The notes under the pieces: generated by a model
What the model was told of the DNA's origin: nothing
What the model saw: the letters and a program-made list of their open reading frames with translations, nothing else
Databases searched by the model: none
Shown here: positions 1 to 64,000 of the stretch, one piece after another
How the letters are laid out: each line of letters begins with the position of its first letter
Numbering within the stretch: position 1 is the first letter of the stretch
Translations under genes and position numbers: made by a program
Assembly (NCBI RefSeq): GCF_015143595.1
Contig: NZ_WYEU01000001.1
Location: 1,178,001 to 1,242,000, forward strand
Reading direction: 5' to 3'
DNA from: Sneathiella sp. P13V-1
GTDB lineage: Bacteria; Pseudomonadota; Alphaproteobacteria; Sneathiellales; Sneathiellaceae
Length of the DNA stretch: 64,000 nt

Positions 1-1
1 C

Positions 2-2392
2 CGCGAAATCCTTGAAATCGTAAAGCGCACCTACTGCAGCACCATCGGTGTAGAGTTCATGCACATTCAGGAGCCCGACCAGAAGGCGTGGATCCAGGAA
101 CGCATCGAAGGTCTCCATAAGGAAGTGACATTTACCCCGGAAGGTAAAGTTGCCATCCTGCGCAAACTGATTGAAACCGAAGGGTTCGAACATTTCCTCA
201 ACGTGAAGTACACGGGTACAAAGCGCTTTGGTCTGGATGGTGGTGAAGCCCTCATTCCAGCAATGGAAGGCGTGATCAAACGCGGCGGTCAGCTTGGCGT
301 TCAGGAAATTGTTCTGGGTATGCCTCACCGTGGTCGTCTGAATGTTCTGACCAACGTGATGGCAAAACCTTACCGTGCAGTATTCTCTGAATTTCAGGGC
401 AATCCAGCGAACCCGGAAGATGTTGAAGGCTCTGGTGACGTGAAGTATCACTTGGGTACATCTTCAGATCGTGAATTTGATGGCAATAACGTTCACCTGT
501 CCCTGACAGCGAACCCATCCCACCTTGAAGCGGTGAACCCGGTTGTTCTGGGTAAGGCGCGGGCGAAACAGGCACAAATCGGAAGTAATGTAGGTGGTAA
601 AGTCATGCCTTTACTGCTTCACGGTGATGCCGCTTTTGCCGGTCAGGGTATCGTGGCGGAGTGCTTTGGTCTGTCAGAGCTGAAAGGTTACCGTACTTCC
701 GGTACAATTCACTTCGTGGTGAATAACCAGATCGGCTTTACAACAAGTCCGAAATATTCCCGCTCCAGCCCGTATCCATCTGATGTGGGCAAGATGGTTC
801 AGGCACCTATTTTCCACGTGAACGGCGATGATCCTGAAGCGGTTTGTCACGTTGCCAAAATCGCTACCGAATTCCGTCAACAGTTTGAAATTGACGTTGT
901 TGTGGACATGTTCTGCTACCGTCGTCACGGCCATAACGAGGGCGATGAGCCTGCCTTCACACAGCCGCTGATGTACCGGACTATCGCACAGCATCCAACA
1001 ACGATGCAGATCTATGCCAAGAAACTGATCGAAGAAGGTACTGTTACTGAAGATCAGGTGGAAGGCTGGATCAAGGAATTCCGTGACTATCTTGAAAAGC
1101 AGTTTGAAACAGCCAACAGCTTCAAACCAAACAAAGCCGACTGGTTTGAGGGTCGCTGGCAAGGTTTCGAGCGGGCTGATCAGGGTGCGCGCCGCGGAAC
1201 AACTGCAGTTGATCTTGATATACTGAAATCCATTGGCGAGAAACTTTGCGAAGTTCCAGAAGGGCACAATGTTCACCGGACATTGCAGCGTGTTCTGAAG
1301 AACAAGCGCAAGATGATCGACACGGGTAAAGGTATTGACTGGGCAACAGCCGAAGCCTTGGCATTTGGTTCCCTCTTGAAAGAAGACTATCCGGTTCGCC
1401 TGTCCGGTCAGGATTGCGGCCGCGGTACTTTCTCTCAACGTCACTCAGTCTTTGTGGATCAGATGACAGAAGAACGTTATCTGCCGCTCAATAATCTTGG
1501 TGGTGAGCAGGCCCATTATGAAGTGATCGACAGTCTGCTGTCTGAAGCGGCTGTTCTGGGCTACGAATATGGCTACTCCCTAGCGGAACCAAAAGCATTG
1601 GTTCTTTGGGAAGCGCAGTTTGGTGACTTTGCCAACGGTGCACAGGTTCTGATCGACCAGTTCATCTCCAGTGGTGAAGCAAAATGGCTGCGTATGAGTG
1701 GTCTGGTGATGCTTCTACCGCACGGTTATGAAGGTCAGGGACCAGAGCACTCCTCAGCACGTCTGGAACGTTACCTGCAACTGTCTGCGGAAGATAACTG
1801 GCAAGTTGTGAACATCACGACACCAGCCAACTACTTCCACGCGCTGCGTCGTCAGATCCATCGTAAATTCCGTAAACCACTTGTGGTGATGACACCAAAA
1901 TCCCTGCTGCGTCATAAAGATGCGGTTTCCACACTGGAAGATATGGGGCCGGGGTCAACCTTCCACCGTGTTCTCTATGATAATGAGAAACTCTGTGAAG
2001 ATAAGGATGTGAAACGGATCGTGCTTTGCTCCGGTAAAGTTTACTACGATCTGAAAGCACGCCGCGACGAGATGAACCAGAAAGAAACTTTCTTCCTGCG
2101 CCTTGAGCAATTGTTCCCTTACCCGGAAGAAGCGCTCATGGAAGAGCTGAAACGCTTTACGCATGTGGAAGATATCGTCTGGTGTCAGGAAGAACCTAAG
2201 AATATGGGTGCCTGGAGCTTTATTGAACCTCAACTTGAAGAGACGTTCAAGAATGTTGGCATGAAGAAAGTAACACGTGCGCGCTATGCGGGTCGTGCGG
2301 CTTCTGCTGCAACAGCAACAGGTCTGCTGAAAGTTCATAACCGTCAGCAAGACGCCCTTGTAAATGATGCACTCGGTCTCAAATCCGAATAG
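2..2392 (+). CDS. sucA: 2-oxoglutarate dehydrogenase E1 component (5' end outside window)
   Basis: Thiamine-diphosphate-dependent E1 subunit of the 2-oxoglutarate dehydrogenase complex; decarboxylates 2-oxoglutarate and passes the succinyl group to the lipoyl arm of SucB in the TCA cycle (cytoplasm). The reading frame is open from base 2, and the first residues (REILEIVKRTYCSTIGVEFM) continue the conserved SucA core, so the ATG at 59 is internal. About 796 residues are visible and roughly 150-180 N-terminal residues are missing compared with the usual 930-980. Visible motifs include YHLGTSSD near residue 150, a cofactor-region GHNEGDEP near residue 313, and the C-terminal transketolase-like half with GPEHSSARLERYLQ. 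sucB starts 12 nt downstream behind a good Shine-Dalgarno sequence, so the three genes sucA-sucB-lpdA form one operon. Identity is certain; only the start is unseen. Confidence 0.97.
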   Translation, partial: REILEIVKRTYCSTIGVEFMHIQEPDQKAWIQERIEGLHKEVTFTPEGKVAILRKLIETEGFEHFLNVKYTGTKRFGLDGGEALIPAMEGVIKRGGQLGVQEIVLGMPHRGRLNVLTNVMAKPYRAVFSEFQGNPANPEDVEGSGDVKYHLGTSSDREFDGNNVHLSLTANPSHLEAVNPVVLGKARAKQAQIGSNVGGKVMPLLLHGDAAFAGQGIVAECFGLSELKGYRTSGTIHFVVNNQIGFTTSPKYSRSSPYPSDVGKMVQAPIFHVNGDDPEAVCHVAKIATEFRQQFEIDVVVDMFCYRRHGHNEGDEPAFTQPLMYRTIAQHPTTMQIYAKKLIEEGTVTEDQVEGWIKEFRDYLEKQFETANSFKPNKADWFEGRWQGFERADQGARRGTTAVDLDILKSIGEKLCEVPEGHNVHRTLQRVLKNKRKMIDTGKGIDWATAEALAFGSLLKEDYPVRLSGQDCGRGTFSQRHSVFVDQMTEERYLPLNNLGGEQAHYEVIDSLLSEAAVLGYEYGYSLAEPKALVLWEAQFGDFANGAQVLIDQFISSGEAKWLRMSGLVMLLPHGYEGQGPEHSSARLERYLQLSAEDNWQVVNITTPANYFHALRRQIHRKFRKPLVVMTPKSLLRHKDAVSTLEDMGPGSTFHRVLYDNEKLCEDKDVKRIVLCSGKVYYDLKARRDEMNQKETFFLRLEQLFPYPEEALMEELKRFTHVEDIVWCQEEPKNMGAWSFIEPQLEETFKNVGMKKVTRARYAGRAASAATATGLLKVHNRQQDALVNDALGLKSE

Positions 2393-2404
2393 GAAAGAAT
2401 TGAA

Positions 2405-3700
2405 ATGACTGTAGAAATTCGTGTTCCCGTACTGGGAGAATCAGTTACCGAAGCCACTGTTGGCCAATGGTTTAAACAGGTTGGTGACGCTGTTACCAAA
2501 GATGAGCCGATCCTTGAGTTGGAAACGGATAAGGTAACGCTTGAGGTCAATGCAACAGAAAGCGGTCGTCTGGCAGAAATCGTCGTTCCTGAAGGGGAAG
2601 ATGTTGAAGTGGGCGCCCTTCTGGGTCAGATCGCAGCTGGTGAAGCCGGTGCGGTGGCAGCTCCTGCTCCTAAAAAGGAAGAAGCGCCAGCGCCTGCCCC
2701 TGCAGCTCCGGCGCCAGCCGCGGCGGCACCTGCACCAGCGGCTCCTGCTCCAGCACCTGCAGCGCCAGTAGCATCCGGTCCTGCGGAAGTTCTGCCAGCG
2801 GCACAGAAACTGATTGATGAGAATAACCTGAACGTTGCCAACATTCGCGGTACCGGTAAAGACGGCCGTATCACTAAAGGCGACGTTCTGGAAGCTATGG
2901 AAAATGGCGGTGTTTCGCCAGCAGCCCCTGCACCAATTGCAGCGGCGGCCGCGGCCCCAGCTCCGGCGGCACCTGTTGCAACAGGCTCACGCACAGAAGC
3001 GGATCGTGAAGAGCGCGTGAAGATGACTCGCCTGCGTAAAAGCATTGCGACAAAATTGAAAGACGCTCAGAACACAGCAGCCATGCTGACCACTTATAAC
3101 GAAGTGGATCTGACAAACCTTCTGGCACTGCGGGCAAACTACAAAGATCAGTTTGAGAAGAAGCACGGCGTTCGCCTCGGCTTTATGTCTTTCTTCACAA
3201 AAGCCTGTATCTCCGCACTTCAGGAACTGCCTGCGGTTAATGCGGAAATTGAAGGCGATCACATCGTCTACAAAAACTACTACCACATTGGTGTGGCCGT
3301 CGGCACACCAAACGGTCTGGTGGTTCCAATTCTTCGCGATGCGGATCAGCTCAGCTTCGCTGGTGTTGAAAAAGGCATTGGTGAACTTGGCAAGAAAGCC
3401 CGCGATGGAAAACTTTCCATGGCGGACATGCAAGGCGGTACATTCACCATTTCCAATGGTGGTGTTTACGGCTCCTTGTTGTCTTCTCCAATTTTGAACG
3501 CCCCTCAGTCCGGTGTTCTTGGCATGCACAAAATTCAGGAACGTCCAATGGTAGTTGATGGAGAAATCCAGATCCGTTCCATGATGTATCTGGCCCTGTC
3601 TTATGACCACCGCATCATTGACGGTAAAGAGGCTGTGACATTCCTTGTTCGCGTGAAAGACGCACTGGAAGATCCACAACGCCTTCTGCTGGACGTTTAA
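2405..3700 (+). CDS. sucB: Dihydrolipoyllysine-residue succinyltransferase (E2 of 2-oxoglutarate dehydrogenase)
   Basis: Core E2 of the 2-oxoglutarate dehydrogenase complex; transfers succinyl from the lipoyl arm to CoA. The 431-residue protein has an N-terminal lipoyl domain with the lipoylated lysine in [11 protein letters not shown] near residue 43, an Ala/Pro-rich flexible linker (about 80-120), a peripheral subunit-binding domain with [17 protein letters not shown] (about 145-165), a second Ala/Pro linker (about 172-195), and the acyltransferase domain ending in the catalytic [12 protein letters not shown] motif near residue 400. The ATG is preceded by AGGAAAG. It lies between sucA and lpdA in the same orientation. 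The linker repeats are normal for the family. It is SucB rather than AceF (pyruvate E2) by context with sucA. Confidence 0.97.
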
Positions 3701-3730
3701 TTCTGATTTCTGTCCCTGAAGGGGGAGCTT

Positions 3731-5134
3731 ATGAGCGACGATACATTTGATCTGATTGTTGTCGGTGGTGGCCCGGGTGGCTATACCGCTGCTATTCGTG
3801 CCGCACAGCTTGGCATGAAAACAGCCTGTGTTGAAAAACGCGGTGCTCTTGGTGGTACATGTCTGAATGTGGGCTGTATCCCGTCAAAAGCACTTTTGAA
3901 ATCTTCTGAGCTTCTGGAAGAAGCGCAGCATGATTTTGAAAATCGCGGCATCATGGTTGGTTCCGTTAAGGTTGACCTTAAAAAAATGCTGGAACAGAAA
4001 GACACAACTGTTGATGGCCTGACACAGGGCATCGAGTTTCTGTTCAAGAAAAACAAAGTCACTTACATCAAAGGTCATGGTGAACTTCAAGGCGGTGGCC
4101 GTGTTGAAGTAACCGGTGAAGAGAACAAAGTGATCAAGGGCAAAAACATCCTGATCGCGACGGGATCTGAAGTGACACCTTTGCCAAATGTTGAAATTGA
4201 CGAAAAACAGATCGTTTCTTCAACAGGTGCTTTGGAACTTCCAAAAGTTCCAAAGAAGCTGATCGTGATTGGTGCAGGTGTTATCGGTCTTGAACTTGGT
4301 ACAGTGTGGCGCCGTCTGGGTGCTGAGGTTACTGTTGTTGAGTTTCTGGATCGTATTCTACCTGGAACTGACAACGAAGTTGCCAAAACAACGCAGCGTG
4401 TTCTGAAAAAGCAGGGCATGAAGTTTATGCTCGGCAAGAAAGTTACCGGCGCGAAAACAGCGAAATCTGGCGTAACTCTGACAGTGGAACCCTCCAAAGG
4501 TGGTGACGCAGAAGAGCTGAAAGCAGATGTGGTTCTGGTTGCCATAGGTCGCCGTCCTTTCACAAAAAATCTGGGTCTGGAAGATCTGGGTGTAGAACAG
4601 GACAAAGCGGGTCGGATCGTTGTGGACAGCCAGTTCAAATCCAGCGTTGATGGTGTTTATGCCATCGGTGATGTGATTGACGGGCCTATGCTTGCACATA
4701 AAGCGGAAGATGAAGGTGTTGTCTGTGTTGAAATGATGGCAGGTCAGAAACCTCATATCAATTACGACACAATCCCGGGTGTGATCTACACATGGCCGGA
4801 AGTTGCCACTGTCGGTAAGACAGAAGAGCAACTGAAAGAAGCCGGTGTTGAATATAACGTTGGTAAAGTTCCGTTCATGGCAAATAGCCGTGCACGTGCC
4901 AACGGTTTCACCGAAGGTTTCGCCAAAATTCTGGCGGACAAGAAAACAGACAAGGTTCTGGGTGTTCACATTATCGGCCCTGACGCCGGTACCGTGATCC
5001 ATGAATGTGTTCTGGCAATGGAATTCGGCGCTTCCTCCGAAGACATCGCGCGTACATGCCATGCGCATCCAACACTCAATGAAGCGGTTAAAGAAGCAGC
5101 ACTTGCGGTAGCAGGTCGGACGATTAATTCTTGA
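3731..5134 (+). CDS. lpdA: Dihydrolipoyl dehydrogenase (E3)
   Basis: FAD-dependent E3 subunit that reoxidises the dihydrolipoyl groups of 2-oxo acid dehydrogenase complexes with NAD+. The 467-residue protein has the FAD-binding [11 protein letters not shown] at residues 12-22, the redox-active disulfide in [16 protein letters not shown] near residues 40-55, the NAD-binding [10 protein letters not shown] near 180, the second FAD motif [16 protein letters not shown] near 310, and the C-terminal catalytic His-Glu pair in [15 protein letters not shown] near 445. Length and motifs are standard. The ATG follows GGGGGAG. It is the last gene of the sucAB operon and is closed by a strong hairpin terminator 27 nt after the stop. 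Confidence 0.97.
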
Positions 5135-5161
5135 CCTTTCGTTCCAGAACGGAAAAATGAC

Positions 5162-5193
5162 AAGGGTCGACTTCGGTCGGCCCTTTTCTTTTT
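5162..5193 (+). terminator. Intrinsic terminator of sucAB-lpdA
   Basis: A 10-bp stem (AAGGGTCGAC pairing with GTCGGCCCTT, one G-U pair) closes on a TTCG tetraloop and is followed by the tract TTCTTTTT. It lies just after the lpdA stop and before the GST gene, so it ends the oxoglutarate dehydrogenase operon. Confidence 0.9.
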
Positions 5194-5218
5194 GTCCAAT
5201 CTAATCCTCAGGTGCTCA

Positions 5219-5827
5219 ATGAAATTCTGCTCAAGTCCTACCTCTCCTTTTGCCCGTAAAGCAATGGTGACTGCCCTTGAAAAGGGTGTTGATAATCAAT
5301 TGGAAATGGTCAGCCCGGATCTGACCGATGTTTTTAAAGGCATCAACCCATCCAATCCACTTGGTAAAATTCCAAGTCTTGAACTGGATGACGGCACAGT
5401 AATTTTTGATTCTATTGTGATCGCAGAATATCTGGACAGCATTTCTGATAGTCCCTCATTGTTTCCATCGGAACCAGCGGCTCGTGCCAAAACAATGACA
5501 TTGCACGCCCTTGCAAACGGGATGACAGATGCGGCTTTCACTCGTCGGTGGGGATCAACCATGTTGCCAGAAGACGAGCGCTCTCCTTCATGGAATGCCC
5601 GTCTGAAACTTGCAATTGATAAATCTTTGGATCAGCTGGAAGCTCAGATTGACGATTTCGCCGGTAAAGTAGATATTGCTGCCATCGCCATCGGGTGTGC
5701 GCTTGGGTATCTGGATTTCCGTTTCGCTGAAGAAAACTGGCGTGACGGTCATTCAAAACTGGCCGCATGGTATGAAGAGTTCGCCGCCCGTCCAAGCATG
5801 AAAGCCACGGTTCCACCGGAGGGCTAA
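5219..5827 (+). CDS. Glutathione S-transferase family protein
   Basis: Probable glutathione transferase of 202 residues; family members conjugate or reduce electrophiles with glutathione in the cytoplasm, and the substrate cannot be inferred. The N-terminal thioredoxin fold starts CSSPTSPFARK, where the Ser of the SPTSP stretch is in the position of the catalytic Ser/Cys. It is followed by the glutathione-binding NPLGKIPSL with its cis-proline, and the Glu/Asp-Ser region FDSIVIAEYL near residue 65. The C-terminal half (about 90-200) is the helical GST domain. I chose the ATG at 5219 because an in-frame TTG at 5192 lies inside the T tract of the upstream terminator. The MFS gene follows after 21 nt, so the two may be cotranscribed. 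Confidence 0.85.
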   Translation: MKFCSSPTSPFARKAMVTALEKGVDNQLEMVSPDLTDVFKGINPSNPLGKIPSLELDDGTVIFDSIVIAEYLDSISDSPSLFPSEPAARAKTMTLHALANGMTDAAFTRRWGSTMLPEDERSPSWNARLKLAIDKSLDQLEAQIDDFAGKVDIAAIAIGCALGYLDFRFAEENWRDGHSKLAAWYEEFAARPSMKATVPPEG

Positions 5828-5848
5828 TTCACGATATTGAGGGGGGAC

Positions 5849-7033
5849 ATGAAGCCTGCAAGTTTGATCACTGTTCTGTGTATTGCAGAAGTCCTGACCA
5901 TGACCCCCTTCGCCACCTTTCCGGCACTTCTTCCCTATTATTTTGAAGCGTGGCAGATCACTGGATCAGAAGCGGGCTGGGTCAACGGATCCTTCTTTTT
6001 GGGAATTACCCTGTTTGGGGTTTTTGCTTCCACTCTGACAGATCGAATTGACGCCCGTAAAATTGTCCTGTTTGGATTGTTTATGGCGCTTGTTGGTGCC
6101 ATCGGATTTGCTTTTTTTGCAGATGGATTTGTTACTTCTCTGCCCTGGCGCTTTATATCAGGGGCATCGCTGGCTTGCACTTACATGCCCGGTCTTCGGA
6201 TGCTGACGGATCGGTTGCAAGCAGCGTCTCATGCACGTGGGATTGCCTTCTACACCGCCTGTTTTTCAACAGGATCCGCGCTGTCTTTTCTTTTAATCGG
6301 ACAGGTGGAGACATGGCTTGGGGTAGAAGCGGCCGTAAACTCTGCCATATTCGGACCACCTGTTGCGTTAATCATGACGCTTCTTGTGACACGGTCCACA
6401 CCTCATCCCTCCCCAAGAGGGTGGCGGGAGCTTTTCAATTATCTGCCCGTCCTTAAAAACCGCAAATCCATGGGATATGTGGTCAGCTACTTCTGTCATT
6501 CGTGGGAATTGATGGCCATGCGGTCTTTCATCGTGGCGTTTCTGGCGTTTGCCGCGGTCAATAGCGCAGCGCCCGCTTGGATGGATGTAAGTGTTGTTGC
6601 GACCATTGTGATTTTTATGGGATTGCCTGCAAGTGTCATGGGGAACGAGTTGGCCCTTAAGATCGGACGAACACCTGCCATTCTCATTTTGATGATGACT
6701 GGATTTGCGCTTTCTATTCTGTTGGGCCTCTCCAGCGGATGGCCGTTTATGCTGGTGGCAGCCATCGCCATTCTCTACGGCACTTTCGTCACAGCCGATT
6801 CATCATCCATCACGTCAGGAGCTGTTCTGGCGGCCTCCTCGGATTCGCGGGGGTCCACCATGGCGGTTCATTCTTTCTTCGGATTTGCCGGGGCAATGCT
6901 GGGGCCGGTTGCCGCGGGTATCATTCTGGAAAGTGGAGGCGGGCATCAGGATGCCGGTGCATGGGCCATGGTTTTCATTTCCATGGGGGCGGTGTCCCTG
7001 ATTGGACCATTTGCCCTTCGAATGACACGTTGA
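5849..7033 (+). CDS. Major facilitator superfamily transporter
   Basis: Twelve-helix secondary transporter of about 394 residues in the inner membrane. Hydrophobic segments run through the whole protein, and the loop after helix 2 (TLTDRIDARKIVLFG) matches the MFS A-motif region, a D-R-x-x-R/K type signature. The overall layout resembles the drug-efflux/arabinose-exporter branch of MFS, but no substrate can be assigned. The ATG at 5849 is preceded by GAGGGGGG; an upstream in-frame TTG (5837) would place the Shine-Dalgarno inside the gene. The gene abuts the convergent xerC exactly, TGA on one strand meeting TGA on the other at 7033/7034, with no terminator between. Confidence 0.85.
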   Translation: MKPASLITVLCIAEVLTMTPFATFPALLPYYFEAWQITGSEAGWVNGSFFLGITLFGVFASTLTDRIDARKIVLFGLFMALVGAIGFAFFADGFVTSLPWRFISGASLACTYMPGLRMLTDRLQAASHARGIAFYTACFSTGSALSFLLIGQVETWLGVEAAVNSAIFGPPVALIMTLLVTRSTPHPSPRGWRELFNYLPVLKNRKSMGYVVSYFCHSWELMAMRSFIVAFLAFAAVNSAAPAWMDVSVVATIVIFMGLPASVMGNELALKIGRTPAILILMMTGFALSILLGLSSGWPFMLVAAIAILYGTFVTADSSSITSGAVLAASSDSRGSTMAVHSFFGFAGAMLGPVAAGIILESGGGHQDAGAWAMVFISMGAVSLIGPFALRMTR

Positions 7034-7966
7034 TCAGGATTTTGGGTGCGATTTGCGGTAAGTTTCCAGCAGCTTTTCCGTGTCCAGATCCGTGTATCGT
7101 TGTGTGATAGACAAGGACGCGTGGCCCAACAATTCCTGAATGGTTCGAAGATCGCCACCTGCGCCCAACAGATGGGTTGCGAAGCTGTGGCGAAGCGCAT
7201 GGGGAGTGGCTGTTTCAGGAAGACCCAGTTGCCGGCGCAGGTTTTGCAGTTTTTGTTGAACCTGCCGGGCACCTAAGCGGCCGCCTCTTTTCCCTCGAAA
7301 TAAGGGGTCCTCTGCTTCTTTTGAAAAAGGGAGAAGGGCAAGATGCTCTTCCATTGCGCTTAAAATCACAGGCAGGATGGGAACCAGACGCTCTTTACCG
7401 CCTTTCCCCACCAAAGACATGCTGTCCCCCTTCGGCCGATCTGAAATGTTGAGCGAAAGGGCCTCGTTAATGCGAAGGCCGGCACCGTAAAGCAGGGTGA
7501 AGAGGGCCACATCCTGTGCGATGACCCACTCATCGTCATCGGGGTTAAGCTCCAACGTCGCCAGCAGTTTTTTGCTATCCGCTTCGGTTAAGGGCCTTGG
7601 AAGGCTTGCCGGGATTTTTGGGGACCGCAGAGTTGAAAGGGCCGGGACGTGAATGATTTTGTCTTTTTCCAGTTTCTTGAAAAAGCTCTTTACGGAGGAG
7701 AGAACCCGTGCCAGAGAGCTTTGTGCCAGACCATCCCGTTTCCGCACCGCTAAAAAAGCACGAATGTCTGCGGCTTTTAAGGTGTTGAGATCCTCTAAGG
7801 AGAGTTCTTTCCCAAAATGACCGGATAGAAATCCCAGAAATTCTCGGACGTCTCGATCATAGGCTTCCAGCGTGTGGGGGCTGACCCTCTTTTCAAGGCG
7901 CAGCCAGTCTATCCATCGGACAAATGCCGCATCCAAAGTTGATGTCGAGGAGGCGGGTTCCGGCAT
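7034..7966 (-). CDS. xerC: Tyrosine recombinase XerC
   Basis: Site-specific tyrosine recombinase that with XerD resolves chromosome dimers at dif during division. The 310-residue protein has the N-terminal SAM-like core-binding domain (about 10-100, with RVSPHTLEAYDRDV) and the C-terminal catalytic domain. Catalytic residues are visible in order: Arg in GAGLRINEAL, Lys in GKGGKERLVP, the HxxR pair in HALRHSFATHLL, His in LLGHASL, and the nucleophile Tyr in ITQRYTDL near residue 290. Length is typical. The ATG at 7966 is chosen because a longer ORF start (TTG at 8035) would sit inside the upstream DUF484 gene, whose stop is 4 nt before this ATG. It forms an operon with DUF484, the usual alphaproteobacterial arrangement. 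Confidence 0.93.
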   Translation of the reverse strand: MPEPASSTSTLDAAFVRWIDWLRLEKRVSPHTLEAYDRDVREFLGFLSGHFGKELSLEDLNTLKAADIRAFLAVRKRDGLAQSSLARVLSSVKSFFKKLEKDKIIHVPALSTLRSPKIPASLPRPLTEADSKKLLATLELNPDDDEWVIAQDVALFTLLYGAGLRINEALSLNISDRPKGDSMSLVGKGGKERLVPILPVILSAMEEHLALLPFSKEAEDPLFRGKRGGRLGARQVQQKLQNLRRQLGLPETATPHALRHSFATHLLGAGGDLRTIQELLGHASLSITQRYTDLDTEKLLETYRKSHPKS

Positions 7967-7970
7967 GAGC

Positions 7971-8690
7971 TTACCCGGCGCCGTTTTCAATCCATAGGCG
8001 CAGAAGGGATTCAGTGCAGCTTGCGAAAAACTCAATCAGCTCTGTCCCCTGATCATAATGGAAATGATCTTTATCCCGGCTACCGATGCCGAGAATGGCC
8101 CCTGCTTGCAAAGCAGGAACATCAAGCCGAATAAGGCAATCGGAGCGAACCAGATCTTTCGCCGGTCCAAAGACGGCCTTTGATGTGGGGGCATCATCGC
8201 GCATGACGATCTTGTTCTCAGGCCAGTATACTCGATCCACGCTGCCCGCTTTCAGGCGTTGCAATCCCGTCATATCCGGAAAACGGATAGGGCTGTCTTC
8301 GATGCAAAGGGTGATCACATCAACTTCCAGAACATCAGGCAGGTCTTGCGTCAGGATATGAACAAATTGCCCGAAACTGGTGGCTTCCAGAATTTCGAGG
8401 ATGGAACGATGAACGATGCTTTGGGTATGCAGGTTCCCACGCGCGGCGGCAACCAGATCCCCTTGCAGGGATTTAAGATCCCGTGTTTCTTTTTGCAGCT
8501 TTTCCAGAAGAAAGGATTGCATATTTACAACCCCTTCTTCAGAAACACGGGCTTCTGGCAGGTTGGCAGCAAAAAGATCGTTATTTTCTGATAGGAAATC
8601 CGGGTTTTCTATCAGCCATTTACGTACCTGATCTTCCGTCAGTGACGTTTCAGCAGTTTTTGTTTCACTGATTTTACGATCTTTAGCCAC
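7971..8690 (-). CDS. DUF484 family protein
   Basis: A 239-residue DUF484 protein, a GAF-like fold family almost always encoded next to xerC in proteobacteria; its biochemical role is unknown. The N-terminal part contains the family hallmark VRKWLIENPDFLSENNDLF, followed by a coiled segment (MQSFLLEKLQKETRDLKSLQ) and the GAF-like domain (about 90-235, with GAILGIGSRDKDHFH). I place the start at the GTG at 8690, preceded by GAAGG at 8-nt spacing; the longer ORF begins with a TTG inside the transaldolase gene. It is cotranscribed with xerC, 4 nt apart, and probably follows transaldolase. A role in recombination or division is inferred from context only. Confidence 0.85.
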   Translation of the reverse strand: MAKDRKISETKTAETSLTEDQVRKWLIENPDFLSENNDLFAANLPEARVSEEGVVNMQSFLLEKLQKETRDLKSLQGDLVAAARGNLHTQSIVHRSILEILEATSFGQFVHILTQDLPDVLEVDVITLCIEDSPIRFPDMTGLQRLKAGSVDRVYWPENKIVMRDDAPTSKAVFGPAKDLVRSDCLIRLDVPALQAGAILGIGSRDKDHFHYDQGTELIEFFASCTESLLRLWIENGAG

Positions 8691-8706
8691 GGCGATCTGC
8701 CTTCTA

Positions 8707-9363
8707 TCAGAGGATTTTCTGACCAGATTTTTCCCAATCCGCCATAAAGGCGGCAAGGCCTTTATCTGTCAGCGGATGAGAGATCAGCTGTTTCAGAACC
8801 TGTGGTGGGATGGTGCAAACATCAGCGCCCATCAGACCTGCATTGACGATATGCATCGGGTTGCGGATGGAGGCCACAAGGACTTCGGTGTTCAGGTTCG
8901 TGTAGTTGTTATAGATCTGAACAATATCACCGATCAGGTTCATGCCATCCTGTCCGATGTCATCCAGACGACCAACGAATGGTGAGATATATGTGGCACC
9001 GGCTTTGGCCGCCAAAATCGCCTGCGCTGGTGAGAAGCACAAAGTGACGTTGACTTGCGTGCCCTGCTTTACCAGCTGTGAACATGTTTTAAGGCCGGCC
9101 ATTGTCAGCGGGACTTTCACGGCAACATTTTCGGCGATACCTGCAAGGCGTTTGCCTTCTTCCAGCATGGTTTCATAATCGGTGGCACCAACTTCGGCAC
9201 TTACCGGACCATCAACGATGTCACAGATTTCTTTGATGACTTCGATGAAATCACGGCCAGTTTTGGCAACAAGGGAGGGATTGGTTGTTACACCGTCCAG
9301 AAGACCCGTATCGGACAATTCGCGAATTTCTTCTGTATCTGCGGTATCTACAAAAAATTTCAT
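8707..9363 (-). CDS. tal: Transaldolase / fructose-6-phosphate aldolase family
   Basis: Small (218-residue) transaldolase of the FSA/TAL subfamily, a TIM-barrel enzyme that forms a Schiff base with a dihydroxyacetone unit in the non-oxidative pentose phosphate pathway. Visible motifs are [15 protein letters not shown] at the N-terminus, [13 protein letters not shown], the Schiff-base Lys83 in AVKVPLT, and [11 protein letters not shown] near residue 135. Length is that of the short family, not of the 320-residue TalB. Sequence alone does not tell transaldolase from fructose-6-phosphate aldolase; an alphaproteobacterial genome context favours transaldolase. It lies 16 nt upstream of the DUF484 start and is probably the first gene of a three-gene operon. 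Confidence 0.92.
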
Positions 9364-9545
9364 TCTGCTATCTCTGCAATTTCGGGGGCATCAGCCATCC
9401 CGGATTATTCCACAGGCGCGCTGGTTTTCCATGTTGCTTCAGGAAACATTTGGCTCCGCCCACTTTATGGATTAGGAGTTGTAACAGCATATGCCCTCAA
9501 CGCAACTTCTAAAATTACTGTAGCAAAGGCCTGACTTAAAGCAAC

Positions 9546-11726
9546 ATGAACGCTCTTTTTGATGTGCAGATTATTCGTGTTCAGCTCCCCATGGCGAAAG
9601 GGGGATGTTACGACTATTCTGTTCCGTCCCATCTGCGGGTCGAAGAAGGTATGTTTGTGAAAGTCCCGTTGGGACCACGAGAAGTTGTAGGTGTGGTTTG
9701 GCAGCTGGAGCCTGAACTGGAAGTGGCCGCGGATCGACTTCGTGACATTATAGAAGTTCTACCAACCCCGGCCTTGCCAGCTGTGGCACGTCAGTTTATC
9801 GAATGGGTCGCCAAATATACGATGCAGGCCCCGGGGCGCATTTTACGGATGAGCATGAGTGTGCCCGATGCGCTCTATCCACCTGTCCCCAAAAAAGGAT
9901 ATCGGCAAACCGGAAAAATGCCTGACCGTTCGACTGCTGCACGTCAACGGGTGTTGAAGGCTTTGGAAGGTGGTATTGCACGCACCATGTCTGAAATCAC
10001 TGAACTTGCCGGTGTCAGCAGTTCTGTCGTGAAAGGACTGGAAGCACAAGGTGTCTTGCGCGCCGAGTTGATGGAGGTGAAATCGGCCTTCAAGACCCCG
10101 AAAGAAATTACCGATAAAGTAGATCTGTCCGAAGATCAGAAAAAAGCCGCTGATCTGATTGTAGGGGATGTGGCAGACGGGACTTTTCAGGTCTCTTTGT
10201 TGGAAGGGGTTACGGGATCAGGTAAAACCGAAGTTTATTTTGAAGGCATCGCCGAATCGTTGCGGCAGGGGAAGCAGGCATTAATTCTCCTGCCGGAAAT
10301 CGCCTTGTCGTCGCAATGGCTCACGCGTTTTGAGGAGCGCTTCGGCGTGAAGCCTGTGGAGTGGCATTCGGATTTGGGATCCGGCGCCCGAAAAAAAGCC
10401 TGGCGGGCTGTGTTGGAAGGGGATGCCAAAGTTGTTGTCGGGGCCCGGTCGGCCCTATTTCTCCCTTTTATCAATTTGGGCTTCATTGTTGTGGACGAGG
10501 AGCATGAGGCTACCTTCAAGCAGGATGAAGGGGTGGCTTATAACGCGCGGGACATGGCCGTGGTACGGGGACAGGTAGGGCATCATCCTGTTATCCTGGC
10601 CTCTGCGACACCCTCACTTGAGACGATTACAAATACCGAAGCAGGTAAATATCGTCATATCCATATGCCGTCGCGATTTGGCGGGGCGTCCCTTCCTGCG
10701 GTGGAACTGATTGATCTGAAGGAGAACAAGCCGGGGGCGCAATGCTGGATTTCAGAACCGTTGGAACAAGCGGTGCGGCAGACATTGGAATCAGGTCAGC
10801 AAGCAATGTTGTTCCTCAACCGCCGTGGATATGCCCCGCTCACATTGTGTGATACCTGCGGTTTCCGACTGCAATGCCCGCATTGCAGTGCTTGGCTCGT
10901 CGAGCATCGGTTGTCACGCCGATTACAATGTCATCATTGTGGGTATAGCGCCAAAATGCCTAAACATTGCCCGGATTGCGAATCTGAGGACAGTTTTAAG
11001 GCTTGTGGCCCGGGAATCGAAAGGCTGACGGAAGAGGCTACCCGACTTTTCCCTGATGCAAGAATCGCCATGGTGGCCAGTGACACCATTACCGGGCCTG
11101 CCGCTGCCGCTGAATTTGTCGATGCCATGAGCGAGGGGCGTATTAATCTGTTGCTCGGGACACAAATAGTGGCGAAAGGCTATCATTTCCCGAACCTGAC
11201 ACTTGTCGGGGTGGTCGATGCTGACCTTGGCCTCGCTGGCGGTGACCTTCGCGCGTCGGAGCGAACCTATCAGCTTTTATCGCAAGTAGCGGGCCGTGCG
11301 GGTCGTGCGGAGCGGCCCGGAAAAGTACTCCTTCAAACACATATGCCAGAACATCCAGTGATGCAGGCACTTGCCTCAGAGGATCAGGAAGCCTTTATCC
11401 GATCTGAAGTGGAGGCGCGTCAAAATGCAGAAATGCCCCCCTTTGGACGGTTGGCATCAGTGATTCTCTCCAGTCCGGATCCTGATTCGCTCAAAAATGT
11501 GATGAGGGAATTATCAAGAAGGGCGCCAGAGGGGCGTGATTTCATGATTATGGGCCCCGCACCGGCACCGCTTTCATTAATAAGAGGGCGTCATCGTTTT
11601 CGTTACCTCTTGAAAGCAAGCCGAAGCACTTCTTTGCAACCGATTTTAAAAAAATGGCTGCAAGGGGTCAAATTGCCATCTAAAACACGCCTTCAGGTGG
11701 ATATTGATCCCTATAATTTCATGTGA
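9546..11726 (+). CDS. priA: Primosomal protein N', replication restart helicase
   Basis: PriA, the 3'-5' superfamily 2 DNA helicase that recognises stalled forks and reloads the replisome. The 726-residue protein starts with the 3'-DNA-binding domain (YDYSVPSHLRVEEGMFVKVP), then has Walker A GVTGSGKTEVY near residue 225, the DEEH box (VVDEEHEATF) near 320, and SATPSLE. The zinc-binding insertion has paired cysteines CDTCGFRLQCPHC, CHHCGY and CPDC (about 430-480). It ends with the helicase motifs GTQIVAKGYHFPNLT and QVAGRAGRAERPG and the C-terminal domain. The ATG has a weak Shine-Dalgarno. It is transcribed toward the atp operon, but a promoter and a hairpin separate the two. Confidence 0.95.
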   Translation: MNALFDVQIIRVQLPMAKGGCYDYSVPSHLRVEEGMFVKVPLGPREVVGVVWQLEPELEVAADRLRDIIEVLPTPALPAVARQFIEWVAKYTMQAPGRILRMSMSVPDALYPPVPKKGYRQTGKMPDRSTAARQRVLKALEGGIARTMSEITELAGVSSSVVKGLEAQGVLRAELMEVKSAFKTPKEITDKVDLSEDQKKAADLIVGDVADGTFQVSLLEGVTGSGKTEVYFEGIAESLRQGKQALILLPEIALSSQWLTRFEERFGVKPVEWHSDLGSGARKKAWRAVLEGDAKVVVGARSALFLPFINLGFIVVDEEHEATFKQDEGVAYNARDMAVVRGQVGHHPVILASATPSLETITNTEAGKYRHIHMPSRFGGASLPAVELIDLKENKPGAQCWISEPLEQAVRQTLESGQQAMLFLNRRGYAPLTLCDTCGFRLQCPHCSAWLVEHRLSRRLQCHHCGYSAKMPKHCPDCESEDSFKACGPGIERLTEEATRLFPDARIAMVASDTITGPAAAAEFVDAMSEGRINLLLGTQIVAKGYHFPNLTLVGVVDADLGLAGGDLRASERTYQLLSQVAGRAGRAERPGKVLLQTHMPEHPVMQALASEDQEAFIRSEVEARQNAEMPPFGRLASVILSSPDPDSLKNVMRELSRRAPEGRDFMIMGPAPAPLSLIRGRHRFRYLLKASRSTSLQPILKKWLQGVKLPSKTRLQVDIDPYNFM

Positions 11727-11795
11727 TGCTGTGCCCAAAAAGTGGCATTCGTGAAAATTTGGTGAATTTTGGGCAATAAACTTAACCAGAGCATA

Positions 11796-11824
11796 TTGCT
11801 TCATGTAAATCCCTGTGCTAATAA
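11796..11824 (+). promoter_or_regulatory. Candidate sigma-70-type promoter of the atp operon
   Basis: A -35-like TTGCTT (11796-11801) and a -10-like TAATAA (11819-11824) are separated by exactly 17 nt. They lie between priA and atpH, about 110 nt upstream of the atpH start, giving a leader of about 100 nt. This is sequence resemblance only. Confidence 0.55.
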
Positions 11825-11890
11825 CCCGATGCCTTGCAAAGGGGGGCTGGAATGGCGGCCTGTCGTGGTGGGGTAATCGAATTTTTCAAT

Positions 11891-11917
11891 TGACGCCTGA
11901 TGCGTCATTTTTTTCAG
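11891..11917 (+). terminator. Attenuator-like hairpin in the atp leader
   Basis: TGACGC pairs perfectly with GCGTCA around a 5-nt loop and is followed at once by seven T residues, ending about 17 nt before the atpH start codon. It could terminate priA read-through, or part of the transcripts from the candidate promoter at 11796-11824. The stem is short (6 bp), so any termination would be partial. Confidence 0.5.
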
Positions 11918-11933
11918 GCTTGGGGATCTTTCC

Positions 11934-12494
11934 TTGTCAGCTGTGAACGCAAAAGTTTCTGGTATCGCTGGCCGCTACGCGACAGCTCTGTTCGAACTTG
12001 CTTCCGATGCGAAGCAATTGGACGCTGTTGCTGCCGATTTGGCCACGATCAAAACATCAATGGAAGAGAGTGCGGATCTCGCACGTCTCATCCGTAGCCC
12101 ACTGGTTAGTCGCGATGATCAGGAGCGTGCCATCTTGGCCGTTCTTGAAATGCTCGGTGTCAGTGATCTGGTTCGTCGCTTTGTCGGGACGGTGGCGCAA
12201 AATCGCCGCTTGTTCGCGCTTGGTGGTATGATTGACGCATTTGGTCGTCTTCTTTCCGCGGAACGCGGTGAGGTGGTCGCCTCTGTAAAATCTGCCAAGA
12301 AGCTCACTCAGAAGCAGTTGGATGCTCTTTCTAAAGAGTTGAAGACAGCCATAGGGAGTGACGTCGCTGTCGAAGCCGAAATTGACGAAAGCCTGATCGG
12401 TGGTCTGGTGGTCAAAGTCGGTTCGCGTATGATCGATAGCTCGATTAGAACCAAACTTCAAAATCTTAAGTTTGCCATGAAAGGGGTTGGGTGA
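11934..12494 (+). CDS. atpH: ATP synthase F1 subunit delta
   Basis: Delta subunit (OSCP homologue) of the F1Fo ATP synthase, linking the top of F1 to the peripheral stalk. The 186-residue protein has the N-terminal helical domain beginning [16 protein letters not shown] and the C-terminal [19 protein letters not shown], typical of the alphaproteobacterial family. The start is unusual: TTG at 11934, preceded by GGGGA at 7-nt spacing, gives the [16 protein letters not shown]-terminus expected for relatives. The next alternative is GTG at 11943, which lacks a good ribosome binding site. The stop overlaps the atpA ATG by one base (TGATG), implying translational coupling. First gene of atpHAGDC. 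Confidence 0.95.
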
Positions 12495-14023
12495 TGGACA
12501 TCCGCGCCGCAGAAATTTCCGAAATTCTTAAACAACAGATTGCGGGCTTTGATACGCAGGCTGAAGTTTCAGAAGTTGGTCAGGTGCTGTCCGTAGGTGA
12601 CGGTGTTGCACGTATTTACGGTCTGGATAACATTCAGGCTGGTGAGATGGTTGAATTCCCAGGTGGAATTAAGGGTCTGGCCCTTAACCTGGAAGCCGAC
12701 AACGTTGGTGCCGTGATCTTCGGTTCCGACCGTGACATTAAAGAAGGTGACACGGTTAAACGTACAGGCGCCATCGTTGAAACACAGGTTGGTAAAGGCC
12801 TGCTTGGTCGTGTTGTTGACGGTCTGGGTAACCCGATCGATGGCAAGGGTCCAATCGAAGGTTCTGAAAACCGCCGTGTTGACGTGAAAGCTCCTGGTAT
12901 CATGCCACGTAAGTCTGTGCATGAGCCAATGATGACCGGCCTGAAATCAGTCGACAGCCTTGTTCCTATTGGACGTGGTCAGCGTGAGCTGATCATTGGC
13001 GACCGTCAGACAGGTAAAACAGCGGTTGCTGTTGACGCCATCCTGAACCAGAAGCCTCTGAATGCCGGTGACGACGAAAGCAAAAAACTTTACTGCGTTT
13101 ATGTTGTTGTTGGTCAGAAACGCTCCACTGTTGCCCAGGTTGTTAAAACTCTGGAGGAAAACGGTGCGATGGAATACTCCATCGTTGTTGCAGCGACTGC
13201 TTCCGACCCGGCTCCTCTTCAGTATCTTGCGCCATTTACTGGTTGTGCGATGGCTGAATACTTCCGTGACAATGGTATGCACTCCCTGATCATTTATGAT
13301 GATCTTTCCAAACAGGCTGTTGCATATCGTCAGATGTCCCTGCTGCTGCGTCGTCCTCCAGGACGTGAAGCTTACCCAGGTGACGTTTTCTATCTTCACT
13401 CTCGTCTGCTGGAACGTTCCGCGAAACTGAACGAAGATAACGGCCTTGGCTCTATGACAGCTCTGCCAGTTATTGAAACTCAGGCTGGTGACGTGTCTGC
13501 CTACATTCCGACAAACGTGATCTCCATTACCGACGGTCAGATCTTCCTGGAAACAGAATTGTTCTATCAGGGTATTCGTCCGGCGATTAACGTGGGTCTG
13601 TCCGTGTCTCGTGTGGGCTCCTCAGCTCAGACAAAAGCCATGAAGCAGGTTGCTGGTACCATTAAACTGGAACTGGCTCAGTATCGTGAGATGGCTGCCT
13701 TTGCTCAGTTCGGTTCTGATCTGGATGCGTCCACTCAGAAACTGCTGGCTCGTGGCGCGCGTTTGACTGAACTGCTGAAACAGCCTCAATACTCTCCATT
13801 GACTATGGAAGAGCAGGTTGTTGTGATCTTCTCCGGCGTGAAAGGCTACCTTGACCGCATCGAAGTTTCACAGGTTGGCGACTTTGAAAAACAGCTGCTG
13901 ACAGAAATGCACGCTAAGCATCAGGATCTGCTCGACACGATCCGTGACGAAGCTGCGTTGTCTGGCGACAGCGAAGAGAAGCTGCACAGCATTCTGGATA
14001 GCTTCACAACCACTTTTGCGTAA
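12494..14023 (+). CDS. atpA: ATP synthase F1 subunit alpha
   Basis: Alpha subunit of the F1 catalytic headpiece, carrying the non-catalytic nucleotide sites. The protein is 509 residues from the ATG at 12494; a GTG 3 nt upstream is in frame but less likely. Visible are the N-terminal beta barrel ([17 protein letters not shown]), Walker [12 protein letters not shown] near residue 170, SIIVYDD-equivalent [17 protein letters not shown] near 265, and the family signature [17 protein letters not shown] near 365. Length and motifs are standard. It is coupled to atpH by a one-base overlap and followed by atpG after 30 nt. Confidence 0.98.
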
Positions 14024-14053
14024 CCTTTGAGCTTAAAAAGGGGGTAGCCTCGG

Positions 14054-14929
14054 ATGGCGAACCTTAAAGAACTCAAAAATCGGATCACCAGCGTCACCTC
14101 GACGCAGAAAATCACCAAAGCCATGAAAATGGTGGCTGCGGCGAAACTGCGTCACGCTGAAGAAGCTGCAAATGCGGCCCGCCCTTACGCGGAACGCATG
14201 GAAGGCATGATGGTGTCTCTTGCCGCCGGCCTTGAAGGCCGCGAGGGACCACGTCTTCTTCAGGGTAACGGTTCCGATCAGCGTCATCTGCTGATTGTTG
14301 CCACAGGTGAACGCGGTCTCTGCGGTGGCTTTAACAGCTCCATCGCGAAGGCCGCCGCACAGAAAGCTGAAAGCCTGACTGCCCAAGGCAAGGATGTTAA
14401 AATCCTTTGTGTTGGTAAAAAAGGCCGGGACGCTCTGAAGCGCCGCTTTGGTGACAAGATCATTGATCTGGTGGATCTTTCTGGATCCAAGAAAATTGGT
14501 TTTGCGGATGCGCAGCCGATTGCACAACGTGCCCTGTCAATGTTTGACGAAGACGAATATGACGTATGTACAATTTTCTACGCCAAATTCGTTTCTGTTC
14601 TGACACAGGAAGTAACTGAACAGCAGTTGATCCCGGCTTCTATCCCAGAGAAATCTGAGGGTGAAGAAAGCGAAATCGATTATGATTACGAGCCGGAAGA
14701 AGAAGAAATTCTGGCTGATCTGCTGCCACGGAACATCTCTGTGCAGGTCTATAAGGCACTTCTGGAAAATTCTGCGTCTGAGCAGGGTGCCCGGATGAGC
14801 GCTATGGATAACGCGACACGGAATGCCGGTGATATGATCGACCGACTGACCTTGCAATATAACCGTGAGCGTCAGGCTGCGATTACGAGCGAATTGATTG
14901 AAATTATCTCTGGTGCCGAGGCTCTCTAA
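14054..14929 (+). CDS. atpG: ATP synthase F1 subunit gamma
   Basis: Gamma subunit, the rotating central shaft of F1. The 291-residue protein has the conserved N-terminal coiled-coil helix ([23 protein letters not shown], only partly quoted here as [17 protein letters not shown]) and the C-terminal helix [15 protein letters not shown] with [17 protein letters not shown] central segment is strikingly acidic ([17 protein letters not shown], about residues 200-216), as seen in other alphaproteobacterial gamma subunits. The ATG follows AAGGGGG. Position between atpA and atpD is the standard order. Confidence 0.97.
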
Positions 14930-14956
14930 GCCTCGTCCCAGTTTGTTGAAGAATGA

Positions 14957-16405
<1,449 letters not shown>

Positions 16406-16429
16406 CGCGGCCGGTAAGGAGAGCGAAAC

Positions 16430-16831
16430 ATGGCTGATATGGTTACCCTCGATCTGGTGTCACCTGAGAAGCTTTTGCTCTCGGATGCGTATGAAATGGT
16501 TGTTGTGCCAGGCGCTGAAGGCGACTTTGCCGTTATGGCCGGGCACACACCGATTACTTCCACACTGCGCCCTGGCGTTATCGCCATCTTTGAAGGGGAT
16601 GCAGAAAAGGACCGCATTTTTGTAAATGGTGGCTTTGTACAGGTTGCTGACGACAAAATGACTGTTCTTGCTGAGGAAGCCATTCATGTGGCTGATCTGG
16701 ACCTTTCAGATCTCAAGCAGCGCATTCAGGATGCATCCGAAGATATCGAAGATGCGAAAGATGATGAGACGCGTCGCAAGGCGCAGGAAAACAAAGATCA
16801 TCTGGAACAGCTTCTGGAAGCACTGGCATAA
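16430..16831 (+). CDS. atpC: ATP synthase F1 subunit epsilon
   Basis: Epsilon subunit, part of the central stalk and an inhibitor of ATP hydrolysis. The 133-residue protein has the N-terminal beta sandwich with VVVPGAEGDFAVMAGHTP and RPGVIAIFEGD, then FVNGGFVQVADDKMTVLAE, and a C-terminal helical part rich in acidic and basic residues. The ATG follows AAGGAGAG. It is the last gene of the operon, and a textbook terminator follows. The Fo genes (a, c, b, b') are not in this window; in alphaproteobacteria they form a separate operon. Confidence 0.96.
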   Translation: MADMVTLDLVSPEKLLLSDAYEMVVVPGAEGDFAVMAGHTPITSTLRPGVIAIFEGDAEKDRIFVNGGFVQVADDKMTVLAEEAIHVADLDLSDLKQRIQDASEDIEDAKDDETRRKAQENKDHLEQLLEALA

Positions 16832-16847
16832 GCGACTATCAAAAAAT

Positions 16848-16876
16848 TTAAAAAGGGCCTTCGGGCCCTTTTTTTG
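16848..16876 (+). terminator. Intrinsic terminator of atpHAGDC
   Basis: The stem AAAAGGGCC / GGCCCTTTT with a TTCG tetraloop is followed by a T tract, 17 nt after the atpC stop. Confidence 0.92.
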
Positions 16877-16929
16877 TGCCCGTATTGAAAACACGTATTC
16901 AGTTGAAATTATGGTTAATAGATGTACCC

Positions 16930-16958
16930 TTGAGGTAGATTGATGAGTTGCCTAATGA
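16930..16958 (+). promoter_or_regulatory. Candidate promoter of the FAD oxidoreductase gene
   Basis: TTGAGG (16930-16935) and TAATGA (16953-16958) are spaced by 17 nt. The ATG at 16974 would lie within about 10 nt of the expected transcription start, and no Shine-Dalgarno sequence is visible, so the mRNA may be nearly leaderless. Resemblance only. Confidence 0.4.
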
Positions 16959-16973
16959 AACCGGATTATATCA

Positions 16974-18311
16974 ATGTCGACAGCGATTATCGCCGGGGGA
17001 AGTGTCGCCGGACTAACTGCCGCTCAGGCTATTGCAGGCTCATATGACAAGGTTCTTGTTATTGAAGCTGATAGCCGGCCACAAAGCGTAGGGCCGCGTA
17101 AAGGCGTCCCACAGGGACGACATACCCATGGATTGCTTAAAGGGGGAAGTGACGCCCTTACGGAACTTTTTCCAAATCTCCCCGAACAGCTTAAATCCAA
17201 AGGTGCCCCATCTGCCGATTTTTGTCAGGATGTGAAATGGTACCTTAACAAAAGATGGATGCTCGACTTTGAAGGGGGGCTTCCTATTCATTTTCAAACC
17301 CGTCCTCTTTTAGAAGAATGTATTCGGGAGAATGTGGAAAAACTGGAGAATGTAGAAATCCGCTATAGAAGCCGGTATCAGGATTTTCTGTTTGATCCAT
17401 CTTCCAATCGTATTACCGGGGTGAGGATCAAATCATCCGAAGGGGATCTGGAAGATATCGCGGCGGATCTTGTAATCGATGCTATGGGGCGGGGAACACC
17501 CCTACCAAAATGGTTAAGTAGTCACGGGTTTGGTGACGTTCCGGTATCAGAAACGCGGGTGGATCTTGGATATGCAAGCTGCCTGTTGAAATTACCTACT
17601 GACCCGGCCCGTAAGTGGACCAGCTTGTTAATATATCCAACAGGGCCCGACGAGATTAAGGGTTGCACGTTGGTGCGTGTTGAAAATGATACTTGGTTGC
17701 TGACTTTGGCGGGCTATCACAATGACCATCCACCCTCCGATCAGGCGGGGTTTTTGGAATTTGCCAAAAACCTTCCAAAACCAGATGTATATGAAGCCAT
17801 AAAGGAAGCCGAGTTTGTTACGGAAATCAGTCTCCACAAGTTTCCTTCCAGTATTCGTCGCCACTACGACCGCATGGATAACTTCCCAGATGGCATTATC
17901 CCGGTAGGAGATAGTAATGTTAGCCTCAACCCACTATTTGGACAGGGGATGACGGTGGCATTTATGTCCGTTAGAGATCTAAGTCTGTTATTTACGGATG
18001 CTGGGGGAACGGATAGCGCGGCTATTCGCGAAATCCGGACCAAGTTCTTCAAACGTATCAACAAGATTTTCAGCACCCCATGGGATCTGGCAATGGGGCA
18101 GGATTTCAGATATCCGGCAACGGTAGGCATTCCGCCATTCGGTTATCAGATCAAAAACATTCTTAAAGGAATGATTCTCTCTTCTGTCTCAAAATCAATT
18201 ATTAAGAGATTTTATAAAGTTGTACATCTAGTAGAAGAAGAAAAAAGTTTTTACCATCCTGCGCGGGTTCTTCAGGTAGTTTTTACCATGAGATCTCGTG
18301 GTAAGGGGTAA
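16974..18311 (+). CDS. FAD-dependent oxidoreductase / monooxygenase-like protein
   Basis: A 445-residue flavoprotein of the PHBH/geranylgeranyl-reductase-like group. The N-terminal dinucleotide fold has GGSVAGLTAAQAI at residues 8-20 and an acidic end of strand 2 (VIEAD). It is followed by a GPRKGVPQGRHTHGLL motif that recurs in a poorly characterised family of FAD hydroxylases. The second FAD motif is PVGDSNVSLNPLFGQGMTVA near residues 305-324. The substrate is unknown. The gene stands alone between the atp terminator and a histidine kinase and has no obvious partner. Its wording looks somewhat AT-richer at the 3' end than its neighbours, which may indicate acquisition, but this is an impression, not a calculation. 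Confidence 0.75.
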   Translation: MSTAIIAGGSVAGLTAAQAIAGSYDKVLVIEADSRPQSVGPRKGVPQGRHTHGLLKGGSDALTELFPNLPEQLKSKGAPSADFCQDVKWYLNKRWMLDFEGGLPIHFQTRPLLEECIRENVEKLENVEIRYRSRYQDFLFDPSSNRITGVRIKSSEGDLEDIAADLVIDAMGRGTPLPKWLSSHGFGDVPVSETRVDLGYASCLLKLPTDPARKWTSLLIYPTGPDEIKGCTLVRVENDTWLLTLAGYHNDHPPSDQAGFLEFAKNLPKPDVYEAIKEAEFVTEISLHKFPSSIRRHYDRMDNFPDGIIPVGDSNVSLNPLFGQGMTVAFMSVRDLSLLFTDAGGTDSAAIREIRTKFFKRINKIFSTPWDLAMGQDFRYPATVGIPPFGYQIKNILKGMILSSVSKSIIKRFYKVVHLVEEEKSFYHPARVLQVVFTMRSRGKG

Positions 18312-18443
18312 AGTGCTGAAAAACATTCATTTTTCACGGATATTCAAATGGTTTTATGAAAAATATATGCTTTCCCGTATTAGGCTAATATTAACCCAAA
18401 ATTTACACTCCGCCTCCTATGGTACCCTCGCTTGAAATAGAAC

Positions 18444-19904
18444 TTGGATAACTACGTGCAACTTTTGGGTCGCTACGCAACATTGGACTCTTTCGCTGAC
18501 GGAACAGCAATCCGCAGGTTTTCCCTGCGTTTTGTCGATTCTGCGGTTGAGCGTGAATACAATGATGTCGCGATTGCAAAATCTATTGGCGTATTGCGGT
18601 TATCCCTGCTGTCAGCAATGCTGATTTACGCTGCATTCGCGTTATTGGATTATTACATCAGTCCAGATGCGTTTCAGTATGCCATCGCCATACGGTTTAC
18701 CACTACCATTCCTGTGATTATTACCGTCTATTGGCTGTCTTATACAAAATACTATGCGAAGATTGCGCAGGCTGGGGCGGCGCTTTGTATGCTGGTTTCG
18801 GGCCTCAGTATTATCTCAATGACGGCTTTCATGTCAGAGCCTGCAAATTATCTGTATTATGCAGGATTGACGCCACTGATTATCTTCTGCTGCTGTCTTC
18901 CGCCTACGCGGTTTATTTACGCAACGTCCGTAACGGGTTTCCTAATCGCGGCCTATCATGTGTCGGCGGTGATTGTGAACCCAATCCCCGGCCTGATCTT
19001 ACTGGCAAATGATTTCTTCCTGTTGACTGCTGCAGGCATGGGCATTTTTGCGGCCTATTTTCAGGAGTTGGCAGAACGCCGCGATTTTATGAATATGCGG
19101 ATGTTGGATAGCGAACGCAAGAAAAGTGATGATCTGGCAGACAAAGCCCAGTCAGCGAACCATGCTAAATCTGAGTTTTTGGCCATTATGAGTCATGAAC
19201 TGCGCACGCCGCTTAATGCAATTATCGGATTCTCGGAAATCCTTGAAAAAGAAATGTTCGGCCCGCTCGGGACGGAGCAATATAAAGAATATTCGCTGGA
19301 TATTAAGAATAGTGGCCAACACCTGCTTGGGATTATCAACGATATTCTGGATCTATCCAAGGCGGAGGCTGGTAAGCTCAACCTTCAGGAACAGGACCTT
19401 TCGCTGATCACTGTCATCAACTCTTCCTTGCGTGTTGTTCGCGACCGAGCAACAGAAAACGGTATTCGCCTAGCGTTTGATATACCTAAGGATGACATTA
19501 TTCTCTACGCAGATCCGCGGCTTTTATCTCAGGTTTTCCTGAACGTTCTTTCCAATGCCGTGAAATTTACACCTAAAGGCGGAAATGTCAGTATTGATGT
19601 GGATGTCAGTGAGAGCGGAGAGGTTGTCGTCTGCGTCAGGGATACCGGGATCGGAATTGAAGAAGATAATCTTGAAAAGGTCTTTGCTCCCTTTGTTCAG
19701 ATCGAAGGAAGCCTTGCCCGCAACTATGAAGGCACGGGACTGGGTCTTCCCCTTAGCAAGAACGTCATGGAGCTTCATCAGGGCGATATTCGTCTGGAAA
19801 GCCAGTTGGGTATGGGGACGATTGCGTATCTTACCTTCCCTGCCGATAGAAACAGATCAGCGGAGCATATGCCGCAGGAAGATGAACGTCTGCAAGCCTC
19901 CTAA
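18444..19904 (+). CDS. Membrane sensor histidine kinase, DivJ/PleC/PdhS-like
   Basis: A 486-residue histidine kinase. The N-terminal 40 residues are soluble (with FVDSAVEREYNDVAIAKS) and lead into six or so hydrophobic segments (about 50-210). The kinase core has the H-box FLAIMSHELRTPLNAIIGF (His near 250), the N-box FLNVLSNAVKFTPKGG, the G1 box RDTGIGIEEDN and the G2 box GTGLGLPLSKNVMELH. The stretch MFGPLGTEQYKEYSLDIK after the H-box, and HLLGIINDILDLSKAEAGK, match alphaproteobacterial kinases acting on DivK/PleD. Cell-cycle signalling is therefore a reasonable inference. No response regulator is adjacent. The start is uncertain: TTG at 18444 directly follows an in-frame stop, and GTG at 18456 is the alternative; neither has a strong ribosome binding site. 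Confidence 0.8.
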   Translation: MDNYVQLLGRYATLDSFADGTAIRRFSLRFVDSAVEREYNDVAIAKSIGVLRLSLLSAMLIYAAFALLDYYISPDAFQYAIAIRFTTTIPVIITVYWLSYTKYYAKIAQAGAALCMLVSGLSIISMTAFMSEPANYLYYAGLTPLIIFCCCLPPTRFIYATSVTGFLIAAYHVSAVIVNPIPGLILLANDFFLLTAAGMGIFAAYFQELAERRDFMNMRMLDSERKKSDDLADKAQSANHAKSEFLAIMSHELRTPLNAIIGFSEILEKEMFGPLGTEQYKEYSLDIKNSGQHLLGIINDILDLSKAEAGKLNLQEQDLSLITVINSSLRVVRDRATENGIRLAFDIPKDDIILYADPRLLSQVFLNVLSNAVKFTPKGGNVSIDVDVSESGEVVVCVRDTGIGIEEDNLEKVFAPFVQIEGSLARNYEGTGLGLPLSKNVMELHQGDIRLESQLGMGTIAYLTFPADRNRSAEHMPQEDERLQAS

Positions 19905-19905
19905 A

Positions 19906-19938
19906 GAAAAACCCGCTTGGAGAAGCGGGTTTCTTTTT
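19906..19938. terminator. Bidirectional terminator between convergent genes
   Basis: The stem AAACCCGCTT / AAGCGGGTTT has a GGAG loop and T-rich tracts on both strands (TTTCTTTTTT on plus, TTTTTCTTT on minus). It serves the histidine kinase from the left and the PilZ-methyltransferase from the right. Confidence 0.9.
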
Positions 19939-21407
19939 TAGCTTGGCTTGGTCACCATCAGAATGATGCAGTGACCGGTTTTATCTACAATGGTCTTCCG
20001 AACAGCATCTTCAGGAAGAGAGTTTGCCATATTCAGCATATTTTCTTCATCTCGGTATTCAAGCTGCCAGTCGGTGATCATTTCTACCTGCCACTCAAGG
20101 CTGCTGTCTGAATCATACATGCTACCAATCATCAGCGTGCCGCCCGGGTTCAGGTTTTTATAAAGGTCCTTAACCAGACGCGCGGCACGTTTATCTGTCA
20201 GATAATCGACCAGACCCACCGCATAGATCATGTCCTGATTATCCAGTTTCTTAAACAGATTTCCCGCTGCCAGAAACTCAAGGAAGGTGGCGTGTAAACA
20301 GTTTACAGTCGCTTTGCCATCAAGTTGCACCACTTGAGGGTAGGCGTTGTTGTAAGCATATGAAAGGGCGTCATCATCCTGATCGATCAGGGTGAAATTG
20401 ACGTTCACAGGCTGTGCATGCCCACGCAGGAAGTTGGAAACCTCTTGGGCAGGGCCGCATCCAAGGCTGGCGATATTGAACTGCTCAACGCCGTTATGTG
20501 CTGCATTGTTAACCAGTTCAGCGATCTTCTGCTTCACAAGTGTCATGCGCGTTGTGATAAACTCACCTGTAGATGTGCCAAGGCGGTGGCAGAATTTTTC
20601 GTAAGGGGTCTCCCCCAGCATGGCAAGGTTATAAGCATAATTCATCACTTCGAAATCACCCGGATAACCAAGTGGTTTTTCGTATGACCGTTTCCAGCTG
20701 GCACCAGGTGTCAGTTCTGGTGTGAGCGTCCGCTCTGTATATTGTTTGGCGGCTTTCATGACCTCCGGCTTATTACGGATTGTTGTCATGATCTCCATTG
20801 ATTTTTTGGAAATCTCGCGCCAGCGTTTAAGGGCATCCCGCTCGCATTCCAGAATGATTTCCTGAATCCGTTCTTCTCTTCGCGGGGCTTTGGCCGGCAT
20901 ATCATGTTCGACCTGTTCAAGTGTGGTTCGGACAGACCGGAGAAGATAGACAGCGTCTGAGATCACTGTTTTATATTCGGATGGGACCAGTGGAGAAATA
21001 TCCTTCATGCCTTCGCGCAACTGACGGCGCATGGCCAGATCATCATGCTGCTCCATCAGCCGTTGGATATCCAAATATCCTTTGGTCAGCTCGATCGCGA
21101 CCTTTTCCACGCTTTCATGGGCTTCGATACGCCGCACTTTGCCGCTTCCTGAGAAAACTTCCTCAGGTCCCAGCTTCAACGTTAGCGGAATATCTTTTTC
21201 AGGTGATACAGAAACCACATCTGAGGCAGGGCGGAAATAGCTCAGTCCACTCATGCTCATATCAAAAATTTCGAAATTGTCGTCATCAAGACTGATAACA
21301 GGAGAAATCTCCTGCATTAACGTAGAAGCCTTGAAACGTTCTGCGCGATAGAAGACACGTTTGCCTTCTCCCCCCGTGAGTTCTTCGTAATGCTTCATCT
21401 CAACCAC
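19938..21407 (-). CDS. PilZ domain-SAM methyltransferase fusion protein
   Basis: A 489-residue two-domain protein. Residues about 15-110 look like a PilZ domain: RVFYR fits the RxxxR motif and DMSMSG fits the DxSxxG motif that together bind cyclic di-GMP. After a helical, charged middle region (about 110-240) comes a class I methyltransferase with SLGCGPAQEVSNFL as the SAM-binding loop near residue 313, LIDQDDDALSYA as the acidic loop, and IYAVGLVDYLTD. The segment KPLGYPGDFEVMNYAY before it is characteristic of a family often labelled 3-hydroxypalmitate methyl ester (PhcB-like) biosynthesis; that label is homology-based and the substrate is unproven. Start is GTG 21407 or ATG 21398. It is transcribed alone, with a long leader and a bidirectional terminator. 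Confidence 0.78.
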   Translation of the reverse strand: MVEMKHYEELTGGEGKRVFYRAERFKASTLMQEISPVISLDDDNFEIFDMSMSGLSYFRPASDVVSVSPEKDIPLTLKLGPEEVFSGSGKVRRIEAHESVEKVAIELTKGYLDIQRLMEQHDDLAMRRQLREGMKDISPLVPSEYKTVISDAVYLLRSVRTTLEQVEHDMPAKAPRREERIQEIILECERDALKRWREISKKSMEIMTTIRNKPEVMKAAKQYTERTLTPELTPGASWKRSYEKPLGYPGDFEVMNYAYNLAMLGETPYEKFCHRLGTSTGEFITTRMTLVKQKIAELVNNAAHNGVEQFNIASLGCGPAQEVSNFLRGHAQPVNVNFTLIDQDDDALSYAYNNAYPQVVQLDGKATVNCLHATFLEFLAAGNLFKKLDNQDMIYAVGLVDYLTDKRAARLVKDLYKNLNPGGTLMIGSMYDSDSSLEWQVEMITDWQLEYRDEENMLNMANSLPEDAVRKTIVDKTGHCIILMVTKPS

Positions 21408-21578
21408 ACTCGTTCTGCGACTTGTAAATCCCCGCTACAAGAACGCCACTAATGAATCATGTAGATTCGGTACTGGTTATTTCGTGGTCGAAATGAATAC
21501 GCCTCGCCCCGGGTTGAACCCAATCACCAACCTACTTCTCACCCGCTTCAGGTGTCCCATAACCGTCCACGTTAAAAA

Positions 21579-21608
21579 AGTATAGGTACATTCGCCCAAA
21601 AAAAACAA
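21579..21608 (-). promoter_or_regulatory. Candidate promoter of the PilZ-methyltransferase gene
   Basis: On the minus strand TTGTTT (21608-21603) and TATACT (21584-21579) are separated by 18 nt. The -10 element is close to consensus. It implies a leader of about 165 nt before the start codon. Resemblance only. Confidence 0.45.
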
Positions 21609-21687
21609 TAGGTTAAGAAAATTTTAACAATTCTCTTTTCGTAAACACTATATATTGTGGGATAGTAACGAAAAATTAACTATAGAA

Positions 21688-21713
21688 CATAAGTTGTATG
21701 AATACACCTTATG
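21688..21713 (-). terminator. 26-nt palindrome after rppH, possible terminator or operator
   Basis: Arms CATAAG-T-TGTAT and ATACA-C-CTTATG are symmetric except at one internal pair and the central dinucleotide. It begins 2 nt after the rppH stop. On the minus strand it is followed by TTCTATAGTTAATTTTT, a weak U-rich tract, so it may end the long rppH operon. The short loop and A+T richness make a DNA-level operator equally possible. Confidence 0.4.
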
Positions 21714-21715
21714 CG

Positions 21716-22198
21716 CTATTTCGAATCGTTTACAATGAAGGAAAACCCATCCACGATTTCCTGGTAAATGTCTCGTTTGAAAGGAACGATATTGTCGACA
21801 AGGGTGTCAATTGGTGCCCATTTCCATTCGGAAAACTCCGGATGTTCTGTTTCAATGTTGATGTCGTTATCTTCACCAGTGAAGCGAAACAGGAACCACC
21901 GCTGTTTTTGTCCGCGGTAGCGACCTTTCCATACCTTCCCTATCAATTCCGCAGGTAAATCGTAAGTCACCCATTGATCGAGTTCTTTCACGAGCTCGGC
22001 TTTATCCGTCCCGATTTCCTCCAGCAATTCTCTGATGGCAGCTTCTTCAGGGCTCTCCCCTTCATCGATACCACCTTGAGGCATCTGCCAGTAATCAGAA
22101 GGCATATCGATGCGCTGTCCCACGAAGACATGATTATTTTCGTTAATGAGCATAATTCCGGCACAGGGGCGATAGGGGAGATTTTTCGGGTCAGTCAT
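21716..22198 (-). CDS. rppH: RNA 5'-pyrophosphohydrolase (Nudix)
   Basis: RppH removes pyrophosphate from 5'-triphosphate mRNA ends and so triggers RNase E-dependent decay; homologues also hydrolyse dinucleoside polyphosphates. The 160-residue protein begins [21 protein letters not shown], as the RppH family does, has [18 protein letters not shown], and completes the Nudix box with RELLEEIGT (about residues 42-64), followed by WVTYDLP and the [11 protein letters not shown] segment. Length matches the family. Its ATG overlaps the last base of the upstream deacetylase stop (TAATG), so the two are translationally coupled. It is the last gene of the minus-strand block starting at obgE or proB. 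Confidence 0.95.
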
Positions 22199-23694
22199 TA
22201 CTGAATTTCCTGGCTATTGACGACGGCAGACACTGGAGCAAGCACCAGCCCTTTACGGGTTAGGCTTTTTGTCCAAACCGCCAGTCGCTCAAGGGTAACG
22301 GGATAGGGATAGCCCACACCGATGGCAACGCCGGTGATACGAGCAATTCGTTCAAGTTCTGCAAGGCGTTGATCGATGCTGGCGCGATCTGCGCGATTGG
22401 AGATAAAACGGTTGTTAATGGCGACGGGGACGGATTTTTGCTTGGCCACATATCCAGCAACGCTGCGACCAGAGGTGCGACCATCTACAAACAACAGGCC
22501 TCGGTCCCGGATGACATCCATAATCGGCGAAATGTCTTCGCTGGAGGTTGTAAAGCGTGACCCCATCTGATTGGTTACCCCGCTGTATCCCGTAAATCGG
22601 CCCAACATCCATTCAAGGCGATTGAGGTTTTCCTTGTCAGTCAGGCGCGATAGCAGACTTTGCGGGCCGGGATCATTATCTGGGTACCCAAAAGGCTCCA
22701 TAGGAAGTTGTAGCAGAGTTTCATGGCCCGCTGCGCGGGCTTGGGCAACCCAGTTTTGAAGGTCCCTGCCATAGGGGTTGAAGGATAATGTTATTTCTCC
22801 CGGTAAGTCCTGAATAGCGGAGCGGGTGGCGAATTTGCTCATCCCCATATCGCCAATGATAATGGCGATGCGCGGCCTTGACAGGGGATCGTCAAATGGC
22901 CGGGCGTAAACGCGCCAGGGTTTCCGGCCATCCGGGCTGATAACCGGCAAGAGGCCAAAATCAGATTTCGCCGCCAAGGAGGGATCAGGCACAGGTGGCA
23001 AAGGCCCCACCGGCTTTGGTGGCTCTTGGGCGATTTTCGGCTCTGGTGTTACCTCAGGTGTCTTTGGGGCCTCTTCTTTTACTGTTGGCTCAGCTTTTTT
23101 CTCTTCCTCAGGCGGTGAGGCCAGTGTTTCTGTGACTTCCGCTTTTTCAGGCTCAACGGGTTGAGGTTTTTCTTCTGCGGTTGGCTCTTCTTTCACGGGC
23201 TGTGGTTCAACCGGTTTTTCTTCTGTGGGTTTCTGAATCTGTTCAGGCTCGGAAATCGGCTCTTCTTGTCTTACCGTTTCTGTAGGCTCAGCTGTTTTCT
23301 CAGGAGCAGGTGCAGGTGTTTCAGTCTGCTTATCTTCAGATTTTGTTTCAGCAACGGCGATGTCTTTGACTTCTGGATCCTCAGGCTTTTCCAAAGCCGC
23401 AGGCTCCTCAACCGTCACCTCAGCCTTAGGGGTTGGTTCTTCTATCTGAACTGGGGGCTCTTCTTTAGCGGCGCGAGAGGGGGGAACCTCACCTTCATGC
23501 TTGCCTTTGACGGTGTCGGCAATTGACACCGTAGCTGTAATACGGCCTTCATCCGGGGTGCTTTTCTGCTGGTAAAAGGCGTAGCCTGCAATGCTGGCCA
23601 ATCCGAGGATCAGCACGCCGTACAAAAAAGAAAGCACCGACAATTTGCGAGATTTCGCCGGTGCTCTGTTTTTAGGGCGTTTGTTCTTAGTCAA
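22198..23694 (-). CDS. Divergent polysaccharide deacetylase (YibQ-like), membrane-anchored
   Basis: A 498-residue envelope protein. It has a short basic N-terminus, one membrane segment ([20 protein letters not shown], about residues 18-37), and a very long Pro/Glu/Lys/Val low-complexity region (about 60-255), likely an extended periplasmic spacer. A C-terminal divergent polysaccharide deacetylase domain (about 270-495) follows, with [31 protein letters not shown] and [13 protein letters not shown]. The family is routinely found beside ctpA and the EnvC-like gene, suggesting work in peptidoglycan remodelling or division. The metal-binding residues of classical deacetylases are not clearly preserved, so catalysis is uncertain. 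It starts 29 nt after the ctpA stop. Confidence 0.85.
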
Positions 23695-23723
23695 AATGTG
23701 CCCCCATTTATCTCACCAAAGGA

Positions 23724-25022
23724 TCAGTTAAGTTCCTTTTTGGCAAAAAGGGAGACACCTTTCAACAGGTCTTTCGCTCTCAAGAGTTGATAATCCTGAT
23801 TCTGACCTTGAGCGCCATTTTTATCGTCACCATCTTTTTTGGCATCAGGAGTATCCGTGCCATCGGACAGATGGTTGCGAAGATCCGCTTCGGAGCGGCG
23901 ACGCCCATTTTCCAGAACCTCCAGACGGGCCTGCTTCACTTCGATATCTGGTGTGATGCCTTTGGCCTGAATAGAAACCCCTGATGGAGTATAATAGCGG
24001 GCAGTTGTCATGCGCATTGCGCCGTTACCCTGAAGGGGGACAATTGTCTGCACAGATCCTTTGCCGAAGCTTTGGGTGCCCAGAACGACAGCGCGGCGAT
24101 GATCCTGAAGCGCACCAGCCACAATTTCTGAGGCACTGGCCGAGCCGCCATTGATCATGACAACAATTGGTTTACCGTCAATAACATCATCAGGTGTGGC
24201 GTTATAGCGTTGAGAATCGCGAGCCTCTCGACCGCGAGTGGAGACAATCTCACCTTTACGCAGGAATGCGTCAGATACCGCTATCGCCTGATCCAGAAGG
24301 CCGCCAGGGTTATTGCGAAGGTCAATAATCAAACCCTGGTAATCTCCCTCTAGTTCTTCCTGCAGCTTTTTGATGGTTTTACGAAGGCCGCTATCTGTCT
24401 GTTCAGTAAAGCTGGAGATACGCACATAAAGAATATCTTCGTCTTCGATACGACCACGAACGGACTGAACCGTAATGGTCGCGCGGGTAATGGTGATCTC
24501 AAGAGGGGCTTTCTCGCTTTCGCGGCGGATGGTCAGATTGATATCTGTATCAACAAGTCCGCGCATGCGCTCAACGGCTTCTGAAAGGGTAAGGCCTAAA
24601 ACAGGCTCACCGTCCAGATGGGTGATATAGTCGCCCGCCTGAATACCTGCTTCCGCCGCAGGGGTGTCATCAATTGGGGCCACAACCTTTACAAGGCCAT
24701 TTTCCATGGTGACTTCTATGCCAAGACCGCCAAACTTACCGCGGGTCTGAACCTTCATCCCTTCATAGTTTTTCGGGCTCAGATAGCTTGAATGAGGATC
24801 CAATGAAGAGAGCATTCCGTTAATGGCGGCCTCAATCAGTTCTGCGTCATCCACTTCTTCCACGTAATCTTCGCGGATTTTGGCAAAGACATCACCAAAC
24901 AGATTAAGCTGCTGATAGGTTTCCGAGCTCGCTTCAACGCGCTTCTCTGGTGTTGTGAGTATAGCTAGAGAAAGTACGACCACCGCAAGGGTGAGAATAC
25001 CCGTCGTAAAATTCCTCATCAT
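23724..25022 (-). CDS. ctpA: Carboxy-terminal processing protease, S41 family
   Basis: Periplasmic serine protease of the CtpA/Prc type that processes or degrades envelope proteins. The 432-residue protein has a signal or anchor (TTGILTLAVVVLSLAILTT, about residues 6-24), an N-terminal SLDPHSSYLSP motif, a PDZ domain with GKFGGLGIEVTMENGLVKVV (about 90-170), and the protease domain. The Ser of GGSASASEIVAGAL (near 295) and the Lys of GTQSFGKGSVQT (near 320) form the Ser-Lys dyad, and DLRNNPGGLLDQA lies before them. A polar, probably disordered tail ends the protein. It overlaps the EnvC-like gene by 4 nt (ATGA). Confidence 0.95.
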   Translation of the reverse strand: MMRNFTTGILTLAVVVLSLAILTTPEKRVEASSETYQQLNLFGDVFAKIREDYVEEVDDAELIEAAINGMLSSLDPHSSYLSPKNYEGMKVQTRGKFGGLGIEVTMENGLVKVVAPIDDTPAAEAGIQAGDYITHLDGEPVLGLTLSEAVERMRGLVDTDINLTIRRESEKAPLEITITRATITVQSVRGRIEDEDILYVRISSFTEQTDSGLRKTIKKLQEELEGDYQGLIIDLRNNPGGLLDQAIAVSDAFLRKGEIVSTRGREARDSQRYNATPDDVIDGKPIVVMINGGSASASEIVAGALQDHRRAVVLGTQSFGKGSVQTIVPLQGNGAMRMTTARYYTPSGVSIQAKGITPDIEVKQARLEVLENGRRRSEADLRNHLSDGTDTPDAKKDGDDKNGAQGQNQDYQLLRAKDLLKGVSLFAKKELN

Positions 25023-26407
25023 CCACTAACCTTTCTTTTTCCCGCTGCAAGCCACGGTTTTGGATTCACCGGGGATCCTTTAGCCCTTAATTCCATATAT
25101 AGGGTCGGTTTCCCGTCTTTCCCGTTATTCATTCTACCCACAGGCTCTCCGGCCAGTAGAAGTTGACCTACTTCGCCGTCGATACTGCCCATACCGGCAA
25201 GAAGAGTATGATATCCCTCACCATGGTCAATAATCAATAACAGTCCGTAATGACGAAAAGGTCCCGCAAAAGCAATCTGACCATCGTAAGGGGAGATAAC
25301 CGTCGCCCCTTCCCGCGACTGGATCACAATGCCATTTTGCTGCGTGTTTCTTTTCTTGTTGCCATAACTGGACACTATTCTGCCACTAACTGGTAAAGGA
25401 AGTGTGCCTTTTTTTGCGGCAAAAGAAAGGCGGCCCGTTTGTGGGGGGAGCGACGCAATCTCAGTTTTCTGGGATTCTTGCGTAATTTCCACTTCATTTT
25501 TTCGTGAAGGGGATGGGGTTGGAATGCTATTTTCCTGATTTTTTTTCGCTTCCGCCAGTTTTCGGGCTTTCTCTTCCCGTTGCCGTTTGGCTTCTTCGGC
25601 CTGTAATTTTTGCTGTCTGGCAATTTCCGCTTCGATCTGCCTCTTTTCCTCGGCAAGGCGGATTTGTTTTTCCTGCTCCAGCCGCCTTAGAAGGGCAACC
25701 AGATCTTTTGCTTCTGCATTCAATCGGCTTTGGGTCCGCCGCTCCCGCGCATTGATATTGGCAAGAACGGCCTGCGCATCCCGTTTTGAGGTGAGGAGCT
25801 CTTCCAAGGCGTTTTGTTCGCCTTTCCGGCTTTCAAGCAGATCAGTATATTTTAGCTGTTCAGCCAAATACTGATCCCGAAGGGTGAATAAGGCATCCAA
25901 CTGCCCAGAGAGTTCACCCGCCTCTTTTTTTAATGTAGGAATGGCCGCTTGCAGCAACGTTGCAGCACGCAATGTATCAAGAAGGCTATCCGGGCTTCCG
26001 ATCAAGCTGCCTTCAGGTTGGCGGCCAAGCTGAAGAAGTGCCGACAGGGTATCTGCCAGGTCTTCATTTTGTTTGGAAAGGGCGGCCAGAGTTTGCCGCT
26101 CAACTTCGGCAATATCTTCAAGGCGGGTTTCTGTCTCCACCATATTCTGTTCGGTTTTTTGAAGACGGGCTGCGGCGGCAACCGATTTCTCCTTAAGCGC
26201 CCGTATCTCTCCTGAAAGAAGTTTGAGGCGGGCTGAAATCTCTTCCTGTCGGGCGTTAGACGAGCTGAGTTCTTGCCGCAGCTTTTTAAGCTCTTCTTCA
26301 GGGGTTGCAAGCGCGGCATTTGGAAATAAGAAAACGCCGCACAGGGTCAAAGCGGTCAGTAAAACCGCTTTCAGTTTTGCATTATGTCGCCTCTCAGGAT
26401 GCCTCAC
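25019..26407 (-). CDS. EnvC-like murein hydrolase activator with degenerate LytM domain
   Basis: A 462-residue periplasmic protein: signal peptide (about 14-36, with LLTALTLCGVFLFPNAALA), long coiled coils (about 36-290, rich in Glu, Lys, Ala), and a C-terminal LytM/M23 domain (about 340-455). In active M23 enzymes the zinc ligands lie in HxxxD and HxH motifs. Here the first region reads QQNGIVIQ and the last TLYMELR, so neither motif is intact, although the fold-defining IDHGEGYHTLLAGMG remains. This agrees with EnvC, which activates amidases rather than cutting murein itself. Position between gpmI and ctpA is conserved in alphaproteobacteria. It overlaps gpmI by 14 nt and ctpA by 4 nt. Confidence 0.88.
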   Translation of the reverse strand: MRHPERRHNAKLKAVLLTALTLCGVFLFPNAALATPEEELKKLRQELSSSNARQEEISARLKLLSGEIRALKEKSVAAAARLQKTEQNMVETETRLEDIAEVERQTLAALSKQNEDLADTLSALLQLGRQPEGSLIGSPDSLLDTLRAATLLQAAIPTLKKEAGELSGQLDALFTLRDQYLAEQLKYTDLLESRKGEQNALEELLTSKRDAQAVLANINARERRTQSRLNAEAKDLVALLRRLEQEKQIRLAEEKRQIEAEIARQQKLQAEEAKRQREEKARKLAEAKKNQENSIPTPSPSRKNEVEITQESQKTEIASLPPQTGRLSFAAKKGTLPLPVSGRIVSSYGNKKRNTQQNGIVIQSREGATVISPYDGQIAFAGPFRHYGLLLIIDHGEGYHTLLAGMGSIDGEVGQLLLAGEPVGRMNNGKDGKPTLYMELRAKGSPVNPKPWLAAGKRKVSG

Positions 26408-27965
26408 GGGTCTCTTCAGCAGGGGAGGCGAGGTTGGATCCGGTCATGTCAGATGGAACATCCAGCCCCATGAAATTAAGAACAGTTGGTGCCAGATCGG
26501 CAAGCGTGCCGTCTTTCAATGAAAGGCCGTCACCACCAGCCGTAAGAACACATGGCACCAGATTGGTTGTGTGAGCCGTGTGAGGCTTGTGGGTTGTTGG
26601 ATCTTTCATCAGCTCAATATTGCCGTGATCCGCGGTAATCAACATAACACCGCCATTGGCATTTACAGCTTCTGCCAGCTCCCCAATGCAGCCATCGATG
26701 GTTTCAACGGCTTCCAATGCTGCTTCCATCACACCCGTATGACCCACCATGTCAGGGTTGGCGAAATTGACGACAATCAGATCAAAAGTGCCGGAATTAA
26801 CCGCGTCGATCAGCTTTGTTTTCACTTCTGGCGCAGACATTTCCGGTTGTAGGTCATAGGTGGCCACTTTAGGGCTTGGCACTAGAATACGGCTTTCGCC
26901 CTCATATACGCTTTCCTCACCACCGTTCAGGAAGAAGGTGACGTGGGCGTATTTTTCCGTCTCTGCGATGCGAAGCTGTGTGCGGCCCGCAGCAGAGGCA
27001 ACTTCACCCAATGTGTTTTTGACGTCCACTGGGGGGAACAATGCCGGGACGGATTTCGCAAGTTCAGAAGAGTATTCGACCATACCTGTGATGGAGGCCA
27101 ACGTCGGTTGGGCGCTGGTATCGAAGCCGTCAAAACCGTTTTCAGTTAACGCCCGCATGAACTGACGCGCACGGTCAGCCCGGAAGTTCGCCATCAGGAA
27201 GGCATCGCCTTCTTTCACGCCTTCATACCCTTCAAGCACTTGAGCTGGCAAAAACTCATCATTGTCACCCGCGTCATAGCAGGCTTCGACAGCCTCCACC
27301 GGGTTGGTCATGACGGTGCCAGCAGCGTTGAAAATGGCATTGTATGATTTCACAACGCGGTCCCAGTTATTGTCCCGGTCCATGGCGAAATAACGCCCGA
27401 TCAAGGTTGCCAGTCGAACACCTTCGATGTCAGAAATGGCGTTCTGGAACTCATCCACAAAGCCGGCGCCGCTTGTTGGTGGGGTATCGCGCCCATCCAT
27501 GAAGCCATGGATATCAACCTTAACCCCAGCGTCAGAGATAATCTGGGCCAGTGCCACCATGTGATCCTGATGGGAATGGACACCACCGGGGGAGAGAAGA
27601 CCCGCCAGATGACAGGTGCCACCGCTTTCTTTCAATTTACTGATCATGGCAAGCAGGGTGCCGTTATTCGCCAGGGCTCCGGTATGAATATCAGAATTGA
27701 TCCGCGGTAGGTCCTGCAAAATGACGCGGCCACTACCGATGGTCATGTGACCCACTTCAGAATTGCCCATCTGCCCTTCTGGTAAACCCACATCCAGACC
27801 AGAGGTGGACAGGCGGCTTTTGGGGCAGTTTTTGACCATGTTATCCCAATTTGGGGTGTTGCCGCGCATGATGGCATTATCTGCGCCGTCTTCGCCTTCA
27901 CCCCAGCCATCTAGAATACAGAGAAGGACAGGGCGGTTTTTCTGGGTGAATGCTGTATCAGTCAT
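26394..27965 (-). CDS. gpmI: 2,3-bisphosphoglycerate-independent phosphoglycerate mutase
   Basis: Interconverts 3- and 2-phosphoglycerate in glycolysis and gluconeogenesis using two Mn ions and a phosphoserine intermediate. The 523-residue protein has LCILDGWGEGEDGADNAI at residues 15-32, the catalytic Ser69 in EGQMGNSEVGHMTIGSG, HGFMDGRDTPPTSG near 133, YFAMDRDNNWDRV, and the C-terminal metal motifs VNFANPDMVGHTG and LITADHGN. Length is typical. It is cotranscribed with rlmH upstream and the EnvC-like gene downstream. Confidence 0.96.
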   Translation of the reverse strand: MTDTAFTQKNRPVLLCILDGWGEGEDGADNAIMRGNTPNWDNMVKNCPKSRLSTSGLDVGLPEGQMGNSEVGHMTIGSGRVILQDLPRINSDIHTGALANNGTLLAMISKLKESGGTCHLAGLLSPGGVHSHQDHMVALAQIISDAGVKVDIHGFMDGRDTPPTSGAGFVDEFQNAISDIEGVRLATLIGRYFAMDRDNNWDRVVKSYNAIFNAAGTVMTNPVEAVEACYDAGDNDEFLPAQVLEGYEGVKEGDAFLMANFRADRARQFMRALTENGFDGFDTSAQPTLASITGMVEYSSELAKSVPALFPPVDVKNTLGEVASAAGRTQLRIAETEKYAHVTFFLNGGEESVYEGESRILVPSPKVATYDLQPEMSAPEVKTKLIDAVNSGTFDLIVVNFANPDMVGHTGVMEAALEAVETIDGCIGELAEAVNANGGVMLITADHGNIELMKDPTTHKPHTAHTTNLVPCVLTAGGDGLSLKDGTLADLAPTVLNFMGLDVPSDMTGSNLASPAEETREAS

Positions 27966-28013
27966 GGCTGCTTTATACCGTTAATAGTACTGAATTTCTA
28001 TAAGTTTAAGGTC

Positions 28014-28472
28014 TCAGGCTCTATGATAGGGGTGATTGTTCTGGATCGAATGGGCACGGTAGAGTTGTTCTGCCAGAAGCCCGCGCACCATCAGGTGAGG
28101 CCACGTCATTTTCCCAAGGGACAGCAATTGATCCGCCTGATCCAATGTTGATCTGGCATGACCATCCGCCCCGCCAATAAGGAAGGCGACATCCTGAAAA
28201 CCTTCATCTGCATAAGATTTTAAAAGGGCCGCAAATTCTATACTGGTAAATTCGCGCCCCCGCTCATGCAGGACGATTTTCTTTGCCCCTTTGGGCACGG
28301 ATTTCATAAGAAGTTCGGCTTCACGTTCCTTGAGCTTCTCACCTTTGAGCGGTTTTTTTTCTTCTGATTCTTTTAAGGTGAGTTGCCAGGGAAGGCGCCC
28401 TGTATATTCATCAAAAAGCGCCTGCAACGGGCCGCCTTTAAATTTGCCGATACTGGCAATCGTCAGGCGCAT
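28014..28472 (-). CDS. rlmH: 23S rRNA pseudouridine-1915 N3-methyltransferase
   Basis: SPOUT-family methyltransferase modifying pseudouridine 1915 in helix 69 of 23S rRNA. The 152-residue protein starts MRLTIASIGKFKGGPLQALF, has the SAM-binding knot segments FLIGGADGH and LLSLGKMTWPHLMVRGLL, and ends HPYHRA as family members do. It directly follows rsfS (36 nt apart), the usual ribosome-maturation pair. Confidence 0.96.
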   Translation of the reverse strand: MRLTIASIGKFKGGPLQALFDEYTGRLPWQLTLKESEEKKPLKGEKLKEREAELLMKSVPKGAKKIVLHERGREFTSIEFAALLKSYADEGFQDVAFLIGGADGHARSTLDQADQLLSLGKMTWPHLMVRGLLAEQLYRAHSIQNNHPYHRA

Positions 28473-28508
28473 CCCATTTCCTCCATTCCGTCAGAAGCAA
28501 GGCTTCTG

Positions 28509-28868
28509 TTAGTTTGTCATTTCCTTGGCAGCGTTCGGTGCCCAGATTTTTTCAAGATTATAAAAATCCCGAACTTCAGGACGGAACAGATGCACAATGA
28601 CATCACCTGCGTCGACGAGGACCCAGTCGCAGTTGGCTTTGCCTTCGATCTGGGCAATACCAAAACCGGCTTCCTTGATACGATCTTTCAAATGCTCAGC
28701 CATCGCGCCAACCTGACGGGAGGAGCGGCCGTTAGCAATGATCATATAATCTGCAAATGAAGTTTTACCGGAAAGGTCGATGGAGACGACATCTTCTGCT
28801 TTGTCGTCCGATAGGCTCGTTTGAACCAAGTCGCGGAGCTTTGAAGCAACAGCTTGTTTTGCGTTCAT
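28509..28868 (-). CDS. rsfS: Ribosome silencing factor
   Basis: RsfS (Iojap/YbeB) binds uL14 and blocks subunit joining during starvation. The 119-residue protein has the family core DLSGKTSFADYMIIANGRSS, the HLKDRIKEAG helix, and the C-terminal DWVLVDAGDVIVHLF followed by REFYNLEKIW-like RDFYNLEKIWAP. It lies between nadD and rlmH, the canonical order. The ATG at 28868 has an AAGGGG Shine-Dalgarno sequence. Confidence 0.96.
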   Translation of the reverse strand: MNAKQAVASKLRDLVQTSLSDDKAEDVVSIDLSGKTSFADYMIIANGRSSRQVGAMAEHLKDRIKEAGFGIAQIEGKANCDWVLVDAGDVIVHLFRPEVRDFYNLEKIWAPNAAKEMTN

Positions 28869-28943
28869 AAGGGGTAAAATCTACTCCTGAAAATATTTAT
28901 AACTACTCTAAAATGGGGATTTTCATGGATAAGAGCAAGCATT

Positions 28944-29534
28944 TCATGAAAAATTCGCGCGATTTCTTAGTGATGTGCTGCTCATTTTATGTTTCGTATG
29001 CGTAACGAATGTCCAGGCAGGAGCCGGGTAACTCGCAAAATCCAAAATCGGTGCGCCGGGTTTGCTTGGGAAAATGCGTGACTTTTCATAGGCTTTGGCC
29101 GCGAATGACCCAAGTGCTTTAAAAGTATAGCCCGGTCTGTCAAACACGGCGATGGGCAGGGTTTCGAAGATATCCCGCCATCGATACCAGTTACGAATTT
29201 GCACAAGATTATCCGCCCCCATCAGCCAGACAAAATCCACGTCATAATAGGATTCGCACAGAGCACCGAGCGTATTGGCCGTGTAGCTGTTCCCAAGTTG
29301 CTGTTCAAAATCGGAAACCCTGATTTTGGGGTTTCTGGCCTTTGACAAGGCGCTGTCCAGCCGCTCGTCAAATGAGGCCATTTCGTCGGTGGTTTTTAAG
29401 GGGTTTTGCGGCGAGACAAGCCACCACACTTCATCCAGACCCAGATGGCGAATGGCTGTCTCGCTGATATAAACATGCCCGTCATGGGCCGGATTGAAGG
29501 AGCCTCCTAGAAGACCCACCTGACGCTTTTTCAT
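28944..29534 (-). CDS. nadD: Nicotinate-nucleotide adenylyltransferase
   Basis: Adenylates nicotinate mononucleotide to deamido-NAD in NAD synthesis. The 196-residue protein begins with GLLGGSFNPAHDGHVYI, containing the nucleotidyltransferase GxFxPxHxGH signature. It has WWLVSPQNPLK, the substrate-loop region FVWLMGADNL, and ends with MSSTSLRNR, the (S/T)xSxxR-type ATP motif. Length is usual. It follows proA by 6 nt and precedes rsfS by 75 nt. Confidence 0.95.
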   Translation of the reverse strand: MKKRQVGLLGGSFNPAHDGHVYISETAIRHLGLDEVWWLVSPQNPLKTTDEMASFDERLDSALSKARNPKIRVSDFEQQLGNSYTANTLGALCESYYDVDFVWLMGADNLVQIRNWYRWRDIFETLPIAVFDRPGYTFKALGSFAAKAYEKSRIFPSKPGAPILDFASYPAPAWTFVTHTKHKMSSTSLRNRANFS

Positions 29535-29540
29535 GTGCGC

Positions 29541-30827
29541 TTAAGGCCTTGTCTGACCTTCGCCGCGCACTTGATACTTGAAGCTTGTCAGTTGTTCCAC
29601 ACCTACAGGACCGCGGGCGTGCATTTTGCCTGTGCTGATACCAATTTCGGCGCCCATGCCAAACTCACCCCCATCTGCAAACTGGGTGGAGGCGTTCTGC
29701 ATGACAATGGCGCTGTCCACTTCGTTCAGGAAGCGGGCTGCTGTTTCAGCATTTCCTGTCAGAATGCAGTCTGTATGGTGTGATCCATATGCTTCGATAT
29801 GCGCGATAGCTTCATCAAGGCTCTCAACCACTTTCGCTGACAGGATGGCGTCCAGATATTCTGTTTGCCAGTCAATCTCAGTGGCTTCATTGATCCGATC
29901 GTCAAGCGCCTGTACCGCCGCATCACCGCGCACTTCACAGTCTTCTGACAGAAGACGTTCAATGGCAGCTTTCCCAATAGTGGCAAGCACATCCTTGTGG
30001 ATCAGCAATGTTTCCAAGGATCCGCAAATACCAGTACGGCGTAGTTTGGAATTTCGAATGATCTCAACCGCTTTGTCCGCATCGGCCTCTTTATCCAGAT
30101 AGATATGAACCAATCCATCCAAATGAGAAAAGACAGGAATGCGGCTTTCACGCTGGACGCGTTCGATAAGGTTGCGACCACCACGTGGGACGATCACATC
30201 TACATATTCAGGCATGGTCAGCAATTTACCGACGGCCGCCCGATCCGTTGTTGGGATCATTTGAATAGCGGCAGAAGGCAGGTTCGCGGCTTTCAGACCG
30301 TCTTGCAGGCATTTCCAAATGGCGCGGCTGGAATGATAGCTTTCAGAACCACCGCGAAGAATGCAGGCATTCCCGGCCTTCAGACAAAGCGCACCAGCAT
30401 CCGCTGTTACATTTGGACGTGATTCATAGATGATGCCAATGACCCCCAAAGGCACACGAACGCGAGCGATATTTAGGCCGTTCGGGCGATCCCAATCTGC
30501 CATGACGTCCCCGACCGGATCCGCAAGGGCGGCGATGTCTTCAAGGCCCTTTGCCATACTTTCAATGCGGTCGTAATCCAGTTTCAGGCGATCCAGAAAA
30601 GATGACGCGGTTCCGCGCTCTTTCGCGGCGGTCATGTCTTTGGCATTAGCAGCCAGTAGCTCATCTCGTGATGCGCGTAAGGATTTGGCCGCTTCCAGAA
30701 GCGCTTTGTTTTTAGTGTCCGCCGGGGCAAGTGACAGAATATGGGTCGCTTTCTTTGCGTCGCGGCCCAGTTCCTCCATCACGTCATCGATCGACTGTGT
30801 GTCTGTAATGTTGGAATGTACTGTCAT
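29541..30827 (-). CDS. proA: Glutamate-5-semialdehyde dehydrogenase
   Basis: Reduces glutamyl-5-phosphate to glutamate-5-semialdehyde, the second step of proline synthesis. The 428-residue aldehyde-dehydrogenase-fold protein has [20 protein letters not shown] near residue 125, [26 protein letters not shown], and the catalytic Cys in [13 protein letters not shown]. Its NADPH-binding and C-terminal segments ([17 protein letters not shown]) are intact. It lies directly downstream of proB (20 nt), so the two proline genes form a unit inside the larger obgE-rppH block. The same window also encodes proline degradation (putA). Confidence 0.96.
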
Positions 30828-30847
30828 TATCTTGATCCGTTTTTCTT

Positions 30848-33120
<2,273 letters not shown>

Positions 33121-33145
33121 TTATATTATCCGAAGATGCTGGCGC

Positions 33146-33403
33146 TTAAGCCTGACCGTCTACAGATACATAAACTTTACCGCCAGCTTTTTTGGTAAAT
33201 TTAACTTTACCTTCTGTGACGGCGAAGATGGTGTGATCCTTGCCCATTCCAACATTGTCACCCGGGTGCCATTTAGTGCCACGTTGACGCAGAATGATGT
33301 TGCCTGGGATAACAGCTTCGCCACCGTATTTTTTGATGCCAAGGCGGCGGCCAGCTGAATCGCGACCGTTACGGGATGAACCACCAGCTTTTTTATGTGC
33401 CAT
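33146..33403 (-). CDS. rpmA: 50S ribosomal protein L27
   Basis: bL27 of the large ribosomal subunit; its N-terminus reaches the peptidyl transferase centre. The 85-residue protein starts [20 protein letters not shown] and contains GVKKYGG-type [20 protein letters not shown] and [16 protein letters not shown]. It shows no N-terminal cleavable extension of the Firmicutes type. The Shine-Dalgarno GAGGAG overlaps the end of rplU, 5 nt upstream. Confidence 0.98.
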
Positions 33404-33408
33404 CTAGC

Positions 33409-33807
33409 TTACTCCTCGCTTGCTTCTTCAGCATCTTTCTTAGGTGCTGCTTTTTTTGCTGCTGCTTTTTTTGGAGCCGCTTTTTTGGCGCCTTTAGCAG
33501 AAATGTCTGTAATACGCAGAACTGTCAGATCCTGACGGTGACCGGCTTTACGACGGTAGTTCTGACGACGTTTCTTTTTGAATACGACGATTTTATCGGC
33601 GCGACCCTGTTCCAGAAGAGTGGCTGATACAGTCGCACCTTCGACAACCGGGCTACCTACAGTCAGGGCACCATCGTCGGCAGCAACTGCCAGAACCTGA
33701 TCCAGAGTTACGGTGTCGCCAGCTTCACCGGCCAGGCGCTCTACCTTGATAACATCGTCTTTGGCGACTTTGTATTGCTTGCCGCCGGTTTTGATCACTG
33801 CAAACAT
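33409..33807 (-). CDS. rplU: 50S ribosomal protein L21
   Basis: bL21 of the large ribosomal subunit. The 132-residue protein has the canonical core (residues 1-103: [20 protein letters not shown], then [20 protein letters not shown]) and a C-terminal extension of about 30 residues made of Lys-Ala-Pro repeats ([17 protein letters not shown]) ending in an acidic EEASEE. Such tails are common in alphaproteobacterial L21 but absent from the E. coli protein. First gene of rplU-rpmA, with a good promoter upstream and a terminator after rpmA. Confidence 0.97.
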
Positions 33808-34160
33808 GGCTGATCCGTTTCGAACATAATGAATGGTCGCGAAGATTGCCTCCGCGCCGTATAATTGAAGGGCGCAATATATCCATGACCTATTTTAAGT
33901 CAACATGATTCAATACGGATTTGAAAGATTTTTGACATTTTTCCCAATTTTTTGCGGGGCGTGGGATAGAGGTCCTGTTTTGGAAGAAGAATATTGAAGG
34001 AAATTGTCGCGCCTGATATTGAGGAAAAGCGCCGTTTGGCGCAGACTGCTAATAAATAACAATAACAAGTGCAGTTCCCGTGACGACCGTGATCCAATTC
34101 TGATTCCCTTCCTATTAAAAGGGGCCCACGGCTGGTTGCAGGGACAGAATAGGGGAAATC
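33808..34160. other. Divergent intergenic region between rplU and maoC
   Basis: These 353 nt carry the rplU promoter on the minus strand (33876-33903) and the leaders of both divergent genes. A consensus-like TTGACA occurs on the plus strand at about 33930, but I see no -10 element at the right spacing. No credible small ORF or RNA structure was found. Confidence 0.6.
33876..33903 (-). promoter_or_regulatory. Probable sigma-70-type promoter of rplU-rpmA
   Basis: On the minus strand TTGACT (33903-33898) and TATATT (33881-33876) are separated by 16 nt, both close to consensus, about 70 nt upstream of the rplU start. Strong match for a ribosomal protein promoter; not experimentally known. Confidence 0.65.
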
Positions 34161-34661
34161 ATGAGTGATTCATCTGTAAATGAAGGGCGTTTTGACCCAT
34201 TTTCACACACTTTGGTGGAAACGAAAGGTTTTGAGGACCTGAAATTAGGCGACAAATTTCCGATTCCATCCCGCACCATTGGCGATGCGAACTTCGCAGC
34301 TTTCCAATTAGCGTCTGGTGATAACCATCCGATTCACTATGATGAGGAATATTGTAAGGCGCTTGGCTATTCTGGAATGCTGGCTCACGGATTTCAGGTG
34401 CTGATTCAGGCGACACCGGGGGCTGGGTTGTTTCCACATGTGATGGGGGACTGCATGATTGGCTTCATCGAGCAATCGAGCCGTTTCCTAAAACCACTGA
34501 TCGCTGGTGATACGGTTTATCCGAACCTTGAAGTCATTGATTTGAAGAAACAGACCAAGACAGGTGTTATTACTTTGAAAGCCACAGTTCATAATCATCG
34601 TGGTGAGCTCTTGATGGAAGGGGAGCAGAAGTTCCTGGTGAAACTGAAAAAACCAGAATAG
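34161..34661 (+). CDS. MaoC-like hydratase/dehydratase
   Basis: A 166-residue hot-dog-fold protein of the MaoC family, which hydrates enoyl-CoA or dehydrates 3-hydroxyacyl-CoA thioesters. The catalytic Asp-His signature is visible in SGDNHPIHYDEEYCKALGYSGMLAHG (Asp near residue 52, His near 57). LEVIDLKKQTKTGVITLKA is the typical later strand. It starts at an ATG preceded by AGGGGAAA and is followed after 9 nt by the TauD-like dioxygenase, so the two are almost certainly one transcript. The physiological substrate is unknown; the partner suggests breakdown or modification of a particular acid. Confidence 0.82.
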   Translation: MSDSSVNEGRFDPFSHTLVETKGFEDLKLGDKFPIPSRTIGDANFAAFQLASGDNHPIHYDEEYCKALGYSGMLAHGFQVLIQATPGAGLFPHVMGDCMIGFIEQSSRFLKPLIAGDTVYPNLEVIDLKKQTKTGVITLKATVHNHRGELLMEGEQKFLVKLKKPE

Positions 34662-34670
34662 GGGGCGGAT

Positions 34671-35675
34671 ATGTCTGAAGCAGGCTATTTACCTTATAAA
34701 GAGCAAACCCGTCACTATTTTGACCGTCCAGACGAAGGGCCGTTAAATGATATACTTGATGTCCCTGCTGCGTGGTATGGACGTGAGTTATCCAAAACAG
34801 ATGATTGGATCGTTCATTTCACTGATGAAGACATCGCTGAGATTGAAGCGGCTTTTGATGTGGCGATGCAAAGCGGTAAGGAGACCCGCGATCTTCTTCC
34901 TTCTGATTTTCCCCTCCCTAACCTTTCCAGGAAAATGGACGTGTGGCGTGAGGAGATCAAAACGGGTCGCGGCTTTCAGGTTCTTCGTGGTATTCCAGTT
35001 GAAAAATGGTCCCAAGAAAAGGCGGAGACATTTTTCTGGTGCTTTGGTCTTCATCTGGGGCGGCCCGGCGGTCAAAACCAGTCCGGAGATCTATTGGGCC
35101 ATGTGACAGATCTTGGTGGGGAGAAGGCTGAAGATGTCTTATCCCGTCTATATAAGACCGCGGCCAATATCGACTACCATTGTGATGGGGCAGATGTGGT
35201 TGGCCTTCTGTGCTTGAAAAAAGCCAAGTCAGGTGGTCGCAGCCGGATTGTCAGTTCAGTCACTGTATTTAATGAACTGATGAAGGAGCGTCCGGATCTC
35301 GCTGCACGGTTGTTTGAGCCGGTTAAACTGGATATCCGCAACGAAAACAGCAAAGCAGGCCGCAAATATATCGAAGTGACCCCGTGCAAATACGGGAGGG
35401 GGACTTTGCATACTTTTTATCATGCAGACTATTTCCGTTCGGTTCAGCGACATGAGGAGGTTCCGCCCTTTACGCGCGAAGAGCAGGAGATGTTCGACCT
35501 TTATGAAACCATTGCCGCCAAGCCCGACCTGTTAATGGATATGGATTTGGAGCCGGGCGATATTCAGCTTCTCTCCAACCACACAAACCTTCATGCCCGA
35601 ACTGAGTATGAGGATCATGAGGATGCAGCCAAGAAGCGCCATCTGTTGCGCCTCTGGCTGTCTTTAATGGACTAA
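34671..35675 (+). CDS. TauD/TfdA-family 2-oxoglutarate-dependent dioxygenase
   Basis: A 334-residue Fe(II)/2-oxoglutarate-dependent oxygenase. The facial triad is visible as the HxD of NIDYHCDGADVVGLL (near residue 168) and the distal His in LLSNHTNLHARTEYED (near 307); the Arg of HLLRLWLSL near the C-terminus would bind 2-oxoglutarate. GGRSRIVSS and PFTREEQEMFD match the family. The substrate is not predictable. It is cotranscribed with the MaoC-like gene (ATG preceded by GGGGGCGG). Its stop overlaps the stop of the convergent carboxyltransferase gene (sequence CTAA). Confidence 0.82.
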   Translation: MSEAGYLPYKEQTRHYFDRPDEGPLNDILDVPAAWYGRELSKTDDWIVHFTDEDIAEIEAAFDVAMQSGKETRDLLPSDFPLPNLSRKMDVWREEIKTGRGFQVLRGIPVEKWSQEKAETFFWCFGLHLGRPGGQNQSGDLLGHVTDLGGEKAEDVLSRLYKTAANIDYHCDGADVVGLLCLKKAKSGGRSRIVSSVTVFNELMKERPDLAARLFEPVKLDIRNENSKAGRKYIEVTPCKYGRGTLHTFYHADYFRSVQRHEEVPPFTREEQEMFDLYETIAAKPDLLMDMDLEPGDIQLLSNHTNLHARTEYEDHEDAAKKRHLLRLWLSLMD

Positions 35676-37219
35676 GGTCTGACCCCGAAACTTGGTCGCC
35701 CTGCTTTTCGAAGGGGGGCGGCCAGATTGGCAAATTCACAAAGTAGTTTTCGTGTGCTTCTTGGGTCAATAATCTCTTCCACCATAAAGCGTTCCGCTGT
35801 TCTAAAAGGTGACCTGAGACGATCCAGACGCTCTTCAATTTCTTTGAGCTTTGCTTCCGGATCATCGGAAGCCTCCAGATCTGATTTATAGGCCGCTTCC
35901 AGCCCGCCTGCGATGGGCAAGGACCCCCAGTCACCACTTGGCCACGCGTATCGAATATTAAAACGGGAGGCGTTCATGTGGGCGGCACCGGCAACCCCAT
36001 AACATTTGCGAATAATAATGCTGCACCAGGGAACTGTGGCCTGGAAAATGCCGCTCATGGTGCGAACGCCGTGGCGGATGGTGGCCTGTTCTTCGGCCTC
36101 ACGCCCCACAAGAAAACCCGGGATATCCACAAGATGAACAACGGGCAAATGGAACGTTTCCGCAATATCCACAAATCTGAGCGCCTTATCTGCGGCATCT
36201 GCGGTCCACGCCCCGGCGTAATGGTAGGGATCGCTTGCCATAACGGCAACAGGCCAGCCATCAATCCGGGCAAAGCCTGTAATGACAGAACGCCCCCATT
36301 TTTTACCCATCTCAAAAAAGCTGTCTTTATCCACCACAGATTTGATGATTTTCCGCATCTTGTAGACCTGACGCGGATTGCGCGGGATGGCTTCGATAAG
36401 CCAGTCATCTGATCTTTCGGGGTCATCGGTAATCTCATTACGTTCAGGCAGTTCATGGACGGAGTTTGGAAGGTAAGAGAGAAACTTTGCTGCATATTCA
36501 AAGGCTTCTTCTTCTGATCTAACCTCATCATCCACGGCGCCATTTGTGGTGTGAATGTCAGATCCACCAAGTTCATTCTTGTCCAGCTTTTCACCGACAC
36601 GGGCAACAACGGGTGGTCCGGCCACAAACATCTGGGAGGTTTCTTTGACCATAACGGAATAGTGGCTTGCCGCCACACGCGCCGCCCCAAGGCCAGCGGT
36701 TGAACCTAAGGCCAATCCCACTACAGGAACCGTAGACAGGTTTTCCACCACATGTTCCCAACCACGCACCGCCGGAATATAAGTGCGGCCCTCCGTTTCA
36801 ATGGTTTTAACCGAGCCACCACCACCTGTGCCGTCCACAAGCCGAATAAGGGGGAGTTGCAACTGACCTGCCATCATTTCAACATGGGTGAGTTTTTCGC
36901 GTATGCCTGCATCATTGGCACCGCCGCGAACCGTAAAGTCATCGCCCGCGACAACCACATTGCGCCCGTTAATCTTACCGCGACCGGTGATCAAGTTGGC
37001 CGGCTGCATGGATTTGATGTTGCCATCTTCGTCATATTCCACTTTGCCGGTGATGGTGCCGACTTCATGAAAGCTGCCGTCATCCAGCAGCTTATCAATC
37101 CGCTCCCGCACGGGCAGCTTGCCTGCATTGATGTGCCGTGCGAGTTTTTCCTCGCCGCCCATTTGCCGACCAAGTTCCTGACGGTGCTTTAATTCATTGA
37201 TTTCTTTTTCCCAGGACAT
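35672..37219 (-). CDS. Acyl-CoA carboxylase, carboxyltransferase (beta) subunit
   Basis: A 515-residue biotin-dependent carboxyltransferase of the PccB/MccB type, which moves the carboxyl group from biotin to an acyl-CoA such as propionyl-, methylcrotonyl- or geranyl-CoA. It has two crotonase-like halves: RLVDGTGGGGSVKTIE with GSTAGLGAARVAASHYSVM in the N half, and ASDPYHYAGAWTADAADKA, VDIPGFLVG and IIRKCYGVAGAAHM in the C half. No biotin carboxylase or biotin carrier gene is near, so the partner must lie elsewhere. The start is the ATG at 37219, behind GGGGGAG; the longer ORF adds 16 Lys-rich residues without support. Substrate cannot be set from sequence. Confidence 0.85.
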   Translation of the reverse strand: MSWEKEINELKHRQELGRQMGGEEKLARHINAGKLPVRERIDKLLDDGSFHEVGTITGKVEYDEDGNIKSMQPANLITGRGKINGRNVVVAGDDFTVRGGANDAGIREKLTHVEMMAGQLQLPLIRLVDGTGGGGSVKTIETEGRTYIPAVRGWEHVVENLSTVPVVGLALGSTAGLGAARVAASHYSVMVKETSQMFVAGPPVVARVGEKLDKNELGGSDIHTTNGAVDDEVRSEEEAFEYAAKFLSYLPNSVHELPERNEITDDPERSDDWLIEAIPRNPRQVYKMRKIIKSVVDKDSFFEMGKKWGRSVITGFARIDGWPVAVMASDPYHYAGAWTADAADKALRFVDIAETFHLPVVHLVDIPGFLVGREAEEQATIRHGVRTMSGIFQATVPWCSIIIRKCYGVAGAAHMNASRFNIRYAWPSGDWGSLPIAGGLEAAYKSDLEASDDPEAKLKEIEERLDRLRSPFRTAERFMVEEIIDPRSTRKLLCEFANLAAPLRKAGRPSFGVRP

Positions 37220-37535
37220 GGGCTCCCCCTTTTTCTTCTTGTTTTTAAGAAAAGGGTAATGGAGCAAAAGGGAAAGAGCGAGTGTTTTTTAAAAAGGATA
37301 AGCTACAAGTTACGCGACTGTTGGGTCCATGGGGGGGCTGGATGCGCTTTCCGGCCCGGCCGCCATTTCTTACGCTACTGGGTAATCAACTCGACTGCAA
37401 TCGAGGGAGAATATGCCCTTAAGGTTTTAACATCCTGTAAGATTCTACACGCAATTTTATGCAATTTTTAGATGCAGTTTATATAAGCGTTTTCAAAGGT
37501 TTGTAATCCGCAGTTTTGCTGTGTATTGTAGATCT
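37220..37535. other. Divergent intergenic region between carboxyltransferase and mscS-like genes
   Basis: These 316 nt contain no supported ORF. They include a GC-rich patch around 37340-37375, a small inverted repeat CTCGA-N6-TCGAG (37391-37406), and near the mscS-like gene a tandem ten-base repeat GCAATTTTAT / GCAATTTTTA (37451-37470) followed by the -10-like TATATA (37480-37485). Confidence 0.55.
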
Positions 37536-38831
37536 ATGACCGAAGCAGAAATTCTGGATTTTCTTCAAAAAATTTGGGTGGAGATCTCTCAAAACGCCCA
37601 AAAGATCGAAATCTACGTACAGATTTTGGCAGTTATTTTGGGGTATGGACTGGCGAGAGTGGTCCAGTTCCGAATCAAATCCGCCTTGTCCGGACTGGAA
37701 GATAAATTCACCTATCCGCTTATCGCCCGTACCGTTCCCGTTCTGGTGTCCGTTTCCCTACCGGCAACATGGCTTGCGATCCAGTTTGCTGTCCTTGCCA
37801 TTATTCGGGGGCTTGGGCATCCGTCTTATATTCTGAGCATTACCTGCTCGCTTCTCAGTGCCTGGGTGATCATTCATATCTTTACCCGACTGATGCAAAA
37901 CTCGGCATGGGCGCGGCTCGTGGCGCTGTGTGTCTGGTCAATTACCGCCCTTAATATTCTGGGGTTACTATCGCCCACTCTTGCTTTCCTAGACAGTCTG
38001 GCTTTCACTTTTGGAGAGACTGAAATCTCCATGCTGAAAATTGCCAAGGGAATCGTGGCAGCGATTATTGTTTTCTGGATTACCCTTGGTCTTTCCAAAT
38101 TTGCAGAAGGCCGTATTCAGAAAAGCAAAGCGCTCACCCCTTCGGTTCAGGTGTTGCTGGCCAAACTGGTGCGGGTTGGCCTGATCGCAGCGGCGATCCT
38201 GATCGTTCTTTCAAATTCAGGGATAAATATCACGGCCTTCGCGGTGTTCAGTGGTGCCTTGGGTGTAGGTATCGGCTTTGGCTTGCAAAAGGTGGTTTCC
38301 AACCTGATCAGCGGTGTCATTCTTCTTCTGGATCGGAGCATTAAACCAGGTGATGTGATTGAAGTTGGCCAAACATATGGGCGGGTGCATTCCATGGGGG
38401 CACGCTATGCGTCTGTCATTACCCGTGATGCCACAGAGTATCTGATCCCGAACGAAGATCTCATCACTCAGCATGTGGTCAACTGGTCTTACACTTCCCA
38501 CAATATCCGGCTTAAATGCCCGATCGGAGTATCTTATAATTCTGATATCCCCGCAGTGATAAAGTTGACCGAAGAAACCGCTGTTACCATCCCGCGGGTT
38601 TTGTCAAATCCGGCCCCCCGTTGTCTGATGCGGGGATTTGGGGACAGTTCCATTGATCTGGAACTGCGCTTTTGGATTACCGATCCGGAAAATGGCTGTG
38701 CCAATGTTACCAGTGAAGTGTTGGTTGCCATATGGAAAGCCTATAAAGAGGCCGGTGTGGAAATCCCATTCCCACAGCGGGATGTGCGTGTTGAAATGAT
38801 TTCAAGCGATCAGTCTTCAACGGAAAATTAA
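37536..38831 (+). CDS. MscS-family mechanosensitive ion channel
   Basis: Inner-membrane small-conductance mechanosensitive channel homologue of 431 residues, releasing solutes on osmotic downshock. Several membrane segments precede the pore helix (about 20-220). The conserved MscS core is clear: GVGIGFGLQKVVSNLISG (pore helix TM3 and its kink), then ILLLDRSIKPGDVIEVG and GRVHSMGARYASVITRD, then YLIPNEDLITQHVVNWS. A C-terminal cytoplasmic domain follows. It is longer than E. coli MscS (286) because of extra N-terminal helices. I chose the ATG at 37536 (MTEAEILDF); the GTG at 37521 is possible. No strong Shine-Dalgarno is seen for either. Confidence 0.88.
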   Translation: MTEAEILDFLQKIWVEISQNAQKIEIYVQILAVILGYGLARVVQFRIKSALSGLEDKFTYPLIARTVPVLVSVSLPATWLAIQFAVLAIIRGLGHPSYILSITCSLLSAWVIIHIFTRLMQNSAWARLVALCVWSITALNILGLLSPTLAFLDSLAFTFGETEISMLKIAKGIVAAIIVFWITLGLSKFAEGRIQKSKALTPSVQVLLAKLVRVGLIAAAILIVLSNSGINITAFAVFSGALGVGIGFGLQKVVSNLISGVILLLDRSIKPGDVIEVGQTYGRVHSMGARYASVITRDATEYLIPNEDLITQHVVNWSYTSHNIRLKCPIGVSYNSDIPAVIKLTEETAVTIPRVLSNPAPRCLMRGFGDSSIDLELRFWITDPENGCANVTSEVLVAIWKAYKEAGVEIPFPQRDVRVEMISSDQSSTEN

Positions 38832-38865
38832 AATCCAGATACACAGCTTCCTTGCCTCAGCTCTC

Positions 38866-38893
38866 AAATGTGATATGTAATAATATAACATTT
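38866..38893. promoter_or_regulatory. Probable Zur operator upstream of zur-znuCB
   Basis: A 28-nt inverted repeat: outer arms AAATGT and ACATTT pair perfectly, and inner ATAT pairs with ATAT, giving 10 of 14 symmetric pairs. It fits the AT-rich Zur/Fur-type operator shape and lies 19 nt upstream of the zur start codon, overlapping a plausible -10 (TAATAT). Autoregulation by zinc-loaded Zur is inferred. Confidence 0.6.
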
Positions 38894-38912
38894 ATCTATA
38901 GGAGCGCTGTCC

Positions 38913-39371
38913 ATGTACGCCCAACATGAACATAGCCATTGCATTGAAACCGCAGTGGAGGCCGCAGAGCGTATTTGCGAAGATCGCAATTTGCGATTTA
39001 CCGAATTGCGCCGCCGTGTTCTGGAGCTTGTCTGGCAGAATCACGGAGCTGCCAAAGCCTATGACTTGCTGGAACAGCTGGGGGATGACTATAGCGCTAA
39101 GCCACCAACCGTGTATCGGGCGCTGGACTTTCTATTGGAAAATGGACTGGTTCACAAAATAAATAGTTTGAATGCCTATGTAGGATGTGAGCATCCGCTG
39201 GAGCATAAGGATTGTTTTTTTCTGATCTGTTCCAATTGCGAGGAAGTGGCAGAATGTTGTGCCGGTGATGTTGCCAAATCACTGAGAGACATGGTGGCAA
39301 AAAGCGGTTTTAAGCCAACGCACACGACCCTGGAAATTGAAGGCCTGTGTCAGCAATGTCAGGCCGGGTGA
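38913..39371 (+). CDS. zur: Zinc uptake regulator, Fur family
   Basis: A 152-residue Fur-family repressor. The winged-helix domain (about 25-85) contains FTELRRRVLELVWQNHGAAK and KPPTVYRALDFLLENGLVHK. The dimer/metal domain has CEHPLEHKDCFFLICSNC, an ECC segment, and a C-terminal CQQC, giving the two CxxC pairs of the structural zinc site. The N-terminal HEHSHC is an added metal-binding candidate. Zur rather than Fur is indicated by zinc ABC transporter genes immediately downstream and by the CxxC spacing. ATG preceded by AGGAG. First gene of zur-znuC-znuB. Confidence 0.92.
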   Translation: MYAQHEHSHCIETAVEAAERICEDRNLRFTELRRRVLELVWQNHGAAKAYDLLEQLGDDYSAKPPTVYRALDFLLENGLVHKINSLNAYVGCEHPLEHKDCFFLICSNCEEVAECCAGDVAKSLRDMVAKSGFKPTHTTLEIEGLCQQCQAG

Positions 39372-39375
39372 TGTA

Positions 39376-40161
39376 ATGAGTATCGCTTTTGTTTCGGCCA
39401 AGGATGTATCTGTCATCCGTGATGGTCGCCATATCCTGAAAGATGTCTCCGTTGATGTGATGGAGAATGATTTCATCACTATCATTGGCCCAAACGGAGC
39501 GGGCAAATCCATGCTGCTGAAGTGCCTGATGGGATTTTACAGGCCTGACGAAGGTTCAGTTTCCATCGCGAAGGATTTGCGTATCGGATATGTGCCGCAA
39601 CGTTTGATCGCAGATGCTACGTTACCCATTTCTGTAAAACGATTTTTGACGCTCCGGAAGAAAGTTAGCAAGCCTGAGTTTGATCGGGTAGTTGAGGAAA
39701 CGTCCATTGGAGCTTCACTTGACCAATCTCTTTCAGTTTTGTCTGGCGGTGAATTGCAGCGCGTTCTTCTGGCGAGAGCGCTACTTGCTGAGCCGCAACT
39801 TTTGGTGCTTGATGAGCCGGCACAAAATCTGGACATCACAGGCCAATTGGCTTTTTACAAGCTTTTGGACAAGGTCTATAGAGAACGGAACTTGAGCGTT
39901 CTGATGGTATCTCATGATTTACATCTTGTTATGGCTTCTACGCGAAACGTTCTGTGCTTGTCATCCGAAGTTTGTTGTTATGGCGCACCTCAGTCGGTTG
40001 CCAGAAACCCTGCCTTTATCACCTTGTTTGGGGAAGATATGGCAACGTTGATGGCGAGCTACGACCATCACGCACACGGACATCATCCCCATTCCCATGA
40101 AGCCTGTGAAGAAGATGGTCATACACACGACCCTATTCAGGTAGTTTCCAATGTTCGATGA
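39376..40161 (+). CDS. znuC: Zinc ABC transporter ATP-binding protein
   Basis: ATPase subunit of the high-affinity zinc importer. The 261-residue protein has Walker A GPNGAGKSMLLKCL near residue 40, the Q-loop region GYVPQRL, the signature LSGGELQRVLLARALL near 130, Walker B LLVLDEPAQNLD and the switch His in VSHDLH. The C-terminal tail is rich in histidine (HHAHGHHPHSHE, then HTHD, about residues 232-255), a probable zinc-binding extension. The ATG at 39376, 4 nt after the zur stop, gives the usual N-terminus. It overlaps znuB by 11 nt. Confidence 0.92.
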   Translation: MSIAFVSAKDVSVIRDGRHILKDVSVDVMENDFITIIGPNGAGKSMLLKCLMGFYRPDEGSVSIAKDLRIGYVPQRLIADATLPISVKRFLTLRKKVSKPEFDRVVEETSIGASLDQSLSVLSGGELQRVLLARALLAEPQLLVLDEPAQNLDITGQLAFYKLLDKVYRERNLSVLMVSHDLHLVMASTRNVLCLSSEVCCYGAPQSVARNPAFITLFGEDMATLMASYDHHAHGHHPHSHEACEEDGHTHDPIQVVSNVR

Positions 40162-40960
40162 TTTTTTGGTGATGGCATTGCTTGCAGGGGCAGGCATTGC
40201 CTTAATTGCAGGTCCGCTTGGTTGCTTCGTTGTGTGGCGGAGAATGGCCTATTTTGGTGATAGTCTTGCCCATAGTGCCTTGCTGGGAATCGCTCTTGGA
40301 CTTTTGGTGGGATTTAATACGAATCTGGGAACTGTCCTAGTATGCGCTTTGTTTGCTGTGATGCTGTTGACTTTGCAGGAGATGAAAGTACTGGCGACAG
40401 ACACCTTGTTGGGCATTTTGGCCCATGCAGCCTTGTCCATAGGTATGGTGGTTTTAAGTTTCGTTCATGATCAGCCTTTTGACCTTCACGCTTATCTGTT
40501 TGGTGATATCCTTACCGTTACAACGACGGATCTTATGTGGATCGGTGCTGGCGGAATTGTTGTGTTAGGGCTTCTGGTCGCAAACTGGTCGTCTTTGACT
40601 TTGATGACACTTCACGAAGATTTGGCCCGTGCGGAAGGGGTGAAAACCTTTTGGGTTAATCTGATGCTGGTTCTGATTATGACGGTTGTTGTTGCCGTTT
40701 CTATTCGAATTGTCGGAATTTTGCTGATCACTTCACTGCTCGTCATTCCGGCGGCGACCGCACGTCAGTGGGTAAAAACTCCTGAAAGCATGGCGATGCT
40801 CGCAGCGGCTTTCGGGTTGATGGCTGTAAGTGGTGGCATCCTTGCGTCATATGAAGTGGATACGCCTGCTGGGCCTTCTATCGTGACGGCGGCAACTGCT
40901 TTGTTTGTGGTGCTTTTCCCTTTAGCGGCTTTGCTTAACAAGCGCCGAAAATTTGTTTGA
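40151..40960 (+). CDS. znuB: Zinc ABC transporter permease
   Basis: Membrane subunit of the zinc importer, ABC-3 family, 269 residues with about eight hydrophobic helices. The N-terminus MFDDFLVMALLAGAGIALIA and the segments PLGCFVVWRRMAYFGDSLAHSA (quoted as GCFVVWRRMAYFGDSLAHS) and ILLITSLLVIPAATARQW are typical of ZnuB. Its start lies inside znuC (11-nt overlap), so translation is coupled. No periplasmic zinc-binding protein (znuA) gene is adjacent; it must be elsewhere in the genome. Confidence 0.92.
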   Translation: MFDDFLVMALLAGAGIALIAGPLGCFVVWRRMAYFGDSLAHSALLGIALGLLVGFNTNLGTVLVCALFAVMLLTLQEMKVLATDTLLGILAHAALSIGMVVLSFVHDQPFDLHAYLFGDILTVTTTDLMWIGAGGIVVLGLLVANWSSLTLMTLHEDLARAEGVKTFWVNLMLVLIMTVVVAVSIRIVGILLITSLLVIPAATARQWVKTPESMAMLAAAFGLMAVSGGILASYEVDTPAGPSIVTAATALFVVLFPLAALLNKRRKFV

Positions 40961-41031
40961 TCGGCGTTTACTTGATCGCTCCTGAGCGCTACTCTGCTTG
41001 AAATAACAAACAAAAACAGGGGAGTATTCTG

Positions 41032-41433
41032 ATGATCGAACATGTGTTGGAGAAGTGGCATGGTATCCTTGAGAGCAAGGATATCGCTGCGCTGGATGGA
41101 TTGCTGCATGATGATGTGGTGTTTCATTCGCCTGTTGTTCATACCCCGCAAGCGGGAAAACAGCTCACCACCTTGTATTTGGGGGCGGCTTTTCACGTGC
41201 TGGCTGGGGATGATTTCAAATATCTGCGTGAGGTGACAACCGGAAATCACGCCGTTCTGGAATTTGAAACGATTATCGATGGGATTACCCTGAATGGCGT
41301 TGACATGATCACCTGCGATGATGACGGCATGATCACAGATTTCAAAGTCATGGTGCGTCCGCTAAAAGCGATCAATATGATCCATCAGATGATGGGTGAA
41401 ATGCTTCAGAAAATGGCTCCCAAAGCATCCTGA
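41032..41433 (+). CDS. NTF2/SnoaL-like protein of unknown function
   Basis: A 133-residue protein with the layout of the SnoaL/NTF2-like cone fold: an N-terminal helix (VLEKWHGILESKDIAALDGLL), then DDVVFHSPVVHTP, TLYLGAAFHVL, and strands ending DMITCDDDGMITDFKVMVRP. This last motif (ITxFxVMxRP) is typical of small NTF2-like proteins whose members are isomerases, hydrolases or binding proteins; no catalytic assignment is possible. ATG behind AGGGGAG. It lies 15 nt before the SLC13-like permease, so the two are probably cotranscribed, and it may act on or sense the transported anion (inference). Confidence 0.65.
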   Translation: MIEHVLEKWHGILESKDIAALDGLLHDDVVFHSPVVHTPQAGKQLTTLYLGAAFHVLAGDDFKYLREVTTGNHAVLEFETIIDGITLNGVDMITCDDDGMITDFKVMVRPLKAINMIHQMMGEMLQKMAPKAS

Positions 41434-41448
41434 TAAATCGGAGGCACC

Positions 41449-43224
41449 ATGCTGTCAGATCAGACCATTCTTTTCATCCTTTTTGGGGGGGTATTTGCTT
41501 TTCTTCTTTGGGGGAAGTGGCGATATGATCTGATTGCTTTTGTAGCGCTTATTCTTGCGCTGGTGCTGGGAGTGGTGCCGACAGAAGCCGCTTTTTCCGG
41601 CTTTGGTCATCCGGCGACAATTATTGTGGCACTGGTTCTGGTCGTGTCCCGCGGCCTGATGAATTCGGGTGCTATTGATATCCTCACACGCAAACTGACG
41701 GCGATGGATTTGAAACTATCCAGTCATATTGCGGCGATGAGTGGTTTAAGCGCAATTCTGTCTGCTTTTATGAATAATGTAGCGGCACTTGCCTTGTTGA
41801 TGCCTGTGGATCTGCAGGCCGCCAGAAAAGGGGAGCGTAAACCCCGTGTCACGCTGATGCCCCTTGCTTTTGCAACAATCCTTGGCGGCATGATTACCCT
41901 TATTGGCACACCGCCCAACATTATTATCGCCGCCTACCGAGAGCAGGCGCTGGGTGAGCCTTACGGGATGTTTGACTTTGCCCCGGTGGGGCTGGTGTGC
42001 GCGGTGCTTGGTATTGCCTTTGTCACCTTTATCGGTTGGCGTCTTATTCCGAAGGGCAAAGATGATAAAGATGCAAATGTAGAACTTGCGGATCTGGAAG
42101 AATATCTTTCAGAACTGGTAGTCCCCGAAAAATCCCCCATTGTTGGGAAGCGTATTCGTGAGTTGGATGCAACGGCAGAAGATGCGGATGTATCCATTGT
42201 CGGATTAGTTCGTCAGAAAACCAGATTCTCAGGCTACGCCCGCCACCGTGAAATTCAGGCAGGTGATGTGTTGGTTATTGAGGGGGGGCCACAATCCCTG
42301 GATCAGTTTCGTGGTGCGTTAAAGCTGGAATTTGTTGGGGAAAAACGACATGAAAAAGCGGCGTCTGGTGGTATGGCCCTATTGGAAGTTGTGGTGCCGC
42401 ATAATGCCCGCATAGAAGGGCGCTCAGCATTGTCGTTGCAACTGCTTCGCCGTCACGGGGTGACGTTGCTCGGGGTGTCGCGGCAAGGGCGCCGTTTCAG
42501 GGAACGGGTTCGCCGACTTGAAATTGAAGCCGGTGATATTCTCCTTTTGTTGGGGCCAACGGAACAAGTGGAAGAAGTAGCCAACTGGCTTGGCGTCTTG
42601 CCGCTTGCAGAGCGTGGCCTGAACGTCACCCAGTATAGACGGGCGGGAATTGCCGCCGGAATTTTTGCGGCAGCCATTGGGGTTGCCAGCTTCGGTGGCC
42701 TGTATCTGGCCGTGGCTTTGGCTATTGTAGTGGCGGCCTATGTGATCTTGGACATTGTTCCCTTGCAGGAGGTTTATTCCCAGGTGGAATGGCCTGTGAT
42801 TGTACTTTTGGGATCTATGATTCCTCTTGGCAGTGCTCTGGAGGCTTCAGGCGGCACAGCCTTTATCGCGCAAGAAATTATGGATTTGACAGCGGGTCTC
42901 CCGGCGGCTGTCATTCTCACCGTTTTAATGGTGGTGATCATGACCTTGTCAGATGTGCTCAATAACACAGCAACGGCGGTGGTTGGAGCTCCCATTGCGG
43001 TAGATTTGGCAAATCGTCTTGGGGTGAGTCCTGATCCGTTTTTGATGGCCGTAGCCGTTGCCGCTTCATGTGCTTTCCTGACCCCCATCGGACATAAAAA
43101 TAATACCCTGATTATGGGACCGGGCGGTTATAAATTTGGCGACTATTGGCGCATGGGGTTGCCACTTGAAATCCTGATTGTCGCTGTATCTATTCCGGCG
43201 ATCCTGTTTTTCTGGCCGTTATAA
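41449..43224 (+). CDS. SLC13/DASS-family permease with two TrkA-C (RCK-C) domains
   Basis: A 591-residue inner-membrane protein of the divalent anion:Na+ symporter/CitM-like group. N-terminal helices (about 5-205) include FMNNVAALALLMPV and ILGGMITLIGTPPNIIIAAYR, the SNT-type motif of the family. A cytoplasmic insert (about 215-395) carries two RCK-C/TrkA-C domains, visible as the repeated pattern KRIRELDA...EIQAGDVLVIEG and GRSALSLQLL...EIEAGDILLLLG. The C-terminal helices (about 405-590) contain NNTATAVVGAPIAVDLA and CAFLTPIGHKNNTLIMGPGGYK. Relatives transport sulfate, citrate or dicarboxylates; the substrate here is not known. ATG behind GGAGG. It abuts the convergent putR stop to stop. 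Confidence 0.85.
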   Translation: MLSDQTILFILFGGVFAFLLWGKWRYDLIAFVALILALVLGVVPTEAAFSGFGHPATIIVALVLVVSRGLMNSGAIDILTRKLTAMDLKLSSHIAAMSGLSAILSAFMNNVAALALLMPVDLQAARKGERKPRVTLMPLAFATILGGMITLIGTPPNIIIAAYREQALGEPYGMFDFAPVGLVCAVLGIAFVTFIGWRLIPKGKDDKDANVELADLEEYLSELVVPEKSPIVGKRIRELDATAEDADVSIVGLVRQKTRFSGYARHREIQAGDVLVIEGGPQSLDQFRGALKLEFVGEKRHEKAASGGMALLEVVVPHNARIEGRSALSLQLLRRHGVTLLGVSRQGRRFRERVRRLEIEAGDILLLLGPTEQVEEVANWLGVLPLAERGLNVTQYRRAGIAAGIFAAAIGVASFGGLYLAVALAIVVAAYVILDIVPLQEVYSQVEWPVIVLLGSMIPLGSALEASGGTAFIAQEIMDLTAGLPAAVILTVLMVVIMTLSDVLNNTATAVVGAPIAVDLANRLGVSPDPFLMAVAVAASCAFLTPIGHKNNTLIMGPGGYKFGDYWRMGLPLEILIVAVSIPAILFFWPL

Positions 43225-43686
43225 TCAGTCAATATCTACTTCTAAGGTGGATTTATCTGTCACAGACTCCATGACGATGAAGGTGCTGGTATGCTGAACC
43301 TTGGGTAGGCGTGCCAGCGTTGCCCCTAGGAAATGCCGATATTCGGTGACGTCTTTAGTGCGCACCTTCAACAGATAGTCAAAATTGGCAGCGACCATGT
43401 GACAGGATTGAATTTCCGGAATTTTGGAAACGGCAAGATTAAATTCCTGCAAGGCTGCCGCGGTTGTGTCGTTTAGGCTAACCTGAACAAAGGCGATATG
43501 CCCTACGCCTAACTTGTTCGGATCCAACCGCGCGCCATATCCGGTGATGATCTTTTTCGATTCCAACCGTTTCACGCGGTCAATACAGGGCGTTTTGGTA
43601 AGGCCGACGCGGGAGGCCAGCTCCGTCATTGTGATGCGGCCATCTGCCTGCAATTCGCGGATTATCTTACGATCTATCTTGTCCAT
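43225..43686 (-). CDS. putR: Lrp/AsnC-family regulator of proline catabolism
   Basis: A 153-residue Lrp-family protein: N-terminal helix-turn-helix (DKIDRKIIRELQADGRITM, then ELASRVGLTKTPCIDRVKRL) and C-terminal RAM effector domain (about 65-150, with VQVSLNDTTAAALQEF and VRTKDVTEYRHFLGATLARL). It is divergent from putA, and in alphaproteobacteria such a neighbour (PutR) activates putA in response to proline. That PutA lacks its own DNA-binding domain supports this role. The assignment as PutR rests on context. Two operator-like repeats lie in the shared intergenic region. Confidence 0.85.
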   Translation of the reverse strand: MDKIDRKIIRELQADGRITMTELASRVGLTKTPCIDRVKRLESKKIITGYGARLDPNKLGVGHIAFVQVSLNDTTAAALQEFNLAVSKIPEIQSCHMVAANFDYLLKVRTKDVTEYRHFLGATLARLPKVQHTSTFIVMESVTDKSTLEVDID

Positions 43687-43710
43687 ATGACTATCATATA
43701 TTGATTATGC

Positions 43711-43723
43711 AGTAAAATTTACT
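43711..43723. promoter_or_regulatory. Operator-like inverted repeat 1 between putR and putA
   Basis: AGTAAAATTTACT, a perfect 13-nt palindrome, lies 25 nt from the putR start. It shares its half-site AGTAA with the second repeat at 43773. A likely PutR site by position and by the AT-rich symmetric shape of Lrp-family operators. Confidence 0.5.
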
Positions 43724-43772
43724 TTAGAGCCGAAACTTCATAGGAATAATATACGAAAATAGTTCGCAAAAA

Positions 43773-43793
43773 AGTAAATTTGCCAAAATTACT
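43773..43793. promoter_or_regulatory. Operator-like inverted repeat 2 between putR and putA
   Basis: Arms AGTAA and TTACT at the outer ends, with A/T-rich inner parts ATTT and AAAA around GCC, form a 21-nt imperfect palindrome 45 nt upstream of putA. It repeats the half-site of the palindrome at 43711, with a centre-to-centre distance of about 66 nt. Confidence 0.5.
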
Positions 43794-43838
43794 GCGCTAG
43801 ATTCAGTTTCATATCCTGTTTGTTCAAGGGAATTGGAA

Positions 43839-46800
43839 ATGACTGCTATGCCGCGCACTACTCTTACCGATATCCGTCATCGTATCCGGGAGGCTTATCT
43901 CACAGATGAAAAGCTGCTGTCGAAACAGCTCATCACCGAGCTCGGTATGAGTGAGAAGACCCGTGAGAAAATCACCGCTGATGCAGCGGAATTTGTGCGC
44001 AGCCTGAGACGGGATACAAACCCTGGTCTCATGGAAACGTTTCTTGGGGAATATGGCCTTAGCACCGAAGAAGGCATCGCCCTGATGTGCCTTGCTGAGG
44101 CTTTGCTTCGCGTGCCGGATGAACAGACAATCGACATGCTGATCCAGGATAAAATTGCCCCGGCCGACTGGAGCCGGCACTTGGGTCATTCCACCTCTCC
44201 TCTCGTAAACGTGTCCACATGGGCGCTGATGTTGACCGGTAAGGTGATTACACCGGAGCAAGGTCGAAACTGGGATGTTGTGGGAAATATCAGAAATCTT
44301 GTCCGCCGTGCTGGGGAGCCGGTTATACGTAAAGCGGTTGGACAGGCCATGCGGGTTCTGGGCCATCAATTTGTCCTCGGAAGGGACATTAGGGAGGCTC
44401 AGAATCGCGCGTCGGCCATGGAGAAAAAGGGGTATACATACTCCTACGATATGCTTGGCGAAGGTGCCCGCACAGCAAAAGATGCTAAGAAGTATTTTCT
44501 GGCTTACAGTCGGGCCATTTCATCCATTTCTGAGAGTTCCAATTCTGATGATGTGAGGGAAAATCCGGGGATTTCCATCAAACTGTCCGCATTGCATCCG
44601 CGTTATGAGTTCGCGCAAAAGGATCGGGTGATGCAAGAGTTGGTCCCGCGGGTTGTCAGTCTTGCCATTCAGGCGAAAAATGCCGGAATGGGGTTCAATA
44701 TTGATGCGGAAGAAGCCGACCGTTTGGACCTGTCACTGGATGTTATCGAAGCGGTCTTAGCCACATCTGACCTGAAAGGTTGGGATGGGTTTGGGGTGGT
44801 CATTCAAGCCTATGGCCTTCGCGCATCGCACGTGATTGACTGGTGCTATGGCCTTGCCACTGAGCTGGATCGCAAGATTATGATCCGTCTTGTGAAAGGC
44901 GCTTATTGGGATACTGAAATTAAACTGGCGCAGGAGCAGGGACTGGACAGATATCCGGTCTTTACCCATAAAGCGGCTACAGATGTCAGTTACATGGCGT
45001 GCGCCCGAAAACTACTATCTATGACAGATCGGATTTATCCGCAGTTTGCGACCCATAACGCTCATTCAGTGATCAGCATTATGGAAATGGCGCCAAACAC
45101 AGACGTGTTCGAATTTCAACGCCTGCATGGGATGGGGGAATCTTTGCACGATCTGGCGCGGGAGAAATTTCAATCTCGCTGTCGGATTTATGCACCTGTC
45201 GGGGTTCATGAAGATTTGCTCGCCTATCTGGTGCGCAGGCTCCTAGAGAATGGTGCCAACAGCTCCTTTGTGAATCAGGTGTTTGATGAACAGGTACCTG
45301 CCCGTCAGGTGGTGCGTGATCCTATTGAGATCCTTGAGAATTCTAGTTACTGGAGCGGCAAAGGTGGCCTCCCGCTCCCCCATGAGATTTATCCTGACGG
45401 CCGCATGAACTCTAAAGGCCTTAATTTTGCGAATCCTCCGGTTCTTGCGGCATTTGATCAAGAGATGGCAACGCGCCGATTAAATACCTGGGATGCCGCA
45501 GCGATAATTGACGGTGTGGTATCGACCGGAGAGGGGACACCGGTAATAAATCCCGCTAATCGCACAGATCAGGTGGGAACTGTGTTGGAAGCCACACCGG
45601 ATGAAGTGCAAAAGGCATTTGATTTGGCAAAAGAAGGGGCGGCTGAATGGCAAAATACCGCACCTCAAGATCGGGCTGGTATCCTTCGAAAAATAGCGGA
45701 TCTCTACGAGGCACGCGCCTATGATTTGATGGCGATTTTGGCGCGTGAAGCGGGTAAAACCCCATGGGATGCGTTGAATGAAATTCGGGAAGCCGTTGAT
45801 TTCTGTCGTTACTACGCGGAGGAAGCGGCAAAAGCAGGCGGGGATATGCTTCCCGCGAGAGGTGTCATCGTATGTATCTCCCCTTGGAACTTTCCGCTGG
45901 CGATTTTCACAGGGCAAATTGTTGCGGCGCTGGTGGCGGGTAATGCGGTTCTTGCAAAACCGGCAGGACAAACACCGCTCATTGCCTTTGAAGCTGTTCA
46001 GTTGATGTTGGAAGCAGGTATCCCTTCAAATGTTCTCGCTCTTCTTCCCGGGGAAGGCAGTACCGTAGGGCAGGCGTTGGTCTCCAACCCTGATGTTGGG
46101 GGTGTTTGCTTTACTGGGTCCACAGCAACAGCGCAGCATATCAACCGTACTTTGGCGGAAAATGCAGCACCTACCGTTCCGCTTATTGCAGAGACGGGAG
46201 GGCTAAACGCGATGATCGTGGATTCAACCGCACTGCCAGAACAGGCAGTAGATGATATTGTAACGTCGGCCTTCCAATCAGCAGGGCAGCGTTGCTCCGC
46301 CCTTCGTATTCTGTATGTTCAGGAAGATATCGCAGATACCCTTATAGAGATGATGAAGGGCGCTGTGGATGAATTATCCATCGGTAACCCTCAATTCATA
46401 ACAACGGATGTAGGGCCGGTCATTGACAAGGCCGCCTATGAGAAAATCACCAGCTACATTGACACTCATGAGGCGGAAGGGAAGCTGCTTTATCGTCTTG
46501 CCCTCCCAAAAAACGAAGTAAGTGACGGGTATTTTGTCACCCCGGCGGCGATTTCCGTATCCGGCATTTCCGAGATGGCGGAAGAGATCTTCGGCCCTGT
46601 CCTACATGTCGCCACATACAAGGCCAGCGAACTTGAACAGGTCGTTGAAGATATCAATGCTGCTGGATATGGCCTGACAATGGGGCTTCACACACGGGTT
46701 GATAGTCGGGTTCAAAAAGTGGCGGAACTTGCGAAAGTTGGAAATCTATATGTCAATCGAAACCAGATCGGCGCTGTGGTGCAGGCCCAACCTTTCGGCG

Positions 46801-47534
46801 GGGAAGGCCTTTCCGGTACTGGGCCAAAAGCGGGCGGTCCCCTGTATTTGAAGAAGTTTGGGGCAATGCCGGCGGAAGGATCTGAAGAAAACTCAATATC
46901 TTTCGCCGCAGACGGTACAGACCTCACGCCGTTAATTGACAAACTTAATAAAATGAGCGGCCACATCACCAACGGCGAACTCCTGGATCAGGTGTTGGAG
47001 GTTTCTGCCAAAGAATCGGCAGAGTTACTGACTGATGTGAAAGAGCGACTATCTTCTTTCATGACAGACGGTATTGATGGCCCCGGTCCCACAGGGGAGA
47101 GCAACAGGCTTGACTTTCACGGGCGCGGTCTGATTTGGGTGCATGGCGCCAATTGGCAGTCTGACATGCTGACTTTGCTGGCAACGGGGAACAAGGTGAT
47201 TGTGTCCGGGGTGAGCGAACAGGATGTGAACGCGTTTAAAAATCACTTATTAGGTAAGCAATTGTCGGAGCGAGTGGTTTTCTCAACTGAGGCCGTGTTC
47301 AGTATGGATCATCTCAAATCTCCTGATCTTTCTGCCTGTTGTTTGTCGGGTCAGTCCATTTCTTTGCTTAAGGAAATAAGGGTAGCGCTTTCACATCGTA
47401 CAGGAGTACTAGTACCTTGCTTGGCGTCAGCGCGAGCGTGGCCCGAATATGTGAGCGAGAAAACGTTGAGTGTTGATACAACGGCATCTGGTGGAAATGC
47501 AGCGCTTCTGGCGTCAGTCCCATATGAAAACTAA
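43839..47534 (+). CDS. putA: Bifunctional proline dehydrogenase / L-glutamate-5-semialdehyde dehydrogenase
   Basis: PutA oxidises proline to glutamate in two steps, feeding electrons to the quinone pool and NAD. The 1231-residue protein starts directly with the alpha-helical arm ([20 protein letters not shown]), so the N-terminal ribbon-helix-helix repressor domain of enterobacterial PutA is absent. The FAD domain (about 140-450) has [36 protein letters not shown] and [13 protein letters not shown]. The aldehyde dehydrogenase domain (about 520-990) has [25 protein letters not shown], and the catalytic Cys in [10 protein letters not shown] near 817. A further C-terminal domain (about 1000-1231) is present, as in long PutAs. 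Start is ATG 43839 behind AAGGGAA; ATG 43848 is possible. Confidence 0.96.
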
Positions 47535-47565
47535 CCTATTTAGATAACTAATTATTTACGCTCTT

Positions 47566-47597
47566 CGGTTTAGTGTTTTCGTATAACTGCTAAACCG
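47566..47597 (+). other. Stem-loop abutting the ribosome binding site of the CHASE hybrid kinase
   Basis: CGGTTTAG and CTAAACCG form a perfect 8-bp inverted repeat around 16 nt that can pair further (GTT with AAC). The 3' arm runs directly into GGGGAG, the Shine-Dalgarno of the kinase gene, whose ATG is at 47606. There is no T tract after it, so it is not a classical terminator for putA. Confidence 0.5.
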
Positions 47598-47605
47598 GGG
47601 AGTTC

Positions 47606-49651
47606 ATGAATAGTTTTAGGTTGTTATCCGTTGCCGCTGTTTGCGTGCTGGCTGTATTTTTCTTCGTTCTAGAGAAGGAGTATGAACGTCATCTTGTCGA
47701 AGAAAATCGTCAGGAAGCGATGAATGATGCGCAACGCAGGGCTGATTCACTTAAATCTAAAATTAATCTCCGGATTGCCCGTGATATTCATATTCTATAT
47801 GGCCTTCGGGCTTTGGTTGAAATTGACCCAAATATCACTCAAGAACAGTTCTCCAAATTTGCAGCCTCTGTTCGCGAGACAAGCCCGGGTATTGTAAATA
47901 TCGCGGCGGCACCGGATCTGGTCGTTAAGTATGTTTTTCCATATGAGCCAAATAAAAAAGTTCTCGGTCTCGATTATCGCCAGCAAGCACCAGAGCAAAG
48001 GCGCGCAGTATTTAGATCAGTTCGTCAAAGCAGACCTGTCATTGCGGGACCTACAGAGCTTGTACAGGGAGGGGTGGCGATTATCCTGCGCCTTCCCGTA
48101 TTTACCCGAACTGTCACCGGTGAGCGAAAGCTCTGGGGCATTTTGGCAGCTCCTGTCAGCATGGATCAGATTTTCAAAGATGTAGAATTTTCCTTTTACG
48201 AGTCGGAATATGAAATTGCCATAAGAGGTAAAGATGGTCTTGGGCGCAATGGAGCTATCTTCTATGGCAAGGAAGAGCTTTTTGGGGCAACTCAGGAAGC
48301 CCTGATTACCTCGGTGCCGCTTCTTAACGGAAGTTGGGTGTTAGCGATGAAACCTAAGGGCGGGTGGCCTGGGGGTAAAGGCCCTGATACTGCAATAATT
48401 GGGTATTTCTTCGCTGCTTTTGTCATGACCTCGATTTTATTTGTGCTGGTTTCCGCCTATTTCAGGGAAAGAAGTCTCGCCAGAAAGAAAATCGAGGTTT
48501 CATTAAAAGAAAAATCAGAGTTTCTGGAAATCCTGACCCATGAAATCAGATCCCCTCTGCAGGGGGTCTTGGCGGTGCAGAAGTATCTTCTTGATAATGA
48601 GATAAATCCGAAGTTCAGGGAACTGGTGTCAACAGCGCGCGAAACCGGAGATTATATTGTCAGTCTCATCAACGACTATCTGGACTTACAGAGGGCAGAG
48701 AGCAATAACCTTCAGGTGATTAAACAGCCAACAGATGTACGGCTGTTACTCTCACGTGTTCTGGATATTGTCGGGGTGATGCATAATAACTCCAATGTTT
48801 CATTGATCACGAACGTCTCTGACGATGTTCCAGATCTGGTGTTGGTCGATGAAAGGAAGCTGAAACAGGTTCTAGTAAATCTGGTCACCAATGCGTTGAA
48901 GTTTACTGACCTTGGTGTGGTGCGTATTAAGATAACGCATAATCTAAGCGATACAGATCCAACACTGGGCATCAGTGTGGAGGATACAGGCATTGGCATA
49001 TCCAGTGACGCCTTGAACAGTTTGTTCGACCGCTTCACACGAACAGAACACAGTGAACACCGGGTAGGTTCGGGCCTTGGGCTTACAATCGTGAAAACTC
49101 TGATTGACGTAATGGATGGGGAAGTAGAGGTTACCAGTCAAGTTGGCGAGGGTAGTATGTTCCGCATTGAACTTCCTGCGGAAATTGTAAGCCAGTTGGA
49201 TTTGGAGAAGATGCAGGAGGCAGAGGTCCCTGCCAAATCTACATATAAAAACCTTCGATCCCTCAGCGTGTTGATCGCCGATGATATGTTGGTGAACCGG
49301 ACATTGTTGGAAGCTCTGTTAAAGCCCTCAGTAGGTTCAGTTTCTGTTGCCGAAGACGGATCTGAAGCGCTGGACCTTCTGAATAAAGAAAAGTTTGATC
49401 TGGTCATAATGGATGCGAGAATGCCCGTCATGAACGGTATCGACGCGGTAAAACGTATTAGAAATGATAGCCGCTTAAGTGGTCTTCCTGTCATTGGGCT
49501 GACAGGTGTAGATAGCAATACCAGCCATGCGTCCATGTTGGATGCAGGCATGGACAGGGTGCTTACAAAGCCCGTCAATATTGATGTCTTGCTGAAGGAA
49601 ATTGATATTGTTCTCGGGGAGAGGGGTAGTATGGATCACTCCGGGGATTGA
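47606..49651 (+). CDS. CHASE-domain hybrid sensor histidine kinase with receiver domain
   Basis: A 681-residue membrane hybrid kinase. TM1 (about 4-22) and TM2 (about 268-288) flank a periplasmic CHASE domain, recognised by VKYVFPYEPNKKVLGLDY and GPTELVQGGVAIILRLPVF. The kinase core has the H-box FLEILTHEIRSPLQGVL (His near 311), N-box LVNLVTNALKFTD, G1 VEDTGIGIS and G2 GSGLGLTIVKTLIDVMDG. The C-terminal receiver (about 548-672) has its phosphoacceptor Asp in LVIMDARMPVMNG near 602 and the conserved Lys in VLTKPVNID. The ligand is unknown. The 3' end overlaps the convergent CYTH gene by 16 nt. ATG follows GGGGAG beside a hairpin. Confidence 0.9.
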   Translation: MNSFRLLSVAAVCVLAVFFFVLEKEYERHLVEENRQEAMNDAQRRADSLKSKINLRIARDIHILYGLRALVEIDPNITQEQFSKFAASVRETSPGIVNIAAAPDLVVKYVFPYEPNKKVLGLDYRQQAPEQRRAVFRSVRQSRPVIAGPTELVQGGVAIILRLPVFTRTVTGERKLWGILAAPVSMDQIFKDVEFSFYESEYEIAIRGKDGLGRNGAIFYGKEELFGATQEALITSVPLLNGSWVLAMKPKGGWPGGKGPDTAIIGYFFAAFVMTSILFVLVSAYFRERSLARKKIEVSLKEKSEFLEILTHEIRSPLQGVLAVQKYLLDNEINPKFRELVSTARETGDYIVSLINDYLDLQRAESNNLQVIKQPTDVRLLLSRVLDIVGVMHNNSNVSLITNVSDDVPDLVLVDERKLKQVLVNLVTNALKFTDLGVVRIKITHNLSDTDPTLGISVEDTGIGISSDALNSLFDRFTRTEHSEHRVGSGLGLTIVKTLIDVMDGEVEVTSQVGEGSMFRIELPAEIVSQLDLEKMQEAEVPAKSTYKNLRSLSVLIADDMLVNRTLLEALLKPSVGSVSVAEDGSEALDLLNKEKFDLVIMDARMPVMNGIDAVKRIRNDSRLSGLPVIGLTGVDSNTSHASMLDAGMDRVLTKPVNIDVLLKEIDIVLGERGSMDHSGD

Positions 49652-50106
49652 TAAGACATCACTTGATTTGAATACCGACTGTTATCAGATACGTCTTCCC
49701 CCACCCAATCAGGAAGTGAGATTTCTGCTTTTTCTTCGGCAAGTTCGATTTCTGCTAAAACAAGACCAGTGTTGGGAGAGGTAAATTCATCAACATCCCA
49801 GTGTTGCCCGAACGTGTCGCGGACCTCATACCGTGTCTTCTCTATGATGTTACCGATGGCAAATTGCTGCTGAGCAATGACATGAGCTTTGGGTACTTCA
49901 TACTCAAACTCAGGTCTGACCAGCACATTTTTTGACGTGGAGGGGTATTTAAGTGTCAGATAGCCAACATCCTCCAGCAAGCGTAACCTCACCGTTGGGA
50001 TAGCTTCCGGGGCAGAAATATAAAACTGAGTGATTTTCTTCTCGGAAAGGATACCTTCCTTCCATCGATCAGAGGTCACTAGGAATTTCTTTTCAATTTC
50101 GATCAT
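49636..50106 (-). CDS. CYTH domain protein (triphosphate tunnel metalloenzyme family)
   Basis: A 156-residue single-domain CYTH protein. The N-terminal EIEKKFLV carries the ExExK signature, and later strands show TVRLRLLEDVGYLTLKYPS, YEVRDTFGQHWDVDEF and LVLAEIEL, the alternating charged residues that line the tunnel. Members hydrolyse inorganic triphosphate or thiamine triphosphate, or are class IV adenylate cyclases; short stand-alone bacterial forms are mostly triphosphatases. Its true substrate is unknown. It starts 37 nt after the PAS kinase stop, so may be cotranscribed with it, and its 3' end overlaps the convergent hybrid kinase by 16 nt. Confidence 0.85.
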   Translation of the reverse strand: MIEIEKKFLVTSDRWKEGILSEKKITQFYISAPEAIPTVRLRLLEDVGYLTLKYPSTSKNVLVRPEFEYEVPKAHVIAQQQFAIGNIIEKTRYEVRDTFGQHWDVDEFTSPNTGLVLAEIELAEEKAEISLPDWVGEDVSDNSRYSNQVMSYQSPE

Positions 50107-50142
50107 CTCAGGTCTCGGGAAACAAGGTAGGCTGTTTGATTA

Positions 50143-52869
50143 TCAATCAACCGCGGGCAAGTAAACCGAAATGATCGTTCCCTCATTTTCTGCGGATTTG
50201 ATACCAATATTGCCGCCAGATTGTTTCGCAAATCCCATAATCATGCTCAGGCCCAATCCGCTTCCTTTGCCCACTTCTTTGGTTGTGAAGAAGGGATCGA
50301 AAATGCGCTCCTGAATGTCCAGTGGGATACCGGCACCGTTATCTTCAACTTTTAAACAAACATAATGGCCTATGGGAAGTTTGTACGTCTCTGAGTTTTC
50401 TTCAGTAATTGAACAATTCTGAGTTTTCACTTTCAATGTGCCACCGCTTGGCATGGCATCGCGAGAATTGAGACACAGGTTGAGAACGCTGTTTTCGACC
50501 TGATTGGGGTCCACCACCGTTTCCTTGAGGTCAGGCGCATGTTCAACGATGATGTCGATATCGGCTCCCAAGGTTCTGTGGATCATGCTCATCATGGTTT
50601 CAACCTGGTCACTGATTTTGATCTTTTTGGGTGCCAATGGTTGTTTCTGTGAATAGGCCAGCATTTGGTGGGTGAGCTCAGCGCCCCTTGATGCTGCTTT
50701 GATTATATTCTCGGTTTTCGCGGATAGGGCACCCTGCTTCAAGTCCGCCAAATCTTCTTGCAGCATTTCTGCGTTTCCAAGAATGATGCCCAACAGGTTA
50801 TTAAAATCATGGGCGATACCACCTGACAGATTTCCCACAGCTTCCATCTTTTGCGCTTGTTTGACACGCTCTTCCAGATCTACTTTATGGGTAATGTCGG
50901 TATTACAGCCACGAAAGCCTGCAAAATTCCCTTGGGGGTCGTAAATCGGTATGCCGCTGGTTGTGAACCAGTGTTTTTTGCCTGTTTTCTTGTGAAATCT
51001 TGGAAATTCTGCATCCCGATAGGCGCGCTTTTCATCAATAGCGTTCAGAAAAACGCTAATTCCGGGGTTCTGTTGTTCTTCTTCAGAAAAAATAGACCGA
51101 ATGGTTTTGTCAAAATACCAGTTTTTACTGTGCCCAACAAAACTATCAACGTCATCAGAGATATAAGTGAAATAACCATCAGCATCTGTTTCCCAATAAA
51201 TATCAGAAGAAAACAGAGTGAGGTCTTTAAAGCGCTTTTCGTTGATCCGAAGCAGATCTTCAAGTTTTTTGCGTTCAGTGACGTCTCGAGACATGCCGAA
51301 TACCGAAACTGCATTTCCATGTTCATCCACTTGAACTTCAGCTCTTCCCTGAATGAACTTTTCTTTACCATCCACGATCATCCGGTGCTCGAAGTCAAAG
51401 GGGGTTCTTGCCTCGATGCCATCCCGGTAGACCTGCAAAATCGGCTCATATTCGCCTTCTGGGAACATCTCTTTAAATTCATCCAGCGGAATTGCTGAAG
51501 ACTGGTGATTAATCCCCAGAATTTGGCGGAGCTCATCGGAGGGTGTGAAATGGAGGTTCTTGAGGTCAAATATCCAATGCCCCGCTTCAAACAGGGTCTG
51601 GGCGCTCGCCAGTTGCGCTTTTTGAAACTCCAGTTTTTCCAACAGCTCACGGGTTTCGGAAATATCTCGTATCGTGAAGATGGCGGCTTTGTGTTCTTTC
51701 CACTCTACCGGACCATAGGTGACATCCGCATAGAAATAGGTCCCATCAATTCGTTTCAAGCGGCAATTGAAGCGAAGGCGATCGTCGAAAACATGATCGT
51801 TAATCTGTGATGTCACGAAGTCGATATCATCGGGGTGAACGTAATCCCGATAAGGGATTTTGATCATTTCCATCTCATCGGAAGCCCCAAAAAGGGAAAG
51901 GACTTGTTGGTTTACGTAGGCGATTTTACCGTCTTGCAAAATGGAGATAGCGTCAGGACTTGCTTCCAAAAGATGGCGAAACCTTTGCTCTTTGTTCTTG
52001 AGATCCTGCTCTTTTTTTCGAAAAGGCGTAATATCCGTCAGGCTGGCAACCCAGCCCCCTGTTGGTAGTTTCGAATCCTTAATGCGAATATTCCGGCCAT
52101 CTTCCAATTCAACATCAAGATGGGGGATTTCACCGCGGTGCAGCTTTTCTCTTTCTGTGATCCATTTATCTTCATGGCCTTGCACTGAGGGCATGGAGCC
52201 ACTAAAAGCAGCAATTTGTGCTAAATCATTGAAGTGAACGCCAGGTTTAAGGTGACCTCTCATCCATGGATAATATTCCAATTGCTGGGGGCTATAGGCA
52301 ACCACACGATCTTTATCATCATATATGATAAATGAGTCATTTGTGGCCTCCATGGAGGCGGTTAAATATTTGTCAGTCTCAGAGTGCTGGATGTTATTTT
52401 TTTGGGCCGTATTTTCACTGTCAATCAATCGCCCAAAGCTTTTGCGAAGCAGCTCAGCGAAGCATCCGGATATCTGATCCAGTAGACTTTTTGCCATTCC
52501 GCTTTTGTGGCCGATCAGGATGAGGCCATTTTCCTGCCCCGATGGGGATTGGGTGACCAGTGCAAGATAATCTTCGCTGACATCAGCCTCAGGGAATATG
52601 TGCTTTTCTTTTGTGGGGGTAAAATACCAGGCAATGGGATCTTGATCCGGGCGCGCCAGAAGCCTGAGCCCGATCATCGAGAGATGCTGTTGAAAATGAA
52701 CGGGTCTGAAATAGGTGCCAGATTCATGCCTGACATAAAGTTCAGCGGCTGTAATCTTCAGTTCCTGAATCAGTATATCTTTAAAGTTCTGAAATTTAGT
52801 TGCCAAAGATCCCTTGGACCATACCAGGCTGCCAATTACGGCATCCCAGTCCATACTATGCACCGTCAT
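50143..52869 (-). CDS. Multi-PAS sensor histidine kinase, soluble
   Basis: A 908-residue kinase with no clear membrane segment, so probably cytoplasmic. The first 160 residues may form a GAF-like domain (TAAELYVRHESGTYF). It is followed by a series of PAS/PAC units, recognised by TNDSFIIYDDKDRVVAYSPQ (about 175), LEASPDAISILQDGKIAYVN (about 305), HFTPSDELRQILG (about 440) and FSSDIYWETDADGYFTYISD (about 560). The C-terminal kinase has the H-box LSGGIAHDFNNLLGIILG (His near 688), N-box NSVLNLCLNSRDAMP, G1 VEDNGAGIP and G2 GKGSGLGLSMIMGFAKQS. No receiver domain is attached and no response regulator is adjacent; signal and output are unknown. A CYTH gene follows. Confidence 0.9.
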   Translation of the reverse strand: MTVHSMDWDAVIGSLVWSKGSLATKFQNFKDILIQELKITAAELYVRHESGTYFRPVHFQQHLSMIGLRLLARPDQDPIAWYFTPTKEKHIFPEADVSEDYLALVTQSPSGQENGLILIGHKSGMAKSLLDQISGCFAELLRKSFGRLIDSENTAQKNNIQHSETDKYLTASMEATNDSFIIYDDKDRVVAYSPQQLEYYPWMRGHLKPGVHFNDLAQIAAFSGSMPSVQGHEDKWITEREKLHRGEIPHLDVELEDGRNIRIKDSKLPTGGWVASLTDITPFRKKEQDLKNKEQRFRHLLEASPDAISILQDGKIAYVNQQVLSLFGASDEMEMIKIPYRDYVHPDDIDFVTSQINDHVFDDRLRFNCRLKRIDGTYFYADVTYGPVEWKEHKAAIFTIRDISETRELLEKLEFQKAQLASAQTLFEAGHWIFDLKNLHFTPSDELRQILGINHQSSAIPLDEFKEMFPEGEYEPILQVYRDGIEARTPFDFEHRMIVDGKEKFIQGRAEVQVDEHGNAVSVFGMSRDVTERKKLEDLLRINEKRFKDLTLFSSDIYWETDADGYFTYISDDVDSFVGHSKNWYFDKTIRSIFSEEEQQNPGISVFLNAIDEKRAYRDAEFPRFHKKTGKKHWFTTSGIPIYDPQGNFAGFRGCNTDITHKVDLEERVKQAQKMEAVGNLSGGIAHDFNNLLGIILGNAEMLQEDLADLKQGALSAKTENIIKAASRGAELTHQMLAYSQKQPLAPKKIKISDQVETMMSMIHRTLGADIDIIVEHAPDLKETVVDPNQVENSVLNLCLNSRDAMPSGGTLKVKTQNCSITEENSETYKLPIGHYVCLKVEDNGAGIPLDIQERIFDPFFTTKEVGKGSGLGLSMIMGFAKQSGGNIGIKSAENEGTIISVYLPAVD

Positions 52870-53021
52870 AACTTACTTGTCCCACACACATCGCCTGCCA
52901 AGGCAGGAAACAGATACCACACACACCATCCAGCGGCCATTAACCACACATAAACGCCAGAAACAAACTATAAATTCTGTTTTGGTAATATTTTATTAAA
53001 ACTTATTGAACTTGCTGTGAT

Positions 53022-54053
53022 CTAGGTGCTAATTGGTGGGAAGTGCCAGCTTGAGGGGCCAAAAGGTGCCAGATTTCCAAAAAACTGGTTGGCACTTTTC
53101 TCCCACGTGTATTGAAGGGCAAATGCGCGGCAGGCGTCAGGATCTATGGTAAGGGCCTTCTGGGCAGCCCGAGCCAGATCTTCATCCAACACCCCTACAT
53201 CGGAGTTGCCGATAACATCCAGTGGCCCTGTCACTGGGTAGGCGGCAACGGGAACGCCTGAGGCTAAGGCCTCCAGCAGGACCAAGCCAAATGTATCTGT
53301 TCGGCTTGGGAAAACAAAAACATCTGCGGATGCATAATGTGCTGCCAGATCTTCCCCTTCCTTCATTCCCAGAAAATAGACTTTGGGGTATTTGACTTCC
53401 AGTTGCGCGCGTTGAGGCCCGTCACCAACGACGACTTTGCTACCGGGTAGGTCGAGATCTAGGAAGGCTTCAATGTTTTTCTCAATTGCCATTCGTCCCA
53501 CATACATGAAGATCGGGCGCGGCAAATCTTCCATTAGTTTTTCTCTTGGGTGGAAGAGATCCGTATCAATGCCACGTGACCAGCGTTTTATATTTTGAAA
53601 GCCTCTGGATTTAAGCGAATCCTCCAAGGTTTGTGTTGCGACCATCAAGCATTTGGAAGGTTTATGAAACCATTTTAAAAACGCATAGCCGACAGATAAG
53701 GGGAGCCTCGTGCGCGCCTTGACATATTCCGCAAAAAGCGTGTGAAAGGCGGTCGTAAAGGGTATGTCATTCTTCACGCAATAGCGCCTCGCCGCCATAC
53801 CCAAGGGACCTTCTGTAGCAATATGAATAGCACTAGGTCGGGCAGCTTCAATCATCTTGCCAACCTTTTTGCCTATGAAAAGGCTCAGGCGGATTTCTGG
53901 ATAGGTCGGGCAAGGAATGGTGCGAAATAGGTTGGGGGTAATCGTTATGATCTCGTGCCCCTGTTTTTCCAGTTCTGATTTCAGTTGAGTCAGCGTCCGG
54001 ACGACACCATTGATTTGAGGCGCCCAAGCGTCAGAGACGATGATGCAACGCAT
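53022..54053 (-). CDS. Glycosyltransferase family 4, Agt-like (diacylglycerol glycosyltransferase candidate)
   Basis: A 343-residue GT-B glycosyltransferase of family 4. It begins MRCIIVSDAWAPQINGVVRT and has PFTTAFHTLFAEYVKAR, WSRGIDTDLFHP, the C-terminal domain start FMYVGRMAIEKN, VVVGDGPQRAQL, and the sugar-nucleotide-binding SRTDTFGLVLLEALASGVPV with the EX7E motif. Relatives include SqdX, PimB-like mannosyltransferases and Agt, which makes glycosyl-diacylglycerols. Agt is favoured because the gene overlaps a PlcP-type phospholipase by 64 nt, an arrangement known from phosphate-starved marine bacteria. The start at 54053 is well supported by the conserved N-terminus and AGGAAAAAG. Sugar donor not predictable. 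Confidence 0.82.
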   Translation of the reverse strand: MRCIIVSDAWAPQINGVVRTLTQLKSELEKQGHEIITITPNLFRTIPCPTYPEIRLSLFIGKKVGKMIEAARPSAIHIATEGPLGMAARRYCVKNDIPFTTAFHTLFAEYVKARTRLPLSVGYAFLKWFHKPSKCLMVATQTLEDSLKSRGFQNIKRWSRGIDTDLFHPREKLMEDLPRPIFMYVGRMAIEKNIEAFLDLDLPGSKVVVGDGPQRAQLEVKYPKVYFLGMKEGEDLAAHYASADVFVFPSRTDTFGLVLLEALASGVPVAAYPVTGPLDVIGNSDVGVLDEDLARAAQKALTIDPDACRAFALQYTWEKSANQFFGNLAPFGPSSWHFPPIST

Positions 54054-54844
54054 TCTTTTTCCTGTTCTTTTGAAGATGTAATTTTCTGAAATGTCGGAGA
54101 GACCCAGTGGAGGATTTCAAGTCGTCCATCGTGGTGCTCAACCAGAGCAGAGCAGCTCTCTACCCAATCGCCGTCATTGCAATATAGGATCCCGTCAATA
54201 TCTCGGATTTCCGGGTGATGAATATGACCACAGATGACTCCATCCACACCTTTGTCACGGGCGACATCTGCAAGTGCATTTTCAAAGTCAGCGATAAACT
54301 GAACAGCGTTTTTCACTTTCAATTTTAAATAGGCGGAAAGGGACCAATAGGGATAGCCGAGTTTTTCACGGACTGCGTTGACAATATCGTTCAGCTTCAA
54401 GCAGAGGCCGTAAGCCCAGTCACCGAGGAGCGCAAGCCACTTGGCATATTTGACGACAACATCAAATTCATCCCCATGCAGAATGAGGAACTTCTTCCCA
54501 TCCTCAGTTTCGTGAACCATTTCCCGGGCGACTTTGATATCCCCGAAATCATGTTCCACATAAGCGCGGGCAAAGGCATCGTGATTGCCGGGTATGAAGT
54601 AAACTTGCGTGCCTTTTCTGGCTTTGCGCAGAATTTTCTGGACCACGTCATTATGCGCCTGTGGCCAGTACCAGTTCCGCCTCAACGACCAGCCATCAAT
54701 AATATCGCCAACCAGATAGAGTTTTTCGCTTTCGGTATTTTTGAGGAAATCCAAGAGAAAGGCGGCTTTACAACCGGGTGTGCCCAGATGGATATCGGAA
54801 ATCCAGATGCTCTTGAACTTGCGTGGTGCCGGTAAAGCGTTCAT
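53990..54844 (-). CDS. plcP: Calcineurin-like phosphoesterase, PlcP-type phospholipase C candidate
   Basis: A 284-residue metallophosphoesterase of the COG2908 group. All metal motifs are present: SDIHLG (near 16), VGDIIDGWSLRR, PGNHD, HGDEFD, GHIHHPEI (near 215) and the specific NDGDWVESC. Older annotation would be UDP-2,3-diacylglucosamine hydrolase (LpxH-like). In Sinorhizobium and marine heterotrophs this subgroup, PlcP, releases diacylglycerol from phosphatidylcholine or other phospholipids when phosphate is short. The next gene is an Agt-like glycosyltransferase overlapping by 64 nt, and the divergent neighbour is a diacylglycerol kinase, both consistent with DAG as product. I judge PlcP more likely than LpxH from this context. 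Confidence 0.78.
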   Translation of the reverse strand: MNALPAPRKFKSIWISDIHLGTPGCKAAFLLDFLKNTESEKLYLVGDIIDGWSLRRNWYWPQAHNDVVQKILRKARKGTQVYFIPGNHDAFARAYVEHDFGDIKVAREMVHETEDGKKFLILHGDEFDVVVKYAKWLALLGDWAYGLCLKLNDIVNAVREKLGYPYWSLSAYLKLKVKNAVQFIADFENALADVARDKGVDGVICGHIHHPEIRDIDGILYCNDGDWVESCSALVEHHDGRLEILHWVSPTFQKITSSKEQEKECVASSSLTLGRLKSMVSSGR

Positions 54845-55000
54845 GAATTCCCCGACTACTGCTCTCTAATATCGACTTTCACGGAACCGTCATCAAAAAG
54901 TTGAATTCCGGTAACGAACTTTCACGAGGATTCTTTATTAGATAGACTGCAATTAAATGACCGCTAAGTGATGTTTTTGTGGCGAAAGGAAGTCGGATAG

Positions 55001-55882
55001 GTGACACGAAGATCCAATCTACTGGTCATTCATAACCCTGCATCGGGTGCAAAAAACGAACGCCGTTTTGCCAAAGCTGTAAATCTGCTTGTTAGTCAGG
55101 GATGTTCGTTGGATATCAAGAAAACAACCGGCCCGGGCCATGCGGAAGAACTGGCACATTTCGCAGGTAAGCAACCAGACGCACCTGAAGCTGTTATTGT
55201 CGCAGGCGGGGATGGAACCCTCGCCGAAGTGGCGCAAGGATTAAGAGGAAGTGATCTTCCCATGGGGGTTATTCCCCTTGGCACCGCCAATGTGTTTGCC
55301 CAGGAAATTGGGGTTGCCAACAATTACCGCAAGGTCGCAGAAGTTATCCAAAAGGGGCGTCAAGTTCAGATTTATCCCGGATATGCGGACGGGCGGCGAT
55401 TTCTTCTGATGATAGGGTGTGGTTACGATAGCCACGCTGTGGCTGCACTTAATCCTTTGGAAAAGAAAAAATGGGGGGCCGCGGCTTATCTGTTTGCAGC
55501 ACTTCGGGTGCGTCGTCAGTTTAAAAATTTCCAAGTGCAACTGGACCATGACGGAAAAATCCACACTGGTGCCAGTATTATAGTCTCCCGTGCGAAGCAC
55601 TATGGGGGGCCATTTAATGCCTTTCCAAAGGCAGATTTGGAGCAGCGCGCGTTTGAAATTCTGATTATGAACAACGCAGGTTTTTGGGCGGCAACCAAAT
55701 ACGGGCTGGGGTTGCTCTTGGGATCAATTGAAAGCTTTGGGGCGGATCGAATGACAGTGACAGGTTCCCTGAGGCTAACTAGTGATTTCCCTTCTAATTT
55801 TCAAATGGACGGCGATGGGTTTGAGAAAAAAGTTGTAGAAATTGAGCTTGATACATTGCCACTTCAGATTCTGAAGCCCTGA
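55001..55882 (+). CDS. Diacylglycerol kinase-family lipid kinase
   Basis: A 293-residue DagK/YegS-type kinase, which phosphorylates diacylglycerol or related lipids to phosphatidate at the membrane. The nucleotide-binding VIHNPASGAKNERRFAK (near residue 10), the catalytic-domain VAGGDGTLAEVAQGL (near 66), and IPLGTANVFAQEIG (near 88) are clear. Later, MIGCGYDSHAVAAL and the C-terminal beta domain with FQMDGDGFEKK are present. Starts at GTG 55001 with a GGAAG-type Shine-Dalgarno. Divergent from plcP-agt across 156 nt: it would recycle the DAG that PlcP makes, or compete with Agt for it (inference). Confidence 0.87.
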   Translation: MTRRSNLLVIHNPASGAKNERRFAKAVNLLVSQGCSLDIKKTTGPGHAEELAHFAGKQPDAPEAVIVAGGDGTLAEVAQGLRGSDLPMGVIPLGTANVFAQEIGVANNYRKVAEVIQKGRQVQIYPGYADGRRFLLMIGCGYDSHAVAALNPLEKKKWGAAAYLFAALRVRRQFKNFQVQLDHDGKIHTGASIIVSRAKHYGGPFNAFPKADLEQRAFEILIMNNAGFWAATKYGLGLLLGSIESFGADRMTVTGSLRLTSDFPSNFQMDGDGFEKKVVEIELDTLPLQILKP

Positions 55883-55945
55883 AACTTATTCTGTCCCATT
55901 GGTCAGAACCGGTGTAATGTGAGGTTCAATTCTTCAGGTGGATTA

Positions 55946-57127
55946 ATGCAACCTTCCTACACTCACCGCGCTGCAAGCCTGCGAATGCAAGGCTATTACA
56001 CAGCATTTTTCGCTGTATATGGTATCGCTATCCCGCTCTGGCCCCGTTGGCTGGAAGGGGAGGTGACCCTGCAATATGTGGGCTTTGTGCTGGGTGTGTC
56101 CTATTGGTTGAAACTTGTAATCGTTCCCATAACAGCCTGGATAGCTGATGCCATTGGTGACAGGCGTCAGGTCATGATTGCTTTGGCAGTGATGTTGTTT
56201 GTGTTGTTGGCGATGATGCCTTTTTTTGAAGGCTGGATTGCCTTTGCGGTTCTTTGGGGGCTTGGCGGCGCCATGCTTTCAACCGGTATTCCCTTGTCTG
56301 ATGGGCTGACCATGCGCTTGGGCCAGCTTTTGGGTGTGGATTTTGGCAAGGTTAGAAGCTGGGGATCTTTTAGTTTTATGGCAAGCGCCCTTGCTGTTGG
56401 CGCCCTTGCGGATCAATTTGGGGATCAGGTTATATACTGGGCCATGGTCGTGACATCCGTGTTGTTGATTATCGCTGCTATTGCTGCTCCGAAAGTGCAT
56501 ACGGAGCCACTTAACGATAAAACGCCCTTGTTTGAGCCGCTTAAACTGCCGAATTTCCCGTTGTTTTTGGTAACGGTGTCTTTGTTGTTGTCGACGCATG
56601 CCGCGCTTTATGGTTTTAGTGCGATTTATTGGAAATCCCTTGGCTATAGCAATCTGACCATCACACTTCTGTGGATGGCAGGGGTTGTTGCAGAAATTGC
56701 CATGTTCTCAATTTCAAGCCGGATTATTGATCGTTTTGGCGCTATGCCCATGATAATTGTTGCGGCCGTGGGTGGGGTCGTACGTTGGATGCTATTGTCA
56801 TATGCGACAGAACTGCCTTTGATTGTAATCGGTCAGGCTCTGCACGCTTTTACTTTTGCCCTGCTTTATATGTCTTTAATCGCCTATATGAGCAAGCGTG
56901 TTCCACCTGCCATTTCGGCTTCTGCACAGGGGCTTTATGACAGCCTTTCCATGGGGGTGTTCTTTGGTGTCCTGACCATGGCCGCCGGTGCCCTTTATGA
57001 GATGGATCCAGCCTACAGTTTCTTATTGATGGCGGGGTGTTCCTTTGTTGGAGGTGGCCTTGCGGTGTTGCTGTTGGCGAAGGTGAGGCGATATGAGCGA
57101 CGAGAGCTTGATCTTTCTGAAAGCTGA
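55946..57127 (+). CDS. MFS transporter, phenylpropionate-permease-like (PPP) group
   Basis: A 393-residue, twelve-helix inner-membrane transporter. The N-terminus (SLRMQGYYTAFFAVYGIAIP), the RSWGSFSFMASALAVGAL region near residue 145 and ISSRIIDRFGAMPMIIVAA near 270 match the MFS_1_like/HcaT-type permeases. Substrate is unknown; the family includes 3-phenylpropionate and nucleoside permeases. I use the ATG at 55946 behind AGGTGG; the GTG at 55919 lacks a ribosome binding site. It follows the lipid kinase by 63 nt and converges with the phosphatase gene, 16 nt apart. Confidence 0.82.
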   Translation: MQPSYTHRAASLRMQGYYTAFFAVYGIAIPLWPRWLEGEVTLQYVGFVLGVSYWLKLVIVPITAWIADAIGDRRQVMIALAVMLFVLLAMMPFFEGWIAFAVLWGLGGAMLSTGIPLSDGLTMRLGQLLGVDFGKVRSWGSFSFMASALAVGALADQFGDQVIYWAMVVTSVLLIIAAIAAPKVHTEPLNDKTPLFEPLKLPNFPLFLVTVSLLLSTHAALYGFSAIYWKSLGYSNLTITLLWMAGVVAEIAMFSISSRIIDRFGAMPMIIVAAVGGVVRWMLLSYATELPLIVIGQALHAFTFALLYMSLIAYMSKRVPPAISASAQGLYDSLSMGVFFGVLTMAAGALYEMDPAYSFLLMAGCSFVGGGLAVLLLAKVRRYERRELDLSES

Positions 57128-57143
57128 ACAAAATAACCAGTTT

Positions 57144-58025
57144 TCAGGAGAACATGTTTTTCTTGTATTCTTTCAAAGTTCCGCTGCTTAAAAAGCGTAC
57201 CTTGTTACCTTCAAAAATGGCGGCGGTGATCCGTCCTTTTTGCTTGTAACTGCCTGTATCAATCCCGATGCGATGGGGTTTAATCTCAGGGCGCATTCTT
57301 GGCGTTATGCTGTGCCCGTGGACCACCAGATATTTCTTCTCAGACCCCTGCCAATTCAGGAAGGGCCCACGGATCCAATGAATATCTTCTACCCGCTGAT
57401 CTTTCAGTTTGCGATCAAAATTAATGCCCGCATGCACAAAAACGAGAGGGCCAATTCTCTCAAGTTGATCCAGGTTCTTTAAAAACTGCAGATGTTTTTT
57501 AGGGAAGTTTGCCCGGAACATTTTGAGTTGAGTTTTTAGACTGGCCCCTTCAGGGATCTCTACGCCTGCATAGCTCAAATAGCTCTCAACGGTCTCTTTT
57601 CCTCCGTTACGCCACCAGACTTCCTCGCGCGTTCCGGATTGCTCAAGAGCCTCCAGCGTCAATGTTTCGTGATTTCCTTGAAGAAAGAAGGCTTCTTGGC
57701 CGGTTTTCTTTGCTTCTTTCTTCCGCTTAATAAGTTTGTCGATGATATAGGGGGAATGAGGGCCTCGATCCACATAATCCCCTAAAAACAGCAGGGTTTC
57801 TTTTTCTATAGGATTGTCAGCCCGGTACTTGTCGACAAGGGACATGAGCTCCTTAAAGCGCCTCTTCTGACCATGGATATCTCCAATCGCAATAACGCGT
57901 TCTCCCTTTGCAAGAGAGACCCTGAGTTTCTTTTTTGGAAAAAGGCCAAACATAGTTCGCTTGTCGTTGTTTTTCGATTCCATGTCAACAGGACGATGAA
58001 AATGAGTGTTGCGGGATTTCATCAT
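57144..58025 (-). CDS. Serine/threonine-type protein phosphatase (PPP family)
   Basis: A metallophosphoesterase of the PP1/ApaH-like PPP family, up to 293 residues. The dimetal motifs are complete: IAIGDIHGQ (near 48), GDYVDRGPHSPY (near 87), QGNHE (near 116), FVHAGINFD and VVHGHSITP, and a C-terminal RIGIDTGSYKQKGRITAAIF. The fold and HGH spacing fit bacterial protein phosphatases rather than ApaH, but specificity is open. The start is uncertain: ATGs at 58025/58022 give the longest form, while MFGLFPKKK (57953) resembles many relatives; the first residues are unusually polar. Divergent from the msbA-like gene. Confidence 0.82.
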   Translation of the reverse strand: MMKSRNTHFHRPVDMESKNNDKRTMFGLFPKKKLRVSLAKGERVIAIGDIHGQKRRFKELMSLVDKYRADNPIEKETLLFLGDYVDRGPHSPYIIDKLIKRKKEAKKTGQEAFFLQGNHETLTLEALEQSGTREEVWWRNGGKETVESYLSYAGVEIPEGASLKTQLKMFRANFPKKHLQFLKNLDQLERIGPLVFVHAGINFDRKLKDQRVEDIHWIRGPFLNWQGSEKKYLVVHGHSITPRMRPEIKPHRIGIDTGSYKQKGRITAAIFEGNKVRFLSSGTLKEYKKNMFS

Positions 58026-58123
58026 TGATGCCCGGCGGTCATTCTTCTGCTTGAAATGACTCTGTAACGGGATATTTACGTGCTAGTGCAAGTATTTGGG
58101 TATTGATCCTATGGGAGTTGGGC

Positions 58124-59953
58124 GTGAAGAAGGATGAAGTGAAGGATAAGCAGGTTAAAAAGGTTACTGCCCCCGGCACAGCCAAAGTCCTGTATCGCAG
58201 ACTTATTCGCGACTATGTCTCCCATTACAAAGGGCGACTGACATTCGCAATTCTGTTCATGTTGGTGAGCGCCTTTACCACCACGGCAACCGCCTACCTT
58301 ATGAAACCCATCGTGGATGAAGTGTTCTTCGAAAAAGATCAGCAGGTTATTTACTATACAGTGATTGCAATTGCGGTGATCTTCTCGTTACGAGGTATGG
58401 CAACATTTGGTCAATCCATTTGTATGAGCTGGATCGGTAATCGCGTGGTAGCGGATATTCAAAGGGATCTTTTTAAGAAACTTATTATTGCGGACCTTGC
58501 CTGGTTAAATGACAATTCAACAGGCCAGCTCATCTCCCGCTTTGTGTATGACACAAATTTGCTTCGGGCAGGTGCAACAACCTTTCTCGTTGTTATGACG
58601 AAGGACACACTAACCGCAGTGTTTCTAATCGGATCCCTGTTTTATTATGACTGGCAAATGGCACTTCTTGTATTAATTGCATTGCCGCCAGGAGCGATAG
58701 CCATTCGTCAATTGGGGAAAAGAGCACGCAAAGCGTCAACTCACGTGCTGGATCAAACTGCAAATTTCAGTACGTTTCTGGAAGAAACCTTTAATGGAAT
58801 ACGTGTGATCAAATCCTACAACAAGGAAAATGACACGCGCGTTGCAGGCGATGCAGAGATATACCGGCGGTTTAAACTCCAACACAAAGCTATGCGTATC
58901 CAGGTGACAAGTACCCCGGTTGTTGAAACGCTTTCTGGCGCGATGATCGCCGGTGTCATTCTTTATGGTGCCAACAGTGTGGCAACAGGTGACACAACAC
59001 CGGGTACATTCTTTGCGTTTATCACTGCCGTCATGTTGGCGTATCAGCCGATTAAAAGTGTGGCGAAAATTGCACCGCAAATGCAGAATTCGATGGCCGC
59101 TGCCGACCGAATTTTCTCTATCCTTGATGTCACCCACAACATTGTCGAAAAGCCTGGGGCCGCTCCGTTGGAGCTGCACGAAGGGCGTTTAGAATTTGAT
59201 CATGTGTCCTTTTCCTATGATGACCGGGATGAAAAGGTTCTAAAAAGTATTAGCCTGACAGTGGAGCCCGGCCAGAGAGTCGCACTGGTAGGGCCATCCG
59301 GCGGCGGTAAGTCAACCATTCTGAACCTGCTCCCTCGTTTCTATGATGTGACCGATGGAGAAATTAGGGTTGATAATCAGAACATTCAGGACGTGACGAT
59401 CCAGTCTTTGCGCGATCAGTTCTCATTGGTGAGCCAGGATATATTCCTTTTTGACGACAGTATTCGCGCCAATATTATGTATGGACGGGAAAAGGCTAGC
59501 GAAGAAGATATGATGGAAGCGGCAAGATCTGCTGCGATCCATGATTTTATATGCTCTTTGCCAGAAGGATACGACACAAGAGTGGGGAATGATGGAGTGC
59601 GGTTGTCTGGCGGACAGCGTCAACGTATTGCCATTGCTCGCGCCATCTTAAAAGATGCGCCCATCCTATTGCTTGATGAGGCGACATCCGCTCTTGATAC
59701 AGAGGCTGAAAGAAAAGTTCAGCTGGCGCTGTCCCATTTGATGAAGGGGCGGACCTCCATGGTGATCGCCCACCGCCTGTCCACAATTCTGGATGCAGAT
59801 GTTATTTATGTTATTGATGCCGGTGAAGTTGTGGAGGCGGGTAAGCATAGTGACTTGCTCTCCAAAAACGGGGTGTATGCGGATCTCTACAACAATCAGT
59901 TCAAACTGGAAAACAACGTTACCAGTTTGACCGAAATTACGAAGAGCAAGTGA
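58124..59953 (+). CDS. msbA: MsbA-like ABC exporter (fused membrane and ATPase domains)
   Basis: A 609-residue half-transporter, typically flipping lipid A core or other large lipids across the inner membrane as a homodimer. Six transmembrane helices occupy about residues 30-330. The ATPase domain has Walker A VGPSGGGKSTILNLL near 395, the Q-loop SLVSQDIFLFDD, the signature VRLSGGQRQRIAIARAIL near 495, Walker B LLLDEATSALDTE and the H-loop IAHRLST. I start at GTG 58124, behind GGGAG with 6-nt spacing; the TTG at 58103 is less likely. The stop overlaps the cobC GTG by 4 nt. Family includes other lipid exporters, so lipid A is an inference. Confidence 0.85.
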   Translation: MKKDEVKDKQVKKVTAPGTAKVLYRRLIRDYVSHYKGRLTFAILFMLVSAFTTTATAYLMKPIVDEVFFEKDQQVIYYTVIAIAVIFSLRGMATFGQSICMSWIGNRVVADIQRDLFKKLIIADLAWLNDNSTGQLISRFVYDTNLLRAGATTFLVVMTKDTLTAVFLIGSLFYYDWQMALLVLIALPPGAIAIRQLGKRARKASTHVLDQTANFSTFLEETFNGIRVIKSYNKENDTRVAGDAEIYRRFKLQHKAMRIQVTSTPVVETLSGAMIAGVILYGANSVATGDTTPGTFFAFITAVMLAYQPIKSVAKIAPQMQNSMAAADRIFSILDVTHNIVEKPGAAPLELHEGRLEFDHVSFSYDDRDEKVLKSISLTVEPGQRVALVGPSGGGKSTILNLLPRFYDVTDGEIRVDNQNIQDVTIQSLRDQFSLVSQDIFLFDDSIRANIMYGREKASEEDMMEAARSAAIHDFICSLPEGYDTRVGNDGVRLSGGQRQRIAIARAILKDAPILLLDEATSALDTEAERKVQLALSHLMKGRTSMVIAHRLSTILDADVIYVIDAGEVVEAGKHSDLLSKNGVYADLYNNQFKLENNVTSLTEITKSK

Positions 59954-60567
59954 CAGAGAGAAATCCTGTGATGACCCAGATTTGGATGGTTCGCCATGCA
60001 CCGGTGGACCTTCCCTATATATATGGGCAGATGGATGTTGATGCTAACTTTGACAATGCCTCAGCGTTTGAATTCATGGAAAGCCATTTGCCGAAAGATG
60101 CGACAGTATATAGCAGTGATTTGTCACGTTGCCTTAAAACCGCTGAGCGGGCCGGATTTACTGGGGTTATCTCATCCGAGAACTTAAGAGAGCAGCATTT
60201 CGGAGAATGGCAGGGCATGACCTATGATGAAGCCATAGACCATGATGACGAGTTCTATTGGCAGTTTTGGGACAAACCTGTTGAAACCAAACTGCCGGGC
60301 GGGGAAAGCCTTCAAGACGTTTCAGAAAGGGTATGGAGTTTTCTAAGAAACATTCTTGAAGAGCAACCCGACCATGAGAATATAGTTCTGTTTAGTCACG
60401 CCGGTGTCATCCGCACCATATTGGCAGGGGTTCTGTCGGTTCCGCTTTCGGCAAGTTTGAAATTCAAAGTTGATCCACTTTCGGTCAGTCAGGTGTCATG
60501 TTACCGAACGGCGGATCAACTGGAATTTGATGTTGGGTTTGTAAACCGATCAGACGCGCTGACCTAA
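59950..60567 (+). CDS. cobC: Histidine phosphatase family protein, CobC-like
   Basis: A phosphoglycerate-mutase-type phosphatase of 205 residues. The catalytic phosphohistidine lies in WMVRHAPVD (RH near 14), with the second histidine in LFSHAGVIRT near 158, and the acid EHFGEWQGM-like QHFGEWQGMTYDEA near 90. CobC removes phosphate from adenosylcobalamin 5'-phosphate or alpha-ribazole phosphate in cobalamin loop assembly. That role is favoured because cobT lies convergently next door, stop codons overlapping (CTAA). Many paralogues have other substrates, so this is probable only. The GTG at 59950 overlaps the msbA stop (GTGA); ATG 59971 is an alternative. Confidence 0.78.
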   Translation: MTERNPVMTQIWMVRHAPVDLPYIYGQMDVDANFDNASAFEFMESHLPKDATVYSSDLSRCLKTAERAGFTGVISSENLREQHFGEWQGMTYDEAIDHDDEFYWQFWDKPVETKLPGGESLQDVSERVWSFLRNILEEQPDHENIVLFSHAGVIRTILAGVLSVPLSASLKFKVDPLSVSQVSCYRTADQLEFDVGFVNRSDALT

Positions 60568-61577
60568 TCTTTGTCGCTAACACCAGCCTCGCCAAAGCTG
60601 GCCATTCCGGTATGTGTCGCGATGGCGCTCTGGACAATGCCGAGGGCAACTGCGGCGCCGGAACCTTCACCTAGTCTCATATCCAGAGACAAAATTGGGG
60701 ATTTGCCAAAACGGTTCAGCAATTTGACATGGCCAGGCTCCGCAGAGGCGTGACCAACAATACAATGATCAAGGAACTGATTGTTGACCAGGAAAAGCGG
60801 AAGCATGGCGGCGGAGGCGACATATCCATCCAGAATTACCGGTATGTTTTTGAACCGAGCTGCCAGCACGGCACCGGCCATAGCTGCGAGCTCTCTTCCG
60901 CCCAGATGTTGAAACACCTGAAGCGGATCCTCCAAAATGGCGGCATGTTTTGCCAAAGCCTCATCAATGACAGTGGCTTTATGGTTGACGCCTTCTTGTG
61001 AAACACCTGTGCCGGGGCCGGCCCATTCTGTGCCGCCACCTTCTAGCAGAGCCGCGCATATGGTGGCGGCTACAGTGGTATTCCCAATACCCATTTCCCC
61101 AACGATCAGAAAATCAGCCTCCTCTGCGACTTTATTCCAGCCACTGTTAAAGGCTGAGACAAATTCCTGCTCGTCCATCGCAGGAGCTTCTGTGAAATCT
61201 TTTGTCGGGGTGTCTAAATCAAGCGGTGTTACTGAAAAAATAGCCCCATACTGATTGGCCAGTTGGTTGATGGCGGCTCCGCCAGCTTCGAAATTGGCAA
61301 CCATCTGAACGGTGACTTCAGGTGGGAAGGCGGAAACGCCTTTGGCACAAACGCCATGGTTCCCCGCAAAAACAGCTATTTGTGGTTTGTTGAAAACAGG
61401 TGGATGTCTACGTTGCCACCCGGCCGCCCAGACGGCAATTTCTTCCAACTTCCCAAGAGAGCCAGCAGGTTTAGTGAGTACCGCATCACGTGCGAGTGCT
61501 TTATCAGTCGCGCTCATGTCGGCGGAAGGAAGGTTGGAAAGTTTCTGGCGTATATCCGCCAGTGAGGTCAAAGTCAT
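60564..61577 (-). CDS. cobT: Nicotinate-nucleotide-dimethylbenzimidazole phosphoribosyltransferase
   Basis: Forms alpha-ribazole phosphate for the lower ligand of cobalamin. The 337-residue protein has the family KPAGSLGKLEEIAVWAAGWQ, FAGNHGVCAKGVSAFPPEVT, GGAAINQLANQYGA, LIVGEMGIGNTTVAATI, GPGTGVSQEGVNHK and the C-terminal GEGSGAAVALGIVQSA with the catalytic Glu. The ORF could begin 21 codons earlier, but the ATG at 61577 (MTLTSLADIR) gives the normal length. The convergent cobC-like gene completes the likely loop-assembly pair; the rest of the cobalamin pathway is not in the window. Confidence 0.94.
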   Translation of the reverse strand: MTLTSLADIRQKLSNLPSADMSATDKALARDAVLTKPAGSLGKLEEIAVWAAGWQRRHPPVFNKPQIAVFAGNHGVCAKGVSAFPPEVTVQMVANFEAGGAAINQLANQYGAIFSVTPLDLDTPTKDFTEAPAMDEQEFVSAFNSGWNKVAEEADFLIVGEMGIGNTTVAATICAALLEGGGTEWAGPGTGVSQEGVNHKATVIDEALAKHAAILEDPLQVFQHLGGRELAAMAGAVLAARFKNIPVILDGYVASAAMLPLFLVNNQFLDHCIVGHASAEPGHVKLLNRFGKSPILSLDMRLGEGSGAAVALGIVQSAIATHTGMASFGEAGVSDKD

Positions 61578-61675
61578 CAATCTACATCCACAAAATTCAA
61601 CATTGAGCGCTGATTTTATCTTCTGTTTTTTGAAAGGCAATCACAGCTTTGTGACAGAAGCTGAATAGCCTGAGC

Positions 61676-61703
61676 TTGCGCATTACAGTTTTTTCAATAT
61701 TAT
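61676..61703 (+). promoter_or_regulatory. Candidate promoter of the peroxiredoxin-like gene
   Basis: TTGCGC (61676-61681) and TATTAT (61698-61703) are spaced by 16 nt. The palindrome at 61705-61720 would cover the transcription start. Resemblance only. Confidence 0.45.
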
Positions 61704-61704
61704 A

Positions 61705-61720
61705 TGGAACGATCATTCCA
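61705..61720. promoter_or_regulatory. Operator-like palindrome over the start region of the peroxiredoxin-like gene
   Basis: TGGAACGATCATTCCA: TGGAA and TTCCA arms with a GATC centre, symmetric at 14 of 16 positions. Its place between the -10 element and the Shine-Dalgarno is typical of a repressor operator. No regulator gene is adjacent. Confidence 0.5.
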
Positions 61721-61738
61721 AATAAGGAGTAAGATGCA

Positions 61739-62266
61739 GTGTATTCGGAGAAAATCAAGGCCGGAGCGGCGTTTCCGGAATTTACAGTCCCCCTGGTTGA
61801 GGGAGGCGAAATTAAGGTTGGTGGTTCTAATGATGAGGGTCGTTGGAAACTGGTTGTAATCTATCGTGGGTTGCATTGCCCCCTTTGCGCCCAGTATCTT
61901 GAGAAATTACAATCGCTAAAAGAGGATTTTCTCATTCAAGAAACCGATATTATTGCGATTTCCGGCGATGGACTGGAAAAGGCAAAATCGCAAGTTGCAA
62001 AAGGTTCATTAGAAATACCAATAGGTTATGATTTGCCTATATCCGTCATGGAAAAACTTGGGCTGTATATCTCCAATCCAAGGTCTCCTGAAGAAACAGA
62101 CAGGCCATTCCCTGAGCCTGGCCTTTTCTTGATCAGACCAGACGGAAATGTGCAGATCGTGGACATATCCAACGCACCTTTCTCAAGGCCAGATCTTGCG
62201 ATGATTTTGCGTGGAAGTACTTTTGCTAGAGAGAAAAACTATCCGATCCGTGGAACCTACAGCTAA
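61739..62266 (+). CDS. Peroxiredoxin-like AhpC/TSA family protein
   Basis: A 175-residue thioredoxin-fold protein. The active site lies in VIYRGLHCPLCAQYLEKL near residue 46, a CPxC variant found in a peroxiredoxin-like branch of AhpC/TSA; ending segments GLFLIRPDGNVQIVDIS match the family. Peroxide or organic hydroperoxide reduction is expected but the reductant and substrate are unknown. The only possible start is GTG 61739, since an in-frame stop (TAA) lies 9 nt before it. AAGGAG is 9 nt upstream, and a better-spaced but out-of-frame ATG occurs at 61734. Monocistronic, with a promoter and palindromic operator upstream. Confidence 0.8.
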   Translation: MYSEKIKAGAAFPEFTVPLVEGGEIKVGGSNDEGRWKLVVIYRGLHCPLCAQYLEKLQSLKEDFLIQETDIIAISGDGLEKAKSQVAKGSLEIPIGYDLPISVMEKLGLYISNPRSPEETDRPFPEPGLFLIRPDGNVQIVDISNAPFSRPDLAMILRGSTFAREKNYPIRGTYS

Positions 62267-62512
62267 TTGTTTGTGATAAAATTGTTACATCTTTTTTGGT
62301 TGAATTGAGGGCCACAGAAATTTCTCGAGAACACAATTAAGGGATGTGATAGAAAATCGCTCAGACAAGTATTATGTTTGTTTGGAGCGAATCAAACGAC
62401 GATCAATGCTTTAGTGGCGCGGGATGAGGGTTGATCTCAACTTTTCATGCTTTCCGGGCCACATTTTGTTGTGAAAATTCCAAATTCGCTTTCGGCAATA
62501 AAAAAGTAACAA

Positions 62513-62536
62513 AAGATGTTTCAAATACAACATCTT
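62513..62536 (+). repeat. 8-bp perfect inverted repeat upstream of the cold-shock gene
   Basis: AAGATGTT and AACATCTT flank an 8-nt AT-rich loop. There is no T tract after it. It could be an RNA stem in a long cold-shock leader or a protein-binding palindrome. Confidence 0.5.
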
Positions 62537-62651
62537 AGAACTAGTACATTGTGAGGGGTAACCCATTCGAATCCAACCAGTGCGAGGTTATTTTGTGGGA
62601 TTTGAACGGGTTCTGAATTTTATGCTGGTCAATTTTGTTGGCTGGTGAAAG

Positions 62652-62673
62652 AATTAACACCAAAGTGTTGATT
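62652..62673 (+). promoter_or_regulatory. Stem-loop just upstream of the cold-shock gene ribosome binding site
   Basis: AATTAACAC pairs with GTGTTGATT (9 bp, one G-U pair) around the loop CAAA. It ends 22 nt before the ATG at 62696, immediately 5' of the GGGGA Shine-Dalgarno region. Its A+T-rich stem would be marginally stable, a property suited to temperature-dependent control (inference). Confidence 0.5.
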
Positions 62674-62695
62674 GCTAAGTTGGGGACTGGGCAAT

Positions 62696-63187
62696 ATGCA
62701 AGAGGAAAATGCTGTACAGTCGACTGTGGAGACACGTGACGGCATAGAGTGCAAGGTTAAGTGGTTCAATACAGCGAAGGGGTTCGGTTTTGTAGAACCA
62801 ACTGACGGATCTGGAGATGCGTTCGTTCATATTTCTGTTTTGCAAGGCGAAGGTCTGCAAGGCTTGCCTGAAGGCGCGCCTATTGTTTGTGATTTAACCG
62901 CTGGTGTCCGCGGGCAGCAGGTATTGCGCATTGTTACACTGGGCCCGGCGCCAGTCCTTGATCAAAGGGACGGGGATACAGAACTGATTGAAGGCACTGT
63001 TAAATTCTTTAATTCTGAAAAGGGCTTTGGTTTCGTTACACCTGACGATGAAAGCCGCGATATCTTTGTTCACATGAAAGCGTTGGAGCGTTCAGGGTTG
63101 GGAATGCTGGAGACTGCACAACGGGTTCGTTTGAACGTGAAAAGTGGTGAAAAAGGCCCATTGGCTGAAGGTGTTGAGCTGCTTTAA
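62696..63187 (+). CDS. Double cold-shock domain protein
   Basis: A 163-residue protein with two cold-shock (OB-fold) domains. The first (about 18-85) has CKVKWFNTAKGFGFVEP and DAFVHISVL; the second (about 98-163) has GTVKFFNSEKGFGFVTP and DIFVHMKALERSGL, each with intact RNP1 (KGFGF) and RNP2 (FVH) motifs. Single-domain Csps are about 70 residues; duplicated ones are common in alphaproteobacteria and bind single-stranded nucleic acid as RNA chaperones. I start at ATG 62696 behind GGGGACTGGG; the ORF extends 8 codons upstream without support. A terminator follows. Confidence 0.9.
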   Translation: MQEENAVQSTVETRDGIECKVKWFNTAKGFGFVEPTDGSGDAFVHISVLQGEGLQGLPEGAPIVCDLTAGVRGQQVLRIVTLGPAPVLDQRDGDTELIEGTVKFFNSEKGFGFVTPDDESRDIFVHMKALERSGLGMLETAQRVRLNVKSGEKGPLAEGVELL

Positions 63188-63213
63188 AAACAGACGCGAA
63201 TTGATGTGTTGCA

Positions 63214-63246
63214 TTAAACCTGTCATTCTTGTGGCAGGTTTTTTTG
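63214..63246 (+). terminator. Intrinsic terminator of the double cold-shock gene
   Basis: AACCTGTCA pairs with TGGCAGGTT (one G-U pair) around TTCTTG, and seven T residues follow. Confidence 0.88.
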
Positions 63247-63358
63247 TGTCTAAAGCTACTGAAATCTTGCAAATCCAGACGTTGGAAGGCACCCTAATGT
63301 CAATGGAGATGGAAGCGTCGCCTTTATAAAAACAAAAACAAAAATGAGGAGAAGATCA

Positions 63359-64000
63359 ATGTCAGGCATCCTGGAGGGGATTCGCGTTCTCGATTTCGGC
63401 CGTTATATAGCTGGACCTTACTGTGCCACCATTCTGGGGCAGCTCGGGGCTGAAGTTATCCGTATTGAGAAGCTGGACGGTAGTGAAGATCGTTTCACGA
63501 CACCAGTGATTGAAAGTGGTGATGGTGGCATGTTCATGCAGATTGGACATGGAAAGAAAGGCCTTACCCTTAATCCAATGAAGCCGGAAGGCCGAGAAGT
63601 GGTGAAACGACTGGTGAAAACCGCAGATGTTGTGGTCGCTAACCTGCCGCAAGAGACGTTAGCTGCGATGGGGCTTGATTATGAAAGCCTGAAAGCCATC
63701 AAAGAAGACATTATCCTGACGCACCAATCAGCTTTTGGAGACAAAGGCCCGTATAAAAACCGTGTTGGATTTGACGGTATTGGTCAGGCGATGTCGGGCG
63801 CCATGTATATGTCAGGCGATGAAAATGGCCCTCGTAAACTGGCGGCACCATGGGTGGATTTCTCGACAGCCATGGCAGGGTGTATTGGTACGCTCGCGGC
63901 AATTATTCATCGTCAGAAAACGGGAGAAGGGCAGATTGTCACGGGCTCTCTGTTTGGCTCCTCCGCCCTCATTGCCAGCGTTACCATGATTGAGCAGGAT
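63359..64000 (+). CDS. CaiB/BaiF family CoA-transferase (3' end outside window)
   Basis: Family III CoA-transferase, partial: 214 codons are open to the window edge (full length is usually about 380-400). The N-terminus MSGILEGIRVLDFGRYIAG is diagnostic, followed by LGQLGAEVIRIEKL, MQIGHGKKGLTLNP, and TADVVVANLPQETLAAMGLD. Further on are ILTHQSAFGDKGPYKNRVGF and the probable catalytic Asp in APWVDFSTAMAG near residue 165. These enzymes move CoA between carboxylic acids such as carnitine, oxalate or bile acids; the substrate here is not known. The ATG follows GAGGAGAAG. The downstream context is unseen. Confidence 0.9.
   Translation, partial: MSGILEGIRVLDFGRYIAGPYCATILGQLGAEVIRIEKLDGSEDRFTTPVIESGDGGMFMQIGHGKKGLTLNPMKPEGREVVKRLVKTADVVVANLPQETLAAMGLDYESLKAIKEDIILTHQSAFGDKGPYKNRVGFDGIGQAMSGAMYMSGDENGPRKLAAPWVDFSTAMAGCIGTLAAIIHRQKTGEGQIVTGSLFGSSALIASVTMIEQD

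Follow-up and report, generated by a model that had tools for sequence, protein, structure and literature searches.

A conserved PilZ-methyltransferase fusion related to PhcB is paired with a convergent sensor histidine kinase in Alphaproteobacteria

The window, a stretch of 64,000 nucleotides from the genome of Sneathiella sp. P13V-1, holds two genes that run towards each other, one encoding a methyltransferase with an N-terminal PilZ domain and the other a sensor histidine kinase. The methyltransferase gene (MT below, as is its product) occupies the open reading frame 19938-21407 on the minus strand, which comprises 489 codons; the true start is likely the ATG at 21398, giving a protein of 486 amino acids, because orthologs open with MKHYEEL. 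The protein has a PilZ domain at its N terminus, a class I methyltransferase domain at its C terminus and a helical linker in between. A stem-loop between the two stop codons is likely a terminator shared by the MT and kinase genes. The features of the locus are as follows.

19938..21407 (-): PilZ-linker-methyltransferase gene, listed at 489 codons, likely start 21398
20997..21362 (-): PilZ domain, about residues 16-137, with predicted strands at 36-109 and a predicted helix at 114-137
21336..21359 (-): region of R17, R21 and R24, RVFYRAER; R21 and R24 invariant, R17 in 25/36
21246..21263 (-): DMSMSG (residues 49-54), an instance of (D/N)xSxxG, whose D or N, S and G are kept in 36/36
21129..21131 (-): R93 in the barrel, basic and invariant in the ortholog alignment
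20703..20981 (-): helical linker, residues 143-235, within the match to 3ocj and the PhcB-type homology
19941..20702 (-): SAM-dependent methyltransferase domain of class I (residues 236-489)
20655..20678 (-): KPLGYPGD signature, residues 244-251, present as KPxGYxGD in PhcB-type and rhizobial relatives
20382..20384 (-): D342, invariant acidic residue in motif II (LIDQD)
18444..19904 (+): gene of the partner sensor histidine kinase, running towards the MT gene
18507..19121 (+): membrane sensor in the kinase (residues 22-226), with probably six helices
19149..19853 (+): kinase core made up of HisKA and HATPase_c (residues 236-470)
19909..19932 (.): stem-loop with T-rich flanks, lying between the stop codons, z -4.4

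Comparison with its relatives marks the MT frame as a genuine, conserved gene: full-length orthologs occur in 24 of the 26 genomes of the order and in 35 of 385 Alphaproteobacteria, at 33-84% identity. The frame proposed by an earlier reading of the DNA letters (the sequence-only reading) is therefore real, and the two motifs singled out there, RVFYR and DMSMSG, are literally present. One genome (G005) carries the Sneathiella ortholog in two frames (query residues 3-61 and 66-488), a split that we ascribe to a frameshift or an assembly error.

Family profiles and the predicted fold both identify the N-terminal domain as PilZ. Searched alone, the window protein gave no match to Pfam PilZ (PF07238) even at E 10 and likewise no PilZ in NCBIfam; 32 of 36 orthologs matched Pfam PilZ (E up to 10; best 4.5e-5), two of them above the curated cut-off. 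AlphaFold2, run on the 36-row ortholog alignment that underlies the residue counts given here, returned a model with a mean pLDDT of 88, of low confidence at residues 1-21, in which barrel strands span residues 36-109 and a helix starts at 114. Because VIA results for the whole model were filled by the MT domain, the PilZ domain was folded and searched separately. Residues 1-140 predicted alone (pLDDT 83) formed a beta barrel with a C-terminal helix, and the solved structures closest to this model were PilZ proteins (VIA Z 8.8-10.6), including MrkH, Alg44, MotI, YcgR and MapZ, several of which were solved with c-di-GMP. The fusion of PilZ to a class I methyltransferase, put forward in the sequence-only reading, is thus borne out by the ortholog profiles, the fold and the structural match of the MT domain described below.

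Conservation within the PilZ domain is uneven. Its mean column identity is 49%, and only eight positions are invariant in the 36-row alignment (Y7, L10, G12, R21, R24, S51, G54 and R93). Both PilZ motifs had been taken as intact, and this holds for DMSMSG, since position 49 is D or N and (D/N)xSxxG is kept in all 36 rows; it does not hold for RVFYR as a conserved pair, since the first arginine of the RxxxR that occurs in the window protein, R17, is kept in only 25 of the 36 orthologs. As R21 and R24 are invariant, they are probably the functional pair, which would make RxxR (21-24) rather than RxxxR (17-21) the working arginine motif. Certain PilZ domains fail to bind c-di-GMP, and the departure of R21/R24 from the canonical RxxxR makes the predicted binding of this ligand by the Sneathiella domain likely, not certain. 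GGDEF proteins are encoded in 34 of the 34 MT-carrying genomes examined, as compared to 276 of 385 in the class, which suggests that c-di-GMP is available where MT is found; the association itself is weak evidence, because GGDEF proteins are common in the class and the genomes are related.

The MT domain gave sub-threshold matches to generic methyltransferase families in Pfam, and its matches to CheR were weak, below the cut-off and mostly over the generic SAM-binding part. In the 36-row alignment, the K, P, G, Y, P, G and D of KPLGYPGD are invariant. The best structural match of the model was 3ocj (Z 20.1, rmsd 4.2, 251 residues), covering residues 143-489 and hence including the helical linker. 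A search of PDB sequences with the single window protein gave no match, profile searches of the PDB gave weak ones (E 1.6 for 3ocj), and for two relatives no sequence link to 3ocj was found; the link is a structural one, resting on the predicted model. The 3OCJ structure is that of the Bordetella parapertussis ortholog of FmtB (BP2936), with a palmitate-like ligand occupying its cavity (PMC5426589). Overproduction of FmtB, a fatty-acid methyltransferase, raises methyl-ester fatty acids and that of a D147A/Y148S mutant does not, although its authors detected no in vitro activity and did not exclude an indirect effect (PMC5426589). By inference, D342 would be the counterpart of FmtB D147. Unlike the Sneathiella protein, FmtB lacks a PilZ domain and has no reported paired kinase, and its profile similarity to MT is weak. 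A domain matching the MT family also ends a polyketide synthase on an Enterobacter plasmid (L110:1652-4789).

Sequence profiles point to a second enzyme, PhcB of the phcBSRQ system of Ralstonia solanacearum. A profile of the linker and MT domain, built from Alphaproteobacteria only, found PhcB-type proteins of other proteobacteria (462-501 amino acids) at E 3e-41 to 2e-43, with matches mostly starting from the first linker positions, and the KPxGYxGD signature found in MT is common to them. We assigned the name "PhcB-type" from the order of genes in the operon, the protein length and a conserved R22, the R. solanacearum PhcB sequence itself lying outside the comparison. The operons concerned encode the methyltransferase, a kinase and then a receiver and kinase protein, which is the order phcB-phcS-phcR; positions given in PMC6989110 put the length of PhcB at 471 amino acids or less; and R22 of PhcB, mutated in that study, matches arginine 22 in a Paraburkholderia protein and is kept in its relatives. 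On this basis it is near certain that the linker and MT domain are related to PhcB; their homology to the PhcB-type proteins, which are of similar size, runs along their length. The kinship to enzymes making fatty-acid methyl esters that the sequence-only reading had suggested is upheld by this homology together with the FmtB ortholog as nearest solved structure, and by analogy with these enzymes the product of MT is probably a fatty-acid methyl ester.

The resemblance to phcBSR extends to the adjacent membrane histidine kinase, whose sensor is related (see below). It does not extend to gene order: the Sneathiella genes are convergent rather than an operon, and no PhcR-type gene is adjacent. 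For these two reasons we class MT as a relative of the PhcB type and not as a member. A further difference is that the PilZ motif, largely kept in MT, is absent from PhcB-type proteins. Their N-termini, however, may represent a degenerate form of the same domain. A small profile of these N-termini matched the PilZ profile colinearly with a score of 28.9 (shuffled controls at most 15.6, reversed 18.8), and a multiple alignment agrees with the match, with (D/N)xSxxG degenerate; starting from one sequence, the match was not significant. The evidence that the N-terminal 110 residues of PhcB-type proteins (L137-L141) may form a degenerate PilZ-like barrel is thus moderate. The adaptive PhcB mutation R22C, which delays quorum sensing and lies outside the methyltransferase domain (PMC6989110), would fall within this putative barrel.

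The convergent arrangement of MT and kinase, remarked on in the sequence-only reading, is near-universal. When the N-terminal 230 residues of the kinase were searched across the same 385 alphaproteobacterial genomes, a kinase ortholog was present in all 35 genomes with MT; in the 32 in which both genes lie on one contig they adjoin each other on opposite strands, and in the other three they lie on separate contigs. Genomes lacking MT gave no kinase-sensor match better than 6e-11. The families concerned are diverse, and the remaining neighbour genes vary between them. We conclude that MT and the kinase are very probably a functional pair. Correlations of 0.76-0.90 between MT and kinase distances were not used as evidence of pairing, because without a control gene they mirror species relationships only. 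No linked response regulator or PhcR-like gene was found at the locus.

The same reading had described the kinase as DivJ/PleC-like, and here the data disagree. The kinase core scores far below the curated NCBIfam cut-offs (DivJ, 202 of 1000 bits; PdhS, 198 of 2000 bits), a TorS model scores higher, and the N-terminal part is a membrane sensor of several helices with a distant relationship to the PhcS type. This sensor has no Pfam match of its own. Aligned by hhalign to a Paraburkholderia PhcS-type sensor, it scored 45 (E 1.6e-6, probability 90), as compared to 12-16 for shuffled or reversed controls, and it scored 158 against a kinase of Pseudanabaena. Of five other PhcS-type kinases, the sensor profile also found four (E 1e-5 to 3e-14). 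These profile comparisons indicate a remote but detectable relationship between the membrane sensor and that of PhcS.

Genome-wide searches with the sensor profile bear on how closely such sensors follow methyltransferases. In one PhcBS genome the sole match was the kinase adjoining MT, and in six rhizobial genomes the sole match was a sensor-GGDEF-EAL protein adjoining a related MT. The rhizobial methyltransferases (e.g., on Rhizobium etli p42e) are about 344 amino acids long and divergent from the sensor-GGDEF-EAL protein (L143, L146, L147, L151, L152, L157-L159; L109:1472-4771). Like the Sneathiella pair, they place a related MT beside a sensor of the same profile; unlike it, the MT lacks PilZ and the output is c-di-GMP turnover, not a kinase. 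Three genomes had stronger sensor matches with no MT of this type nearby, the proteins being a kinase, a nucleotide cyclase and a GGDEF protein (L153:4882-6420, MASE8-like; L154:4777-6093; L155:5205-6401). By these matches the sensor superfamily is broad, which counts against specificity for MT.

One genome (G081; L160:4463-5440(+), 5592-7190(-)) carries the same kinase family convergent with a PilZ-less MT of a different subfamily, which looks like an exchange of the enzyme with the receptor retained. Sensor and MT are thus the constant elements, and PilZ is an added layer. A convergent MT and kinase of the same kind, plus a response regulator, are present on a Pseudanabaena plasmid (L076:4394-7680). 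We set this MT aside as a PilZ-less pair, since its start lies directly behind a recombinase gene, so that 5' sequence may be missing.

We propose that MT is a PhcB-related fatty-acid carboxyl methyltransferase that would form, with the convergent kinase, a two-gene signalling module. With SAM as donor, the enzyme would methylate a fatty acid (perhaps a 3-hydroxylated one) at its carboxylate, yielding a diffusible methyl ester. Binding of c-di-GMP to the PilZ barrel would shift the barrel and the helical linker, which is presumed to bind the substrate, and thereby switch synthesis in one direction or the other. The membrane sensor of the kinase would detect the ester, and the kinase would then phosphorylate an unlinked response regulator. 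By analogy with PhcB and PhcS, we lean slightly towards the kinase sensing the product of MT. Taken as a whole, the explanation of a PhcB-like methyl ester synthase gated by c-di-GMP through PilZ, with its product sensed by the kinase, is tentative and falls just short of an even chance; for the complete chain from ligand binding to sensing, our confidence ranges from doubtful to nearly even.

Three other explanations have to be weighed. The same synthase-receptor pair could operate with a PilZ barrel that is structural or serves in protein docking, without c-di-GMP binding, as is probably the case for the degenerate barrel of PhcB-type enzymes. The canonical RxxxR is not kept, as this would allow; the PhcB-type N-terminus is seemingly the same barrel without the motif, so such a barrel can work without it; and one genome (L160) pairs the same kinase with a PilZ-less MT. 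Yet in a domain of 49% mean column identity, S51, G54, R21, R24 and R93 supply five of the eight invariant positions, and position 49 never departs from D or N, which is what a retained ligand site would show. We therefore consider a non-binding barrel unlikely. Alternatively, MT could modify an ordinary lipid or metabolite while the kinase answers an unrelated cue, the pairing reflecting co-regulation only. That FmtB has no known signalling role and that the sensor superfamily is broad are both compatible with this, but the pairing survives replacement of MT by a different subfamily, and related sensors, on PhcS-type kinases and rhizobial GGDEF-EAL proteins that differ in output, adjoin related MTs, so that this option appears improbable. 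Least probable, and to be given little weight, is CheR-like, PilZ-gated methylation of a protein carboxylate on the kinase or another receptor without any diffusible signal, for although the weak Pfam CheR matches, the tight pairing with a kinase and the inhibition of CheR1 by c-di-GMP via the PilZ adaptor MapZ (PMC6370697) would suit it, the CheR matches are below the cut-off and mainly over the generic SAM-binding part, the homology is of the PhcB type, and the FmtB ortholog that is closest in structure holds a fatty acid in its cavity.

MapZ-CheR1 of Pseudomonas aeruginosa resembles the proposed c-di-GMP-gated synthase in that c-di-GMP controls a methyltransferase through PilZ (PMC6370697); there, in contrast, the PilZ adaptor is a protein of its own and a chemoreceptor is the substrate, whereas the Sneathiella PilZ is fused and its MT is PhcB-type. 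The parts resemble PhcB/PhcS and MapZ-CheR1, but neither their fusion in one protein nor the strict pairing turned up in the open-access literature, a search of which gave nothing relevant on a PilZ-methyltransferase fusion or on a link between PilZ and PhcB. That c-di-GMP gates a quorum-signal synthase directly, with the paired kinase as receptor, and that PhcB shares ancestry with or descends from such a gated synthase after losing the motif, is a more doubtful proposition.

The usual link between quorum sensing and c-di-GMP is a receptor that alters c-di-GMP levels. If the proposal is true, a synthase bearing a c-di-GMP domain would reverse this link, so that the lifestyle state sets whether the cell signals. 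The two-gene module that would do so is compact, and it recurs in 35 of the 385 sampled alphaproteobacterial genomes. The findings also suggest a function for the N-terminal part of PhcB-type enzymes, so far unexplained and the site of R22C (PMC6989110).
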